A stretch of 53,803 nucleotides of DNA from the IMG/VR virus record IMGVR_UViG_3300027976_002493, positions 1 to 53,803 of that record. The stretch is one strand, 5' to 3'. Source of the DNA: a virus. Of this stretch, positions 1 to 53,803 are shown piece after piece. Both the position numbers and the translations under genes were made by a program. Under the pieces are notes generated by a model. It had not been told where the DNA came from and did no database searches. It worked only from the letters and a program-made list of their open reading frames with translations. Within the stretch, counting starts at the first letter, position 1. Each line of letters opens with the position of its first letter.

Positions 1-1044
1 CAACAGCTATTCTTAGCAGAACCAGCATCCCAGACCATAAACGACTGGACTATATTACCAGACTTTAGGAAGAAGATAAGCTTAGGAGATGTTCATAAAC
101 ATGTAGGGGTATCCGGAGAGACAGGCTCTGTAGATTATACTAACCTTTTAGTCAATAAGATAAACAGAGTAGGATTAGGAGACCCAGGTAGAAGGTACCG
201 GGATAGAAGCAACCTGTATACCTCGGACCTGCAAAGTATAGACAAGGTAGCAGCTATGCCCCTATACAGAGGTTCTATAGCAGCGAAAGAAGGATACACT
301 AGAGACTTTATAAGATTTAGATTCGAAGTATTGGATAACGATAACGATGATACCACAGCATCGTTATCCAAATCTACCAATATACATTTTAGAGCTTTTC
401 TAGGAGCGATAACAGATAATTTCGGGGGAGAGTGGGCCGCTACTAAATTCGTAGGTAGAGGAGACAACTTCTATAGCTACACAGGCTTCACCCGAACTAT
501 AAGCCTAAGTTTTAGAGTCCATCCACAGACCCGAGACGAGATGAAGGCAATGTATCAAAAACTCACCTACCTTGCATCAACACTGGCACCTGACTACAGT
601 TCAAAAGGCGGTTACATGAGAGGTAATATAGTAAGACTGGTTGTAGGAAGTTACCTCTACAGGATACCCGGATTTATAACAAGTTTATCCTACACGGTAC
701 CCGAAGATGCTTCCTGGGAGATAGCATATAACGAACCGGAGTCCGGTGAAGAAATTACTCAACTGGAAACACCAAGGCACTTTGATGTACAGTTAAGATT
801 CACTCCTATACACGACTTCGCACCGCAGTTAATGGACGGTACCCGCGACTATGCGTTATTTACACCAGCAGGTACCCCAGAAACAGTATCTCAGAGGAAT
901 CCATATCTTCCTCGAGCTAGAGACGTTACCAATGCCGATGGGAAAGTTCTTCATAAAATGGGAGAAAATATTATACAAAGTAGTGTAGCACTTGCAGAAG
1001 AGGTAGTAGGAGTAGAAGAAAGTACCAAAAGTGAGAAACAGTAA
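1..1044 (+). CDS. Tail/baseplate structural protein, 5' end outside the window
   Basis: The frame is open from base 1 to a TAA at 1042-1044, so the start lies upstream; 347 codons are visible. The first ATG in this frame (256) is probably internal because the frame before it reads just as well as protein. The product looks soluble, without membrane segments, and ends in an acidic/lysine tail. I do not recognise a named family with certainty. It overlaps by one base the next gene, a gp53-like baseplate wedge protein, and hub-like genes follow, so a baseplate or tail-end role is inferred from context. Confidence 0.75.
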   Translation, partial: QQLFLAEPASQTINDWTILPDFRKKISLGDVHKHVGVSGETGSVDYTNLLVNKINRVGLGDPGRRYRDRSNLYTSDLQSIDKVAAMPLYRGSIAAKEGYTRDFIRFRFEVLDNDNDDTTASLSKSTNIHFRAFLGAITDNFGGEWAATKFVGRGDNFYSYTGFTRTISLSFRVHPQTRDEMKAMYQKLTYLASTLAPDYSSKGGYMRGNIVRLVVGSYLYRIPGFITSLSYTVPEDASWEIAYNEPESGEEITQLETPRHFDVQLRFTPIHDFAPQLMDGTRDYALFTPAGTPETVSQRNPYLPRARDVTNADGKVLHKMGENIIQSSVALAEEVVGVEESTKSEKQ

Positions 1045-1349
1045 TGAGAAGCAGATACACAGATACAGAGACATATAAACAAAAGGAAGGACCGACCTAT
1101 CAGGGAGTTACCAGGTACCCGGAAATACCGGAGACTGAGAACGATACATACGTGATTACAACTTACGGTGATAGGTTAGACTTATTAGCAAACCAATATT
1201 ATAAAGACTGGAGACTTTACTGGATAATAGCATCAGCTAACCCTAGCTTGCCTTCTAACTCATTATACCCTACATTAGGAGTACAAATAAGAATACCAGG
1301 TAATCCTGAGGATGTTATAAACAGTTTTAATAATATAAATAATGGCTAA
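1044..1349 (+). CDS. Baseplate wedge protein, gp53-like with LysM-type fold
   Basis: A 101-residue protein whose residues about 35-90 follow the LysM/tail protein X pattern: a threonine-rich strand, GDRLDLLANQYY, an aromatic stretch ending in IIASANP, and a final G-x-QIRIP strand. T4 gp53 and small LysM-type tail proteins of contractile phages share this layout and sit in the baseplate. The start overlaps the previous stop (taATG), and the end overlaps the next gene by 8 bases, so translation is probably coupled. The family is inferred from motif order; a generic LysM tail protein is the alternative. Confidence 0.7.
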   Translation: MRSRYTDTETYKQKEGPTYQGVTRYPEIPETENDTYVITTYGDRLDLLANQYYKDWRLYWIIASANPSLPSNSLYPTLGVQIRIPGNPEDVINSFNNINNG

Positions 1350-3216
1350 TTCAAAAATACTAGGAGAACCGTTCGATGAATATGTAAGTAAACAAATCGA
1401 AGTAAGACAGAACCGTCTCGGTACCTCTCAGAAGACTGCAGACGACCTAAAAGTCTTTAATGTAAGCACACCGTGGATAAGATTAAGCTCATCAGTAAGT
1501 ATAGACGTTGAACGAGCTGAAAAGTTAGCACAACGGTTAGGACCGAATGTAAACACTGGGCAAGTAGTAGGTCACAACTTAGCAAAAAACCTAGTATTAT
1601 TTGCAGGATCTTCAGAAGGTCTAGACAGTAAGATAAGAGGAGGGTTAACTCGTGGAGGTTTCAGCGGAGCATACGGTTTTCTATCAGATCCCAAGACTCA
1701 AGGCTATAAGCCGATGCCCGGGATAAGTAACATCAGCGTAAACTACAAGAATAACGGTTCATTAAAACAAGCACAGGTGAATATAAAATGCTTTAGTAAA
1801 GGGCAATTCGAAGCACTTGAAACTCTGTATTTAAGATTAGGGTACACCTTAATTCTAGAATGGGGTCATTCAATTTATTACAATAATGGTACTGAGAAGC
1901 AAAACATGAGTTCTTTAGAAATACCTAACACTCTTTTTACAACAGGTAAAAATGTAAAGAGTAAAACCCTTACAGAGAGTATAGCAAAGAATAAGAATAG
2001 AACAGGGGGTAACTACGATGCAATGATTGCTAAAGTTGGTAACTTTTCCTGGGAGTTAAATAATGACTTAAGTTACGACATAGTTTTAAACCTAGTATCG
2101 GTAGGGGATATTATAGACTCCTTAAAAATGAACCTAGGTGGAGCAAGTGGTGATATAAGAGCTTCCACAGGAGAAGTGGGGGAAGGCTTGCAAAACATAT
2201 TAAACATCGAGTTAGCAAAAGACACCTCACGGCTAAACTCTTTCCTTTTCGAACTAACAGAAGAATTAGATACACCTGAAGCAAAAAGACAGTTAGAGAA
2301 AGCTTCTTTAGAATTACAAAGAGACAAAAACAAAGTAACCGCAGCTAATGAAATAATCCCAGAAATAATAGACACCTATACAAGAATAATTAAAGAGCAA
2401 CAGAAAAAGTATATTGCACCGTATGACGATTTGATAACTTTTCTAGTAAGCCATCCAATAATACTAGAATACACAAACTCAGTCCCTATAGTCATAGCAA
2501 AGGCAATTTTAACTTCTATAGTAAGACAGATAGTTTCAAGTGATACAGAGGTTTTCACAGGAGACAACCTTACACCAATACCGGGGTACACCCCAACCGG
2601 ATCTTTTAAATTCGCAGGTGATAGTGAAGTCCTATTCGAGAGGTATCGCACCCTTATAAGTTCCTTAGACGGTAACAGCCCGCCTAGAATACTAAACGCA
2701 GGTACTATTAAAGGCATAAAGTACCTTGAACAAATAGGCCTTAAAATCGGCGATGTAGTTGACGTTGACACAGGGGTAAACCTTAGTAAAAACCCCGATA
2801 ATGAGGTATTTAAGGAATATAAAGAACTTAGAGAAACCCTTAACGGAGTAGAGAAGTACCTAAAGAATTTATCACCTAAAGTGAAGGTCGTACAAGCAAC
2901 CGATACTGAGGAAGAGAAAAAAGAAGATAATTCACAAGAAATACAATTCCTTTTTGATAGCATAAACCAAGCAAAAGAGATCTTAGGGAACTTATACTAC
3001 ACTGGGTTCTGGAAAGAACCACAGTATCCGCATGAAAATCTAAGAATACTGGCAAATTTAGAAGGACCAGGTTTTTTGCATAGAAATATAGACTTAAGAA
3101 TAAAGTACGGGGATTTAGGGTATGAAGAAGTAGCAAGAGGACTTAAGGAAAAATTTAACATACAAGATAGTAACAGGGAGCAGATACAAGATAGTAACAG
3201 GGAGCAGAAGATATAG
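1342..3216 (+). CDS. Baseplate hub-like structural protein
   Basis: A 624-residue protein without membrane segments. Residues 124-177 hold the most recognisable block (PMPGISNISVNY followed by GYTLILEWGHS), which resembles large baseplate/hub proteins of T4-like marine phages. The middle (about 300-370) is charged and helical, possibly coiled coil. The C-terminus contains IQDSNREQ twice in tandem, encoded by a perfect 24-base duplication. It lies between a gp53-like gene and a hub with a peptidase domain. The structural role is inferred from context and the block described. Confidence 0.65.
   Translation: MANSKILGEPFDEYVSKQIEVRQNRLGTSQKTADDLKVFNVSTPWIRLSSSVSIDVERAEKLAQRLGPNVNTGQVVGHNLAKNLVLFAGSSEGLDSKIRGGLTRGGFSGAYGFLSDPKTQGYKPMPGISNISVNYKNNGSLKQAQVNIKCFSKGQFEALETLYLRLGYTLILEWGHSIYYNNGTEKQNMSSLEIPNTLFTTGKNVKSKTLTESIAKNKNRTGGNYDAMIAKVGNFSWELNNDLSYDIVLNLVSVGDIIDSLKMNLGGASGDIRASTGEVGEGLQNILNIELAKDTSRLNSFLFELTEELDTPEAKRQLEKASLELQRDKNKVTAANEIIPEIIDTYTRIIKEQQKKYIAPYDDLITFLVSHPIILEYTNSVPIVIAKAILTSIVRQIVSSDTEVFTGDNLTPIPGYTPTGSFKFAGDSEVLFERYRTLISSLDGNSPPRILNAGTIKGIKYLEQIGLKIGDVVDVDTGVNLSKNPDNEVFKEYKELRETLNGVEKYLKNLSPKVKVVQATDTEEEKKEDNSQEIQFLFDSINQAKEILGNLYYTGFWKEPQYPHENLRILANLEGPGFLHRNIDLRIKYGDLGYEEVARGLKEKFNIQDSNREQIQDSNREQKI
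3160..3207 (+). repeat. Perfect 24-bp tandem duplication in a hub gene
   Basis: Bases 3160-3183 and 3184-3207 are identical 24-mers, adding one extra IQDSNREQ unit just before the stop of the upstream hub-like protein. Perfect identity in both copies suggests a recent slippage or duplication event, in frame and therefore tolerated. Confidence 0.9.
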
Positions 3217-5187
3217 ATGCAAGAAAATAACAAATCTTTCATAGAGAAAATAAAAAAAGACTCCTACAGGGGCTTCAACGCTATAGAATATGCAGACGGG
3301 GGTATGGAATTATACCTTTCATTCAAAGCCCTTCTAGAGTGGACAAACATAAATGTAAACCTATTCTCAGACGATACGGAAGTAATAAAAATAGATTTTG
3401 AATCAAACAAGCCTATGTTTATGTACTCCACTTCTATCTCTGCAAACCTGCAGAAGTGTTATATTCGAAACCAATACCTACACACAACACAAGGAACATT
3501 AAACTCATCCACTTCATCCCCATCACTTCCTTCATCCTTTGGGGATATAGATAAGTTTGATGGAACAGAATATAACAGTCTTAAGAGTGAGCTGACTAAG
3601 TCCGGGGAAAAAGCTTCCGGTACAGCAGCTTCAAAATACATATACCCTTATATCGGAAATATTAATAACATATACCTAAACGCAGCATTTATTTCCGAAC
3701 AACTACATAAGCTCTCTGACAACGAAAGTAATAAAGTATCAATACGTGAATTTCTACAAGGGTTATGTAATGGGGTAAACAAGGCATTAGGGAGCATCAA
3801 TGACCTACAAGTAATCGGAGACGTTGACGGAGAGCAGAATATATTAACTATAGTAGATTTCCAACAAGTACGAATAAAGAACCTAGTTAGCAACCTAAGT
3901 ATCGATAAGCGAAAAACTGCAACCATACAAGCTCAAGGATTAAAGAGCATGGTCACAAATATATCTGCACAATCTACGATCACTCCGGACCTAGCTACTG
4001 TAATATCTATAGGAGCACAGGCAAACGGAGAAGCTCTAGGAGAAGAAGCTGTGTCTTTTTCGAGACTGAGTAAAGGATTAACGGATAGAATATACCCCAC
4101 TAAGCAAATAAGTGTTGAAACAAAGGAAAAACAGGAAGAAAGGAGAGAAAAAAAAGCTGCTAAAACTGAAGAAAATTTTAGAGAGAGCTTAATAACCTAT
4201 GCAAAATTAGTTAAAAACCAACAACCAAACTCAACAGATTTTTTCGGTCCGGTTAAGTTGGAGACAGTGGATAAAGCAGGTATGGAGAATACACCAGTTG
4301 AGCTATATAAATACCTGCTAGGTAAATTCACACACTCAAACCAGACGAACACAGGATTCATACCTATCAAACTAGACATCTCCATATACGGTATGAGCGG
4401 AATAAAGATATTTCAGAAGTTTAAAATCACAGATGACGTATTACCTTTCTCATACGATCAGAAATATGATTTTACAATAACTGGGGTAAGCCACACTGTT
4501 GACAACTCAAAATGGGTAACAAACATCTCCTCCGTAATGGGGTTAGAGCCGCCGCCTGATAAGGGAGCAGAAGACCTTACTAACGAAACATTCGCTCCTG
4601 AACTGGTACTAGATGGAACTGGGGATAACGGAACCGGTACGGTAGTATATGTTAAACGTGTAGTAAAATTCACTGTAGGTACTGAAGAGATAGACGTTAC
4701 AAACGGAGAAGTACCTGATGAATACATGAGAGAGTTAAATCAAACGTTATTCCCTTATAGTAAATGGAAAAGTCCATCCTTGAAAAGTGACGGAGGAAGA
4801 GTGCGATTACTAAAGCCGGTAATGGCAAACCTGGAGAAAATGCTCACAGCATATGCTAAAGATAACCCGAACATACCTTTACTAATAAATTCCGCATTCC
4901 GAACTTACGCAAAGCAACTAGAACTGAAAAACCTCTGGACCAGAAAAGGAAAACCTACCAATGCAGCTACCCCCGGGCAATCAGAACATGGATTCGGTAG
5001 GGCAATAGACTTCGGTAATGCTAGTGGAGCAAAGCTGGAAGTAGCTATGTCGCAATATAAATGGCTTAAGGTAAATGCTGGGAAATACGGTTTTAAAAGG
5101 TTACCAAACTGGAAAGACAAAGGAGACCTTGAGAACTGGGAAGCCTGGCACTGGCAAGACGTAAGACCGACTACGATAGATGTATAA
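3217..5187 (+). CDS. Baseplate hub protein with C-terminal M15 (VanY-type) peptidase domain
   Basis: A 656-residue protein that starts directly after the previous stop. Residues 1-460 are structural and resemble the preceding hub-like protein in style. Residues about 530-656 form a D-Ala-D-Ala carboxypeptidase/endopeptidase domain: SEHGFGRAIDF at 589-599 gives zinc ligands H591 and D598, and EAWHWQDV at 642-649 gives H645 and the catalytic glutamate. Residues 555-570 (INSAFRTYAKQ) match the family's first strand. By analogy with T4 gp5, the enzyme would cut the peptidoglycan cross-link during DNA injection. The domain is seen in the sequence; the position at the tail tip is inferred from neighbours. 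Confidence 0.85.
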   Translation: MQENNKSFIEKIKKDSYRGFNAIEYADGGMELYLSFKALLEWTNINVNLFSDDTEVIKIDFESNKPMFMYSTSISANLQKCYIRNQYLHTTQGTLNSSTSSPSLPSSFGDIDKFDGTEYNSLKSELTKSGEKASGTAASKYIYPYIGNINNIYLNAAFISEQLHKLSDNESNKVSIREFLQGLCNGVNKALGSINDLQVIGDVDGEQNILTIVDFQQVRIKNLVSNLSIDKRKTATIQAQGLKSMVTNISAQSTITPDLATVISIGAQANGEALGEEAVSFSRLSKGLTDRIYPTKQISVETKEKQEERREKKAAKTEENFRESLITYAKLVKNQQPNSTDFFGPVKLETVDKAGMENTPVELYKYLLGKFTHSNQTNTGFIPIKLDISIYGMSGIKIFQKFKITDDVLPFSYDQKYDFTITGVSHTVDNSKWVTNISSVMGLEPPPDKGAEDLTNETFAPELVLDGTGDNGTGTVVYVKRVVKFTVGTEEIDVTNGEVPDEYMRELNQTLFPYSKWKSPSLKSDGGRVRLLKPVMANLEKMLTAYAKDNPNIPLLINSAFRTYAKQLELKNLWTRKGKPTNAATPGQSEHGFGRAIDFGNASGAKLEVAMSQYKWLKVNAGKYGFKRLPNWKDKGDLENWEAWHWQDVRPTTIDV

Positions 5188-5205
5188 CTGAGAGATAAAT
5201 GTAAA

Positions 5206-5796
5206 ATGTATTACCCGAAATCTAAAATAATTACTAACCTGTATGCAAACGGAAATGACCTTGTCTACATAGATACAGAACAGCCGTATGTAGGTTATTA
5301 CCACATACTTTCGAACGGTAACATTACCACCGGTAAAACACCTAGTGATGGACAGCAACGTAGACTCAAACCTTCAAATGCTGCAATCTTTGTAGATAGT
5401 ACCGCTGATACATCGACAGTACAGGCAACAGATATACCTTCAAATACTACATACGATTTTGTTAGAGAAAGGCAGCAAATAAAAAGACCAAACCTTGAGC
5501 TTATAGAACCGCAATATACTAGACCACTAGGCAGCTTTCCCTCCTTTACCCGTTATTTCTTAAGGAGAACAAACAACGCAATATTTACAGAAGTGAGCGC
5601 AAAAGATTATATAAAAATACAGTCCAAAAACGCTTTATATAATTGGGGGATATACACTACCTTTCAAATGCCATGGACAACATCCGGTGTAGATGTAGAA
5701 GGTATCAATAGACGTATGGTAGAGTTGACAGAAAAAAGGTTTAAAGTATACGGTTTCTCAAAATACATCACAGACTATACTGAATTCACAGTCTAA
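5206..5796 (+). CDS. Putative tail/baseplate protein, unknown family
   Basis: A 196-residue protein, last gene of the structural block and 18 bases after the hub-peptidase gene. It is tyrosine- and threonine-rich with beta character at the N-terminus and a more helical C-terminus (residues 150-190). No enzyme motif, signal peptide or membrane segment is visible. I do not recognise it; a small baseplate or tail-fibre-attachment role is only suggested by position. A clear promoter follows, so this is probably the end of the transcription unit. Confidence 0.6.
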   Translation: MYYPKSKIITNLYANGNDLVYIDTEQPYVGYYHILSNGNITTGKTPSDGQQRRLKPSNAAIFVDSTADTSTVQATDIPSNTTYDFVRERQQIKRPNLELIEPQYTRPLGSFPSFTRYFLRRTNNAIFTEVSAKDYIKIQSKNALYNWGIYTTFQMPWTTSGVDVEGINRRMVELTEKRFKVYGFSKYITDYTEFTV

Positions 5797-5797
5797 G

Positions 5798-5830
5798 TTG
5801 ACTATCACATTTACTTTTCTTATATTAAAG
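5798..5830 (+). promoter_or_regulatory. Bacteroidota-type promoter for the short Pol A-like gene
   Basis: TTG at 5798-5800, a 20-base spacer, then TATATTAAAG at 5821-5830. The start codon of the next gene is at 5839, so the leader is only a few bases. This marks the switch from structural to replication genes. Confidence 0.75.
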
Positions 5831-5838
5831 AAAAGGTT

Positions 5839-7110
5839 ATGTTTTGGTTGGTAGAGACACAGGAACAGTTTGATGAGTTAAAAAGTCATAGGTTAACAGG
5901 TATAATAGGTATACTTGTTAATAGACACCCTGATGGCCACCCGGCTATTTACTCACCTTTGAGTCTTTATATAAAAGATGTAGTGACTCAAGAAGGATAC
6001 CTTATAAACTTCCTACACAGTGAAGCGATGAAGGTAGACCCTCTTCAAGTTAAGGAGTGGTTGGACAGCCTAGATAAGGTATATACACCGGACCGGAAAG
6101 CTTTTAATTACTTCCACTATAGTAAAAAGACGATTACTTTACCTACAATAAAAGAGGAAACCGTACAGGCACTAACTTACTTCTCTAGAAGATATTACAA
6201 CGACCCGGACCAAGGTAATATTGTACCGATAGTCAAGCACTACGAATACTGTGAGAAGATAGCAAACCAATATTTAGAAGTGATAGACTCACTTACACCG
6301 GACGATTTTCGAAAAAAGGTAGAAGATATATTCTGGGTTATAGAAAGAAACGGGTTAAAGGTGAGTGATTCACTAGAGGAGTACTTTAACATGGAGAGAC
6401 CCTTTATTTCCCTATATAACAACTATGTTTTAACCCAGTATCACCTCGATAATACAACAGGCAGACCCTCTAACAATTTTAATAGTATTAACTTCGCAGC
6501 ACTAAATAAAGAAAACGGTTGTAGAAGTGTATTTATCCCTAGAAACGAACTCTTAATGGAGATAGATTTAGTTGCCTACCACCCAACACTTATCTCTAAA
6601 CTGGTAAATTACGAATCACCTACAGGAGACATCTACGAAGACTTTGGAAAAATTTACGGAATGAATAGGGAGGAATCGAAGAACTTAGTATTTAAACAAC
6701 TATACGGAAACGTCTTCGAACAGTATCGAGATTTTACATTTTTTAAGTTAACAACCAAGTACATAGAGGAACTTTGGAGTAAGTATGAAAACCAGGGTTA
6801 TATAGATGGGGTAGACGGTAGGTATAGATTCTATAGCAAAGACCTACTGAATATGAGCCCTCAGAAACTATTTAATTACATAATACAAAACTATGAGACT
6901 GTAAATAATGTTGGTTTATTGGAAAAAATACTTTATCTCTTAGAAGGTAGGAAGTCTAAAGTAGTACTATATACCTACGACGCAATACTACTAGACCTAG
7001 CAAGAGAAGATAAAGATACCCTACGTGAAATAGTAGAAGTATTTAGAGATGAAAACTTAAAAATAACAATGAATGTTGGAAAAAACTACAACTCTTTACA
7101 GCCCTTCTGA
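5839..7110 (+). CDS. Divergent, exonuclease-less family A DNA polymerase-like protein
   Basis: At 423 residues this is far shorter than Pol I. All three palm/fingers motifs can be aligned: TGRPS at 207-211 (the TGRxSS block), motif A with D243 in EIDLVAYHPTLI, GDIYEDFGKIYG at 263-274 (the DIHTxTA block), motif B as R277-x3-K281-x3-F285-x3-Y289-G290, and motif C as YTYDAILLD with D381. Motif C lacks the usual HDE, and motif A has H in place of the steric-gate glutamate region. There is no 3'-5' exonuclease domain; residues 1-190 match nothing I know. A second, complete Pol A lies at 25048. It could be a translesion, gap-filling or inactive polymerase. Confidence 0.75.
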   Translation: MFWLVETQEQFDELKSHRLTGIIGILVNRHPDGHPAIYSPLSLYIKDVVTQEGYLINFLHSEAMKVDPLQVKEWLDSLDKVYTPDRKAFNYFHYSKKTITLPTIKEETVQALTYFSRRYYNDPDQGNIVPIVKHYEYCEKIANQYLEVIDSLTPDDFRKKVEDIFWVIERNGLKVSDSLEEYFNMERPFISLYNNYVLTQYHLDNTTGRPSNNFNSINFAALNKENGCRSVFIPRNELLMEIDLVAYHPTLISKLVNYESPTGDIYEDFGKIYGMNREESKNLVFKQLYGNVFEQYRDFTFFKLTTKYIEELWSKYENQGYIDGVDGRYRFYSKDLLNMSPQKLFNYIIQNYETVNNVGLLEKILYLLEGRKSKVVLYTYDAILLDLAREDKDTLREIVEVFRDENLKITMNVGKNYNSLQPF

Positions 7111-7111
7111 T

Positions 7112-7534
7112 ATGTATGATAAAGAAATACTAGAAAATCAGGAAATGCTGAAGAATAAATTACTATGTACCTTTGTACACCTTGATGACCTAGAAAACTT
7201 CATTCAAGACATTACCTCAAGACATTCTATACTCTACGGAAAGATATTCGTATTAGGTATAAAAGACTCAGAGGAACTAGCCTGTACCTACAACCTAGAA
7301 GAGCCTAATATAGATACCCTTCCGGATAATACGATACTGGTGCATAGAAAAAAAATCTCAAATTCGTTGTATACGATAAACGCTCTTAACGAACTTATAA
7401 AAAGTCTAAACGGAGGAGTAGTAGATACAGGATTTAGAGTAGATTGGAAGCATTATAGAAATACAATTCTACTGACAACTCAAGGAGAGTTAAAATTCCT
7501 ACGTACAACAATACACAAAATAATAAACGTGTAG
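7112..7534 (+). CDS. Unknown replication-module protein
   Basis: I choose the ATG at 7112, two bases after the upstream stop, giving 140 residues; an in-frame ATG at 7073 would add 13 residues and overlap the polymerase-like gene by 38 bases. The protein is an acidic alpha/beta protein without membrane segments or a catalytic motif I recognise. It lies between a polymerase-like gene and the single-strand binding protein, so an accessory role in replication is possible, but this is from position only. Confidence 0.65.
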   Translation: MYDKEILENQEMLKNKLLCTFVHLDDLENFIQDITSRHSILYGKIFVLGIKDSEELACTYNLEEPNIDTLPDNTILVHRKKISNSLYTINALNELIKSLNGGVVDTGFRVDWKHYRNTILLTTQGELKFLRTTIHKIINV

Positions 7535-7540
7535 TAAAAG

Positions 7541-7573
7541 TTGCTTTTAGGCAACATAAGTTCTATATTAAAT
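7541..7573 (+). promoter_or_regulatory. Promoter for the SSB gene, with a small hairpin over the -33 region
   Basis: TTG at 7541-7543, a 20-base spacer and TATATTAAAT at 7564-7573; the SSB ATG is at 7590. GTTGC (7540-7544) and GCAAC (7551-7555) can form a 5-bp hairpin across the -33 element, which may be the remnant of a terminator or an operator. Confidence 0.7.
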
Positions 7574-7589
7574 TAAATAAGTTATACTA

Positions 7590-8417
7590 ATGAACATAAG
7601 TGAAATTAAGTCAAAGCTACAAGCTTTGCAAACTCAGAAAAATGCTAGCTCTTCAGGGGGCAGTACCAAAGACACATTCTATAGACCGGGTGTAGGTAAG
7701 GAAGTTATTAGAATGGTACCTTCTAAGTTCAACAAATCTAATCCATTCTCGGAATTGTACTTTCATTACGGTATACATAAGTTCCCTATGTTTTCGCCAA
7801 TTAACACAGGAGATAAAGATCCGATAGTTGAATTTGTTAAACAGTTACGTGAGACTAACGACAAAGACAACTGGAGACTTGCTAGGAAACTAGAACCTAA
7901 AATGAGAGTATTTGCACCAGTAATCGTAAGGGGTAAAGAAGACGAAGGAGTTAAGTTATGGGGCTTTGGAAAAGAGATTTACATGGAGCTTCTTTCTATG
8001 GTAGAAGATGAAGACATAGGAGACTATACTGATATTGTTACCGGGAGAGACTTAACACTAACCACCCTAGATTCATCTCAGACAGGTACAGGTTACAACA
8101 AGACAACAATAAGAGCAAGAACTGCAGAGACACCTTTAGCAGAGAACAATGAAATAGTTAAGAGTGTTTTAGAGAATCAACCTGATCCAATGGAATCTTT
8201 CACTATGATGGAGTTCGATAGGATGAAGGAAATATTACATGAGTACCTAGCACCAAGCGAAGAGGAGTCTGATAACCCTTCCCCCACAGTAGCATTCGAT
8301 ACCCCATCATCCCCTACGAATAAGTTCTCTTTAGAGAAGCAAGGTAAAGGTACAGAATCTAAGGTAGACAAGTTCGAGAGTCTTTTTAACGAAAAAGCCG
8401 ACGACTTACCCTTTTAA
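7590..8417 (+). CDS. Single-stranded DNA-binding protein, T4 gp32-like
   Basis: A 275-residue protein with the gp32 layout: a basic N-terminal segment (residues 1-35) for cooperative binding, a central OB-fold core with SELYFHYGIHKFP near 48-60 and KLWGFGKEIYMELL near 126-139, a flexible Ser/Pro linker at 225-250, and the acidic C-terminus FNEKADDLPF typical of proteins that recruit replication partners. No cysteines are present, so the zinc of T4 gp32 is absent. It is followed 7 bases later by the UvsX-type recombinase, as expected for a recombination-dependent replisome. Confidence 0.88.
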   Translation: MNISEIKSKLQALQTQKNASSSGGSTKDTFYRPGVGKEVIRMVPSKFNKSNPFSELYFHYGIHKFPMFSPINTGDKDPIVEFVKQLRETNDKDNWRLARKLEPKMRVFAPVIVRGKEDEGVKLWGFGKEIYMELLSMVEDEDIGDYTDIVTGRDLTLTTLDSSQTGTGYNKTTIRARTAETPLAENNEIVKSVLENQPDPMESFTMMEFDRMKEILHEYLAPSEEESDNPSPTVAFDTPSSPTNKFSLEKQGKGTESKVDKFESLFNEKADDLPF

Positions 8418-8424
8418 GTAACAT

Positions 8425-9474
8425 ATGGCGAAGAAACAAAGTAAATCACTATCTGCAGCCGTATCCGCTGAGCTTAAAAAAGGCTTTGATTTAGAGAAAT
8501 TTAAAGATAGTAAGATGTTAAGTAAGAACGTCAGATTCAAGGACCAGAAATGGATACCTTTATCCCCAGCGTTTCAAGAAATAACCTCTATACCGGGTAT
8601 ACCGATGGGACATATAACTATGTTGAGAGGTCATTCCGACACCGGTAAAAGCACCGCATTACTAGAAGCAGCAATCTCTGCACAACAGGGAGGTATACTA
8701 CCTGTCTTTATCATTACAGAGATGAAATGGAACTGGGAACACGCCATACAAATGGGGTTACAGGTTGAAGAGTTAGTAGATGAGGATACAGGGGAAGTTT
8801 TAGACTACCAAGGATCTTTCATATATGTAGATAGGGAAACCGTAAACACCATAGAAGATGTAGCTAGTTTTATCTTAGATTTAATCGATGAGCAGAAGAA
8901 AGGAGCACTTCCTTATGACCTTCTATTCTTATGGGATTCCGTAGGATCTGTACCTTGCGAACTGTCAGTACGTTCAAATAAAAATAACAATGAATGGAAC
9001 GCAGGAGCAATGTCTACACAATTCGGAAACCAGGTAAATCAACGAATCGTAATGTCCAGGAAAGAGTCCTCTCCGTACACAAACTCATTAGTAGTAGTAA
9101 ACAAAGTATGGACAGCAAAACCAGAAATGCCAATGGGACAACCTAAGTTAGAGAATAAGGGAGGGAAAACCATGTGGTATGATGCCACCTTAATAATTAC
9201 GTTCGGGAACATATCTAATGCTGGAACTTCAAAGATTAAAGCAATCAAAAATGGTAAGCAAATAGAGTTCGCTAAGAGAACTAATCTACAGGTTGATAAG
9301 AATCACATCAACGGAATAACAACCCGGGGTAAAATTATCATGACACCTCATGGTTTCATTCTAGATGATGATAAGGCACTTAAGGACTATAAGGCAGATA
9401 ATCAAGAGAACTGGGAGAGAATTCTAGGAGGCGGAGACTTCGAGATAGTAGAGGAGTTAGAAGAAGGTATTTAG
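8425..9474 (+). CDS. uvsX: UvsX-like RecA-family recombinase
   Basis: A 349-residue protein of RecA/UvsX length. Walker A is GHSDTGKS at 69-76, Walker B is LLFLWDS at 166-172, and NSLVVVNKVW corresponds to the strand after the L1 loop. The acidic C-terminus (EIVEELEEGI) resembles UvsX. The protein forms filaments on ssDNA and drives strand exchange and recombination-primed replication. It sits directly behind the gp32-like gene and before a terminator at 9506. Confidence 0.9.
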   Translation: MAKKQSKSLSAAVSAELKKGFDLEKFKDSKMLSKNVRFKDQKWIPLSPAFQEITSIPGIPMGHITMLRGHSDTGKSTALLEAAISAQQGGILPVFIITEMKWNWEHAIQMGLQVEELVDEDTGEVLDYQGSFIYVDRETVNTIEDVASFILDLIDEQKKGALPYDLLFLWDSVGSVPCELSVRSNKNNNEWNAGAMSTQFGNQVNQRIVMSRKESSPYTNSLVVVNKVWTAKPEMPMGQPKLENKGGKTMWYDATLIITFGNISNAGTSKIKAIKNGKQIEFAKRTNLQVDKNHINGITTRGKIIMTPHGFILDDDKALKDYKADNQENWERILGGGDFEIVEELEEGI

Positions 9475-9505
9475 AGTACCTTAAATACTGTAAAGTTTTA
9501 ATGGT

Positions 9506-9528
9506 CCTTGCTTCTGCGAGGGTTTTTT
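9506..9528 (+). terminator. Rho-independent terminator after uvsX
   Basis: CCTTGC (9506-9511), loop TTCT, GCGAGG (9516-9521) form a 6-bp stem with one G-U pair, followed by six Ts at 9523-9528. The same bases also carry the -33 TTG of the next promoter. Confidence 0.8.
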
Positions 9529-9540
9529 AATATATTTAAA
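9508..9540 (+). promoter_or_regulatory. Promoter fused to the terminator, for the exonuclease gene
   Basis: TTG at 9508-9510 (inside the terminator stem), a 20-base spacer made of the rest of the hairpin and the T-tract, and TATATTTAAA at 9531-9540. The ATG at 9544 follows so closely that the transcript should be leaderless. Confidence 0.7.
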
Positions 9541-9543
9541 AAT

Positions 9544-10584
9544 ATGTCACAGAACTTAAGAGCAATGCTCGCAAATATTACGGAGCAAGAAAGCGCACCC
9601 GTAATAGAGAAGAAATTCCATTCACGGGTCCTTATTATAGATGCACTAAACCTATTCTTCCGGAACTTTGCAACAATAAACTTTTTAAATAAGGAAGGAG
9701 TTCCAATCGGAGGAATGGCAGGCTTTATAAGATCTCTAGGTTCATTAATCCAACTAATACAACCAACCGGGGTCTATGTGATATTCGACGGAGTAGGTTC
9801 ATCGACCAACAGAAAGAACCTCCTACCCGAGTATAAATCAAATAGAGGTATAACTAGGGTAACCAACTGGGATACTTATGATAATATAGAAGAGGAGGGA
9901 GAATCTAAAGTAGATCAAATAACACGTCTTATACATTACCTTCAATGCCTACCGGTGAAGACCGGAATGATAGATAAAGCCGAAGCAGATGATATGATTG
10001 CATACATGGCTCTAGAATTACCGAAAAGAGAAAACTCAGATGTAGTGATAGTATCCTCAGATAAAGATTACTTACAACTAGTAAACGATAAAGTAACTGT
10101 CTACAGGCCTATAGGTAAGAAGTTCTATAAACAGAAAGAAGTAGCAGCGGAATTCGGAATACATTCAGATAATTTCATAATATATAAAACACTATTAGGA
10201 GATAGGTCAGATGCAATAAACGGAATAAGAGGATTAGGTCCAAAGACACTGTTAAAGAGATTCCCAGAACTAGTGGACCATTCTATAACATTGGAAGATA
10301 TATTTGAAATATCCGAAGCTAAACTTACCCAACATAAGGTTTACGCACAGGTACTCCAAGCTGAGAATATGTTAAGGAATTCCTATAAGCTTATGGATTT
10401 AAAAAATCCGATACTAGATCAAAGACAAAAAGAGTACATAGAGACACTCCTTGCAGAAGATAACAACCCGTTTCATAAGAAAGAGTTCCTACAGCTTTAT
10501 AAAATAGACGGAATCGATCATTTTATTAGGGATATAGAAGGCTGGGTAACTGATACTTTTTTTAAGCTAGGTAATTTAAAATAA
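9544..10584 (+). CDS. 5'-3' exonuclease / RNase H of the FEN family (T4 Rnh-like)
   Basis: I start at ATG 9544 (346 residues); an upstream TTG at 9508 would put 12 residues inside a terminator and promoter. The protein shows the FEN layout: an N-terminal strand with D in VLIIDALNLFF, VIFDG in the second acidic strand, KAEADDMIAYMA and VSSDKDYLQL as the metal-binding cluster, and GDRSDAINGIRGLGPKT as the helix-3-turn-helix DNA-binding motif. In T4 this enzyme removes Okazaki RNA primers with gp32. The C-terminal third is unique but helical, as in T4 Rnh. Confidence 0.85.
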   Translation: MSQNLRAMLANITEQESAPVIEKKFHSRVLIIDALNLFFRNFATINFLNKEGVPIGGMAGFIRSLGSLIQLIQPTGVYVIFDGVGSSTNRKNLLPEYKSNRGITRVTNWDTYDNIEEEGESKVDQITRLIHYLQCLPVKTGMIDKAEADDMIAYMALELPKRENSDVVIVSSDKDYLQLVNDKVTVYRPIGKKFYKQKEVAAEFGIHSDNFIIYKTLLGDRSDAINGIRGLGPKTLLKRFPELVDHSITLEDIFEISEAKLTQHKVYAQVLQAENMLRNSYKLMDLKNPILDQRQKEYIETLLAEDNNPFHKKEFLQLYKIDGIDHFIRDIEGWVTDTFFKLGNLK

Positions 10585-10589
10585 GTTCG

Positions 10590-10599
10590 TATATTAAAG
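10590..10599 (+). promoter_or_regulatory. Probable -7 element for the helicase gene
   Basis: TATATTAAAG preceded by TTCG, as in the strong promoters of this window, but the position 20 bases upstream reads CTA rather than TTG. The helicase start is 30 bases downstream, so this is a weaker or activator-dependent candidate. Confidence 0.45.
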
Positions 10600-10628
10600 T
10601 TAAATAAAGGTAGAATATAAAAATAGTT

Positions 10629-12017
10629 TTGGCAGCATTAAAAGTCTTATCAGACTACGGTCCGGTATTCCAAGTAAAAGCGATTGGAGCGCTCCTCTCA
10701 AAGAAGGAATTCATACAGAATATAAACGACATATTATCGGACGAACACTTCCCGAACCCGGCACACAAGTGGGTAATAAATCAAATACTCAGCTACTGGC
10801 ATAAGTATCACACAGTAATCTCTATGGAGATCTTATCCATAGAAGTTAAGAAATTACAGAATGAAATATTACAAACATCCATTAGAGAACAGTTAAAAGA
10901 AGCATACAGGCACTCTGATGCTGAGTTAGCATACGTAGAAGAGGAGTTTACCACCTTTTGCAAAAACCAAAAACTAAAAGGAGCTCTTCTAGATTCAGTA
11001 GATCTACTAAACTCAGGAGAGTATGACAGCATTAGATTCCTAATAGATAATGCACTAAAGGCAGGTACTGATAAGAATATCGGACATGAATACAATAAAG
11101 ATATAGAAACCCGGTATAGGGAAGATTCAAGACCTACTATTCCAACCCCTTGGCCAGATATTAATAAAATCATGCAAGGAGGCTTCGGACCAGGAGATTT
11201 AGGTATAGTTTTCGGAAACCCGGGAGGAGGAAAAAGCTGGCTCATGGTAGCCATGGCAGCTCACGCAGTACGGCTGGGGTATAACGTAGTGTACTACACT
11301 CTAGAACTTGGAGAAGACTATGTAGGTAAAAGGATTGACTGCTACCTTACAGGAGTGGATATTGAACATATAGGAGAACATAGAAAAAAAATAGAGGAAA
11401 TGGTCGAAACACTCCCCGGAAACCTCATAATAAAAGAATACCCGCCTAAAATGGCATCAGTAGCCACTATAAGAGCACACCTGCAGAAATGTACCGACTC
11501 AGAAGTAAAACCAGACCTAGTGATTATAGATTATATAGATTACTTAAGAGGTAGTGTAAGTAATAAATTTGCAGAGAGGAAAGATGAAATAGACGATGTA
11601 TATGTAGCATGTAAGGGATTAGCTAAAGAACTTAAAATACCTATAATATCACCTTCACAAGTAAACAGGATGGGAGCTAAGGACGATATAATAGAAGGAG
11701 ATAAGGCTGCAGGATCTTACGATAAGATAATGGTTTCTGATTTCTGTATGTCGTTGTCAAGGAAGAAAGAAGATAAGTTAAACGGAACCGGTAGAATTCA
11801 TATCATGAAAAACAGGTACGGAATGGACGGAATGACATTTGGAGCAAAGATGGATACCTCTAATGGACATGTTGAACTTACTGAAGATATTCCAACCTAT
11901 GATGATTTCCTACCTACACCCGGTAATGGTAACGCTAGGACTTTCAATCTTATGGACAGCTTCGATAAAAAAGAACTATCCAAAAAATTTACACAGCTTT
12001 CCACGTTTTCTAAGTAG
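10629..12017 (+). CDS. Replicative DNA helicase, DnaB / T4 gp41 type
   Basis: A 462-residue protein with an N-terminal helical domain (1-110), a linker, and a RecA-type motor. Walker A is GNPGGGKS at 196-203, Walker B ends in DLVIIDYIDYL with D301, and SPSQVNR near 346-352 is the sensor motif. The C-terminus (MDSFDKKELSKKF) could be a partner-binding tail. The start is TTG at 10629: an in-frame TAG lies just upstream, and the next ATG would delete the N-terminal domain. It acts as a hexamer unwinding the fork; no primase gene is in this window. Confidence 0.88.
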   Translation: MAALKVLSDYGPVFQVKAIGALLSKKEFIQNINDILSDEHFPNPAHKWVINQILSYWHKYHTVISMEILSIEVKKLQNEILQTSIREQLKEAYRHSDAELAYVEEEFTTFCKNQKLKGALLDSVDLLNSGEYDSIRFLIDNALKAGTDKNIGHEYNKDIETRYREDSRPTIPTPWPDINKIMQGGFGPGDLGIVFGNPGGGKSWLMVAMAAHAVRLGYNVVYYTLELGEDYVGKRIDCYLTGVDIEHIGEHRKKIEEMVETLPGNLIIKEYPPKMASVATIRAHLQKCTDSEVKPDLVIIDYIDYLRGSVSNKFAERKDEIDDVYVACKGLAKELKIPIISPSQVNRMGAKDDIIEGDKAAGSYDKIMVSDFCMSLSRKKEDKLNGTGRIHIMKNRYGMDGMTFGAKMDTSNGHVELTEDIPTYDDFLPTPGNGNARTFNLMDSFDKKELSKKFTQLSTFSK

Positions 12018-12083
12018 AAGGTCTAATTTTCTTTAAAGGTTACATAGGTATTATATACAAGTAAAAAAAAATAAAAAACATTA

Positions 12084-14309
12084 ATGAGAGGATCAAAATT
12101 ACTATCAAACATAAAGTTTTACACTGACTATTCTAAATGGGATGAAAAGCTAGAAAGAAAACAATCCTGGGAAGAGAGGGTAGAAGATGTTATGAGAATG
12201 CATCAGGAAAACCCTAAATTTAAAGAAGCATTCAAAAACCCTTGGTTTGCTGACATGTTTGAAAAAACTAAGGACTTATATAAAAGAAAAATGATATCGG
12301 GCTCGCAAAGAGCTTTCCAATTCAATGAATATCATATAGGAAGACATAATTCTAAGATATACAACTGCACTGTAACGTACTGTGATAGGCCTAGGATGTT
12401 CCAAGAAGCAATGTATCAACTGCTATGCGGGTGTGGGGTTGGAGTGTCATTCTTAAAAAAGTTTACCAACCAACTCCCTAATATTTCTTCTAGAGATAGG
12501 GGGACTAAAACATTTACAATAGCGGATGACATAGAGGGTTGGGCAAATGCTGTAGGTGTATTAATGTCTTCTTATTTTGAAGGGGAAGTCCCCTTCCCTG
12601 AATACCAAAGGTATATAATTAACTTTGATTATTCTCAAATTAGACCAGAAGGTGCTTACATCTCAGGCGGTTTTAAAGCCCCGGGACATACCGGATTAAA
12701 GAGGAGTCTTGAGAAAATAGAAAACTTACTAAACAAAACTTTAAGTAGGGGTCAATTTAAAATAACACCTATCATACCTTATGATATTATCATGCACTGT
12801 GCTGATGCTGTTCTAAGTGGCGGAGTTAGAAGAAGTGCTACTATAGCCTTGTTTGATTTTGATGATGAGGAAATGATGAATGCTAAAGTAGGTAACTGGT
12901 TTAGTGAAAACCCACAGAGAGCAAGGAGTAACAACTCAGCTCTATTAATTAGAAGTCAAATTACTAAAGAACAATTTGATAATTTAATGGAAAGAACTAA
13001 GCAATTCGGTGAGCCGGGTTTTATCTTTTCTGAGAGTGAGGACTTTCTCTACAACCCCTGCGTTGAGATAGGTATGTTAGCTAAACTTAAAAGGCTAGAA
13101 GAGGAAATATCAGGGTGGCAGAGTTGTAATTTATCAGGTGTGATTGGGAAGTATTCTACTTCATTGGAGATATTTGTGGAACAGGCTGAGTGTGCTTCTT
13201 TTATAGGAACACTGCAAGCCTCTTATACTAATTTACGCTACTTGGGAGAAGTATCGGAAGAAATTCATAAAAAAGAGGCCTTAATTGGTGTTTCCATTAC
13301 AGGGTTTATGAATTCTCCTAAAGTACTACTAAACCCCGATTACCTTAGAACTGCTGCTTTAGCAGTTAAAGATGTTAACAGAAAAACAGCATTTATTATA
13401 GGAATAAATGTTGCAGCTAGAACTACTTGTGTAAAGCCATCGGGAAATGAAAGTACAATGTATGAAACTGCTTCCGGTATACATGGAGAACATTCTGAAG
13501 ATTATTTTAGAATAGTTCAATTGAATAAGGAAGATGATATTGCTAAAATGATAGCATCTAAAGTTCCTGATATGATAGAAGAAAGTGTTTGGAGTGCAAA
13601 TAAAACTGATTATGCTATCTTTGTCCCTATTAAAACTAAAAAAGGTTCAATATACAAAAAAGACCTATTAGGTGTAAAACAGCTAGAAATAGTAAAATTA
13701 GTACAGGAGAACTGGGTGGAGGTAGGTACAAATATTGAATTATGTTCCCACCCAAAGTTAAGACATAATGTTTCAAATACTATATCAGTGGATAACTGGG
13801 AACAAGTGGGTGATTTTATTTTTAATAATAAAGAAGTATTCGCAGGTATCTCATTATTATCTCATACGGGGGATAAAGTTTATAATCAAGCTCCATTTAC
13901 AGAGGTAATAGATTCAACAAAAATAGTTGAGAAGTATGGAGATGCCTCCATGTTTGTATCGGGGTTAATAGTTGATGGTTTAGAATTATTTAATAATAAC
14001 CTATGGCAAGCATGTGATTTTATATCCCAAGAAGATAGAAAATTAGAAGGTACCAACCAACAGATATTACTAAAACAAACCTGGATTAGTAGAGCAAAGA
14101 AATTTGCTAAACGTTACTTCAAAGACATTGAGGATTTGATATTCTGTATGAAGGATGTACACCTTTACCATAAATGGGTAAATATTGAACGTGTTCAAAG
14201 AAACCTAGATATTGAACCCTTATTATCTCAAACTAAACCCGAATACACTGCAATTGATACTCTAGGTGCTCAATCTTGTTATGGAGGAGCTTGTGAGATA
14301 GAATTTTAA
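12084..14309 (+). CDS. nrdJ: Class II (B12-dependent) ribonucleoside-triphosphate reductase
   Basis: A 741-residue protein, nearly the length of the monomeric Lactobacillus-type RTPR. C95 (NCTVTYC) and C348 (WQSCNLSG) match the redox pair, C326/E328 (NPCVEI) the thiyl-radical cysteine and its glutamate, and the C-terminal C732-x4-C737 the shuttle thiols. DAVLSGGVRRSA and TTCVKPSGNESTM are typical of the barrel and phosphate site. It makes dNTPs without oxygen and depends on adenosylcobalamin taken from the host. The thioredoxin-like gene at 22282 may be its reductant. Codons are richer in T-ending forms than in the upstream replication genes, suggesting separate origin. Confidence 0.9.
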   Translation: MRGSKLLSNIKFYTDYSKWDEKLERKQSWEERVEDVMRMHQENPKFKEAFKNPWFADMFEKTKDLYKRKMISGSQRAFQFNEYHIGRHNSKIYNCTVTYCDRPRMFQEAMYQLLCGCGVGVSFLKKFTNQLPNISSRDRGTKTFTIADDIEGWANAVGVLMSSYFEGEVPFPEYQRYIINFDYSQIRPEGAYISGGFKAPGHTGLKRSLEKIENLLNKTLSRGQFKITPIIPYDIIMHCADAVLSGGVRRSATIALFDFDDEEMMNAKVGNWFSENPQRARSNNSALLIRSQITKEQFDNLMERTKQFGEPGFIFSESEDFLYNPCVEIGMLAKLKRLEEEISGWQSCNLSGVIGKYSTSLEIFVEQAECASFIGTLQASYTNLRYLGEVSEEIHKKEALIGVSITGFMNSPKVLLNPDYLRTAALAVKDVNRKTAFIIGINVAARTTCVKPSGNESTMYETASGIHGEHSEDYFRIVQLNKEDDIAKMIASKVPDMIEESVWSANKTDYAIFVPIKTKKGSIYKKDLLGVKQLEIVKLVQENWVEVGTNIELCSHPKLRHNVSNTISVDNWEQVGDFIFNNKEVFAGISLLSHTGDKVYNQAPFTEVIDSTKIVEKYGDASMFVSGLIVDGLELFNNNLWQACDFISQEDRKLEGTNQQILLKQTWISRAKKFAKRYFKDIEDLIFCMKDVHLYHKWVNIERVQRNLDIEPLLSQTKPEYTAIDTLGAQSCYGGACEIEF

Positions 14310-14380
14310 ATGTTGAGCGAAAATCCCCCACCCCTCTAGGTAGTGTTAATTCACAATACCTTTTAAAATATAGAAATAAG

Positions 14381-14401
14381 CAGGGGTATTACCTACCCCT
14401 G
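14381..14401 (+). terminator. GC-rich hairpin after the reductase gene
   Basis: CAGGGGTA (14381-14388) and TACCCCTG (14394-14401) form a perfect 8-bp stem with a 5-base loop, the strongest hairpin in the 163 bases between the reductase and the holin-like gene. It is followed by TCTCTATGT, not a real T-tract, so it may be an imperfect terminator or an mRNA end-stabilising structure. Confidence 0.5.
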
Positions 14402-14472
14402 TCTCTATGTATAACAAAATAAACGTTGCCTAGAACAGTTACACTATGTTAGAATATATAAGAAAAATAATT

Positions 14473-14715
14473 ATGGGAACACTTAACTGGATAAAAGGAA
14501 CACTTAGGGATGAGAAGGGAAATCCATCATCTAAAAGAATCATGGGACTTGTTGCTGGTTTTTCTTTGTGTATTACAATGATAGCAAACAGTTTCACAGA
14601 TATTTCAGTTGCACCATCAACGCCATTAGTTAACGCAGTTGCTGCTTTAGCATTTGGAGCATTAGGTTTAACATCTATTGATAAAATATGGAGTAACAAG
14701 AAAGATCAAGAATAA
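14473..14715 (+). CDS. Small two-helix membrane protein, holin-like
   Basis: I prefer ATG 14473 (80 residues), which has the AT-rich leader seen before many starts here; an in-frame ATG at 14446 would add nine residues. The protein has a charged N-terminus (RDEKGNPSSKR), a helix around residues 23-42, a second helix around 52-72, and a basic tail. This arrangement is common in short phage holins. It opens a cassette with an endolysin 1.5 kb downstream, which supports a role in membrane permeabilisation. A second holin-like gene lies at 15622, so one may be an antiholin. Confidence 0.65.
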   Translation: MGTLNWIKGTLRDEKGNPSSKRIMGLVAGFSLCITMIANSFTDISVAPSTPLVNAVAALAFGALGLTSIDKIWSNKKDQE

Positions 14716-14737
14716 TCTTAAATATTACAATTAACTA

Positions 14738-14760
14738 AAAAAGATCATAAGGTCCTTTTT
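14738..14760 (+). terminator. Probable terminator after the first holin-like gene
   Basis: AAAAAG-A-TC (14738-14746), loop ATAA, GGTCCTTTTT (14751-14760) pair with one bulged C and one G-U pair, with the run of Ts inside the 3' arm. It is symmetrical and short, so efficiency is uncertain. Confidence 0.5.
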
Positions 14761-14811
14761 CTTGTTTAGAGATATAAGATATATAATATAATACAATACA
14801 ATAAGTCAATT

Positions 14812-15618
14812 ATGGAAAATCAAGGAGAAACTAGTAATACAGGAGCATCTGCTGATGCAAATATAGGAACTGAGGTAACCGATTCATCGGCAAGTGCTGG
14901 AATTGACGTAAGTGCAGAAGCAAACGCTAATATAGAAAACGAAGAAACTATTGGTGATGCAACATTAACACAAGAAGCACACGCAGAAGTTGAAGCACAT
15001 GCAGAAGCAGAATCATCTGCAGGATTTGATGGTAAAAATGCAACTGTTGATGCTCACGCAGAAGTTGGAGTATCGGCAGAAGTTGGAGCATCTAATACAG
15101 TAGAATCTGGTAATGTAACTAACACAACTGAAGCTCATGTTGGAGCAGACGCTGATGCATATGTTGGAGCAAGTGGGCAAGTTGGAGAAGACGGAGCAGA
15201 AGGACATGCGGGAGCAATGGCTGGAGCATCTGTTAATGCTGGAGTTTCAAATGGTACTTATGATGAAGATGGAAACGGTGCTGAAGTTGGTGCTGAAGTT
15301 TCAGCTGGAGCACAAGTTGGTGGTGAAGTTGGAGGCGGAGCTACAATGGATGACGGTGTTGCAACAATCGGTGTTGATGGTAAAGTAGCACTTATAGTAG
15401 GAGTTGATGTAGATCTTTCAGTGAGTGTAGATACTAAACCTACACAAGAAGAAATAAATAAGAAAGCAATAGAAGTAGCTGATGCTTTATCAGCTTCACA
15501 AGAAGCAGCGAGAGTTGCAAAGGCGACTCAAGATGCTGCAAATGCTGCACAATCAAAATTAGATGACGTGGCACATAAAGCAGAGAAAAGTAAAGCGAAT
15601 CCTAAAAACTGGTTTTAA
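14812..15618 (+). CDS. Ala/Gly/Val-rich low-complexity protein inside the lysis cassette
   Basis: A 268-residue acidic protein of very biased composition. Residues 1-200 are built from short imperfect units with Ala, Gly, Val, Glu and His/Asn (for example SAEVGASN, AHVGADADAYVGASG, EVGAEVSAGAQVGGEVGGG), suggesting a repetitive beta or glycine-zipper structure. Residues 213-268 switch to a charged helix (EEINKKAIEVADALS...) that is likely coiled coil. There is no signal peptide, no membrane segment of normal hydrophobicity and no cysteine. It lies between two holin-like genes, 4 bases before the second. I do not recognise it; pore-modulating, envelope-associated or virion roles are all open. 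Confidence 0.7.
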   Translation: MENQGETSNTGASADANIGTEVTDSSASAGIDVSAEANANIENEETIGDATLTQEAHAEVEAHAEAESSAGFDGKNATVDAHAEVGVSAEVGASNTVESGNVTNTTEAHVGADADAYVGASGQVGEDGAEGHAGAMAGASVNAGVSNGTYDEDGNGAEVGAEVSAGAQVGGEVGGGATMDDGVATIGVDGKVALIVGVDVDLSVSVDTKPTQEEINKKAIEVADALSASQEAARVAKATQDAANAAQSKLDDVAHKAEKSKANPKNWF

Positions 15619-15621
15619 ATT

Positions 15622-15915
15622 ATGGAAAAAGGAAAGAATTCTCATTTCTCACAGATAGTAAAAAGAATGCTTATTGGTAGAATTGTCATTACATCAGTTG
15701 TAATATTCTCTTTTATGGGTGTTATATTTGGAATTGGACATGCAATGCATACAGATACTGAAATATCGGGCGAATGGAAAGAGATCCTATTATTAATGTT
15801 AGGTGCTCTGATTGGATCGTTTGGTAAAGTAATTGATCACTGGTTTAAAGATAGTGATAAAGACAGACAATTAATAGACAAGATATCTGAGTTAGATAAA
15901 AATAACCCAGAATAA
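15622..15915 (+). CDS. Second holin-like small membrane protein
   Basis: A 97-residue protein with a basic N-terminus (KGKNSHFSQIVKR), a hydrophobic helix at about 17-40, a short polar loop (HTDTEISGEWKE), a second helix at about 54-72 and a charged C-terminus rich in Asp and Lys. This is the layout of class II holins. It begins 4 bases after the Ala/Gly-rich gene and is followed 18 bases later by the endolysin, the usual holin-endolysin order. Confidence 0.7.
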   Translation: MEKGKNSHFSQIVKRMLIGRIVITSVVIFSFMGVIFGIGHAMHTDTEISGEWKEILLLMLGALIGSFGKVIDHWFKDSDKDRQLIDKISELDKNNPE

Positions 15916-15932
15916 AAATAAATAAATTAATC

Positions 15933-16814
15933 ATGATTTTAAAAATTAATTCAAAAGGGAATGAAGTTAAAGAATTACAAGAGTTCTTGGGTGTGGGTGC
16001 AGATGGCACCTTTGGCAAAGGGACAGAAAATGCTGTTAAAACATGGCAGTCCAAAAATGGTCTTGTTGCTGATGGTATTGTGGGCCCTGCCACTTGGAAT
16101 GCTATGGGTTTGGCTACTACTGATGCTTCTGAAAAAACGTACACAACTAAAAATGGTCTAATTATAAATAGACATTTCTTACCGGTCGGCGAATATAAAC
16201 AAGGACCAATTAAAGCAGAATGGATATTTTTACACCACACTGCGGGTTGGCAAAACCCATATACTACAATAGATCAATGGGGTAAAGATGATCGTGGTGC
16301 TATTGCTACTGAATTTGTTTTAGGTGGAACCAAAGTAACTGATGGTAGTAATGACTATGATGGTGTTATGGTTCAAGCATTTCCTAAAGGAAATTGGGGT
16401 TATCATTTAGGTAAAAACGGTTCTGATAAAATGCATAAAAATTCAGTTGGAATTGAGGTTTGTAATTTCGGTTATATTAAAGATGGAAAAACGTATGCTG
16501 GATCTATAGCAAATCAATCAGAAATAGTTACATTAGCAAAACCATTTAAAGGATTCAAAACATGGCACAGATATTCTAACGCACAAATATCATCTCTTTG
16601 TAAATGGATCAAATTCATAGGAGAAAGAGATGGAATCGATATTAGAGCAGGTTTACCAGCTTTAGTTAAGAAGATAGGTGCAGATGCTTTCGAATTTAAC
16701 GAAGATGCATATTATGGAAAGGTAAAGGGTATATGGACACATACAAATACCCGTAAAGACAAGTTTGATATGTTCCCACAGCCGGAACTGATGGACATGC
16801 TTGTAAGTTTATAG
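15933..16814 (+). CDS. Endolysin: peptidoglycan-binding domain plus N-acetylmuramoyl-L-alanine amidase
   Basis: A 293-residue protein. Residues 1-60 form a PG_binding_1 domain (GNEVKELQEFLG, DGTFGKGTENAVKTWQ, DGIVGPATW). Residues about 90-293 form an Amidase_2 domain: WIFLHHTAG with H101/H102, VGIEVCNFG in the core strand, and H270 in WTHTNTRKDKFD as the other zinc-binding region. It cleaves the bond between N-acetylmuramic acid and L-alanine. There is no signal peptide, so it needs the adjacent holins for export. T-rich codons match its cassette neighbours rather than the replication genes. Confidence 0.9.
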   Translation: MILKINSKGNEVKELQEFLGVGADGTFGKGTENAVKTWQSKNGLVADGIVGPATWNAMGLATTDASEKTYTTKNGLIINRHFLPVGEYKQGPIKAEWIFLHHTAGWQNPYTTIDQWGKDDRGAIATEFVLGGTKVTDGSNDYDGVMVQAFPKGNWGYHLGKNGSDKMHKNSVGIEVCNFGYIKDGKTYAGSIANQSEIVTLAKPFKGFKTWHRYSNAQISSLCKWIKFIGERDGIDIRAGLPALVKKIGADAFEFNEDAYYGKVKGIWTHTNTRKDKFDMFPQPELMDMLVSL

Positions 16815-16851
16815 CGGAAGAAATAAGGAAAAATACAATAACTAATAAAAC

Positions 16852-17457
16852 ATGGATAGTATAGTAATGATTACCACCATTGCAGTCGCCTTAATAACAG
16901 CAGTGTTAGGTCCTGTAGTAGTTGCCTGGGCTAAGAGTAAGATGGAACCTGTTAAAAAAGGAAGCCCACTAGGCGAAGCCATCGCACTAAATACAGTAGT
17001 AGATGAACAGTTAGCAGCTATAAGAGAGGAATTAGGAGCAGATAGGGTGTGGGTATCACAGTTTCACAACGGAGGACACTTCTACCCTACCAGTAAGTCA
17101 ATTCAAAAATTCTCCATCTTCTACGAACAAACCTCAATCGGTACCGCAGCCAGCCAAATGGTGTTCCAGAATATACCATGCTCTCTTTTTCCAAGATCAA
17201 TGTCAGAGATAATGAAAGAAGGTGAGATATCAGTACCGAGTCTAAGTAGTGAAAATTACGGACTTGGGCAGTTTGCTGAGCAGTACGGTACTAAGTCATT
17301 CTACATGGTAGCACTAAAAGATCTACAGGGACGTTTTATTGGAACACTATCAGTAGCTTATAACACAGAGTATAAATTTACTAAAGATGATTGGATTTAT
17401 ATAAGACAGAAAGCAGGTGTAGTTGGAACATTACTTGATGAATACTTAAATATTTAA
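16852..17457 (+). CDS. Membrane-anchored protein with GAF-like domain
   Basis: A 201-residue protein with one N-terminal transmembrane helix (about residues 4-27) followed by basic residues, so the rest faces the cytoplasm. Residues 55-195 look like a GAF-type sensory domain: ELGADRVWVSQFHNGGHF, then an effector-pocket region, and a last strand FIGTLSVAYN. Similar membrane-GAF proteins without catalytic domains occur in large marine phages. No ligand is predictable. It could sense a host signal or cell state, for example to time lysis given the endolysin next door. The fold is inferred from pattern. Confidence 0.6.
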   Translation: MDSIVMITTIAVALITAVLGPVVVAWAKSKMEPVKKGSPLGEAIALNTVVDEQLAAIREELGADRVWVSQFHNGGHFYPTSKSIQKFSIFYEQTSIGTAASQMVFQNIPCSLFPRSMSEIMKEGEISVPSLSSENYGLGQFAEQYGTKSFYMVALKDLQGRFIGTLSVAYNTEYKFTKDDWIYIRQKAGVVGTLLDEYLNI

Positions 17458-17464
17458 AAATAAC

Positions 17465-17497
17465 TTGTATAGTTACATACTTGTTCGTATACTTAAT
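17465..17497 (+). promoter_or_regulatory. Promoter for the small membrane protein genes
   Basis: TTG at 17465-17467, a 20-base spacer ending in TTCG, and TATACTTAAT at 17488-17497. The next ATG is at 17520, leaving an A-rich leader. Confidence 0.7.
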
Positions 17498-17519
17498 AAT
17501 AATAATAAAGTAAATAAAC

Positions 17520-17723
17520 ATGAAAAAAGTATTAAATTTTATCAAAACAGGTTTTACAACTGTTAAGAGTTGGATCGTATCAAACGAAATTAAAGGAGTA
17601 TTAGTTTTATTAGCCGGAATCATACTATGGACCACAGGGTACCCTATCTATGCTGGCTTTGCATTCGGTGTATTCGCATCAAAGAACTGGGAGCTCCTTA
17701 AATCCAAACTTACAAAAAGATAA
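17520..17723 (+). CDS. Small membrane protein
   Basis: A 67-residue protein with an amphipathic basic N-terminus and a hydrophobic region at about 24-53 that can form one long or two short transmembrane helices separated by GYP. The C-terminus is basic. Clear own promoter and leader. I do not recognise a family; it precedes a larger membrane protein by 21 bases and may act with it. Confidence 0.65.
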   Translation: MKKVLNFIKTGFTTVKSWIVSNEIKGVLVLLAGIILWTTGYPIYAGFAFGVFASKNWELLKSKLTKR

Positions 17724-17744
17724 CAAATACTTCAAATACTTCAA

Positions 17745-18839
17745 ATGTTACAGAAGATACAGGAAAGATTACTCCCATTTATAATAGCACTTTCAGCACT
17801 GTCTGTATCAGCTTCGGCCGCTTTCTACTCAGTCAGCGGTCTTAGTAAGTTATTTGCTGGAGCAGCATTTGCAGTTATAATAATGGCAACCTCCTTAGAA
17901 GTGGCTAAACTAGTTATTGCCACACTACTATATCAGTACCGAAAAACTATACCTCTAATACTAAAGACATACCTTTCGATAGCTTGTTTTATACTAATAC
18001 TAATTACAAGTATGGGTATTTATGGTTTCTTAGCAGGAGCATACCAGACAACAGCAACAAAATCAAAGATTGTAGATTCGCAGATTGCCTTAATTGAAAC
18101 TAGGAGAGACAATACTAAAGAACAATTAAACGTCTACACCGAAGAAAAAGAGAGTGTTAACAAGGCGGTAGCCGATTTAAGGTACGGGTTAGCGAATAAC
18201 ATCATACAGTATACAGATTCAAAAGGTCAATTAATAACAACTACCTCATCTTCAACTCGCAAAGCATTAGAAAAACAATTAGATCAATCAATTGACAGAC
18301 AAACTACTATTAACAGTAGGGTAGATGATTTAAACACCAAACTATTTGATTATGAAACTGAAATTGTAGAGGTATCAACTAATAGCGGTATAGCTGAAGA
18401 ATTAGGACCGTTAAAGTACCTATCAGGGCTTACTGGCATACCGATGGATAAGGTCATCAATTACCTTTTACTCACTATCGTTCTCGTATTTGATCCCCTT
18501 GCAATAGCTTTGGTACTAGCAGCTAACTTTGCTTTTGGTAAAATACGACCTAAGAAAGAATACCCCTTAGAGGAGCAATTAGAAGATATGCGAAACTTAG
18601 TTGAATCCTACGATAGCTTACAAGACTCGATAGAAGAGTTTAAGCAAGAAGAAGAAATAACAGAAGACGTGGAGGAGCCAGAAGAAGAAGAAATAACAGA
18701 AGACGTGGAGGAACCAGAAGAAGAAACGGTAACAGAGATATCAGCAGGTGTACCTTTGTTAGGTTATAAAGACATTTCGCAGCTATCTAGTTACCGGAAG
18801 CGGCAATTAGAAGAAGGTACTGGTAAGAGGTACTGGTAG
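17745..18839 (+). CDS. Multi-pass membrane protein with periplasmic coiled coil and acidic tail
   Basis: A 364-residue protein. Hydrophobic helices lie at about 10-30, 34-60, 71-98 and 237-268. Residues 105-215 between helices 3 and 4 are charged and heptad-like, so a long coiled-coil loop outside the membrane is likely. After helix 4 comes an acidic cytoplasmic tail in which EEITEDVEEPEEE-type units are repeated, ending in a basic segment (YRKRQ). Such proteins recur in large marine phages without known function. Roles in superinfection exclusion or lysis control are possible but unsupported. Confidence 0.65.
   Translation: MLQKIQERLLPFIIALSALSVSASAAFYSVSGLSKLFAGAAFAVIIMATSLEVAKLVIATLLYQYRKTIPLILKTYLSIACFILILITSMGIYGFLAGAYQTTATKSKIVDSQIALIETRRDNTKEQLNVYTEEKESVNKAVADLRYGLANNIIQYTDSKGQLITTTSSSTRKALEKQLDQSIDRQTTINSRVDDLNTKLFDYETEIVEVSTNSGIAEELGPLKYLSGLTGIPMDKVINYLLLTIVLVFDPLAIALVLAANFAFGKIRPKKEYPLEEQLEDMRNLVESYDSLQDSIEEFKQEEEITEDVEEPEEEEITEDVEEPEEETVTEISAGVPLLGYKDISQLSSYRKRQLEEGTGKRYW
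18651..18722 (+). repeat. 36-bp tandem duplication encoding an acidic repeat
   Basis: Bases 18651-18686 and 18687-18722 are two 36-mers differing at a single position. They encode a 12-residue unit of Glu, Thr, Val and Pro in the tail of the membrane protein. Confidence 0.88.
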
Positions 18840-18844
18840 AGAAG

Positions 18845-18877
18845 TTGGAAAATATAAGAAAAGTTAGTATATTAAAG
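18845..18877 (+). promoter_or_regulatory. Promoter for queF
   Basis: TTG at 18845-18847, 20-base spacer, TATATTAAAG at 18868-18877. queF starts at 18893. Confidence 0.78.
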
Positions 18878-18892
18878 TAATATAAAAAAATT

Positions 18893-19810
18893 ATGAGTTT
18901 TAAAGACAATCAAGAAGCATTAATTGCTACAGCCAGTAAACATTTAGGTAAAGTAGGCGGAGCCGGGTATAGTGACCAGTACGACCCTGGGTTACTAGTA
19001 GCTATTCCTAGAAACCTAAACAGAGAAGGTTACGGAATCGAAGAAGATAAACTTCCTTTCGTAGGAAGCGACGTATGGAATGCATACGAAGTATCAGCCA
19101 TCACACTAAAAGGCAGGCCCGTAGTAGGTATGATGAAAATAGTATACTCTTCTAGTTCACCGTTACACGTAGAGTCAAAGTCTATAAAGCTATACCTAAA
19201 CTCCTTTAATATGACAAGGATGGGAGATACTGCTGTTGAATGTATTAGTAAGTTCGAGGAGAGAGTTGTAAGAGACCTATCGATATGTCTTAAGACAGAA
19301 GTAGAAGTGAAGTTCTTCTTTAACGATCTTAACTTTGAAGGAGATTTCGGAAGAGGTTATACAAACCTCGACCGGGTAGTAGACTTAGATAGCGTAGAAT
19401 TTAACGTATTCAAATCAGATGCAAAACAGTTAAAAAGTCTCGATGAAGAAGTCTCAGACAAGGTAATAAAAATACAATCTAATCTCTTAAGATCTAATTG
19501 TAGAGTGACTAATCAGCCAGATTTTGGAGATGTCTACATCCACATGGAAGGAGTAAAAGAGCCGGATTATGCATCAATTGCAAAGTATATAGTATCACAC
19601 CGTCAAGTCTCCCATTTCCATGAGGAGATCGTAGAGATGGTATTCACACACCTTCATAAAGCATATCAACCGGACAAGTTGATGGTATGTGCATTGTATA
19701 CGAGAAGAGGCGGGTTGGATATTAACCCTATAAGAGCTACGCATCAAGATATGATACCAACAGAATTTGTAGGAGTAGAGTTTAGAAACAAAAAGACTCT
19801 TAGACAGTAA
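18893..19810 (+). CDS. queF: NADPH-dependent preQ0 reductase QueF
   Basis: A 305-residue bimodular QueF (E. coli type is about 280). ESKSIKLYLNSFNMTRMG at 94-111 is the NADPH/substrate signature, SNCRVTNQPDFGD at 201-213 carries the catalytic C203 and D210, FHEE at 242-245 holds the conserved His-Glu, and YTRRGGLDINPIR near 269-281 is the final family block. All catalytic residues are present. It reduces the nitrile of preQ0 to the aminomethyl group of preQ1 using two NADPH. In a phage that also has DpdA this predicts a dPreQ1-type DNA modification rather than dPreQ0. It has its own promoter. Confidence 0.93.
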   Translation: MSFKDNQEALIATASKHLGKVGGAGYSDQYDPGLLVAIPRNLNREGYGIEEDKLPFVGSDVWNAYEVSAITLKGRPVVGMMKIVYSSSSPLHVESKSIKLYLNSFNMTRMGDTAVECISKFEERVVRDLSICLKTEVEVKFFFNDLNFEGDFGRGYTNLDRVVDLDSVEFNVFKSDAKQLKSLDEEVSDKVIKIQSNLLRSNCRVTNQPDFGDVYIHMEGVKEPDYASIAKYIVSHRQVSHFHEEIVEMVFTHLHKAYQPDKLMVCALYTRRGGLDINPIRATHQDMIPTEFVGVEFRNKKTLRQ

Positions 19811-19820
19811 AAACTTTTAG

Positions 19821-19852
19821 TTGCAAAGTCTTAAAATTATTCGTATCTTTAG
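19821..19852 (+). promoter_or_regulatory. Promoter for the 91-residue protein gene
   Basis: TTG at 19821-19823, 20-base spacer ending in TTCG, TATCTTTAG at 19844-19852. The ATG at 19855 follows directly, predicting a leaderless mRNA. Confidence 0.78.
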
Positions 19853-19854
19853 GT

Positions 19855-20130
19855 ATGGAAGTAAAAGAGAAATACGTTTATGTCCCGAAAGTATATGAAG
19901 CCCGGTCTGTTTACACTTTAGAAATGGAAAACGAAGACGGAACAACAAGTGTATGGAAGTACGACAAGAAGAAGTATCCGTACGGGCCTTACTCTACAAC
20001 TACTAAATACCCACCGGGTTATAAATTTCACCGAGACGTGAAAGTACCAAAATCACAAAGAACATACTTAAATCCAAAAACAGGGAGGGAAGTCTCCTAT
20101 GCACGGGCTAGAAACCTAGGATTAGTATAA
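19855..20130 (+). CDS. Unknown small basic protein
   Basis: A 91-residue, tyrosine- and lysine-rich protein (for example WKYDKKKYPYGPYSTTTKYPP), with a C-terminus (NPKTGREVSYARARNLGLV) that looks like a short DNA- or RNA-binding helix segment. No family recognised. It is leaderless by promoter position and is followed 10 bases later by a membrane-anchored nuclease-like gene. Confidence 0.6.
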   Translation: MEVKEKYVYVPKVYEARSVYTLEMENEDGTTSVWKYDKKKYPYGPYSTTTKYPPGYKFHRDVKVPKSQRTYLNPKTGREVSYARARNLGLV

Positions 20131-20140
20131 ATAGAAACAT

Positions 20141-20566
20141 ATGCAGTTAACATTGATAGCTATGCTTGTCATAGCAACGGTTTATTTAGGGTTCTCCCTA
20201 ATCAAAACAAAGAAGTATATACAAGTACAGGAGAGTAACTTTAACATAGAGAGAACCAAAATTCGAAAAGATGCACAATTTAGGTCCTCTGCAGTAAATT
20301 GGGGGCTTACAATAGAGAACTTTGCCCCTTTTCTAGACCAGTTCCCACTTAAACCAGAAGATGTTACCTTCTTAGGGAAACCGATAGACTTCGTAGGGTA
20401 CCAAGACACAGACTCACCTACAGAATGTTCTGTACACTTTGTAGAAGTGAAGAGCGGTAGGTCACAGTTACTTAAGCATCAACGTAATATTAAAAAAGCA
20501 ATCCAAGCAGGTCGAGTACACTGGCATGAAGTCAGAGTTGCAGGAAACACTGAAAGAGTAAGTTAA
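20141..20566 (+). CDS. Membrane-anchored endonuclease-like protein (Hjc-related, COG4741 type)
   Basis: A 141-residue protein. Residues 1-20 are a hydrophobic N-terminal anchor, followed by a charged linker (about 25-45). Residues 70-135 contain the PD-(D/E)XK-like core: PIDFVGYQD with the aspartate, VHFVEVKSGRS with the E-x-K, and a helix KHQRNIKKAIQAG. This matches the predicted endonucleases distantly related to archaeal Holliday junction resolvase. Function in the phage could be junction processing or nicking near the membrane. Motif seen; family inferred. Confidence 0.7.
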   Translation: MQLTLIAMLVIATVYLGFSLIKTKKYIQVQESNFNIERTKIRKDAQFRSSAVNWGLTIENFAPFLDQFPLKPEDVTFLGKPIDFVGYQDTDSPTECSVHFVEVKSGRSQLLKHQRNIKKAIQAGRVHWHEVRVAGNTERVS

Positions 20567-20568
20567 AG

Positions 20569-20793
20569 ATGTTACTAAGAAAACAGAGCATTCGTAGAAT
20601 TCAAGAGGTAACACTAAACGGGAAGGTTACAACGAAAGAAGAGCTAGTAAGTCTAAGTAAATCCTGGGCGGATAAGGAAGTAACCCTCTTTAAGAAAGTA
20701 CTTTCCCAGGGAGGTACCTGTAGAATAAAAGAAGATACGCTTAAGGTAATTAAAGATGATTTGCCAAGACCAATAAGTGATAAAACTTTATAA
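20569..20793 (+). CDS. Unknown small protein
   Basis: A 74-residue basic, mostly helical protein starting 3 bases after the nuclease-like gene, so it is probably translated with it. Residues 20-60 are rich in Lys and Leu with a cysteine at 51. No motif recognised. Confidence 0.55.
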   Translation: MLLRKQSIRRIQEVTLNGKVTTKEELVSLSKSWADKEVTLFKKVLSQGGTCRIKEDTLKVIKDDLPRPISDKTL

Positions 20794-20798
20794 ACGGA

Positions 20799-20823
20799 GC
20801 AGTTGCTTCTGCAGGTTTTTTTT
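20799..20823 (+). terminator. Weak terminator-like hairpin and T-tract
   Basis: GCAG (20799-20802) can pair with CTGC (20809-20812), or TTGC with GCAG (20811-20814); either stem is short. Eight Ts follow at 20816-20823. The arrangement copies the stronger elements at 9506 and 25007, including the overlap with the next promoter. Confidence 0.5.
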
Positions 20824-20834
20824 CGTATTATAAG
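20803..20834 (+). promoter_or_regulatory. Promoter fused to a terminator-like element, upstream of the queC-queE region
   Basis: TTG at 20803-20805, a 20-base spacer formed by the hairpin 3' arm and T-tract, and TATTATAAG at 20826-20834. The ATG at 20837 is 3 bases on, so the mRNA should be leaderless. Confidence 0.65.
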
Positions 20835-20836
20835 TT

Positions 20837-21064
20837 ATGAATATACGAAACATGTACGATTCTCTAACCTACGACGATGTAGAGAATTTGTTGGAGATCT
20901 TAAGACAGGAAGGGCATATCCCGGAAAGGGAAACTAGAAAGACACATCTTAACGTATTTGACGGAGAATGGTTAACTGCATTAGATAAACTTTACCCGGT
21001 AAGGATACAAGTATCAACAGAAGACGAGGAAGAAATTAAAAGAATAGCAGCAAAATACTCTTAA
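20837..21064 (+). CDS. Unknown small acidic protein
   Basis: A 75-residue acidic helical protein, first gene of the transcription unit leading to queC. A possible helical repeat lies at residues 10-40 (TYDDVENLLEILRQEGHIPERE). No catalytic motif. The gap to queC is 19 bases with an A-rich run just before the queC ATG. Confidence 0.55.
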   Translation: MNIRNMYDSLTYDDVENLLEILRQEGHIPERETRKTHLNVFDGEWLTALDKLYPVRIQVSTEDEEEIKRIAAKYS

Positions 21065-21083
21065 ACCTACCTAGCAAAAAAAA

Positions 21084-21992
21084 ATGCAATTAGAAATGAA
21101 TTTTAACAAAGAAAAACACGTAGTACTATCACTTTCAGGTGGTTTGGATTCAAGTACATTATTACTAAGATGCTTGAAAGAGTATGACAGCGTAACTGCT
21201 ATATCATTTGATTATGGTCAAAAACATAGGGTTGAATTAGATAGAGCTCAATCGTTAGTTGATTATATTAACAATGGGGTTGTAGATAACAGAGGTGCTA
21301 ATCCTTACCCTAACATTAAATACAAACAAATTAAATTAGATGGTTTAGCAGAACTACTTAACTCCACATTAGTAACAGGAGGAGAGGATGTACCTGAAGG
21401 ACATTATAAAGGAGATAACATGAAAGCAACAGTTGTGCCAAATAGAAATAAAATATTCTCATCCATAACTCAAGCAATAGCATTATCAGTAGTAGGTAAG
21501 ACAGGTGGAACTTGTGATATCGCTTTAGGTATCCACGCAGGTGACCATGACATATACCCGGACTGTAGGCAAGATTTCAGAGACGCTGATGTGAAAGCAT
21601 TTAGAGTAGGTAATTGGGATTCGGAGAAAGTAGGATTTTACACACCCTATCTTGAGGGAGATAAATTCACAATTTTACAAGATGGAGAAGTGCTATGTAA
21701 GGAATTAGGATTAGATTTTGATGAAGTTTATAAAAGAACAATGACATCTTACAAGCCTATATGCATACCGGAAAAACCCTCGAACTTACTAGATGAATTA
21801 GTTTGGAGAAACAATCACGAATGGTTCTCAGACCATAAATCTGCAAGCTCAGTTGAAAGGATAGAAGCTTTTATAAAACTAGGTAGGAAAGACCCAGCAC
21901 CTTATGCAGATGAATCCGGTGAAGTGGATTGGGAATACGTAGAAGCAGAAACCCGAAAAACAATCAACGATTTCCACGCTAAACAAAATTAG
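21084..21992 (+). CDS. queC: 7-cyano-7-deazaguanine (preQ0) synthase QueC, zinc-site variant
   Basis: A 302-residue PP-loop ATPase. LSGGLDSST at 17-25 is the pyrophosphate loop, SFDYGQKHRVEL near 38-49 and VPNRNKIFSSITQAIA near 117-132 are QueC signatures, and GIHAGDHDIYPDCRQDF near 150-166 is the substrate block. It converts CDG with ammonia and ATP to preQ0. The C-terminal zinc motif CGxCxxC of ordinary QueC is missing: the aligned segment reads DHKSASSVERIEAF. Whether zinc is dispensable or substituted is unknown. T-rich codons differ from flanking genes. Confidence 0.9.
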   Translation: MQLEMNFNKEKHVVLSLSGGLDSSTLLLRCLKEYDSVTAISFDYGQKHRVELDRAQSLVDYINNGVVDNRGANPYPNIKYKQIKLDGLAELLNSTLVTGGEDVPEGHYKGDNMKATVVPNRNKIFSSITQAIALSVVGKTGGTCDIALGIHAGDHDIYPDCRQDFRDADVKAFRVGNWDSEKVGFYTPYLEGDKFTILQDGEVLCKELGLDFDEVYKRTMTSYKPICIPEKPSNLLDELVWRNNHEWFSDHKSASSVERIEAFIKLGRKDPAPYADESGEVDWEYVEAETRKTINDFHAKQN

Positions 21993-22008
21993 TTAAGTAT
22001 AGAGTAAT

Positions 22009-22278
22009 ATGAGCGATAGAGAAATAATGAATAGTAAGAGTTATACCTTAGGCGGTAAAGAGGTGAAATCCACAATAAAACGACACACCCGGACCTCTCC
22101 GGGAATTGAACCGGTAGAAGAACAAACTCTACCGAATGCTAGGAAACATCAAATCATATCATTTATAAAATCGGGAATTAGAATTATAGGTTATGGTTTT
22201 ATAGTAACAGACCCGACAGTAGCAATTGTTATTTTAGTGATAAGTGAAGCAGTAGGGGTAATAGAGGAGTTAGTATAA
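22009..22278 (+). CDS. Unknown small protein with C-terminal membrane segment
   Basis: An 89-residue protein with a polar, basic first half and a hydrophobic stretch at about 58-86 (long enough for one transmembrane helix), ending EELV. No signal peptide. It sits between queC and the thioredoxin-like gene in the same run of genes. Function unknown. Confidence 0.55.
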   Translation: MSDREIMNSKSYTLGGKEVKSTIKRHTRTSPGIEPVEEQTLPNARKHQIISFIKSGIRIIGYGFIVTDPTVAIVILVISEAVGVIEELV

Positions 22279-22281
22279 GCT

Positions 22282-22533
22282 ATGAAAAGACTAATATACA
22301 TATCAACTAGTAGCTGTGAACCCTGCAAAGCCTTCGCACCGGTAATGACAAAAGCAGCAGAGTCCGGCATACCGGTAATAAAAGTAAATGCCGACATACA
22401 AAAAACAGTGTTGTCTGAATACCAGGTAAGAAGTGTGCCAACAGTAGTGAAGGTGGACTCATTAGGCACTATGTTGGATAAGTTTGTAGGAGTAAGGACA
22501 CTCCAAGAGGTTATCAACTTCTATAATGCATAA
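22282..22533 (+). CDS. Thioredoxin-like protein
   Basis: An 83-residue minimal thioredoxin fold. The active site is C13-E-P-C16 (SSCEPCKAF), and VRSVPTVVKV carries the cis-proline that faces it. The protein is shorter than bacterial thioredoxin (about 105) and lacks the first helix, like other phage thioredoxins and glutaredoxins. It is a likely electron donor for the class II ribonucleotide reductase at 12084, though it lies 8 kb away. Confidence 0.82.
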   Translation: MKRLIYISTSSCEPCKAFAPVMTKAAESGIPVIKVNADIQKTVLSEYQVRSVPTVVKVDSLGTMLDKFVGVRTLQEVINFYNA

Positions 22534-22562
22534 TGATAAGCTCTAGAGTATAGGCTAGGTAA

Positions 22563-22709
22563 ATGGGAGAGGAAGATGATTGGGAAATGTCCGAACCTAA
22601 AGACGGTTTCACAGAAGAAGAAGAGAGGATCGTATATAAGATGATGCAGAATATGCCAGTAGAGGATTTAAAAAAGATAATCAAAAATAACAAAGCAAAG
22701 AAGGTATGA
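22563..22709 (+). CDS. Small acidic protein upstream of queE
   Basis: A 48-residue frame from ATG 22563 to TGA 22709 that overlaps the queE ATG by 4 bases. The product is acidic in the first half (MGEEDDWEMSEP) and ends in a lysine-rich helix. The overlap and matching codon style support real, coupled translation. Function unknown. Confidence 0.55.
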   Translation: MGEEDDWEMSEPKDGFTEEEERIVYKMMQNMPVEDLKKIIKNNKAKKV

Positions 22710-23542
22710 AAATAAATTTAGTAGAGAATGGGATTTTCCCAATTAAAGGACAATTAACAAAAGATTCTACCGGCTATTCCGTACCGGGTACCTTCCAAGG
22801 AGAAGGTAAACTTACAGGAACCCCTTGCCTATTTGTAAGAACCTCAGGATGTAACTTAAGATGTTCTTGGGTTGGTCTAGATGGGAACGGCTCTCCTTGT
22901 GATACACCTTACTCCTCTCATAACCCAGAAAAGAATAAGATGGAGATTGATGACATAGTAAAAACTGTAATTGATAATACTTCAGAACAGAATATTAGGT
23001 ATGTTGTAGTTAGTGGAGGAGAGCCAACAATACAACATAAGGGTTTAGCAGAACTATTGCAAAAATTAAGAGCCCTAGGTTTACATACAACTATAGAAAC
23101 TAATGCTACTATCTATACAGATGAAATAGCTAAACACACTAGTCTAGTTTCAATGTCACCTAAACTCTCAAGTTCAACACCTTGGGTTAAAAATTTAAAA
23201 AATACAGGTATTGAGTATAATTTAAAATGGGCGGATAAGCACGAACTAACTAGGATTAATATAGAAGCAATGCAAAGCTATATTGACGCTAAAAAGATAT
23301 ATGGGAATGATTTTCAACTAAAATTCGTAGTTTTAGGTGATGATGATGTTGTAGAAATTGAAGAAATACTTACACAGCTAACAGGATGGGACCCTTCAGA
23401 CATATGCCTAATGCCAGAAGGTGTTGATGTAGATACACTGAATGAGAGAACTAAATGGGCTAGTGAAGAGGCTCTTAAAAGAGGGTGGAGGTTTACTCCG
23501 AGACTGCATATCATGATGTTCGGTAAAAATCGACTAGTTTAA
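22706..23542 (+). CDS. queE: 7-carboxy-7-deazaguanine synthase QueE (radical SAM)
   Basis: A 278-residue radical SAM enzyme. VPGTFQGEGKLTGTPCLFVR at 26-45 is the QueE N-terminal signature, the cluster cysteines are C49, C53 and C65, followed by CDTPYSSH, and VVVSGGEPTIQ near 110-120 binds SAM. QueE rearranges carboxy-tetrahydropterin (from QueD) to CDG. The usual C-x3-C-x2-C is expanded: nine extra residues sit between the second and third cysteines. The gene begins inside the end of the upstream small gene, and the 3' part uses T-rich codons like queC. Confidence 0.9.
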   Translation: MKINLVENGIFPIKGQLTKDSTGYSVPGTFQGEGKLTGTPCLFVRTSGCNLRCSWVGLDGNGSPCDTPYSSHNPEKNKMEIDDIVKTVIDNTSEQNIRYVVVSGGEPTIQHKGLAELLQKLRALGLHTTIETNATIYTDEIAKHTSLVSMSPKLSSSTPWVKNLKNTGIEYNLKWADKHELTRINIEAMQSYIDAKKIYGNDFQLKFVVLGDDDVVEIEEILTQLTGWDPSDICLMPEGVDVDTLNERTKWASEEALKRGWRFTPRLHIMMFGKNRLV

Positions 23543-23566
23543 GTATTATGGAAGATTCACATAATA

Positions 23567-23722
23567 ATGAGTAAAGCACTTGAATTACTATCAGAGATAA
23601 GGGAAAACATAAACACCTGCTGCGCTATAACAATGGAACCAGAAGAAGTACTAACACTCATAGATGAGCTACAAGCTATACTAGAAACGAAAGAAAATCC
23701 GGAAACAAAATGCAAGAGTTGA
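23567..23722 (+). CDS. Small protein overlapping the HPRT start
   Basis: A 51-residue frame from ATG 23567 to TGA 23722, overlapping the next gene by 13 bases. The product is a helical acidic protein with a Cys-Cys pair (INTCCAIT). Position and overlap are typical of the small genes in this phage, but no family is recognised. Confidence 0.5.
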   Translation: MSKALELLSEIRENINTCCAITMEPEEVLTLIDELQAILETKENPETKCKS

Positions 23723-24240
23723 TTAAGCGAAAGGATATAGACCTTAAAACTAAAATACTCGCTAAACAAATAGCAGACGAACATAGGGGTGATAAAACAC
23801 CAGTCGTGATGGTCGGCCTACTCAACGGATGCTTTATGTTTTACTCAGACCTTGTACGTGCAATGGATATCGATATTGAATGTGACTTCATGAGAGTTAA
23901 GTCCTATGTAAGTAAGCGGAAACAGGGGGATATCCAAATTACGAAAGATTTAGAGACTGCAGTAAAGGGTAAACACATATACCTTGTAGATGATATCTAC
24001 GACACGGGCAATACTATGAAAGCAGTATCAGAGTACCTACAAGTTAAAAAACCAGCATCCATAAACATCGTAACGTTAGTTAAGAGGTTGAAAAGTGAAT
24101 GGGACCCGCTCAACACAGAAACAAGCTCTATTAGAAATTTTACCTGGGGATTTACTATTAAAGATGAGTGGATTGTAGGAATGGGATGTGATGATGAACA
24201 TGGACACAGTCGAAACCTCTCCTCTATATTTTCACTATAA
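23710..24240 (+). CDS. hpt: Hypoxanthine-guanine phosphoribosyltransferase
   Basis: A 176-residue protein of normal HPRT length. LLNGCFMFYSDLVRAM near 37-52 is the pyrophosphate loop region, the mid-domain contains FMRVKSY and a basic loop, and HIYLVDDIYDTGNTM near 89-103 is the PRPP-binding motif. IVGMGCDD near 155-162 matches the purine-binding end. It converts hypoxanthine or guanine plus PRPP to IMP or GMP. In this phage it could recover guanine released when DpdA exchanges bases in DNA, feeding GTP to FolE; that link is inference. Confidence 0.88.
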   Translation: MQELIKRKDIDLKTKILAKQIADEHRGDKTPVVMVGLLNGCFMFYSDLVRAMDIDIECDFMRVKSYVSKRKQGDIQITKDLETAVKGKHIYLVDDIYDTGNTMKAVSEYLQVKKPASINIVTLVKRLKSEWDPLNTETSSIRNFTWGFTIKDEWIVGMGCDDEHGHSRNLSSIFSL

Positions 24241-24264
24241 GTAGCACCCTCGAGAAAGTTTCAT

Positions 24265-24274
24265 TATATTACAG
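24265..24274 (+). promoter_or_regulatory. Possible -7 element for the dCTP deaminase/dUTPase-like gene
   Basis: TATATTACAG directly before ATG 24277 resembles the -7 boxes of this window, but no TTG lies 20 bases upstream (TAG instead). A weaker promoter. Confidence 0.4.
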
Positions 24275-24276
24275 TT

Positions 24277-24786
24277 ATGATATTAAATAGCAGGCAGATT
24301 ATAGAGAAGGGAATAATTATCCCCTCCGAACATTCAAAAGAAGCTCAAGTAGGTATTGACTTAAGTCTAGGAAAGGTCGAAAAAATTACCGGAGGGTCAG
24401 TAGTTTATAAAGAGACAACAATAATTAACCCAGACTTCTTTATAAATGTAGAGACTTCAAAAGTAGACGGTAGAGACTGCTGGATACTAGAACCAGGAAC
24501 ATATGCAATATCCTTTAACGAAGGGTGTAATATTCCGGAAAACTATACCGGTCTTATACTACATAGAAGCTCTCTATATAGAACAGGTACGCAAATAATA
24601 TCTCCTGTATGGGATCCCGGTTACCGCACAGAGAAAATGGGCACAGTAATGGTGGTAACAGTAAAGCTTATTGTTGAACGAAACGCCCGAGTATGTCAAA
24701 TACTCTTTCATGAAAATTACCCAGTAGATGCACTATACGACGGACAGTTCCAAGGAGGTATAACAGGTTTCCAGAAAACTGAATGA
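24277..24786 (+). CDS. dCTP deaminase / dUTPase superfamily protein
   Basis: A 169-residue protein of the trimeric dCTP deaminase-dUTPase fold. QVGIDLSLG near 28-36, ILHRSSLYRTG near 93-103, SPVWDPGYRT near 108-117 and ARVCQILFHE near 136-145 follow the family motif order, and YDGQFQGG matches the C-terminal closing region. It would supply dUMP for dTTP or keep dUTP low. Whether it deaminates dCTP, hydrolyses dUTP or both cannot be decided by eye. Confidence 0.8.
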   Translation: MILNSRQIIEKGIIIPSEHSKEAQVGIDLSLGKVEKITGGSVVYKETTIINPDFFINVETSKVDGRDCWILEPGTYAISFNEGCNIPENYTGLILHRSSLYRTGTQIISPVWDPGYRTEKMGTVMVVTVKLIVERNARVCQILFHENYPVDALYDGQFQGGITGFQKTE

Positions 24787-24805
24787 CCTTCTATTTATAA
24801 ACGGA

Positions 24806-24982
24806 ATGAAAAGAGCAGAATTTAAAAAGTTAATCAAGCAAGGGTTAAGTGAGATTAAGAAGCTAAAGGCTATAGAAACTAAACACGTCGTAGCTGAATC
24901 AAAGACAAAACCGGTTTATAAGGGAGCGAAAGCTATCATTGCGGAGGCAGATTTAATCGTAGAGACGTACAAGAAGAATTAA
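24806..24982 (+). CDS. Small lysine-rich protein
   Basis: A 58-residue frame from ATG 24806 to TAA 24982, upstream of a strong terminator. The product is very basic and helical (MKRAEFKKLIKQGLSEIKKL at the start). Codon style matches its neighbours. A nucleic-acid-binding or structural small protein is possible; no family recognised. Confidence 0.55.
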   Translation: MKRAEFKKLIKQGLSEIKKLKAIETKHVVAESKTKPVYKGAKAIIAEADLIVETYKKN

Positions 24983-25006
24983 TAAACTCTAAACTTACGA
25001 GAGAAT

Positions 25007-25031
25007 AAGCTTGCTTCGGCAGGCTTTTTTT
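25007..25031 (+). terminator. Strong rho-independent terminator with UUCG loop
   Basis: AAGCTTGC (25007-25014), loop TTCG, GCAGGCTT (25019-25026) give an 8-bp stem with one G-U pair, and seven Ts run from 25025 to 25031. It ends the queC-to-24982 unit and overlaps the polymerase promoter. Confidence 0.88.
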
Positions 25032-25044
25032 CGTATCTTTAAAG
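25011..25044 (+). promoter_or_regulatory. Promoter fused to the terminator, for DNA polymerase
   Basis: TTG at 25011-25013 lies in the terminator's 5' arm; the loop, 3' arm and T-tract plus CG make the 20-base spacer; TATCTTTAAAG is at 25034-25044. ATG follows at 25048. Confidence 0.75.
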
Positions 25045-25047
25045 TCA

Positions 25048-27387
25048 ATGGTAAAGGTTATACAAAAAGAATATATTAACGTCAGGACACGAGAGGAACT
25101 GCTAGTACTCTGGAAGGAATTAGAAAGTCATGATAAGATCGCAATAGATACTGAGACTACCTCATTAAACACTCGGAAGGGTGAGATAATAGGTGTTTCC
25201 TTCTCTACAGAAGAAGGTAACGGTTGGTATGTACCTTCTAGGGTATGGAATAAAGAGACGGAGACGTTAGATGAGGTATTTATAGATGGAGTAGGTGTAG
25301 ACAGTATAACGGTTAAGTTACTAAAGACTTTAAAAGGTAAGAAGTTAATCGGACACAATCTTGCATTTGATTGCAAATTCATTATGTATTTCTACGGTGT
25401 TAACTTAATACCGGATATATGGGTAGACACAGCACTACTAGTACACACAGTAAAAGAAGAAGGGGCCTTTGGTTATGGAAATCCTTTCGGGTTGAAATCG
25501 ATAGCAATAATGATTCAAGATGAAATCGGATTAGATATAAAAGAATCAGCAAATCAGGAACAGTTAGAACTTAAAGCCTCCATTAAGGAGAACGGTGGAG
25601 TTACTACAAGAGTAAACTATGAAATCTACAAAGCAGATATAGGTGTATTATCAAAATACGCAGCAGCGGATACTGATCTAACTCTAAGAGTATGTAACCA
25701 CTTCCTAAAAGTACTAAAAGAGGAGAGGTTAGAGAAGTTTTTCTTTGAGGATGAGGTAATGCCCCTGTATAGAGAAGTAACTATACCTATGGAGATAGAA
25801 GGTATAGCATTAGATATACCACTTATAGAACAAACCAGGGAAGATATAACTAAAGATCAAACTAAATACAGAAGTTCAGTAATGACAGAACTACTAAAGC
25901 TAAGCGCAGTTAAGGAGTGGGTAATGGACTCAGCCTTAAAAGCTTTCCCACCCTCACCGAGAGGTAAATGGGCATCAACTTTAGTAGAACTGTACGGACT
26001 TCCAATGCCTAAAACTGCTAGAGGTTATTCGCTCAAACAATCTAACGTTGAAGCATTAGAAGAGCACCCGGTCCGGGAATACTTACTGAGTGGAGATTTA
26101 GAGCATTTAGAAGAGGAAGTCGTACTTAGAGTCTCGATGAAACTTTGGAAGGAGTCTAACGACGGGGTGTTGATTAATATACAATCTAAAAAGCAATTAG
26201 CAGAAATAACGTTCAACTACTTAAAAGAGAAGCCTCTGTCAAGAACTGCAAAAGGACAAGCACAGTTTGACGATAATACAATTCAGGCATTATCCGACAA
26301 GTATGAATGGTTACAGAATCTACGACTATACAATAAACTACTCAAGATTAAATCAACCTATATAGATAGATTTTACGCTGCTGCAGAAGATGGGAGGTTC
26401 TACCCATACTTTAAACAACACGGAACTGTGTCCGGAAGGTATGGATCTGACCTACAACAACTACCTAAACCGAAAGAAGAGGGAGAGGCAGATCCAATAA
26501 TCGTAAAGTATACAAATACAATTAGATCTTTCTTTATTTCAGATCCCGGCACTATCTTCATCGATAGCGACTACACTTCCTTAGAGCCCCATCTATTCGC
26601 ATCAGTATCAGATGATAAAGCACTGCAGGAGATTTTTAATAAGGAGCATGACTTCTACTCTACCGTAGCAATACGAACCGAGAAGTTAAACGAACAGACA
26701 GAAAAGTACCCTAATGGAGTATCTGCCGATACCAAAGCACCTAACTACCTTAAGAACTTAGATGCACCTAAGAGAAACACAGCTAAAGGGTATTCATTAG
26801 GTATAGCATACGGAATGTCTGCATATGCCTTAGCAATGTCCCTTGGAGTATCTCAGGCAGAGGGTAAGAGGTTACATCAAGGTTATCTTGATGGATTCCC
26901 CGGAGTTGCTAAATGGATCAATGATTCGAGAGATTCCTTCAAAAGAGACGGTTACATCAGGAACGAAGTAGGGCGTATCAGACATTTAGAGAAAGGTAAA
27001 GCAGTTTACGATATATTCGGAGAGTCTATTATGGATTGGAAGGTACGAGGGGACTTAGGTAGAGACTACGGAAAAGAACAAGTACTACAATGGTACAGGG
27101 ATTATAAGAACGCTTTAAACAATTCGCTTAACTTCCAGTTGCAGAGTCTCGCAGCATCTGTAGTAAATAGAGCAGCTCTAGTAATTAATAGAAGGTTTAA
27201 AGAGTTAGGAATAGACGGAGTAGTAGTAGCACAGATACACGATCAGTTGATAATGCGAGTACCGGAGGATAAAGCAGAAGAATGCTTACCGTGGATCCAG
27301 GACCTAATGGAGAATACTACGCAGATGAAAGGTGTAACATTAAAAGCACCTCCAGCCATAGGAAGGAATTTTTCTGAAGCCCATTAG
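25048..27387 (+). CDS. polA: DNA polymerase I-type (family A) with 3'-5' exonuclease
   Basis: A 779-residue replicative polymerase. Residues 15-230 are a DnaQ-like proofreading domain (IAIDTETTSLN, GHNLAFDCKF, AAADTDLTLR). The polymerase domain has SGRYGSDLQQLP, motif A IDSDYTSLEPHLFA, motif B RNTAKGYSLGIAYG and motif C QIHDQL, all intact. No 5'-3' exonuclease domain is present; the separate FEN gene at 9544 can supply that. Together with gp32-, gp41- and UvsX-like proteins this gives a hybrid replisome: T4-type helpers with a family A polymerase. Confidence 0.93.
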   Translation: MVKVIQKEYINVRTREELLVLWKELESHDKIAIDTETTSLNTRKGEIIGVSFSTEEGNGWYVPSRVWNKETETLDEVFIDGVGVDSITVKLLKTLKGKKLIGHNLAFDCKFIMYFYGVNLIPDIWVDTALLVHTVKEEGAFGYGNPFGLKSIAIMIQDEIGLDIKESANQEQLELKASIKENGGVTTRVNYEIYKADIGVLSKYAAADTDLTLRVCNHFLKVLKEERLEKFFFEDEVMPLYREVTIPMEIEGIALDIPLIEQTREDITKDQTKYRSSVMTELLKLSAVKEWVMDSALKAFPPSPRGKWASTLVELYGLPMPKTARGYSLKQSNVEALEEHPVREYLLSGDLEHLEEEVVLRVSMKLWKESNDGVLINIQSKKQLAEITFNYLKEKPLSRTAKGQAQFDDNTIQALSDKYEWLQNLRLYNKLLKIKSTYIDRFYAAAEDGRFYPYFKQHGTVSGRYGSDLQQLPKPKEEGEADPIIVKYTNTIRSFFISDPGTIFIDSDYTSLEPHLFASVSDDKALQEIFNKEHDFYSTVAIRTEKLNEQTEKYPNGVSADTKAPNYLKNLDAPKRNTAKGYSLGIAYGMSAYALAMSLGVSQAEGKRLHQGYLDGFPGVAKWINDSRDSFKRDGYIRNEVGRIRHLEKGKAVYDIFGESIMDWKVRGDLGRDYGKEQVLQWYRDYKNALNNSLNFQLQSLAASVVNRAALVINRRFKELGIDGVVVAQIHDQLIMRVPEDKAEECLPWIQDLMENTTQMKGVTLKAPPAIGRNFSEAH

Positions 27388-27418
27388 TGAGGTAGGTACT
27401 TAAAACTAACAACTTAAG

Positions 27419-27451
27419 TTGGATAATAGTTAAAGAAGTATTATATTAAAG
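27419..27451 (+). promoter_or_regulatory. Promoter for the 27456-29653 unit including groES-groEL
   Basis: TTG at 27419-27421, 20-base spacer, TATATTAAAG at 27442-27451; ATG at 27456, almost leaderless. Confidence 0.78.
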
Positions 27452-27455
27452 GTAT

Positions 27456-27740
27456 ATGAATAAGATAGTAGATACTAATATTAAGGTTTTAACAGACCCT
27501 AGGTTACATCCGTATAGCTTGCAGATGGATCAATACTGTTATGCAGTGTTTAAAGAGGTGAAAGCTAGAGGGACAGGTAAGAGCCGGAAAGTTTCCCTAG
27601 GGTATACTACGGATATAGAAAAATGCTTTCAGATGATAAAACAAGACGCAATCAGAGATAAAGACTATAACAACTTACATGAATATATAGACGAAATGAC
27701 AATAATAATAGACAACTTAAATTCAATACAATTAACATGA
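27456..27740 (+). CDS. Unknown protein upstream of groES
   Basis: A 94-residue protein overlapping the groES ATG by 4 bases. It contains MDQYCYAVFKEVKARGTGKSRKVSLGYTTDIEKCFQMI-like content: two short strands, then helices, reminiscent of small phage proteins of unknown role. It is co-transcribed and probably translationally coupled with the chaperonin genes. Confidence 0.6.
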   Translation: MNKIVDTNIKVLTDPRLHPYSLQMDQYCYAVFKEVKARGTGKSRKVSLGYTTDIEKCFQMIKQDAIRDKDYNNLHEYIDEMTIIIDNLNSIQLT

Positions 27741-28036
27741 GATTAAAAGCAATTTACAATGCAGTTATCGTTAAACCTATAGAGATAGGTGATGAGTACC
27801 ACGGAAACATTATCATACCAGACTTAGGCAGCGAAAAAAATAAGATGGGAGAAGTAACAAGTGTAGGAGATGGGCATAATATGCCAGGTGTAGGTTTTAT
27901 ACCTACCTTCCTAAAAGTAGGAGATCGAGTAGTACTACCTGCAATGGGATTCACTAGGTTTGAATTCAAAGGTGAAGAGTACTTCATAGGAGCAGAAAAC
28001 CAAATACTAGCCCTCTTAGAGGATCAAGAAGACTAA
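27737..28036 (+). CDS. groS: Co-chaperonin GroES
   Basis: A 99-residue GroES-fold protein. The N-terminal AIYNAVIVKPI strand, the mobile-loop region GNIIIPDLGSEKNKMGEV (which docks on GroEL), the LKVGDRVVLPAMG strand and the C-terminal EEYFIGAENQILALL all follow the family order. T4 gp31 is functionally similar but much more divergent. It is placed three bases before a full GroEL, which suggests the pair works as a phage-specific folding chamber. Confidence 0.9.
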   Translation: MRLKAIYNAVIVKPIEIGDEYHGNIIIPDLGSEKNKMGEVTSVGDGHNMPGVGFIPTFLKVGDRVVLPAMGFTRFEFKGEEYFIGAENQILALLEDQED

Positions 28037-28039
28037 ATC

Positions 28040-29653
28040 ATGAGCAAACACATAGAATATTCAAACGAAGCTAGAAAGAGACTCCTCGACGGTATCGACT
28101 TATTAGCAAATGCAGTAACTGCTACCCTAGGACCAAACGGCCGAAACGTAGTGTATAGAGACGAAACCGGTGAAGTGAGGTCTACCAAAGACGGAGTGAC
28201 AGTAGCAAAAGTTATATCCTTCAGCGACCCTATTAAATCTATAGCAATAGATATGATAAAACAAGCAGCAATTAACACCGCTAATACTGCAGGAGATGGA
28301 ACCACTACTTCAACACTACTAGCTCAAGTAATAACCACAAGAGGACTAAACGCTTTAGATGCAAAGGAAAATGCAGTACAGGTTAAGAGAGAGGTAGATG
28401 AAGCAGTAAAACAAGTTATAAAATACATTAAGGATAATATCGTTGAAGAGATAACATCAGAAGAGCAGTTAAAGCAGGTTGCTACAGTGTCTGCCAACAA
28501 CGACGAGATGGTAGGTAACCTTATTACATCTGCTTTAGAAGCAGTAGGGAGAGACGGTATTGTAACTATTGAAGAATCTAGAACAGGAGAAACTTATCTC
28601 GAAACTGTAGAAGGTATTCAATTTGATAGAGGTTACAAATCACCGTACTTTGTTAGTGATAACGCAACAATGTCTGCAATACTAGATTCACCGTACGTCT
28701 TAATATACGACGGAAAGCTGTCTCAAGCTAAAGACCTACTCCCGGTACTAGAATATGTATCATCAGAGAATAAGTCACTATTAATAGTATGTGAGGATAT
28801 CGACAATGAAGCATTAGCAACACTAATCGTAAATAAGATGAGAGGAACACTTAAAGTAGTAGCTGTTAAAGCTCCTGATTTCGGAGACCGTAGAAAACTT
28901 ATTATGGAGGATATAGCTATACTAACAGGAGGGCAGGTGATAAGCCCAGATAAAGCAATGAAGTTATCTAGATTGGATAAGACGTGGTTTGGCGAAGCTA
29001 GAAAAGCAAACGTAATGAAAGAGAATACTATTATTATTGACGGTAAAGGGGATAGCGAAGCTATAGGTAAGAGGATAGAGGAGCTAAAAGCACAGATAAA
29101 CAATGCTAAGTCACCTTTTGAAATTGAGAAGCTACAGGAGAGATTAGGTAAATTCACAGGTGGAGTATCTATTATTCACGTAGGTGGAAATTCTGAAATA
29201 GAAATGAAAGAAGTTAAGGATAGAGTTGAAGACTCTCTACATGCTACTAGGGCAGCGATCGAACAAGGTATAGTACCTGGTGGAGGAGCAGCATTATTAC
29301 ATGCAAGTAGGAATATTACTGAGACTACTATCGGGGCAGGTATAGTTAAACAAGCATGTGCAGCACCATTTATTACGATACTGTCCAATGCAGGATATGA
29401 ACCGAGCGAGATTGAAGTGATAATAGACGATGTACTACTCGCAGGAACCTGGAGTGGTTACCATGTATATGATAGAAAAGTTGTTGATATGAAACTAGCA
29501 GGTATTATTGACCCTTTTAAAGTAACAAGGACAGCACTAGAGAATGCAGCATCAGTAGCAGGTACAATAATGCTAACTGAAGCAGTAGTAGCAGATGAAG
29601 TAGTTACTGTAACACCTTCTATGGAACCCGTAGAGCAACTGATGTTAGGGTAG
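28040..29653 (+). CDS. groL: Chaperonin GroEL
   Basis: A 537-residue full-length GroEL. NAVTATLGPNGRNVV near 24-38, AGDGTTTSTLLAQ near 85-97 (ATP site with the catalytic aspartate), VEDSLHATRAAIEQGIVPGGG near 393-413 and GIIDPFKVTRTALENAASVAG near 481-501 are family hallmarks. The apical region (TYLETVEGIQFDRGY) keeps the substrate groove. The GGM-rich C-terminal tail of bacterial GroEL is replaced by a short SMEPVEQLMLG end. Phage GroEL genes are uncommon, and an adjacent GroES-GroEL pair more so. Confidence 0.95.
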   Translation: MSKHIEYSNEARKRLLDGIDLLANAVTATLGPNGRNVVYRDETGEVRSTKDGVTVAKVISFSDPIKSIAIDMIKQAAINTANTAGDGTTTSTLLAQVITTRGLNALDAKENAVQVKREVDEAVKQVIKYIKDNIVEEITSEEQLKQVATVSANNDEMVGNLITSALEAVGRDGIVTIEESRTGETYLETVEGIQFDRGYKSPYFVSDNATMSAILDSPYVLIYDGKLSQAKDLLPVLEYVSSENKSLLIVCEDIDNEALATLIVNKMRGTLKVVAVKAPDFGDRRKLIMEDIAILTGGQVISPDKAMKLSRLDKTWFGEARKANVMKENTIIIDGKGDSEAIGKRIEELKAQINNAKSPFEIEKLQERLGKFTGGVSIIHVGGNSEIEMKEVKDRVEDSLHATRAAIEQGIVPGGGAALLHASRNITETTIGAGIVKQACAAPFITILSNAGYEPSEIEVIIDDVLLAGTWSGYHVYDRKVVDMKLAGIIDPFKVTRTALENAASVAGTIMLTEAVVADEVVTVTPSMEPVEQLMLG

Positions 29654-29660
29654 TGAAGAG

Positions 29661-29924
29661 ATGACTGAAAATAAGGAAATACTGACGTTAATAGCCAAGA
29701 GAGTTCCACCTGGTGATAAGTGGGTATTAGAAGGAGAAAGCACTACCCGTAACGGAATAGCAGACACTCTCCAGGCATGGTTCGAGAAAACCGGTTTAAA
29801 ATCAGATTTCCGTCTTGAACCCCTTAAAGGTAAACTCTACGCTATTACAACAGAGGAAGTAGAAATACCAGAAAAGAAACCAAAAACTTACTCTATCTAC
29901 GGAGACTATTCTCTAGAAAAGTAG
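29661..29924 (+). CDS. Unknown small protein after groEL
   Basis: An 87-residue protein starting 7 bases after groEL. Mixed alpha/beta, with TRNGIADTLQAWFEKTGLKSDFRLEPLKGKLYAIT resembling a small nucleic-acid- or protein-binding domain. No catalytic motif or membrane segment. Unknown function. Confidence 0.6.
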   Translation: MTENKEILTLIAKRVPPGDKWVLEGESTTRNGIADTLQAWFEKTGLKSDFRLEPLKGKLYAITTEEVEIPEKKPKTYSIYGDYSLEK

Positions 29925-29934
29925 AATACACAAC

Positions 29935-29944
29935 TATATTAAAG
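29935..29944 (+). promoter_or_regulatory. Possible -7 element
   Basis: TATATTAAAG, a perfect copy of the common -7 box, 25 bases before ATG 29969; the -33 position reads TCT instead of TTG. Confidence 0.5.
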
Positions 29945-29968
29945 AACAAAGAAGAAAATAAAAAACAT

Positions 29969-30220
29969 ATGAATCAATCAAACACTCAACCGAACATTGA
30001 TCTCCAGAACACCACTGCGATAATATCACCAGACGGTAATCAATTATTTGCTGAAGGAGTAATACTTAGAAAAGTTTCTAAATTCGTTACAGGAACAGCA
30101 GAAAACGGAATACTTCCAATACCGGTATTTTATGACGTAAAGACTGGGGAGATCCTAATAGATACACTCCCTAAGGCTCTAAGAGGTGAATTCACAGACG
30201 AAGACGTAGATGCAGAATAA
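29969..30220 (+). CDS. Unknown small protein
   Basis: An 83-residue acidic, probably beta-rich protein ending in acidic residues (TDEDVDAE). It overlaps the next gene by 11 bases. No family recognised. Confidence 0.6.
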   Translation: MNQSNTQPNIDLQNTTAIISPDGNQLFAEGVILRKVSKFVTGTAENGILPIPVFYDVKTGEILIDTLPKALRGEFTDEDVDAE

Positions 30221-30434
30221 AATAACCTATGAAGGCTTCCAGCCGGATTCAATAGTAAAAGCTATAAACGCAGAATTAGTAGCAAGAGCAGAAGTGGGTT
30301 ATAAAAAGTACGGACATACTATGGACAGGGAGGACCTCTCCCCTGAGGATTGGCTAACCCACGCTATTGAAGAGGTGATGGACCAACTACTCTATATGCA
30401 GAAGTTAAAAGCAGAATTGGAGAAGCAAAAGTAG
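30210..30434 (+). CDS. MazG-like small protein
   Basis: A 74-residue helical protein. ARAEVGYKKYGHTMDRED and WLTHAIEEVMDQLLYMQKLK follow the pattern of short phage MazG/dNTP pyrophosphatase-like proteins, in which the E-x-x-x-D of the second helix binds magnesium with a partner subunit. The usual second E-x-x-E helix is not obvious, so catalytic activity is uncertain. It may trim non-canonical or host nucleotides. Confidence 0.55.
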   Translation: MQNKITYEGFQPDSIVKAINAELVARAEVGYKKYGHTMDREDLSPEDWLTHAIEEVMDQLLYMQKLKAELEKQK

Positions 30435-30446
30435 ATAATTGCGAGT

Positions 30447-31400
30447 ATGAAAAAAATACCAAGTATACTAAAAGAGATAAGAGACTTCATTCCAACCCCA
30501 CTTGACCATGGAAAAGGGCAGAAGAACATCTCTTACTCACAAATGTCTATGTTTCATAGATGCCCACACCAGTGGGAACTTTCTTACAAAGAAAACCTAC
30601 GAGAGTACACTGAATCAATTTTCACTCTTTTCGGGAGTTCTCTCCACGAGGTAATACAAGACTACTACGAAACGTTCTATAACAACTCCGTAAAAGCAGC
30701 AGACGAAATGGACCTGGCGCTTTTACTAGGAGACCAGATGAAAACTAACTACGCCGAAAGCAAAGAGAAGAATAATGAAGAACATTTCTCAACAGCTAAG
30801 GAATTAGCAGAATTCTACGAAGACGGAGTAGAGATTTTTAAGGAGTTTAAGAAGAGGAGAGGGAACTACTTAACTAAAAGTGGATGGCACCTTGCCGGAA
30901 TTGAAATACCTATAATGATAACACCGGAGAAGGATTATGAGAATACTTTATTCAAAGGGTTTATAGATGCAGTACTGTACCATGAACCCACAGAATCTTT
31001 CGTCATTGTAGATTTTAAAACCTCCACCAGGTCTTGGAGTGCAGATAAGAAGAAAGACGTAATGACGCAGAATCAACTTATCCTATACAAAGAATTCTTC
31101 TCACGACAGTTTAACGTACCTGCGGAAAAGATAGACGTAAAGTTCATGATACTAAAACGTAAAATCTACGCTCAAAGTGACTTCCCTCAACCAAGGATAT
31201 CAGAATTCAGACCTCTCTCCGGACCTATAAAAACAAAAAAAGCAGTTAACCTGGTTAAGAGTTTTATAACAGGATGTTTCAATAAAGACGGTAGTTACCA
31301 AGATAAAACATACCCAAAGGTACCTTCCCAGTCAAACTGTAAGTACTGCATCTTCACAGATCGTCCAGACCTATGCGACAAAAGGAAGGGGGCCGCATAA
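30447..31400 (+). CDS. PD-(D/E)XK nuclease of the RecB/AddB/Cas4 type with probable Fe-S site
   Basis: A 317-residue nuclease. GSSLHEVIQDYYE near 66-78 carries the conserved histidine, LFKGFIDAVLY the aspartate, VIVDFKTS the D-x-K core. One cysteine near residue 39 (HRCPHQW) and three near the C-terminus (NCKYCIFTDRPDLC) form the four-cysteine iron staple seen in AddB, Dna2 and Cas4. It probably resects or processes DNA ends in recombination or packaging; no helicase domain is fused. Motifs seen, role inferred. Confidence 0.82.
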   Translation: MKKIPSILKEIRDFIPTPLDHGKGQKNISYSQMSMFHRCPHQWELSYKENLREYTESIFTLFGSSLHEVIQDYYETFYNNSVKAADEMDLALLLGDQMKTNYAESKEKNNEEHFSTAKELAEFYEDGVEIFKEFKKRRGNYLTKSGWHLAGIEIPIMITPEKDYENTLFKGFIDAVLYHEPTESFVIVDFKTSTRSWSADKKKDVMTQNQLILYKEFFSRQFNVPAEKIDVKFMILKRKIYAQSDFPQPRISEFRPLSGPIKTKKAVNLVKSFITGCFNKDGSYQDKTYPKVPSQSNCKYCIFTDRPDLCDKRKGAA

Positions 31401-31628
31401 AAAAAATAATGTCTCGCGAAAGTATCTCGATATATATCCTGCTAGAAACCACTAGAAACCACTAACACCTGCCAGTAATCCTTCAAGTCAGCAGGAACCA
31501 TCAAGAGTCACAATGAATCATAAATGACCTGCCCCCCCTAAAAAAAGAGAACGTACTGAAACCACCCACAGGTCCCCCGTAGTTAAGGAGTAAAAACTAA
31601 AGTAAGGTATATTTATATATAAACAAGT
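31401..31628. other. Non-coding segment, C-rich on the + strand, with short repeats
   Basis: This 228-base gap is the longest uninterrupted non-coding stretch in the window. It holds two perfect 10-bp repeats (CTAGAAACCA at 31442-31461) with a third partial copy, a C7 run near 31531-31538, and ggtcccccgt near 31571-31580. CCTGC near 31439 and GCAGG near 31491 could pair over a long loop. Only very short reading frames exist. It may be an origin, a regulatory RNA or a processed leader; nothing here decides. Confidence 0.5.
31442..31461 (+). repeat. Two perfect 10-bp direct repeats (iterons?)
   Basis: CTAGAAACCA twice in a row, followed by CTAACACCTG as a degenerate third unit, inside the non-coding segment. 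Iteron-like in look but only two exact copies. Confidence 0.6.
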
Positions 31629-31805
31629 ATGAATAAAGTAGACAGAGTACTAACATCGGTTAAAGTAGACCGAGTTAAATTTGAAGATTTTAAAGTAGAG
31701 TGTGTAAGAGATAAGTTCTCACTAACAGATTTAGTAGACCTCTGCATGACCGAGTACCTGGTCAGCGATGAATTTAAGGCAAAGATCCTTTCACGTCACA
31801 GGTAA
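31629..31805 (+). CDS. Ribbon-helix-helix DNA-binding protein
   Basis: A 58-residue frame from ATG 31629 to TAA 31805. Residues 8-45 fit the ribbon-helix-helix pattern: a strand TSVKVDRVKFED, a helix FKVECVRDK, then FSLTDLVDLCMTEYL. Such Arc/MetJ-like proteins act as dimers and repress or modulate promoters. It lies downstream of the non-coding segment and just upstream of the first glycosyltransferase operon, so it may regulate either. TATATTTATA at 31608-31617 may be its -7 element. Confidence 0.65.
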   Translation: MNKVDRVLTSVKVDRVKFEDFKVECVRDKFSLTDLVDLCMTEYLVSDEFKAKILSRHR

Positions 31806-31823
31806 GTAAAAGATCAGTGAGGG

Positions 31824-31856
31824 TTGCTACTACCTTAAAGTAGGCTTATATTAGAG
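31824..31856 (+). promoter_or_regulatory. Promoter of the first glycosyltransferase operon
   Basis: TTG at 31824-31826, 20-base spacer, TATATTAGAG at 31847-31856; ATG at 31867. Confidence 0.72.
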
Positions 31857-31866
31857 TTATATAAAA

Positions 31867-33309
31867 ATGGAAAAACAAAGTTATATTAAAAAAGAGGATA
31901 GGAAGAAGATACTCCTACTCTGTGATGACATACGCGCTCATTCCGGGGTAGCTCACATGGGTAGAGAGATAGTAACAGAGACCTGTCATCGGTATAATTG
32001 GGTAAATGTTGGAGGTTCGGTAAAACATCCGGAGGCAGGTCAGAGGTTCGATGTATCCGGTGATACTAATACTAGGGCAGGTATAGATGATTCGTCTGTC
32101 TTTATTTATCCGATAACGGGGTACGGGTCACCGGAATTTCTTCGTGCTTTACTGGTCAATGAGAAGCCGGATGCAATATTCATCATTACTGATCCTAGGT
32201 ATTGGATGTGGTTGTTTGACATGGAGGCAGAGATTAGAAAGCATGTTCCTATTATATACTTAAATATATGGGATAACTACCCTGCACCTCTTTACAATAA
32301 GACCTTCTATGAAAGTTGTGATGCACTTCTAGGCATTTCTAAACAGACTGTTAACATTAACAAGTTAGTCTTAGCAGACAAAGGGGATAACAAAGTCATT
32401 GAATACATTCCACACGGTGTTAGTGAACAGACATTCTATCCATTAACTGTAAGTGAGAAACAACAGGAGGATTATACTTCTTTTGTCACTAAGTTAAAGC
32501 AGGGTAAGGATATAGATTTTGTAGTACTTTTCAATTCGCGTAACATTAGACGTAAGCAGATACCGGATACTATATTAGCTTTTAAACATTTCGTGGACCG
32601 TCTACCAGAACCGGCTAAGAAAAAAGCCATGTTACTATTACATACCCAGGAGGTAGATGCTAACGGTACTGATTTACCGGTTGTTATTGACTTATTAACT
32701 CCTCAATCACAGGGTTATAATGTACACTTTACACCTGGGCCTCTAGAGGTTAAGGAGATGAATTACCTTTATAATCTTGCAGATACTACTATACTGCTAT
32801 CCTCTAACGAAGGTTGGGGATTGGCATTGACTGAATCTATGTTAACCGGTACACCTTTTATTGCTAATGTAACAGGAGGTATGCAGGATCAGATGAGATT
32901 TATTAAGGATGGTAAGTGGATGGAGTTAGATGCTGAGTTTCCTTCTAACCATAACAAGACTGTTACGGAGTGTGGTAGGTGGGCATTTCCGGTATATCCA
33001 ACCTCTATATCACTGGTAGGTTCTCCTACTACTCCTTATATATGGGATGATCGTTGCGATCCAATGCATGCTGCAGATAGGTTAAATGAGATTTACAACC
33101 TATCGATTGAAGAGAGAGTATCAAGGGGAATGGAAGGCTGTGAATGGGCCACTGGTCCGGAGGCTGGTTTTACTTCAACTACTATGGGTTGGAGAGTAGT
33201 TGAGGGGGTAGATAGGCTGTTTCGAGAATGGAAACCTAGAGAGAATTTTGAATTGATCCTGGCCGGAGAGGTAGAGGACGGAGCTGTTAAGCATAAACTA
33301 ATTTATTAA
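31867..33309 (+). CDS. Glycosyltransferase, GT-B fold (GT4-like)
   Basis: A 480-residue GT-B glycosyltransferase. SGVAHMGREI near 27-36 is the N-terminal acceptor-side loop, YIPHGVSE near 179-186 the linker region, and SSNEGWGLALTESMLTGTPFIA near 317-338 the E-x7-E nucleotide-sugar motif of GT4. Codons are T-rich (ggt, gat, ttt) compared with flanking genes, hinting at separate acquisition. The acceptor is unknown: modified DNA, a virion protein or a host surface glycan are options. Confidence 0.82.
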   Translation: MEKQSYIKKEDRKKILLLCDDIRAHSGVAHMGREIVTETCHRYNWVNVGGSVKHPEAGQRFDVSGDTNTRAGIDDSSVFIYPITGYGSPEFLRALLVNEKPDAIFIITDPRYWMWLFDMEAEIRKHVPIIYLNIWDNYPAPLYNKTFYESCDALLGISKQTVNINKLVLADKGDNKVIEYIPHGVSEQTFYPLTVSEKQQEDYTSFVTKLKQGKDIDFVVLFNSRNIRRKQIPDTILAFKHFVDRLPEPAKKKAMLLLHTQEVDANGTDLPVVIDLLTPQSQGYNVHFTPGPLEVKEMNYLYNLADTTILLSSNEGWGLALTESMLTGTPFIANVTGGMQDQMRFIKDGKWMELDAEFPSNHNKTVTECGRWAFPVYPTSISLVGSPTTPYIWDDRCDPMHAADRLNEIYNLSIEERVSRGMEGCEWATGPEAGFTSTTMGWRVVEGVDRLFREWKPRENFELILAGEVEDGAVKHKLIY

Positions 33310-33315
33310 AGTATA

Positions 33316-34620
33316 ATGAAAAAATCAAGACCCACGTTTTACATAAGTTGCCCGGTTTCGACCTACAGCGGATATGGAGCTAGATCAAGAGACCTAATAA
33401 GTGCTCTAATTGACATCGATAAGTATGATATCAAGATTGTACCTCAAAAGTGGGGCTCTACCCCTTGGGGATTTATAGAAGCTAACCCGGAATGGATGCC
33501 TCTTAAAGATTTGTTCGTAAGCCAGATCACGGAGAAGCCGGATATATGGTGCCAAGTTACTATACCAAGTGAATTTAATCCCATCGGAAAATTTAATATT
33601 GGGTTTACTGCCGGTATAGAGTCTACTGTATGCTCACCTGATTGGGTAGAGGGTTTGAATAGAATGGATGTAAACTTTGTATCCTCTCAACACTCAAAAG
33701 ATATATTTAAAAGTTTAAGGTTTGAAAAGAAGCATAATCAAACCCAACAAGTCGTAGAGGTAGTAGAAGTTAAAAAGCCTGTTGAAGTGCTTTTCGAAGG
33801 GGTAGACACCGATACGTACAGGATGAAGAGCGATGTGCCTGACGACTTCCTAAACCTAGGAGACATTAAGGAGGACTTCGTCTTCCTACACTGCGGTATG
33901 TGGTTAGAAGGTATAATGGGGGAAGATAGAAAGAATATAGGTCTAACTGTAAAAGCTTTCTATGAAACCTTTAAAAATAAATCAAAGAAACCAGCGTTAC
34001 TATTAAAGGTCTCTGCAGGCAGTAGCTCTTATATGAGTAGGGATAAGGTGTTAGCTAAGATAGCAGCGGTTAAGAAGACAGTTAAGTCAAAGAACTTACC
34101 TAATGTCTACCTATTAAATGGAGACCTTACCGATGAGGAAATGAATAACTTATATAACCACCCTAAAGTAAAAGCTATGATTAGTTTAACTAAGGGAGAA
34201 GGGTTCGGTAGACCGTTACTAGAGTTTACTACATCACAGAAACCACTTATAACAACTAACTGGTCCGGACAACTAGATTATCTTAACCCAGAGTTTACTA
34301 CATTACTTAAAGGAGAGTTAACCCCTATACACCCTTCAGCAGCTAATCAATGGTTACTAAAAGAAGGTCAATGGTTTAGTGTTGACTTCATGCAAGCCGG
34401 GGGATACTTCAGAGATGTCTTCGAAAATTATAAAAAGTATAAAACAATGGCTAAGCGACAATCTTACATATCAACAAATCAATTCAGTTGGAATAAGATG
34501 AAAGAGTTATTAGAGCAGAGATTAGAAGAACTTATACCGGAGTTCTCTCAAAAGGTAGAATTAAAGCTACCGACACTTAAGATGCCTAAGCTAGAATTAC
34601 CGAAATTAAAGAAAATATGA
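33316..34620 (+). CDS. Glycosyltransferase, GT-B fold (GT4-like)
   Basis: A 434-residue protein starting 6 bases after the previous gene. STYSGYGARSRDL near 16-28 is the N-terminal glycine loop, PVEVLFEGVDTD near 156-167 the hinge, and TKGEGFGRPLLEFTTSQKPLI near 294-314 the C-terminal nucleotide-sugar motif. The last 25 residues are a repeated Leu-Lys-Pro tail. It pairs with the preceding glycosyltransferase; the two may act on the same acceptor in sequence. Confidence 0.82.
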   Translation: MKKSRPTFYISCPVSTYSGYGARSRDLISALIDIDKYDIKIVPQKWGSTPWGFIEANPEWMPLKDLFVSQITEKPDIWCQVTIPSEFNPIGKFNIGFTAGIESTVCSPDWVEGLNRMDVNFVSSQHSKDIFKSLRFEKKHNQTQQVVEVVEVKKPVEVLFEGVDTDTYRMKSDVPDDFLNLGDIKEDFVFLHCGMWLEGIMGEDRKNIGLTVKAFYETFKNKSKKPALLLKVSAGSSSYMSRDKVLAKIAAVKKTVKSKNLPNVYLLNGDLTDEEMNNLYNHPKVKAMISLTKGEGFGRPLLEFTTSQKPLITTNWSGQLDYLNPEFTTLLKGELTPIHPSAANQWLLKEGQWFSVDFMQAGGYFRDVFENYKKYKTMAKRQSYISTNQFSWNKMKELLEQRLEELIPEFSQKVELKLPTLKMPKLELPKLKKI

Positions 34621-35102
34621 TAATAGACGATAAAGATTCACTTGGAATATGCACCCGGTGTAAAGGAGATGCCTGCTACACTCAACGAGTCACAGCAGAT
34701 GTAGTTATTAGACAGTGTCTGAGCTGCGGATTTCAAACCACTTCTATAATGATAGTAGGGAATGAATTCTACGATCTACAAATGGAATCCTTACCTGAAC
34801 TATATAAAGACTTAATGTGGACAGATCCTGAAACAAGGGAGATATGGATGCCACAAACGGTAAATCTACCTCAAAAAGGTATGGTTTTCGCAAACGGACC
34901 TAGCAAAGACAACTGGAAATGGTCAGCAGTTAAGGCTGTACCGGTTACTGAAGAGGATAAAAAGAAATACCCTATCCCCGGAAAGAAAGATCAATACTAT
35001 GAATTTAGAATGGATATGACGACACGTAAGGATTTTGAAGAAAAGGATTTTATTGAAGGCTTAGACCATATTGGAATATTTCAGCAAGCAGTAGTTGCCT
35101 AA
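34617..35102 (+). CDS. Zinc-ribbon protein of unknown function in the glycosyltransferase operon
   Basis: A 161-residue protein overlapping the upstream gene by 4 bases. Residues 12-38 form a zinc ribbon: C-x2-C (CTRC) and C-x2-C (CLSC). The rest is acidic with a conserved-looking YPIPGKKDQYYEFRMD block. It resembles small proteins found beside glycosyltransferases in marine T4-like phages, but no activity is known to me. The promoter of the next operon begins inside its final codons. Confidence 0.65.
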   Translation: MIIDDKDSLGICTRCKGDACYTQRVTADVVIRQCLSCGFQTTSIMIVGNEFYDLQMESLPELYKDLMWTDPETREIWMPQTVNLPQKGMVFANGPSKDNWKWSAVKAVPVTEEDKKKYPIPGKKDQYYEFRMDMTTRKDFEEKDFIEGLDHIGIFQQAVVA

Positions 35103-35127
35103 ACGAGATAAAGTTCATATATTATAG
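35095..35127 (+). promoter_or_regulatory. Promoter of the second glycosyltransferase operon, -33 inside the upstream gene
   Basis: TTG at 35095-35097 lies in the last codons of the zinc-ribbon gene; 20-base spacer; TATATTATAG at 35118-35127. ATG at 35130 makes the mRNA leaderless. Confidence 0.72.
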
Positions 35128-35129
35128 TT

Positions 35130-35783
35130 ATGGAAATAAGTTATGCTATCACAGTAAAGGATGAGATTGAGGAAATAAGCAACCTTATACCTTTCCTGCT
35201 TAAACATAAACAAGCTGGGGATGAAGTGGTTGTTCTCTACGATAATATGAATGGATCGCCTGAAGTAGAGTGGTTTTTAAGAACTTCTTCAATTAACAAC
35301 CCTGGACTTAGGTGGCACAATTACCCGTTTGACGGTCATTTTGATAGATTTAAAAACCACCTTACGGCTTTATGCAAAGGAGACTTCGTTATAAATATTG
35401 ATGCAGATGAAATACCCACAGAGGTATTTATGGAGAATATAAACAAGATACTGGAAAGCAATAATGTAGATATGATAAGAGTTCCTAGGATCAACACGGT
35501 CAAAGGTCTAACTGAGGAACATATCCAAAAATGGGGTTGGTCTGTTAACGAGAGGGGATGGGTAAACTTCCCCGATTTACAGAGTCGCATATACGCTAAT
35601 AACGGAAAGATAAGGTGGAAGAATAAAGTACATGAGGTTCTAGAAGGTTACTTGCAGGAAAGTACACTCCCTCTCACAGAGGAATACGCCTTTATACATA
35701 ATAAGACTATAGGTAGACAAGAGAAGCAGAATAGATTTTACGCTAAGATTGAAACCAATGGTAGAGTGAAGTACAAAGTATGA
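35130..35783 (+). CDS. Glycosyltransferase family 2-like
   Basis: A 217-residue GT-A protein. The N-terminal ISYAITVKDE strand, the GDEVVVLYDN strand and FVINIDADEIP near 86-96 (the D-x-D metal site) mark a GT2-type transferase; W-x-x-KVHE near 167-173 is a typical end block. It is shorter than most GT2 enzymes. First gene of a six-gene operon with 4-base overlaps. Confidence 0.8.
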   Translation: MEISYAITVKDEIEEISNLIPFLLKHKQAGDEVVVLYDNMNGSPEVEWFLRTSSINNPGLRWHNYPFDGHFDRFKNHLTALCKGDFVINIDADEIPTEVFMENINKILESNNVDMIRVPRINTVKGLTEEHIQKWGWSVNERGWVNFPDLQSRIYANNGKIRWKNKVHEVLEGYLQESTLPLTEEYAFIHNKTIGRQEKQNRFYAKIETNGRVKYKV

Positions 35784-36562
35784 TACTAACAGTAATAATT
35801 CCTACATATAAAGAACCAGAATACCTAGACCTATGCTTAGAATCAGCTATAAAAGGTCAAGTGAACAAGAATGAAATTATAGTTGTAGTAGATGGTTTTT
35901 ACGAATTAAATAAACCCATTCTAGACAAGTATAAAGACAATATACAAGTATTGAATCTTGAAGCAAACCAAGGACTATCAGTAGCAACCAATTGGGGAGT
36001 GTATAATGCAACATCAGACTACATTTTAGTTGTGAATGATGATAATGTATTCCCTTCAAAATGGGACCACCACTTAACTCCTCACCTAAGAAAAGGAAGT
36101 GTTGTTACCCCTAACGAAATGGAACCCGGTCCTTCTATGTTTAAACAGAAACATATTAAAAATTTAGGACAGCACCCTAGAGAATTTAGTTTAGAGTCCT
36201 TTTGGAAATATGAAGAATCCATCCAAACCACATCCCCTGACTTAACAGGTTCTACTTTGCCTTTTGCTATGTACAAAGCTGATTATTTAGCTGTTGGAGG
36301 ATGGGATATTATGTACCCTTCCCCTCACGTAGTAGATTGGGATTTCTTTTTAAAATGTGAATACTTCGGGATGGAGATGGTTCGCATCTATAAACACTTT
36401 TACCATTTCTGTGGAGCTGCCACCCGTCAAACACTAGAGCAAAGTAATGAATCATCTAGAAAAGAAACATTAGCACATGAATTTTTTGCAGGAAAGTGGG
36501 GACAGTATGCTGAACATAATACTATTAGTAATTCAAAGATGATAAAAATACTTAAAAATTAA
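35780..36562 (+). CDS. Glycosyltransferase family 2
   Basis: A 260-residue GT2 enzyme. LTVIIPTYKEPEYLDLCLES near 3-22 is the classic GT2 start, NQGLSVATNWGVYNA near 64-78 the donor region, and YILVVNDDNVFP near 80-92 the D-x-D-like metal site (DDN). WDIMYP and VDWDFFLKCE near 175-195 match the acceptor block. T-rich codons differ from the genes after it. Overlaps the previous gene by 4 bases. Confidence 0.85.
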   Translation: MILTVIIPTYKEPEYLDLCLESAIKGQVNKNEIIVVVDGFYELNKPILDKYKDNIQVLNLEANQGLSVATNWGVYNATSDYILVVNDDNVFPSKWDHHLTPHLRKGSVVTPNEMEPGPSMFKQKHIKNLGQHPREFSLESFWKYEESIQTTSPDLTGSTLPFAMYKADYLAVGGWDIMYPSPHVVDWDFFLKCEYFGMEMVRIYKHFYHFCGAATRQTLEQSNESSRKETLAHEFFAGKWGQYAEHNTISNSKMIKILKN

Positions 36563-36567
36563 TAACC

Positions 36568-37206
36568 ATGGCTAACGGAATCTATAAAATAACTGAAGAA
36601 TTTGAAGGGGAATTATCTAAATATACAGGAGCTCCTTATGTTATAACAGTGGATAATATGAGTAATGCTTTGTTCTTAGCTTTAATGTATGAGAATATAA
36701 AAAACCAGGAGGTTACAATCCCCAACAGGACATATCCAAGTGTACCTTGTGAAATCATTCATGCAGGAGGAAAGGTTAATTTCGAAAAAGTAAGAGGTAG
36801 TACGTTGACAGGGGCTTACCAACTTAAACCAACTAACGTATATGACTCTGCTTTGAGATTCACAGCGGATATGTACATACCTAAGACGCACATGTGTATA
36901 TCGTTTACTGGGCCGTATAAGCATTTTAAATTATCAAAAGGTGGAGCGATACTGACCGATAACCACGAAGCATACCTATGGTTTAAAAGAGCTAGATACT
37001 CAGGTCGTAGGGAGTGTTCATACCACGATGATAATTTAGATATGTTAGGTTGGAACTTTTACATGATGCCTGAGTTAGCAGCTAGAGGCTTACTACTAAT
37101 GGGACAGTTCTACGATACAAACGGACATAAGAAGAGTAACCCCGACCTAACATTACCATACCCAGACCTGTCTAAATTTAACGTCTATAGTAAAGCAAAC
37201 AGATGA
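36568..37206 (+). CDS. Truncated sugar aminotransferase-like protein (DegT/DnrJ/EryC1 family)
   Basis: A 212-residue protein with the N-terminal part of the PLP aminotransferase fold: YVITVDNMSNALFLAL near 20-35, VTIPNRTYPSVPCEIIHAGG near 46-65, and CISFTGPYKHFKLSKGGAIL near 109-128, where a lysine would bind PLP. Members usually have 360-400 residues, so most of the small domain is absent. The frame is clean and overlaps the next gene by 4 bases, so it is probably a real shortened enzyme, not a pseudogene. Substrate might be a keto-sugar nucleotide. Confidence 0.7.
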   Translation: MANGIYKITEEFEGELSKYTGAPYVITVDNMSNALFLALMYENIKNQEVTIPNRTYPSVPCEIIHAGGKVNFEKVRGSTLTGAYQLKPTNVYDSALRFTADMYIPKTHMCISFTGPYKHFKLSKGGAILTDNHEAYLWFKRARYSGRRECSYHDDNLDMLGWNFYMMPELAARGLLLMGQFYDTNGHKKSNPDLTLPYPDLSKFNVYSKANR

Positions 37207-37802
37207 AAAGAGCATTAATAGGAGCAGGCGGATTCGCTAGAGAGGTTAAGGCACATATGTTAGATCACACAATGGAGTGTTTTGTGGATGATGTTTACTG
37301 GGACGGTAGTGACGAGTACATCCTACCCCTATCTCGCTTTAATCCCGGTGATTATAAGGTGTTCGTTGCTGTAGGAGACCCCAAAGCAAGGCGTAAGATG
37401 ATACAAAGCTTACCGGAGAATACGGAATATTTTAGTTTTGTACATCCTTCTGCTCAACTTCTCGGCAATGACATAAACATTGGTGAAGGTAGTTTTGTAT
37501 GTGCCGGCTGTATATTAACTACCAATGTTAATATAGGTAAGCACGCTCATCTAAACCTATACACAACAATAGGCCATGATTGTAAGATAGGAGATTTCTT
37601 CACGACAGCACCTGGTGCTAAGGTATCCGGCAACTGTTCTATCGGAGATTGCGTCTACGTAGGTACAAACGCTTCGGTAAAAGAGAAGGTAAAAATACAC
37701 TCTCATGTTATAGTAGGACTTAACGCAGGAGTGGTGAAGGACATAGTAACACCGGGAATTTACATAGGGACACCTGCAGAAAATTTAATAGTAGTAAAAT
37801 GA
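37203..37802 (+). CDS. NeuD/PglD-like sugar O/N-acyltransferase (left-handed beta helix)
   Basis: A 199-residue protein. Residues 1-75 contain the NeuD/PglD N-terminal domain (LIGAGGFAREV and VFVAVGDPKARRKM), and 80-195 consist of hexapeptide repeats (INIGEGSFVCAGCILTTNVN, GKHAHLNLYTTIGHDCKIGD) ending in IYIGTPAENL. H at LNLYTTIGHDC is the likely catalytic base. The family acetylates amino sugars or sialic acid. With the aminotransferase-like gene before it, it suggests formation of an N-acylated amino sugar. Confidence 0.85.
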   Translation: MKRALIGAGGFAREVKAHMLDHTMECFVDDVYWDGSDEYILPLSRFNPGDYKVFVAVGDPKARRKMIQSLPENTEYFSFVHPSAQLLGNDINIGEGSFVCAGCILTTNVNIGKHAHLNLYTTIGHDCKIGDFFTTAPGAKVSGNCSIGDCVYVGTNASVKEKVKIHSHVIVGLNAGVVKDIVTPGIYIGTPAENLIVVK

Positions 37803-38707
37803 ATAGTAAACCTGCCGATTTTAAGATAAACTTTATAGTGTATTCTCAATTTCCCCAATACATGGATTACATAGGATCCCCTATAGTATGCCACTCCTTA
37901 GCTAATAACCTTAAAACATTAGGGGAGAATTCATACATATATGCTAATCAAACACATCCGAAATTTTCAACAACATGTATACCGTGGGGAACAGATATTA
38001 TATACGATGAAGAAAACACAGTACTAGTAATGCCTGCAGGAGCAGGGGAACATACATTTGAATATCTAATACCAGATAACATAAGAAGTATTCCGAATGT
38101 AGTTAGACTAATGGTAAATCACCAGGTAAAACCATACCCCCCGTCTGATAAAGTCTATGAGTTATTCCCCTACTTTAGTACTTTATCAAACACCAACATA
38201 GACGGTAAACTACCTAACCTCTACATTGATCTTGAAGTATTCTACGACAGAGGACTACCTAGAGAAGGTTCTTGCTACCTAGTTAAAGGAGGTCATGATG
38301 ATAACTGGGGGTTAGAGACAGAGAAGTACCACACAGTCGATGACTTATGCTTAGATAACTATTGGGCATATGATGGAGATCGTATGGAGTATTTAGCTGA
38401 GGTCTTTAATAAAAAGGAATCCTTTGTAACATATAATGCTCAAACAGGGATGTCAATTTTAGCAGCTTTATGCGGCTGTAGATCGATTGTAATACCTAAA
38501 CCTTCTATTAAGAAAGAACATTGGCTCGCTAAGTTCGAATCAATGAAATACGGTATAGCGTTCGGGGTAGAAGACATGCAAAGAGCTGAAGAGACTTTAC
38601 ACCTGTTAAGACCTCATATAGAACACCAGTTAAATATGTACCTCGACAGGCAGCAGATATTCATTGATGACTGTTATACGTGGATGAGAGATAAATACAA
38701 ACTATGA
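37799..38707 (+). CDS. Glycosyltransferase-like protein (GT-B type)
   Basis: A 302-residue protein overlapping its neighbours by 4 bases on both sides. DYIGSPIVCHSLANNLKTLGEN near 21-42 fits the N-terminal loop of GT-B enzymes, and TYNAQTGMSILAALCGCRSIVIPKP near 212-236 the C-terminal donor-binding region. No D-x-D motif. Similar phage proteins sit in glycosyltransferase clusters. Activity not certain. Confidence 0.65.
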   Translation: MNSKPADFKINFIVYSQFPQYMDYIGSPIVCHSLANNLKTLGENSYIYANQTHPKFSTTCIPWGTDIIYDEENTVLVMPAGAGEHTFEYLIPDNIRSIPNVVRLMVNHQVKPYPPSDKVYELFPYFSTLSNTNIDGKLPNLYIDLEVFYDRGLPREGSCYLVKGGHDDNWGLETEKYHTVDDLCLDNYWAYDGDRMEYLAEVFNKKESFVTYNAQTGMSILAALCGCRSIVIPKPSIKKEHWLAKFESMKYGIAFGVEDMQRAEETLHLLRPHIEHQLNMYLDRQQIFIDDCYTWMRDKYKL

Positions 38708-39378
38708 AAATACACATATACTACAGGCACTACAACGTAAATGACTCAGATGGGCCGAAAAGGCCAAAGGGGTTTGATTACGAGAAATGCTTTTTAAACC
38801 TGCTAGAAACACTTAAAGGTACTTCAAACTACATACTTAATGTAGTTTTTGACGGTAACCCGGACAACAATTGGATCACTAAATACAGCAGCCATTACAC
38901 TCTACACACTATTCAAGAGGGAAGTGATGCAGGGTCTTATTTTAAGACAGCTGACATTATTAAAAATAATAAACTCGTCAAGACGGGTGATTTGATCTAT
39001 TTCTTAGAAAACGACTATCTACATGTTGATGGATGGTTAGGTAAAGTTGAAGAATTATTCACAACTTACAACGGGTTAGATTACGTATCTCTATACGACC
39101 ATAAAGATAAATACTTCCTACCAATGTACGATAACCTAGTCTCTAAGATATTCATTACAGACTCACATCATTGGAGATCAACACCATCTACCTGCGGTTC
39201 TTTTACTATTACTAAGGAGAGATTCGATGAGGATTATGACATTCTGTCTACAGTGAGAGGTGACCATAATAAATTCCTATGGTTAAATAAGAACAGAGGA
39301 AGGTCAGTAGTATCACCAATACCCGGCCTGTCGACCCACTGTATGGAAGGTTTAATGTCCCCTACACTAGAATGGTGA
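38704..39378 (+). CDS. Glycosyltransferase-like protein (GT-A type)
   Basis: A 224-residue protein, last of the operon. IHIYYRHYNVND opens a Rossmann-like strand, GSDAGSYFKTADI near 75-87 and LIYFLENDYLHVDGW near 97-111 give an E-N-D variant of the metal site, and STCGSFTITKERF near 160-172 the acceptor block. Consistent with a small GT-A transferase; the variant D-x-D makes the exact class uncertain. Confidence 0.68.
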   Translation: MKIHIYYRHYNVNDSDGPKRPKGFDYEKCFLNLLETLKGTSNYILNVVFDGNPDNNWITKYSSHYTLHTIQEGSDAGSYFKTADIIKNNKLVKTGDLIYFLENDYLHVDGWLGKVEELFTTYNGLDYVSLYDHKDKYFLPMYDNLVSKIFITDSHHWRSTPSTCGSFTITKERFDEDYDILSTVRGDHNKFLWLNKNRGRSVVSPIPGLSTHCMEGLMSPTLEW

Positions 39379-39402
39379 CTTTCGAAACTATTAAAGGAAT
39401 AG

Positions 39403-39436
39403 CTGCACCAGACTAAAAAAAGACCTATATTTATAG
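39403..39436 (+). promoter_or_regulatory. Probable promoter for the 39439-40311 genes
   Basis: CTG (one mismatch to TTG) at 39403-39405, 20-base spacer, TATATTTATAG at 39426-39436. ATG at 39439, leaderless. Confidence 0.5.
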
Positions 39437-39438
39437 AC

Positions 39439-39762
39439 ATGAAAGAAGAGACATCTATAATATACCTAGATATCGAGCTATTGGGAGAAGAAGACCAGGA
39501 GGTAAGAGAAGCAGTTCGCACCTCTCTATACGGTGAGTCTTTTAGACAGGTACTAACCGGTACTCTGTATAAAAACCTACTAGAAGCTATTACAAAAGGG
39601 AAAGACAGGTTTACTGCATTTAGAGTACCTTACCACAACCAGGACTTCATAATAAAGAAGAACCAGTACAGAGCCCTTTTAGACACTATGCTAAAGTACG
39701 CAGAAGAGGATGAAGACTATAAGAGATGTAGCAGTATTAAAAAAATAACAGATAAATTATGA
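39439..39762 (+). CDS. Unknown protein with UVR-like C-terminal helix pair
   Basis: A 107-residue acidic protein. The last 25 residues (LDTMLKYAEEDEDYKRCSSI and a lysine-rich end) resemble the UvrB/UvrC interaction motif, a helical hairpin with a central E-D-Y/F pattern. The protein at 41480 ends in a similar segment. The motif mediates protein contacts in bacterial enzymes; here the partner is unknown. Confidence 0.55.
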   Translation: MKEETSIIYLDIELLGEEDQEVREAVRTSLYGESFRQVLTGTLYKNLLEAITKGKDRFTAFRVPYHNQDFIIKKNQYRALLDTMLKYAEEDEDYKRCSSIKKITDKL

Positions 39763-39920
39763 AAATTGGATTTTACATAAAAGGATCGGAAAAAACAGAG
39801 TTAATAACAATTAAGGAGTTTTGCAACATGACTGATGCCATAGAGACATTTGCACAAATGAAAAACTTACCTGTGACATGTTTTCTAGAACTGTTTAACC
39901 TCCACGTAATCAAAGACTAG
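39759..39920 (+). CDS. Unknown small protein
   Basis: A 53-residue frame from ATG 39759 (overlapping the upstream stop by 4 bases) to TAG 39920, with the next gene starting one base later. The spacing on both sides supports expression. The product is alpha/beta with two cysteines; no family recognised. Confidence 0.58.
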   Translation: MKIGFYIKGSEKTELITIKEFCNMTDAIETFAQMKNLPVTCFLELFNLHVIKD

Positions 39921-39921
39921 G

Positions 39922-40311
39922 ATGACAAACGATAACTTCATAAAGAGTAGCTTAGAGACTCTCCTCGGTATAAGGTTAACTAACCAGACAATACAAGAAA
40001 ATACCGAGGGTGATAGGAAAGGGTTCTGTAAGCTTGTAGATCAGTTAGAGAAACTAGTAGATGCAGAACGAGCTATGTATCAGGACTATGGGGTAGATAC
40101 AAATTCCTTAGTTGAACCGTATTGGAATGCTATCGAAGACATAATAGACTTCACATGTGAGCCGGATGTTGCAGAAGTACTTTGGTGGTATCTACATAGC
40201 AGAAAAGGTAAAAAAGGCGAGGTAATAGCATGGGAAGATGTCGATGGGGACGGTAAGACATACATATTTAAGAAATCCTCAGAACTCTTTGACTATATAA
40301 ACCGCAAATAA
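39922..40311 (+). CDS. Unknown acidic protein
   Basis: A 129-residue helical, acidic protein with a conserved-looking aromatic core (VEPYWNAIEDIIDFTCEPDV, then VLWWYLHSRKGKKG). No membrane segment or catalytic motif is evident. It is one base after the upstream gene and probably belongs to the same unit. Confidence 0.62.
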   Translation: MTNDNFIKSSLETLLGIRLTNQTIQENTEGDRKGFCKLVDQLEKLVDAERAMYQDYGVDTNSLVEPYWNAIEDIIDFTCEPDVAEVLWWYLHSRKGKKGEVIAWEDVDGDGKTYIFKKSSELFDYINRK

Positions 40312-40366
40312 TAACTGTAAGGTGTTAGGTATAGTAATAAAATAGAATTAAATTAAAGAAATAATT

Positions 40367-40588
40367 ATGCAAAGTTGTAACGGATGTGGTGTAGAGATAG
40401 CACCAGGGAGACTTAAAGCACTACCGGATACTAAGGTATGCGTAGAATGTTCCTCAGCAAAACCAAAAAGACCGGTAACTGTGACTAGGGGAACAGGTGA
40501 TAACACATATCAGGAGACAGTAATACTGAATCATGATGAGTATAAACATATCTTCAAAGGGGAAGGTAAAGGTGAAACGTTAAATTAA
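40367..40588 (+). CDS. Small C4 zinc-finger protein, DksA/TraR-like
   Basis: A 73-residue protein. CNGCG at 4-8 and CVEC at 25-28 frame a C4 zinc finger with the DksA/TraR phrase GRLKALPDTKVCVECS. It lacks the long coiled coil of DksA, as phage TraR-like proteins do. Such proteins can bind the secondary channel of host RNA polymerase and change promoter choice. It precedes an HTH/zinc protein by 3 bases. Confidence 0.72.
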   Translation: MQSCNGCGVEIAPGRLKALPDTKVCVECSSAKPKRPVTVTRGTGDNTYQETVILNHDEYKHIFKGEGKGETLN

Positions 40589-40591
40589 GAC

Positions 40592-41248
40592 ATGTCACGC
40601 GACGGACGGCCACGTAAGGACCTAAGCAAAGAGCAGATATTAACTGCCATGAGTAAAACACAGTCTAATCGAGCTGGGGCTAGGTATCTATCTGTCTCGT
40701 ACCCCCACTATAAGAAGTGGGCAGAGGTTTATGAAGCTACAGAAGACGGATACTCTAATTTGTTTGAGCAGCATTTGAATCAATTCGGAGTAGGTATTCC
40801 TAAGTTCCTGGATGCTAAGAAAAGGAATGATGTTATAAGTCTGATGGATATTATAGAAGGGAGAGCCACCCCCCATTCTTTTACACCTGAGAAGATAAAG
40901 CATAGACTAATTGCTGAGGGTTATTTAGCAGAGGAGTGTGGGATGTGTGGGATGGCAGAGAGGAGAGTTACAGATTATAAAATGCCGCTGCTTCTAAACT
41001 TCTTAGATAACAATAAAAAGAATTACAAGTTAGATAATATAAAGCTTGTATGTTACAATTGTTATTTTCTAACTGTAGGTAATATCTTCACTAAGCATGA
41101 GATTATACATATAGAAGACTATGCCGCAAAGGGCAATCACGGGGTTGAGCCGAAGTGGGAACTCGATGAGTATCAGCAAGAAATGCTCCAGAAGTTAGGG
41201 TTAGCAGAGGAGGATGTAGTAGAAGATTATGTAAGCCGGCCGGATTAA
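40592..41248 (+). CDS. HTH plus degenerate HNH/zinc-knuckle protein
   Basis: A 218-residue protein. Residues 1-50 are basic with a helix-turn-helix look (GRPRKDLSKEQILTAMSKTQ, then ARYLSVSYPHYKKW). Residues about 116-160 have the HNH zinc frame, C-x2-C (CGMC) and C-x2-C (CYNC), with the core PLLLNFLDNNKKNYKLDNIK. The catalytic histidine expected before the D-x-N is replaced by Asn-Phe-Leu, and the final NCH reads NCY. It is therefore probably a DNA-binding protein derived from a homing-type nuclease rather than an active one. Confidence 0.68.
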   Translation: MSRDGRPRKDLSKEQILTAMSKTQSNRAGARYLSVSYPHYKKWAEVYEATEDGYSNLFEQHLNQFGVGIPKFLDAKKRNDVISLMDIIEGRATPHSFTPEKIKHRLIAEGYLAEECGMCGMAERRVTDYKMPLLLNFLDNNKKNYKLDNIKLVCYNCYFLTVGNIFTKHEIIHIEDYAAKGNHGVEPKWELDEYQQEMLQKLGLAEEDVVEDYVSRPD

Positions 41249-41264
41249 AGACCTAACCTAATGT

Positions 41265-41417
41265 ATGCAGAAGAGAAATAAGAAAGAGGAGAAAATACGG
41301 AAAGTGAAGTCTAAGAAATTAGAAAAGATTGCAGACAAGCTGCTAGCTCAAGACGAGAAGAACCAATCGTTGAGGAAGTTTACAACTTTAAATAGTAGTA
41401 TCTTCAATTCGTTTTAA
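41265..41417 (+). CDS. Small lysine-rich protein
   Basis: A 50-residue frame from ATG 41265 to TAA 41417. The first 25 residues are strongly basic (MQKRNKKEEKIRKVKSKKLE), the rest polar. An overlapping ATG at 41261 stops at once. Likely a nucleic-acid-binding small protein if expressed. Confidence 0.5.
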   Translation: MQKRNKKEEKIRKVKSKKLEKIADKLLAQDEKNQSLRKFTTLNSSIFNSF

Positions 41418-41430
41418 ACCAGACTTTCTC

Positions 41431-41462
41431 TTGCTTAACACCTCCTTTATTCGTATCTTTAG
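41431..41462 (+). promoter_or_regulatory. Promoter for the 41480-42507 unit
   Basis: TTG at 41431-41433, 20-base spacer ending TTCG, TATCTTTAG at 41454-41462; ATG at 41480 after an A/G-rich leader. Confidence 0.78.
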
Positions 41463-41479
41463 TAATAAGAAAGGGTATT

Positions 41480-41788
41480 ATGAAATTTAAACCAAGAGAA
41501 ATGCATGTGAGTTCATTAAAGGAATTCGAAGAGATGATATACTCAGCTGATATAAGGATATCAGAAGCTATCATTGAAGGTATACTTTCTAACCTCGACA
41601 CTAAAAAAGTAGAGGTGTTAGTGCTGTCTGTGATCTGCAAGGATGACGGCGACATGTTGAATATTATAGCTGAGACTAAGAATTTCATACCGACCTTAGA
41701 GGAAAATATGCAACACTACTTACGTGAGGAACGCTATGAAGACTGTCAACGCATATCAGAAGTAATTAAGAAGCTAAAGGAACAATAG
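41480..41788 (+). CDS. Unknown protein with UVR-like C-terminal motif
   Basis: A 102-residue acidic alpha/beta protein. Residues 72-102 (LEENMQHYLREERYEDCQRI and IKKLKEQ) fit the UVR helical hairpin and match the end of the protein at 39439. The N-terminal 60 residues differ between the two. Possibly paralogous adaptor proteins. Confidence 0.58.
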   Translation: MKFKPREMHVSSLKEFEEMIYSADIRISEAIIEGILSNLDTKKVEVLVLSVICKDDGDMLNIIAETKNFIPTLEENMQHYLREERYEDCQRISEVIKKLKEQ

Positions 41789-41794
41789 AGATTT

Positions 41795-42352
41795 ATGTTA
41801 TATAAGATAGACAAAAACAACGTCCGCTATGAAGAAGCTAAGAGGCCTAAAGCACCTCTCATTATAGGAGCAATACTTATAATCAGTACCACAGTTGGAA
41901 TATGCCAGATGTTCGGAAGTGTACCGGCATATGGTCCAACCCAGTACCAGACCGTATACAATGACAGCGATACTTTTAACCAGGAGAACCTAATACAGAT
42001 GTTAAAGGACTTACATGTACGGTTCCCGTCGATAGTATTAGCACAGTCTATATTGGAGACTGGCCACTGGACGAGTAAAATGTATAAGGTTAACCATAAC
42101 CTCTTCGGAATGCGTGAAGCGTATGCAAGAATAAGAACTGCTCAAGGAACAAGATATAAGCATGCATACTATAGTAGTTGGAGAGAGTCAGTATACGACT
42201 ACGCATTCTACCAGGCCCGGTACATGAATAAGGCTAAGACAGAAGAACAGTACTATGCAGCTTTAGAAGCATCATACGCAGAAAACCCGGCATACGTAGA
42301 GAACTTAAAGAAATTAGTGATAAGGGAAAATCTAGAGAAACACTTTAGATAG
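41795..42352 (+). CDS. Membrane-anchored glucosaminidase (GH73/FlgJ-like)
   Basis: A 185-residue protein with a basic N-terminus and a hydrophobic helix at about 20-39 that can act as a signal anchor. Residues 75-185 form a glucosaminidase domain: SIVLAQSILETGHWTSKMY with the catalytic E88, HNLFGMR near 101-107, and YYSSWRESVYDYAFYQARYM. It would cut the glycan backbone of peptidoglycan from the outside of the inner membrane. It is separate from the lysis cassette, so it may help lysis, cell-wall entry remodelling or progeny release. Confidence 0.82.
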   Translation: MLYKIDKNNVRYEEAKRPKAPLIIGAILIISTTVGICQMFGSVPAYGPTQYQTVYNDSDTFNQENLIQMLKDLHVRFPSIVLAQSILETGHWTSKMYKVNHNLFGMREAYARIRTAQGTRYKHAYYSSWRESVYDYAFYQARYMNKAKTEEQYYAALEASYAENPAYVENLKKLVIRENLEKHFR

Positions 42353-42354
42353 TT

Positions 42355-42507
42355 ATGAAATTAAAGAATATGCTTGATATCATATCTGACGAAGATTTAA
42401 TGGGTATATACGGAAACAACCCAGAGGATCTCCGTAGAATGTGCATACTGTTGACTGTGGACTTTCAAATAGAAGAAGAGGATGCAGTTAAGAATATGGT
42501 TAATTAA
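42355..42507 (+). CDS. Small acidic protein
   Basis: A 50-residue frame from ATG 42355 to TAA 42507, two bases after the glucosaminidase. Helical and acidic (IISDEDLMGIYGNNPEDLRR). The tight spacing suggests it is real; function unknown. Confidence 0.52.
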   Translation: MKLKNMLDIISDEDLMGIYGNNPEDLRRMCILLTVDFQIEEEDAVKNMVN

Positions 42508-42547
42508 AAGACGTAAGTTAAAAACAACAGTAAAGTAATAATAAAAA

Positions 42548-43018
42548 ATGGGAAAGTTTCAATCAAGTAAAGTATTCGACGGTTTTAGTACAGTATTCCG
42601 TCAGTGGAGAGCAGTGGATACACACTGTTCAAGAATTCATGGATATGGCGTTTCATTTAAAGTATACTTTGAAGGTGAATTAGATGATCGTAACTGGGTT
42701 TTTGATTTTGGAGGTATGAAAAGAGCCAAATGTTTAATAGACGGTATGCAACCTAAAGTATGGATGGACTATATGTTCGACCACACTCATATCGTAGCAG
42801 AAGATGACCCGTACCTGGAAGAATTCCTTAAGCTAAATGACTTAGGAGTTTCCCAAGTCAGAGTAATTCCTAGAACAGGAGCTGAGAGTTTTGCAGAGTT
42901 TATCTTTAAGAAGCTTAATCCTTTCGTAAAAGAAGAAACTAAAGATAGAATCAGAGTAACTAAAGTTACGTTTATGGAGCATGGTAAGAACGCTGCATCA
43001 TACCAGGAAATAGTTTAG
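42548..43018 (+). CDS. queD: 6-carboxytetrahydropterin synthase QueD
   Basis: A 156-residue QueD/PTPS-fold enzyme. VFRQWRAVDTHCSRIHGYG at 16-34 holds catalytic C27 and zinc ligand H31; the usual HGH is HGY here, as in the known HGY-type subfamily. WVFDFGGMKRAK near 50-61, MFDHTHIVAEDD near 76-87 and the C-terminal VTFMEHGKNAASY with its glutamate complete the family. It converts dihydroneopterin triphosphate from FolE into the QueE substrate. It lies 20 kb from queC/queE but all pathway genes are present. Confidence 0.88.
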   Translation: MGKFQSSKVFDGFSTVFRQWRAVDTHCSRIHGYGVSFKVYFEGELDDRNWVFDFGGMKRAKCLIDGMQPKVWMDYMFDHTHIVAEDDPYLEEFLKLNDLGVSQVRVIPRTGAESFAEFIFKKLNPFVKEETKDRIRVTKVTFMEHGKNAASYQEIV

Positions 43019-43037
43019 ATATTAACTGAGTGAACGC

Positions 43038-43070
43038 TCGGTACATACATTAAAAGTTCGTATCTTTAGG
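43038..43070 (+). promoter_or_regulatory. Promoter for the hydrolase gene
   Basis: TCG (one mismatch to TTG) at 43038-43040, 20-base spacer ending TTCG, TATCTTTAGG at 43061-43070; ATG at 43089. Confidence 0.65.
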
Positions 43071-43088
43071 TATAGAGAAAGATCAGAG

Positions 43089-43577
43089 ATGAAAAAGAAA
43101 GTATTGTATTTACACGGTCTCGAAAGCAAACAAGGAGGTGAGAAAGTAAGCTACCTAGCCGGAAAGTGTTTCGTACACGCTCCGGAGATGGACTACACCC
43201 GGAAAGATATATTCCCAATGTTAACCTTTCTAGTCGAATACTACAAACCGGACCTAATTATAGGTTCTAGCATGGGCGGTTATACAGCTTACATACTTGG
43301 AGCACTTTACGACATGCCCGTAATTATCTTTAACCCAGCCCTCCATAGTAGAAGCTTCACACCTAATTACCCAGATTATGTAATGAACCTAGCAGCTCAA
43401 AATGTTAAAGTTGTACTAGGTGAAGATGATACAGTTATTGACCCTCGCTTAACATTGGAGTATTTAAAAGAATATGGGGGAGGTACGTCTTCTCTCCTAA
43501 ACATTGAAGAGGTCAAGGGGATGGGTCACAAAATACCTCTCGACATATTTATATCTAAAACAATAGATGAACTTTAA
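43089..43577 (+). CDS. Alpha/beta hydrolase, YqiA-like esterase
   Basis: A 162-residue small alpha/beta hydrolase. VLYLHGLES near 5-13 is the oxyanion strand, LIIGSSMGGYTAY near 56-68 the nucleophile elbow (Ser in GSSMGG), GEDDTVIDP near 111-119 the acidic residue and GMGHKI near 145-150 the histidine. Length and motif spacing match YqiA/UPF0227 esterases. Substrate unknown; roles in cutting surface esters or lipids are possible. Confidence 0.8.
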   Translation: MKKKVLYLHGLESKQGGEKVSYLAGKCFVHAPEMDYTRKDIFPMLTFLVEYYKPDLIIGSSMGGYTAYILGALYDMPVIIFNPALHSRSFTPNYPDYVMNLAAQNVKVVLGEDDTVIDPRLTLEYLKEYGGGTSSLLNIEEVKGMGHKIPLDIFISKTIDEL

Positions 43578-44130
43578 CATACAGAACTGGTTAAAAAAGC
43601 AACGCCTTTTAGAGAATAATGTAGGTGCAAAAGGCACTTGGGTTTATCTCACAGATTCCGAGAAGGAAGAATTTGCTGATGAGATATTTGATCTAATAGA
43701 TAACGCATATTCTGATATCGGAGGAAACCCTAACTATAAATCAGAAGAGGATGTTACAGGTGAGGAGAGAGAAGCGAACTACATGGTGATTGATTTAGAC
43801 GGCGATGAGGATTGGGATGCTGTTAAGGTTTCTAAAAATAGGCCTGGCGGTCAAAAATCAGCAGCAATGGGACACGATAGTACAAGGCCGGCTAAATCTG
43901 CAGTAGTTAATATTACATCTCTAATGCTTAAAGAACCTGGGCATTATATTGAAGTATCAGGTAAGCTGAAGGACATATTACAAGCCAAAGGTGTACCGGT
44001 AGTATCAGACATTGAGTTAATTAAAAGGATACTTAAGGGTAAGTCTATTAAGGTGAATGATGACGGTACATATAGACGTTTTATTGGTGGGGTAGAACAT
44101 ACTAAGACCATGATGGGAAACCCAATGTAA
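43567..44130 (+). CDS. GNAT-like phage protein, possibly virion-associated
   Basis: A 187-residue protein overlapping the hydrolase by 11 bases. DEIFDLIDNAYSDIGGNPNY near 38-57 and VIDLDGDEDWDAVKVSKNRPG near 73-93 followed by GHDSTRPAKSAVV resemble the GNAT-type domain found in large phages. The N-terminal NIQNWLKKQRLLENN is like short entry tags seen on other proteins of this genome (compare 50084). Acetyl-CoA binding cannot be confirmed by eye. Confidence 0.6.
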   Translation: MNFNIQNWLKKQRLLENNVGAKGTWVYLTDSEKEEFADEIFDLIDNAYSDIGGNPNYKSEEDVTGEEREANYMVIDLDGDEDWDAVKVSKNRPGGQKSAAMGHDSTRPAKSAVVNITSLMLKEPGHYIEVSGKLKDILQAKGVPVVSDIELIKRILKGKSIKVNDDGTYRRFIGGVEHTKTMMGNPM

Positions 44131-44555
44131 TGTTAAAGTATCTTTCAAGAATTAAGGAAACACTTCTATACTTTGATTTCCAACCCTTACTATTCTTCTG
44201 GGTATCGAGTGATATATTGAACAACCAGGTATTATGGACTAGTTTAAAGTACTGGGAAGATGCAGGTCAACCGTACACCTACTGGCTTTACTTTGCTTAT
44301 TTGGTAAGCAGTGTCGGTATGTTAATAACCCTCAACAATGTAAAATGGCTAGCCAGGTTCGTCACTTACCATTTAACTTTAACCTTGTTCGCAACTATCC
44401 GATATATTATTGACATTTACTTAACTGTAGATACCGAACCTCTCACACTTATAGATGCCAAAAATTTATTAATAACTTGCTGGTATGCATTTATGTGGTC
44501 TTGGATTCTATTTAAACTAAAACGAGAAATATTATACAAGTCTTTAAAAAAATGA
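44130..44555 (+). CDS. Polytopic membrane protein
   Basis: A 141-residue protein with hydrophobic helices at about 17-32, 50-67, 76-98 and 107-128, rich in aromatic residues. Overlaps both neighbours by 1-4 bases, so it is translated with them. No family recognised; its partner may be the membrane coiled-coil protein encoded next. Confidence 0.62.
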   Translation: MLKYLSRIKETLLYFDFQPLLFFWVSSDILNNQVLWTSLKYWEDAGQPYTYWLYFAYLVSSVGMLITLNNVKWLARFVTYHLTLTLFATIRYIIDIYLTVDTEPLTLIDAKNLLITCWYAFMWSWILFKLKREILYKSLKK

Positions 44556-44839
44556 CAGAAAATATAACTACAATAATAATCACAGCCGTTACCGTATTAG
44601 GTGGTGGGGCAGCTTGGAAATTCTACGAGTTTCTTATTAAAAACAAGCGTGAAAAAGAAAAAGAAACACTTAAAGAATCAACCATTTACCGGGATGATTT
44701 AAAGTCTAGAGTTGAAAAACTTGAGGGAGATAAGGACGAATGTATGCATTCACTGGTAGATGTTAAAAGTGAACTATCTGCTCTTAGAGTTAAAGTTGAA
44801 TTTCTAGAAAAGGAAAATGAAAGGTTAAAATACCGTTAA
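44552..44839 (+). CDS. Membrane-anchored coiled-coil protein
   Basis: A 95-residue protein with an N-terminal transmembrane helix (about 7-28) and a long charged coiled coil (about 35-93) with heptads. The architecture resembles an inner-membrane spanin or small phage membrane adaptor, but there is no lipoprotein partner overlapping it. It follows a polytopic membrane protein in the same unit. Confidence 0.6.
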   Translation: MTENITTIIITAVTVLGGGAAWKFYEFLIKNKREKEKETLKESTIYRDDLKSRVEKLEGDKDECMHSLVDVKSELSALRVKVEFLEKENERLKYR

Positions 44840-44845
44840 AAGGGC

Positions 44846-44878
44846 TTGTTTCACAAGTTAAAAGTTCGTATCTTTAGG
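44846..44878 (+). promoter_or_regulatory. Promoter for the 44901-45486 genes
   Basis: TTG at 44846-44848, 20-base spacer ending TTCG, TATCTTTAGG at 44869-44878; A-rich leader then ATG at 44901. Confidence 0.78.
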
Positions 44879-44900
44879 TATAGAAAAAGAAATAAGAGTT

Positions 44901-45137
44901 ATGACAGAATTAGAAAATTACGAAGCGTTACAAGAGTACAACAATTTCCGAAGATTAGTTTATACAAAAGAATATCTTACTAAAGATGAGTATGACTTCT
45001 GTATAACCTACGATGAGTCTGTTGAGGATAATTTCCTATACATCGGAAACTACTCTCCCACTAGAGGATACTTGAATTTAAACGTTTACACCGAACACGA
45101 TCATGAGAAACGTGGTTACGAACTGGAAATAGGTTAA
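44901..45137 (+). CDS. Unknown small acidic protein
   Basis: A 78-residue acidic, tyrosine-rich protein. No membrane segment or motif recognised. Has its own strong promoter and A-rich leader, and its stop overlaps the next ATG by one base. Confidence 0.6.
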   Translation: MTELENYEALQEYNNFRRLVYTKEYLTKDEYDFCITYDESVEDNFLYIGNYSPTRGYLNLNVYTEHDHEKRGYELEIG

Positions 45138-45277
45138 TGAATTTAAAGAAGTTAATCATTATACTAGCAAGCATTGCCTTGCTTGCAGTATGTCTAAGAT
45201 GGGGAGTACATAAAGTAGTTAACGAACTACCTCCGAATATAACAATACCAGAAACAATAGAAGAAATAAACATATGA
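45137..45277 (+). CDS. Small membrane or secreted protein
   Basis: A 46-residue frame from ATG 45137 to TGA 45277. Residues 6-21 are hydrophobic after a KK, giving a signal-anchor; ALLAVC ends the helix with a cysteine but the residue before it is Val, so a lipobox is doubtful. The short outer part is Pro/Ile/Glu rich. Overlaps both neighbours, supporting expression. Confidence 0.58.
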   Translation: MNLKKLIIILASIALLAVCLRWGVHKVVNELPPNITIPETIEEINI

Positions 45278-45486
45278 TAAGTACAATACAGAAAACATTT
45301 AAAGAAGGGAAAGAGTTTGTAAGACTAGGTAAATTAGAGAAAGCAGATGAAAGTTTTGATATATGCATAGCACAACTTGCAGAATGTACCATAAGAGGTA
45401 TTACAGAGGTGGAAGGAGCTAGTACGGATTTATGGAAGTCCAGAATTTGGACGAAAATTGAACTCTCGGGGCTTTTACCTGATTAG
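45274..45486 (+). CDS. Unknown small helical protein
   Basis: A 70-residue protein overlapping the upstream gene by 4 bases. Residues 5-45 look like a TPR-style helix pair (EFVRLGKLEKADESFDICI). No other motif. Confidence 0.58.
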   Translation: MISTIQKTFKEGKEFVRLGKLEKADESFDICIAQLAECTIRGITEVEGASTDLWKSRIWTKIELSGLLPD

Positions 45487-45505
45487 TATACTATATTAAA
45501 AAATC

Positions 45506-45538
45506 TTGCTTTAGAGAGTAAGAGTTCGTATATTTAAG
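45506..45538 (+). promoter_or_regulatory. Promoter for the small membrane protein gene
   Basis: TTG at 45506-45508, 20-base spacer ending TTCG, TATATTTAAG at 45529-45538; ATG at 45560 after the leader AAAGAAATAAAAGTT. Confidence 0.78.
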
Positions 45539-45559
45539 TAAGATAAAGAAATAAAAGTT

Positions 45560-45742
45560 ATGTTAAAAAAAATCAATATTACAATGCTGCTTAGCACTAT
45601 CATCTGCTTCTCACTAACTGTGGGTATACTTGCAGGAAGTGTTCAAAACTACATACACTTTGCAGGGGTAGAGAATGAAATGGGGTTCGGTATACTATCA
45701 ACTTTCGGAGGCGTAATGTTTTGCTTAGGTATTAAGAAGTAA
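45560..45742 (+). CDS. Small two-helix membrane protein
   Basis: A 60-residue protein with helices at about 8-27 and 40-58. It has a strong promoter and the shared A-rich leader. Unknown function; early host-takeover membrane proteins often look like this. Confidence 0.6.
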   Translation: MLKKINITMLLSTIICFSLTVGILAGSVQNYIHFAGVENEMGFGILSTFGGVMFCLGIKK

Positions 45743-45743
45743 G

Positions 45744-46001
45744 ATGTCGGAGAAAAAAGGTAAGACTGGAAAGTTAGAGCATTGGGGTTATGAAGTAAGT
45801 AACGTGTTAGAGGTGCAGATACCATCAGGTCGTTGGTGTAGAGTAACAGAAAGAGATTTTAGGTCCTATAATGGAAAACGCAGAAAAAGCTACCCAGACC
45901 CTTCTCAGACGGGAGAGATCTTTGAGGAGATAATTAGAGTAGACTACTACGGACCTTTTTACTACTACGAAGAAAATACAACGTACGACCCTGAGAATTA
46001 G
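45744..46001 (+). CDS. Unknown small basic protein
   Basis: An 85-residue protein one base after the upstream stop. Basic N-terminus, then tyrosine-rich beta-like region (YYGPFYYYEEN). No motif recognised. Confidence 0.6.
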   Translation: MSEKKGKTGKLEHWGYEVSNVLEVQIPSGRWCRVTERDFRSYNGKRRKSYPDPSQTGEIFEEIIRVDYYGPFYYYEENTTYDPEN

Positions 46002-46078
46002 AGAAAACATACCGTTGTATATAGACCTGGAGATGATCGAGCATTAACAGAAAGAACTTCGGTAGCTGGTATTTAAGT

Positions 46079-46110
46079 TTGCTATTTAGAAAAAAAGTAT
46101 TATATTAAAG
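46079..46110 (+). promoter_or_regulatory. Promoter for the folE-dpdA unit
   Basis: TTG at 46079-46081, 19-base spacer, TATATTAAAG at 46101-46110; ATG at 46114, so the folE mRNA should be leaderless. Confidence 0.7.
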
Positions 46111-46113
46111 TAA

Positions 46114-46821
46114 ATGAAAAGGTTTATAACAGGAACTGAATTAGTTCAGGCGGGCTTTGCTAACGGAATATCTACTCAATTAGCTGCCAAGCAATTGAAA
46201 GATGGACCAGAGGCAAGGTTAACAGTGGAGGAGAAGGAAGAGATAATAGTCGAAGCTTCTGAGCATTTTGGTAGGTTCTTAACCTCGCTAGGTGTAGATT
46301 GGGAGAAAGACCCGAACTCATCAGACACCCCAATGAGGGTATCTAAAGCATATATGGAAAAGTGGAAAGGTAGGTTCGACCCGTTAGATAAGGTGACATC
46401 ATTCCCTTCCGATGGATACTCAGGCATAGTACAGGAGTCGAATATACCCCTTACATCTATGTGCTCTCACCACCACGAATCAATTAACGGAACTGTCAGT
46501 ATAGCTTACATTGCATCAGCAGACGGTAAAGTCGTAGGTCTATCTAAACTAAATAGAATTGTAGAGCAATTTGGCAGAAGGGGTCAAATACAAGAACAGT
46601 TAACAGTTGCTATACATAATGCCGTGGATAAGATATGTGAAGAGAATCTAGGAGTGGCCGTGCAAATAAACGCAACTCATAACTGTGTTAGTTGCAGAGG
46701 TGTTAAACACACAGGAGCATCAATGCAAACAGCAGTATTAACAGGAGCTTTTCTAGATGAAGATTCAACTAAAGCAGAGTTTTATAAAAATATTGAATTG
46801 GCGAGTATATACTGCCGATAG
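46114..46821 (+). CDS. folE: GTP cyclohydrolase I (FolE)
   Basis: A 235-residue enzyme of normal FolE length. C117 and H120 in MCSHHHES plus the C191/C194 region (HNCVSCRGVKH) form the zinc site; VVGLSKLNRIVEQFGRRGQIQEQLT near 140-164 is the GTP-binding core. It opens GTP to dihydroneopterin triphosphate, the first step to preQ0. It heads a unit that also contains dpdA, tying pathway entry to the DNA-modifying step. Confidence 0.92.
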   Translation: MKRFITGTELVQAGFANGISTQLAAKQLKDGPEARLTVEEKEEIIVEASEHFGRFLTSLGVDWEKDPNSSDTPMRVSKAYMEKWKGRFDPLDKVTSFPSDGYSGIVQESNIPLTSMCSHHHESINGTVSIAYIASADGKVVGLSKLNRIVEQFGRRGQIQEQLTVAIHNAVDKICEENLGVAVQINATHNCVSCRGVKHTGASMQTAVLTGAFLDEDSTKAEFYKNIELASIYCR

Positions 46822-46838
46822 TTACAGAGAAATATCTA

Positions 46839-47057
46839 ATGGGAATAATTCAACTACTAGGTGTATATGGCCTTATCGGAATAATACTCTCTTTGTTAGT
46901 AGAGTGGGCAGGTAGACAAAGTGCTCCTTCGCATGTAGAGACTGGAACATGGGGATCTAGGTTTCAAATGATTATAGGATGGCCTCTCCTAATATGGCTG
47001 TTTATTATAATACTGGTGGATGCAGTGAGAACTATTATAAACAAGAGAAAGAAGTAA
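46839..47057 (+). CDS. Small two-helix membrane protein between folE and dpdA
   Basis: A 72-residue protein with helices at about 4-22 and 44-64 and a basic tail (NKRKK). It ends directly before the dpdA ATG. A link to the modification genes is by position only. Confidence 0.6.
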   Translation: MGIIQLLGVYGLIGIILSLLVEWAGRQSAPSHVETGTWGSRFQMIIGWPLLIWLFIIILVDAVRTIINKRKK

Positions 47058-47873
47058 ATGATAAATAGAATCCGCATAGCCCATGAGGCACCAATTTCAA
47101 TCTTTAAAGAAGTAGATAAGCTTACGGATTATTCCTACGCGTTAGTGAACCTGATGGAAGATCCCGAATACCTAGGTCTTTTTAAAGGTGTGATAGCGGA
47201 AGGGAGAGAGGTAATTTTAGATAATGCTATTTTCGAAACAGGTGAAGCATTCAAAGGAGAAGACTTTTACAAGTGGGTAAATGAACTTAAACCGGACTGG
47301 TATATAATACCGGACGTATTGGAGGATTGTCACGGGACTATTAGACAAGCCGAAGAGTGGTTGTTCGAATACAGCAGTAAGATACCAAAAGGTACTAGAT
47401 CAATAGGTGTCGTTCAAGGTAAGACCCTGGAGGAAATTATTACCTGCTACCGAGCACTAGATAGACTAGGTGTTGACATGATAGCAATATCATTCGACTA
47501 CTCTCTATATGAGAAGATGTGTCCTCACCCTAATCAAAAAGTAAGTTGGATGCTAGGAAGAGTGCAACTCCTAGGTATATTGTATCAGGAAGGAATCTTA
47601 AACTTAGATAAGCCACACCATCTTTTAGGAAATTCCTTGCCCGTTGAGGGGAAGTTTTACGGGAACTATGGTTTTATCTATTCTATGGATACATCAAACC
47701 CGGTTGTACACGGAATTAAAGGTATTAAATACCAGGAGAACTTCGGACTGTACCATAAAGAAAGTCAAAAGTTACATGAAATGATAAACTACCCAGAAGA
47801 GCAGATTGATATGGAGATAGTGGAGTATAATATAAAGGAGTTTAGAAAGTACTGGGCTGGGGAGAGTTTTTAA
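47058..47873 (+). CDS. dpdA: DNA guanine transglycosylase DpdA (phage type)
   Basis: A 271-residue TIM-barrel protein resembling phage DpdA (TGT superfamily). VILDNAIFETGEAF near 52-65 carries a conserved Asp and Glu, PDWYIIPDVLED near 79-90 lies at a barrel strand, SIGVVQGKTLEEII near 115-128 and VDMIAISFDYS near 139-149 follow, and SMDTSNPVVHG near 209-219 holds a conserved Asp. There is no tRNA-binding zinc domain of bacterial TGT, as expected for the DNA enzyme. It would replace guanine in DNA with preQ1 or preQ0. The exact catalytic Asp is not assigned. Confidence 0.82.
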   Translation: MINRIRIAHEAPISIFKEVDKLTDYSYALVNLMEDPEYLGLFKGVIAEGREVILDNAIFETGEAFKGEDFYKWVNELKPDWYIIPDVLEDCHGTIRQAEEWLFEYSSKIPKGTRSIGVVQGKTLEEIITCYRALDRLGVDMIAISFDYSLYEKMCPHPNQKVSWMLGRVQLLGILYQEGILNLDKPHHLLGNSLPVEGKFYGNYGFIYSMDTSNPVVHGIKGIKYQENFGLYHKESQKLHEMINYPEEQIDMEIVEYNIKEFRKYWAGESF

Positions 47874-47901
47874 GAAAGTGTATTAAGAATTAAAGAAAAA
47901 T

Positions 47902-48039
47902 ATGATAAAACAATTAAAAGAAATGTGTACTTGGTTCTATACCAGCACAAAAGTAGACCTTAAACTGAAGAAGAAGCAGTTAGGGAGTATCAAAGAGGAC
48001 ATAAGTCAAAAACAGTTAAAAAATAAATTAAAAAAGTAA
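47902..48039 (+). CDS. Small lysine-rich protein
   Basis: A 45-residue frame from ATG 47902 to TAA 48039, four bases before the histone H1-like gene. Residues 18-45 are strongly basic and helical. Likely DNA-binding and perhaps co-expressed with the H1-like protein. Confidence 0.52.
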   Translation: MIKQLKEMCTWFYTSTKVDLKLKKKQLGSIKEDISQKQLKNKLKK

Positions 48040-48043
48040 AATT

Positions 48044-48232
48044 ATGAGTGAAACAACAACAACAACAACCGCAGAATTATTTGAAGAGATTAAAAACCTC
48101 TTTTTAGTATTTGAAAATGGACACAATGCTACCACTAAATCCGGGAAGTCAAAAGCTAGAAAAGCTATTGGAGAGATTAAGAAACTAGTTACAGAGTACC
48201 GTAAAGCTAGCGTACAGGAGAATAAGAAATGA
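48044..48232 (+). CDS. Histone H1-like protein (Bacteroidota Hc1 type)
   Basis: A 62-residue protein. After a threonine run (TTTTTT) comes a short helix and then KSKARKAIGEIKKLVTEYRK followed by ASVQENKK, which fits the conserved end of the small histone H1-like proteins of Bacteroidota (pattern RARKA...EL.KL..E.RK.SV.E.KK). It probably binds DNA. The phage copy may compact phage or host DNA or mimic the host protein. Confidence 0.75.
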   Translation: MSETTTTTTAELFEEIKNLFLVFENGHNATTKSGKSKARKAIGEIKKLVTEYRKASVQENKK

Positions 48233-48429
48233 AGTACTGGTTAGTGAACGTATTGTTCATAATAGACAGCGATTCAGGGAGAGTTCAAAAAATTAAAGAG
48301 CAGTACCTAGTAGAGGCAGTAAGCGCTACAGATGCTGAGGCTAAAATTTACAAGAACTTTGAAGGGGAGAGTAATTTTTCCGTAATCAAAGCTGAACAGT
48401 CAAGGGTCGTAGAAGTCATAGCGGGATAG
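48229..48429 (+). CDS. DUF4494-like protein
   Basis: A 66-residue protein overlapping the H1-like gene by 4 bases. The pattern W-x-V, KIKEQYLVEAVSATDAEAKI, then a strand with FSVIKAEQS resembles DUF4494, a small family common in Bacteroidota and their phages. Function unknown. Confidence 0.65.
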   Translation: MKYWLVNVLFIIDSDSGRVQKIKEQYLVEAVSATDAEAKIYKNFEGESNFSVIKAEQSRVVEVIAG

Positions 48430-48445
48430 AAGAGGTAGAAAACTC

Positions 48446-48478
48446 GGAGGGAGCAAGTCACTTGCCGGAAAATCCTCC
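48446..48478 (+). other. Two-tier hairpin between genes
   Basis: GGAGG (48446-48450) pairs with CCTCC (48474-48478), enclosing a perfect inner stem GCAAG/CTTGC (48453-48457 and 48461-48465) with a 3-base loop. It lies just before a terminator and may form part of a structured 3' end or a small RNA. Confidence 0.5.
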
Positions 48479-48487
48479 ACCACTAAT

Positions 48488-48517
48488 AAAGAGCTGCTCG
48501 AAAGAGTGGCTCTTTTT
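48488..48517 (+). terminator. Strong rho-independent terminator with GAAA loop
   Basis: AAAGAGC (48488-48494) pairs with GCTCTTT (48509-48515); inside, TG/TG wobble pairs and CTC/GAG extend the stem to a GAAA tetraloop. A T-tract ends at 48517. It closes the folE-dpdA-H1 region. Confidence 0.88.
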
Positions 48518-48519
48518 AG

Positions 48520-48551
48520 TTGCTTAAGTAGTATATCTTACTTATCTTTAA
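48520..48551 (+). promoter_or_regulatory. Promoter for the P-loop kinase gene
   Basis: TTG at 48520-48522 immediately after the terminator T-tract, 20-base spacer, TATCTTTAA at 48543-48551; ATG at 48554, leaderless. Confidence 0.78.
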
Positions 48552-48553
48552 TT

Positions 48554-49306
48554 ATGATAAAAAAAGAAAGGGTTATGCTCTGTGGAACCAGTAGTACAGG
48601 TAAGAGCACTGCTTCAGAGCTTCTAAAGAAAGAATTACCAAACTATACATTCATATCAGAGTCAACAAGGACTGTAAAGTCTTACGGTCTAGAGATAAAC
48701 GAAGAGGGTGGTGAAGCGACACAGTTGGCAATTGCCTGCTTCCACTTAGAAGCGCTACTGAGCGAAGATAATTTAATTCTCGATAGAGGCTTCCTAGACT
48801 TAATAGTCTACTCAAGACTATTACCTAATCTTAACCCAGACGTATTAGCTTACATAGAAGATATGTGGAGACGGATTGCTCCCCAGTACACTAAGATATG
48901 TTACTTCCCTATAGAGTTTAGAAGTACTGATGACGGGGTAAGATCTTTATCAGATGCTTGGAGAGAGGAAGTGGATAGAGAATTCCGTAGGGAGTTAAGG
49001 AGAGTGGATGTAGAGTATATGACGGTGAGGGGTTCAAAAGAAGAGAGGGTAACGAAAATTAAAAATTATATAATGAACAAGGAAGAAGTTTTAGAAGAGG
49101 AGGTAGTAGTGGAGGATCCGTTTTTAAGTTTGTATGACTTTTTAGGTTATGCTGCAGGGTTGGTGAGGGGTAGAGAAGTACTGCTAGCGGCACAAGTACA
49201 GGGGGTAAGTTACCGAACCAGGCAGGTGTCAACGAAGACGTATAAAGGACCAGTCACACTCTACCCTAAATCTTTTTTAAACCAATATTTCAATACAACT
49301 AAATAG
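48554..49306 (+). CDS. P-loop nucleoside/nucleotide kinase-like ATPase (AAA_28/NadR type)
   Basis: I start at ATG 48554 (250 residues); an upstream GTG at 48506 would lie in the terminator. CGTSSTGKST at 10-19 is Walker A, FISESTR near 36-42 the family's substrate strand, and NLILDRGFLDLIVYSR near 76-91 the D-R-G block, as in AAA_28 and NadR-type kinases. Residues 180-250 are a C-terminal extension rich in Glu and Val with no known match. It might phosphorylate a nucleoside or a modified base nucleotide; the substrate cannot be told. Confidence 0.75.
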   Translation: MIKKERVMLCGTSSTGKSTASELLKKELPNYTFISESTRTVKSYGLEINEEGGEATQLAIACFHLEALLSEDNLILDRGFLDLIVYSRLLPNLNPDVLAYIEDMWRRIAPQYTKICYFPIEFRSTDDGVRSLSDAWREEVDREFRRELRRVDVEYMTVRGSKEERVTKIKNYIMNKEEVLEEEVVVEDPFLSLYDFLGYAAGLVRGREVLLAAQVQGVSYRTRQVSTKTYKGPVTLYPKSFLNQYFNTTK

Positions 49307-49312
49307 AACACT

Positions 49313-49507
49313 ATGGTAAAGCTAAAGGAAGAAGAAACTTACCTACTAGACCGAGGGGTGATGGTAACTGTTAAAGAAGTGGAGTTAGACAAAGGCACAG
49401 AGTGGCTTGTTGAGGAAATGGATATTAACACCGGTGAAACACATAAGATGAAATATGAAGACTTATCAGAACTATTACAACTACTAGAAGTCAACCCATG
49501 GAGATAG
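49313..49507 (+). CDS. Unknown small acidic protein
   Basis: A 64-residue acidic protein, beta-rich at residues 8-45 then helical. It overlaps the next gene by 10 bases. No motif recognised. Confidence 0.58.
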   Translation: MVKLKEEETYLLDRGVMVTVKEVELDKGTEWLVEEMDINTGETHKMKYEDLSELLQLLEVNPWR

Positions 49508-50055
49508 TAACAGTACCACCGCACTTTACCTACTTAGACTCGTTTGTAGTGCCTATAACATTACAGCAAAGTAAACGAGCGTTAGACGAACATATAACAG
49601 AAGAGAATAGGTTTAAGTATTACCTAGAGTTAAAGCTCAGGAGAGAGGTTGTTAAAAGGGTCTCTTATATTAAAGAGGACTTCCCGGTAGAGAGTTTAAT
49701 ATACATACTGGTATGGAAATCTCCTACCGGTAGTACCTCCTTCTTTAAGGTAGGACAGTCTCAACACTGCTGGCAGAGGATAGGTAGGAACTATCTTTCC
49801 GGAAGTGGAGCTAATACAGGTTGGCTCTCTCCGGCCATGTACGAGTTCTTAAAACAAAAAGGAGGTGAGTTTAAAATATATGCGAGAGGTTTTGATAATA
49901 TGCTTAAGAAAGTAGATAAAGACATCGAAGTAGATTATGTACCTAGGTTAGATAGGATAGAAAAACACTATCAGGATAAACTCAACATTAAAGACGGAAA
50001 AGAAGCAGTTGCAGAATTCTTTAAACAAGCATCCTTCGAGTACGTTTTAAAATAG
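49498..50055 (+). CDS. GIY-YIG-like protein
   Basis: A 185-residue protein. Residues 65-150 show LIYILVWKSPTG, then FFKVGQSQHCWQRIGRNYL and a later RLDRIEKHYQDKL with a glutamate, which fits the order of a GIY-YIG nuclease domain, although the first motif is YILVW rather than GIY. It could be a free-standing nuclease or a structural relative. Moderate support only. Confidence 0.55.
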   Translation: MEIVTVPPHFTYLDSFVVPITLQQSKRALDEHITEENRFKYYLELKLRREVVKRVSYIKEDFPVESLIYILVWKSPTGSTSFFKVGQSQHCWQRIGRNYLSGSGANTGWLSPAMYEFLKQKGGEFKIYARGFDNMLKKVDKDIEVDYVPRLDRIEKHYQDKLNIKDGKEAVAEFFKQASFEYVLK

Positions 50056-50083
50056 TCCCGGTATATTTATAATAAATAATAAA

Positions 50084-50647
50084 ATGAATAATTTGAACTT
50101 AAGAAAGTATCTAGCAGAAGGTAAAATGGTAAAGGAAACGGCTTCTCCCGACAAACTAACCACTGAGAATAATAACCCAGAGTTATACAGGTTAGTAAAT
50201 CGCTTTCTCTTAAACACTGCTAAAAAATACGGGTATACAGAACAAGATGCTGTTTATGCTATCATGTCAGTCTTAAGAGCAAGAGACTTTGAAGGAGTAG
50301 ACGAAGGAATAACTATAGAAACTTCACCGGAAGATTTAGCAAAAGTGAAAGACGTAGCTAAAGACGACGATGTTATAAAGGTGACTGAGGACGAGTCAAA
50401 AGTTCCAAATTCTGAAGTACTGGATGTTATAGACTCTATACAGAATCTAATTAAGAAGATAAAGAATGCTGACCCTGAGGGAGGGAGTAACTTATTCACA
50501 GCAGCTGGTCCATTGGTTAAGGAGTTACATAAGCTAGTTGACCTAACAGAGGCTGAGACGGAATCTGAAACTAGGTGTGAAGTTGGGGCTGTATACGAAA
50601 CTATCAAAGAATCTAAAAGATTACGACGTTCTATGAAGCGTCAATAG
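50084..50647 (+). CDS. Unknown protein with LRKYLAEG-type N-terminal motif
   Basis: A 187-residue protein. It begins NNLNLRKYLAEGKMVKE, a short helix motif like that on the protein at 43567 and found at the start of many T4-like phage proteins of this kind. Residues 85-130 are acidic and low in complexity; 130-185 are helical with a basic end. Virion-associated or scaffold role is possible. Confidence 0.58.
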   Translation: MNNLNLRKYLAEGKMVKETASPDKLTTENNNPELYRLVNRFLLNTAKKYGYTEQDAVYAIMSVLRARDFEGVDEGITIETSPEDLAKVKDVAKDDDVIKVTEDESKVPNSEVLDVIDSIQNLIKKIKNADPEGGSNLFTAAGPLVKELHKLVDLTEAETESETRCEVGAVYETIKESKRLRRSMKRQ

Positions 50648-50692
50648 TACTGCGTTATATAGTTTAAAAAAATAACATTTAAAAACTTTTAG

Positions 50693-50725
50693 TTGCCTAG
50701 GAACTAGAAGGTTCGTATCTTTAGG
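50693..50725 (+). promoter_or_regulatory. Promoter for the DUF932-formyltransferase unit
   Basis: TTG at 50693-50695, 20-base spacer ending TTCG, TATCTTTAGG at 50716-50725; leader GATAAAAGTT and ATG at 50748. Confidence 0.8.
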
Positions 50726-50747
50726 TATAATAAAAAAGATAAAAGTT

Positions 50748-51545
50748 ATGATAGATTTAAAAAACCAAACACCACTAACCTTGGAGCAAATCGCTAAAGC
50801 AGCTCCAGCAGTTGTGGAGCAGCATGCTTCACCTAGAGTTTCTAAACACTACATCCACATTCCAACGACAAGAATACTTGACGACATGGAGAAATTAGGA
50901 TGGAGAGCCATAGGAGTAGATCAACAGAAATCAGGAGATTTAAGTAAAGATCGATTTGCAAAGCATCTCATTGCTTTTAGGAATGAGAATGTAGTACTTC
51001 GGACAGAGGATGGAGAGACTGTATGGCCTCAAGTGTTGATTCAAAACTCCCATAACGCTTTAGGAGCTTTTTCGTTCAACGCAGGCTTACATAGATTGGC
51101 TTGTAGTAATGGACTAGTAGTATCTACTAAGAGTTTCGGAGCACTTCGAATCAGACATAGAGGATACTCCTTTGAAGAGTTACAGGTTACAATAATGAAA
51201 ATGATGGAAGAATTACCAGGCACAGTGGAGGTATTGAATCGATTTAGAGAGGTTCAACTAACCGAAGAGCAAAAGATAGAATTTGCTTTAAGTGCTATGG
51301 GTATACGTTTTGCAGGAGATGAAGCAGCTGTAGAGGCTAAGCTACTACTTGCTCCTTTAAGGGAAGCTGATAAGGGTAGTAGTCTCTGGGCAACTTACAA
51401 TGTACTGCAGGAGAAAGTAATAAAAGGCAACTTTACATACACGACACCTGACGGTAAATCAAGAACAGCTAAACCGATAATAGCATTTCAGAGAAGCATA
51501 AAGATGAATAAGGAACTATACGCTTTAGCAGAGCAATACACATAG
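50748..51545 (+). CDS. DUF932 family protein
   Basis: A 265-residue protein of the DUF932/phage-plasmid (TIGR03299-like) family: SKHYIHIPTTRILDDMEKLGW near 32-52, FNAGLHRLACSNGLVVS near 109-125 and IRHRGYSFEEL near 134-144. These occur on many phages and plasmids; function is not established. It ends 3 bases before the formyltransferase gene and shares its promoter. Confidence 0.8.
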   Translation: MIDLKNQTPLTLEQIAKAAPAVVEQHASPRVSKHYIHIPTTRILDDMEKLGWRAIGVDQQKSGDLSKDRFAKHLIAFRNENVVLRTEDGETVWPQVLIQNSHNALGAFSFNAGLHRLACSNGLVVSTKSFGALRIRHRGYSFEELQVTIMKMMEELPGTVEVLNRFREVQLTEEQKIEFALSAMGIRFAGDEAAVEAKLLLAPLREADKGSSLWATYNVLQEKVIKGNFTYTTPDGKSRTAKPIIAFQRSIKMNKELYALAEQYT

Positions 51546-51548
51546 GGT

Positions 51549-52094
51549 ATGAAGAAACTTAAAAGCAATTGGATAGCTTTATTCTCCCAAACCGGATCCG
51601 AAATAGCCTCTATATCAGAGGCTCTCGGCCGTTGGCCGGATAAGATTATAACGAACTACCGCCCATCAGGAAGGAGAACCATCAGCCCTAAACTAACCGG
51701 AAAGAAGATCACATACGTGAAGAATAAACCAGCAGCAAGTGATTACTTTGAGGTATTGGAAGATGAAAACAACTTTATAACCTTACACGGGTGGTTACGT
51801 ATTATACCCCACGAAGTTATCCTTAAATACCCTAACATTTTAAACGGTCATCCAGGCATGCTTCCACTACTAGCCGGAAAGGACCCACAAGAGAAAGCAT
51901 TCTCCTTGAATCTAGATGTCTCAGCTTGTGTTATACACAGGGTCACAGTGGGAGTGGATGAAGGACCTATCTTAAAGGAGAGACTGGTGCATATAAAGGA
52001 TTTGAATTTAGAAGAGGTATACCAGAAACTTCATAAAAACTCTATAGAACTATGGGTGAGTTATCTTCAAAGTTTAGACCTTTTAGTTGCTTAA
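51549..52094 (+). CDS. Formyltransferase (PurN-like fold), candidate dPreQ1 formyltransferase
   Basis: A 181-residue hydrolase-type formyltransferase. LHGWLRIIPHEVI near 79-91 leads to NGHPGMLPLLAG at 99-110, which carries catalytic N99 and H101, and RVTVGVDEGPIL near 131-142 has D137; this is the N-H-D triad of 10-formyl-THF formyltransferases. It is close in length to PurN (about 200) but the phosphate-binding N-terminal loop (SQTGSEIAS) differs. In a phage with QueF and DpdA the best candidate role is formylation of the aminomethyl group of dPreQ1 (an enzyme predicted as DpdN in other phages). GAR or sugar formylation are alternatives. Confidence 0.8.
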   Translation: MKKLKSNWIALFSQTGSEIASISEALGRWPDKIITNYRPSGRRTISPKLTGKKITYVKNKPAASDYFEVLEDENNFITLHGWLRIIPHEVILKYPNILNGHPGMLPLLAGKDPQEKAFSLNLDVSACVIHRVTVGVDEGPILKERLVHIKDLNLEEVYQKLHKNSIELWVSYLQSLDLLVA

Positions 52095-52119
52095 TACAAA
52101 TACTATTCGTATATTTAAG
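52087..52119 (+). promoter_or_regulatory. Promoter with -33 inside the formyltransferase stop region
   Basis: TTG at 52087-52089 overlaps the last codons of the formyltransferase; 20-base spacer ending TTCG; TATATTTAAG at 52110-52119; A-rich leader then ATG at 52142. Confidence 0.78.
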
Positions 52120-52141
52120 TATAATAAAAGAAATAGAAGTT

Positions 52142-52405
52142 ATGAAAAAATTTGATGATATAAAGTGGAAAGCCCACTCAGTAATACCTGGAGGGGTTCA
52201 AGGAGTTTTAACTCTTGATAATGGTACGTTTTTCTTAATAGTTGCAGGCCCCGGTCTGTACTCAACACCAAAAGCAAAGGGTAAATCACATAATGATTTT
52301 GATTCATTTGAAGTTGCTGTTTTTATTGATGATGAAATGTCTGGTGAACCTGGAGGGTGGCAAGATAGAGGTGAAATTAATAAGTTAATCGAAGAGCATT
52401 CATAG
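52142..52405 (+). CDS. Unknown small protein
   Basis: I start at ATG 52142 (87 residues), placed 22 bases after the -7 box with the usual A-rich leader; an upstream start at 52052 would overlap the formyltransferase and promoter. The product is beta-rich (GGVQGVLTLDNGTFFLIVAG) with an acidic C-terminus. Unknown family. T-rich codons begin here and continue to the window end. Confidence 0.65.
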   Translation: MKKFDDIKWKAHSVIPGGVQGVLTLDNGTFFLIVAGPGLYSTPKAKGKSHNDFDSFEVAVFIDDEMSGEPGGWQDRGEINKLIEEHS

Positions 52406-52407
52406 TT

Positions 52408-52974
52408 ATGGCAATATTAGAAGTTAACAACGATCAATTAAGATTGATCCAAAGATCATTGGATTTATACTCAAGAATTGGCACTGGTCAATTTAGTGTA
52501 ATAAAAGAACACCCAACATTTGAAAAACATTTGTATAATGAATGTACACCTGTTAAAGATATCGAGGTTGGAGATTCAACACCACAAGGTAGAGTACTTG
52601 AGATTAAAGATGGTAAAGCACTAATTGACGGTTGTGTAAAGAACGGTATGTGGGACAAGGCAACTGAGTGGAAGAAATTAAAAGACGTTAAGTTATCTAC
52701 TGATTATTCAAAATATCATACAATAAGAAATTCAGTAGATGAAATGTTAATTAAACCACGAAACATGTTATATAATGATAATTCAATGGGAAGAAATGGT
52801 AGCTGGGGTATTCATAATCCAAAAGTAGATGAATCTTGTAGAGAAGCATTCGATATAATTCAAGTAATCCGCCATGAGTTTTGGAAATCTAATGAAAACC
52901 GAAGCGATATCACAGTTGATTCGCATATCATGCTAACTACTAAAGATTCAAACAATATAAAAATAAAATTATGA
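52408..52974 (+). CDS. Unknown phage protein
   Basis: A 188-residue protein starting two bases after the upstream stop. The N-terminal helix EVNNDQLRLIQRSLDLYSRI resembles a conserved family in large phages; the rest is mixed. No catalytic motif. The stop overlaps the next ATG. Confidence 0.65.
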   Translation: MAILEVNNDQLRLIQRSLDLYSRIGTGQFSVIKEHPTFEKHLYNECTPVKDIEVGDSTPQGRVLEIKDGKALIDGCVKNGMWDKATEWKKLKDVKLSTDYSKYHTIRNSVDEMLIKPRNMLYNDNSMGRNGSWGIHNPKVDESCREAFDIIQVIRHEFWKSNENRSDITVDSHIMLTTKDSNNIKIKL

Positions 52975-53342
52975 AAAGATTACCTTTACTATTTATCAAA
53001 TGGATTACAAATAAATTAGGATTTAAGATTGTAATGCTTAAAGCAAAATCAGGAAATACCATTATAGAGGGAGATAAAGAACTTCTTCGATATGTGGATA
53101 TAACAGGATATTTCTTTAAGAAAGATTCACTAAAAAGAGAATATCCTAAACAACATCAACCCTCACTCGTAAAACCATTAACACCGGAACAATTAAAGGA
53201 GTTAGGAATACACATTAATGTAGATGTAGCGGATTGTAAAAACTACAAAGAAGCGTCTATAGTACAGGATTTAATTATAAACAAAAAAGTGAAAATCAAT
53301 ATACTTCAAAATAAGAAAATTGAAAAAAAGTCTGGAAAGTAG
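52971..53342 (+). CDS. Unknown basic protein
   Basis: A 123-residue lysine-rich protein with a weakly hydrophobic N-terminus (about 5-25, too polar for a sure anchor) and the phrase KPLTPEQLKELGIHINVDV. Overlaps the previous gene by 4 bases. No family recognised. Confidence 0.6.
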   Translation: MKRLPLLFIKWITNKLGFKIVMLKAKSGNTIIEGDKELLRYVDITGYFFKKDSLKREYPKQHQPSLVKPLTPEQLKELGIHINVDVADCKNYKEASIVQDLIINKKVKINILQNKKIEKKSGK

Positions 53343-53446
53343 CACACTTATTAACATAGTTTATATAAAACAAATAAGAATAGATGTCAGTCTATTAAAC
53401 TAAAAACAATAAAGAATATCACATATCAATAAAAATAAATAAAATC

Positions 53447-53803
53447 ATGAAATCAAATTTAACAGAAAAACTACTAGACATTTGCGGTCACTCTATGGTC
53501 GCCTTGGGTATTAACAATTTAACCGAAGAACAACTCATACAAGTAGAAGCAGAACTTATCAAACACTTTGAGTTTGATAAAATTATTTGGATGGAACATC
53601 CGAGTGTATTAGCAGAAGATAACACAACCCCACTGATCGCTAAATCAATAAAAATATCAGATACCGATAACCCAACTTATAAACATAAAGTAGGATACAT
53701 TCATAGTATAATGTTTACTCCAAAAATGTATGAGCCAGGTACATCGCATACCCCAGTAAAAGATGGATGTGTATTTGCACCCACCACTTACAATCCAGAA
53801 ACA
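53447..53803 (+). CDS. Unknown protein, 3' end outside the window
   Basis: The frame from ATG 53447 (after an AT-rich leader) stays open to the last base, giving 119 visible residues. Acidic, helical at 1-45, then beta-like. No motif recognised. About 100 AT-rich non-coding bases precede it. Confidence 0.6.
   Translation, partial: MKSNLTEKLLDICGHSMVALGINNLTEEQLIQVEAELIKHFEFDKIIWMEHPSVLAEDNTTPLIAKSIKISDTDNPTYKHKVGYIHSIMFTPKMYEPGTSHTPVKDGCVFAPTTYNPET

Follow-up and report, generated by a model that had tools for sequence, protein, structure and literature searches.

The locus considered here raises the question of which substrate is formylated by a PurN-like enzyme that a virus encodes alongside genes for deazaguanine synthesis. 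The gene, FMT, lies at one end of a 53,803-base virus record, the whole of which is referred to as the window, and the original prediction was that its product formylates dPreQ1. The analysis supports this reading through the class of the enzyme, the loss of PurN substrate positions, the lack of visible purine genes and a near-obligate linkage to DpdA and QueF. We give a probability of roughly 83% to the proposal that FMT is a DpdN-type N-formyltransferase, which formylates the amine of preQ1 to give fdPreQ1 in phage DNA.

In 2023, Cui et al. reportedly detected fdPreQ1 and predicted that DpdN formylates dPreQ1. In that prediction, DpdN would turn dPreQ1 into fdPreQ1 in phages that have both DpdA and QueF, which is the same step as that proposed for FMT; the putative equivalence of the two proteins is drawn from gene context. 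Most likely, the FMT step is one already proposed for related phages, seen here in uncultured phages that make up a large family; the present work adds a residue signature, a view of how broad the family is, matched operons with and without FMT, and a purine-gene control.

Deazaguanine Pathway Genes in the Window

The relevant features of the window are given below by coordinates, strand, and product; identities are to the counterparts in the closest isolate, Flavobacterium phage vB_FspM_immuto_2-6A (immuto).

18893..19810, +, QueF, preQ0 to preQ1 nitrile reductase, source of the aminomethyl group (TIGR03138, 4.9e-76; PF14819)
21084..21992, +, QueC, preQ0 synthase (TIGR00364, 2.3e-33)
22706..23542, +, QueE, radical SAM 7-carboxy-7-deazaguanine synthase (TIGR03365, 7.6e-23)
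23710..24240, +, HPRT-like phosphoribosyltransferase (TIGR01203, 2.9e-42, 144.3 of 150 bits)
42548..43018, +, QueD, 6-carboxytetrahydropterin synthase-like (TIGR03367, 4.1e-7, below cut-off; 66% identity)
46114..46821, +, FolE, GTP cyclohydrolase I (PF01227, 3.4e-42; TIGR00063, 2.3e-42)
47058..47873, +, DpdA, DNA-guanine transglycosylase (phrog_19058, 1.4e-35; 59% identity)
48506..49306, +, TMK/NadR-like P-loop kinase, a conserved neighbour (AAA_28, 4.8e-17)
50748..51545, +, DUF932 protein (PF06067, 5.6e-22), 3 bases upstream of FMT
51549..52094, +, FMT, putative DpdN-type formyltransferase, 181 amino acids, ATG start (Pfam, alignments, AlphaFold2)

The presence of QueF and DpdA in one genome, as originally claimed, was confirmed. 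QueF scores 255.9 bits against TIGR03138, slightly below the cut-off of 293, and retains the catalytic Cys203 and Asp210. DpdA is of the kind carried by immuto, where it is annotated as DNA guanine transglycosylase, and by Campylobacter CP220-type phages. It has no Pfam match, and a profile search of PDB sequences returned no tRNA-guanine transglycosylase (TGT); its predicted structure did match the TGT fold (AlphaFold2 from a 40-sequence alignment, pLDDT 94.9), the top 50 PDB hits all being TGTs, and Asp86 and Asp211 are invariant in the 40 sequences. FolE, QueD, QueE, and QueC, which the earlier claim did not list, are also encoded, and with all six genes on one contig the steps that lead from GTP to preQ1 are represented, as is the insertion into DNA.

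In the phage QueD family, the HGH motif reads HGY, with tyrosine for the second histidine, in 38 of 39 sequences, and the active-site cysteine is kept; judging from the sequences, it is possible that zinc ligation is altered.

Relationship of FMT to PurN

FMT is a single-domain protein that matches Pfam Formyl_trans_N (PF00551) above the cut-off (57.2 bits, E 2.4e-15), with no second such domain in the record. Its Asn99, His101, and Asp137 align with the catalytic Asn106, His108, and Asp144 of E. coli PurN, as expected of the PurN-like protein with an N-H-D triad that had been proposed. The AlphaFold2 model (pLDDT 90.7) has PurN as its nearest solved folds in the PDB, with TM values of about 0.74–0.79 and 18–24% identity. 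No informative phage match was obtained by Foldseek against viral models, and megablast of the window end against phage records gave no match. The family is marked by the motifs SQTGSEI (residues 13–19), NGHPG (99–103), and GKDPQ (110–114).

Fold and triad are shared with PurN, both that of E. coli (b2500) and the PRGA-formyltransferase of cyanophages, and the 10-formyl-THF site of PurN is probably present in FMT as well. The two nevertheless differ, at about 20% identity, in their substrate-loop and ribose-site positions and in their phylogenetic placement. Against the PurN equivalog TIGR00639, FMT scores 55.9 bits and does not reach the cut-off of 150.1. In a formyltransferase tree with long branches for Fmt, ArnA, and PurU, the family forms a clade of its own, apart from PurN, Fmt, ArnA, and PurU, with support of 100/100; the closest relatives of FMT belong to this separate phage clade, not to the functional formyltransferases of GAR or of sugars.

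The triad is invariant in all 98 aligned family members, and a set of E. coli PurN residues is consistently replaced. Asn13 has become Glu and Ser110 Gly throughout (98/98 each), Leu118-His119 has become Lys-Asp (95/98 and 96/98), Glu173 is Ser in 92/98, and Gly9 is Gln in the family alignment. Two of the replaced residues, Asn13 of the substrate loop and Glu173 of the ribose site, are presumably GAR contacts in PurN. The N-terminal loop had been said to differ from that of GAR transformylase, and does so, reading SQTGSEI in FMT versus SGNGSN in PurN.

Unlike PurN, FMT has no purine genes nearby. The AIRS_C domain of purM and purL was absent from 15 FMT-bearing records, including the complete 160-kb immuto genome, whereas of three cyanophage records that have a true PurN, two contained it. 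The claim that no purine biosynthesis genes are visible was thus borne out by the lack of AIRS_C and the single Formyl_trans_N domain in the window, a 53.8-kb fragment as most of the relatives' contigs are fragments, and the same holds for immuto.

Linkage of FMT to Deazaguanine Genes

Single-sequence searches, with a Campylobacter DpdA and with the FMT of one relative (L007), gave few loci, whereas alignment-based searches gave hundreds. A profile scan of IMG/VR for FMT found 351 relatives on about 350 contigs, the best 80 of which were taken, and a scan for DpdA found at least 582 relatives and supplied further loci. The 100 FMT loci compared group at 70% identity into 33 clusters. All 33 have DpdA near FMT, and QueF is seen in 29; among the four clusters without QueF, the contigs of three stop 34–149 bases past FMT, and the fourth (L015) is only 13 kb long, while queF lies elsewhere in the window and in L002, to which L015 is most closely related. 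The common order is dpdA-FMT-kinase-queF on one strand, with frequent overlap of dpdA and FMT.

The immuto homolog of FMT, KNV73_gp204 (YP_010114479.1, 51% identity), shares the family motifs and lies in the order folE-...-dpdA-orf-FMT-kinase-queF; dpdA precedes it, the kinase and then queF follow, and queD, queE, and folE are located upstream. It differs in being annotated as a phosphoribosylglycinamide formyltransferase. The genes of the window, by comparison, are dispersed, with 32 kb between FMT and queF and a DUF932 gene ahead of FMT that is retained in the nearest relatives (L002, L003, and L015).

One contig binned as Rhodobacteraceae (L179) carries the entire cluster contiguously and is probably a phage contig.

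Loci With and Without FMT

A dpdA-kinase-queF arrangement devoid of FMT was found at 58 loci, in 55 of which the gap between dpdA and queF is 483–571 bases, leaving space for the kinase only. Phages of this type share the preQ1 pathway and transglycosylase with the window, and with no formyltransferase their expected end product is dPreQ1. An example is vibrio phage 6E351A, a QueF-bearing phage whose DNA contains dPreQ1 (295 Da) at 15% of dG (PMC12028318); its relatives are not among the listed FMT matches. Campylobacter phages retain dpdA and the kinase, carry neither QueF nor FMT, and have been reported to contain dADG, a base that needs no preQ1 (PMC6884629).

IMG/VR contigs L097–L155, most of them short, form a group of compact dpdA-kinase-queF runs with no FMT, for which dPreQ1 is the predicted end product.

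On the DpdA tree, the presence and absence of FMT requires about three changes, and the FMT-less clades are nested within FMT-bearing ones, suggesting that FMT has been lost. With so few changes and nested absences, DpdA seems not to depend on a formylated substrate, which favours, but does not prove, formylation after insertion.

Proposed Pathway

In the pathway envisaged, FolE, QueD, QueE, and QueC would make preQ0, QueF would reduce it to preQ1, and DpdA would exchange guanine in phage DNA for preQ1. FMT, with its PurN fold and N-H-D triad, would then transfer a formyl group from 10-formyltetrahydrofolate to the primary amine of 7-aminomethyl-7-deazaguanine, and the capped product would be 2'-deoxy-7-(formylamino)methyl-7-deazaguanine (fdPreQ1). 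We infer both donor and acceptor, the preQ1 amine being assigned from gene context. Formylation following insertion into DNA is somewhat favoured over formylation of the free base or nucleotide. By analogy with other 7-deazaguanine phages, fdPreQ1 would likely benefit the phage by letting its DNA evade host restriction or modification-dependent nucleases.

Such an assignment would provide a function for a family of phage genes, present on about 350 IMG/VR contigs, that has been misnamed as belonging to purine synthesis, and the presence or absence of FMT would predict which phages carry formylated and which bare aminomethyl-deazaguanine. Formylation would remove a positive charge from the major groove, which may affect host nucleases and polymerases, and the matched operons with and without FMT make this question of charge testable.

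Alternative Explanations

The most serious competitor is a variant of the preferred explanation, with which its probability overlaps. Here, FMT would formylate preQ1 as a free base or within a nucleotide, ahead of its arrival in DNA, with the HPRT-like enzyme and the kinase handling the nucleotides. PurN itself takes a nucleotide of small size as its substrate, FMT consists of one 181-residue domain with no added nucleic-acid-binding domain, and the cluster has conserved genes for the HPRT-like enzyme and the kinase; moreover, an FMT relative in Microcoleus, in a genome that gave no DpdA match, adjoins genes for a phosphoribosyltransferase, a TMK-like kinase, and a DegT aminotransferase. However, DpdA, with its TGT fold, is found in all the phages and would be redundant under a nucleotide route, it apparently functions without need of a formylated base, as the roughly three changes on its tree indicate, and the kinase and HPRT could instead recycle the guanine that DpdA displaces. 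We regard formylation ahead of insertion as possible, although doubtful.

Activities unconnected with deazaguanine are far less probable. That FMT is a phage GAR transformylase that raises host purine synthesis is implied by the immuto gene annotation and by the name of PHROG 9240, and PurN provides both the nearest folds and the best PDB sequence matches, but the role was set aside as very unlikely given the score far under the TIGR00639 cut-off, the replaced substrate-site positions, the separate clade, the absence of AIRS_C from the 15 records, and the location of FMT within a deazaguanine cluster. Sugar N-formylation for surface glycans, which would draw on the glycosyltransferases and partial DegT aminotransferase at 31.9–39.4 kb of the window and on weak matches to dTDP-sugar formyltransferases, appears less probable still and was likewise rejected: FMT reaches 22 bits against a cut-off of 238 for NF005755, is 12 kb from the glycan genes, and in relatives adjoins dpdA, the kinase, and queF. 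Least credible is a PurU-like formyl-THF deformylase altering folate pools during infection. A weak match of 38.9 bits speaks for it, but this misses the 286-bit cut-off, the N-terminal part of PurU is unaligned to a protein of only 181 residues, and FMT lies in a deazaguanine gene context; it too was discarded.

Companion Genes and Outlying Relatives

The preferred reading, a formyltransferase acting on the preQ1 amine, leaves the roles of the companion genes to be considered. Almost every relative has the P-loop kinase gene (AAA_28) after dpdA (e.g., L008, 12519–13043; L090, 6813–7355), even the Campylobacter phages that have neither QueF nor FMT, and this type of DpdA may require the kinase as a partner. 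The HPRT-like gene is likewise conserved alongside the deazaguanine genes (8881–9276 in the immuto locus, L008), and together with the kinase its product may recycle the guanine released by DpdA or act on the modified base.

Two relatives do not fit neatly with the formylation of dPreQ1. In a Microcoleus metagenome-assembled genome (L178, 4041–10537), the FMT relative is accompanied by a radical SAM protein and by the kinase, aminotransferase, and phosphoribosyltransferase mentioned above; the locus adjoins a XamI-type restriction-modification pair, the search for DpdA covered the genome and returned no match, and the locus may make a formylamino nucleotide. In a Clostridiales bin (L180), the order is dpdA-FMT-polA, and the locus has no QueF_N match. 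A rather improbable generalization is that FMT, the HPRT-like enzyme, and the P-loop kinase constitute a nucleotide-level module for formylated deazapurines, situated beside DpdA in phages and, in the restriction-linked cyanobacterial locus, with DegT substituting for QueF and DpdA missing, yielding a formylamino nucleotide.

The immuto gene annotated as a hydrolase ahead of dpdA (L008, 10320–10844) encodes a PRA-PH/MazG-like pyrophosphohydrolase that is kept in many clusters. In the window, positions 31867–39378 hold a run of glycosyltransferase genes, with a partial DegT aminotransferase (36568–37206) and a hexapeptide acyltransferase-like gene, which probably serves glycan modification.
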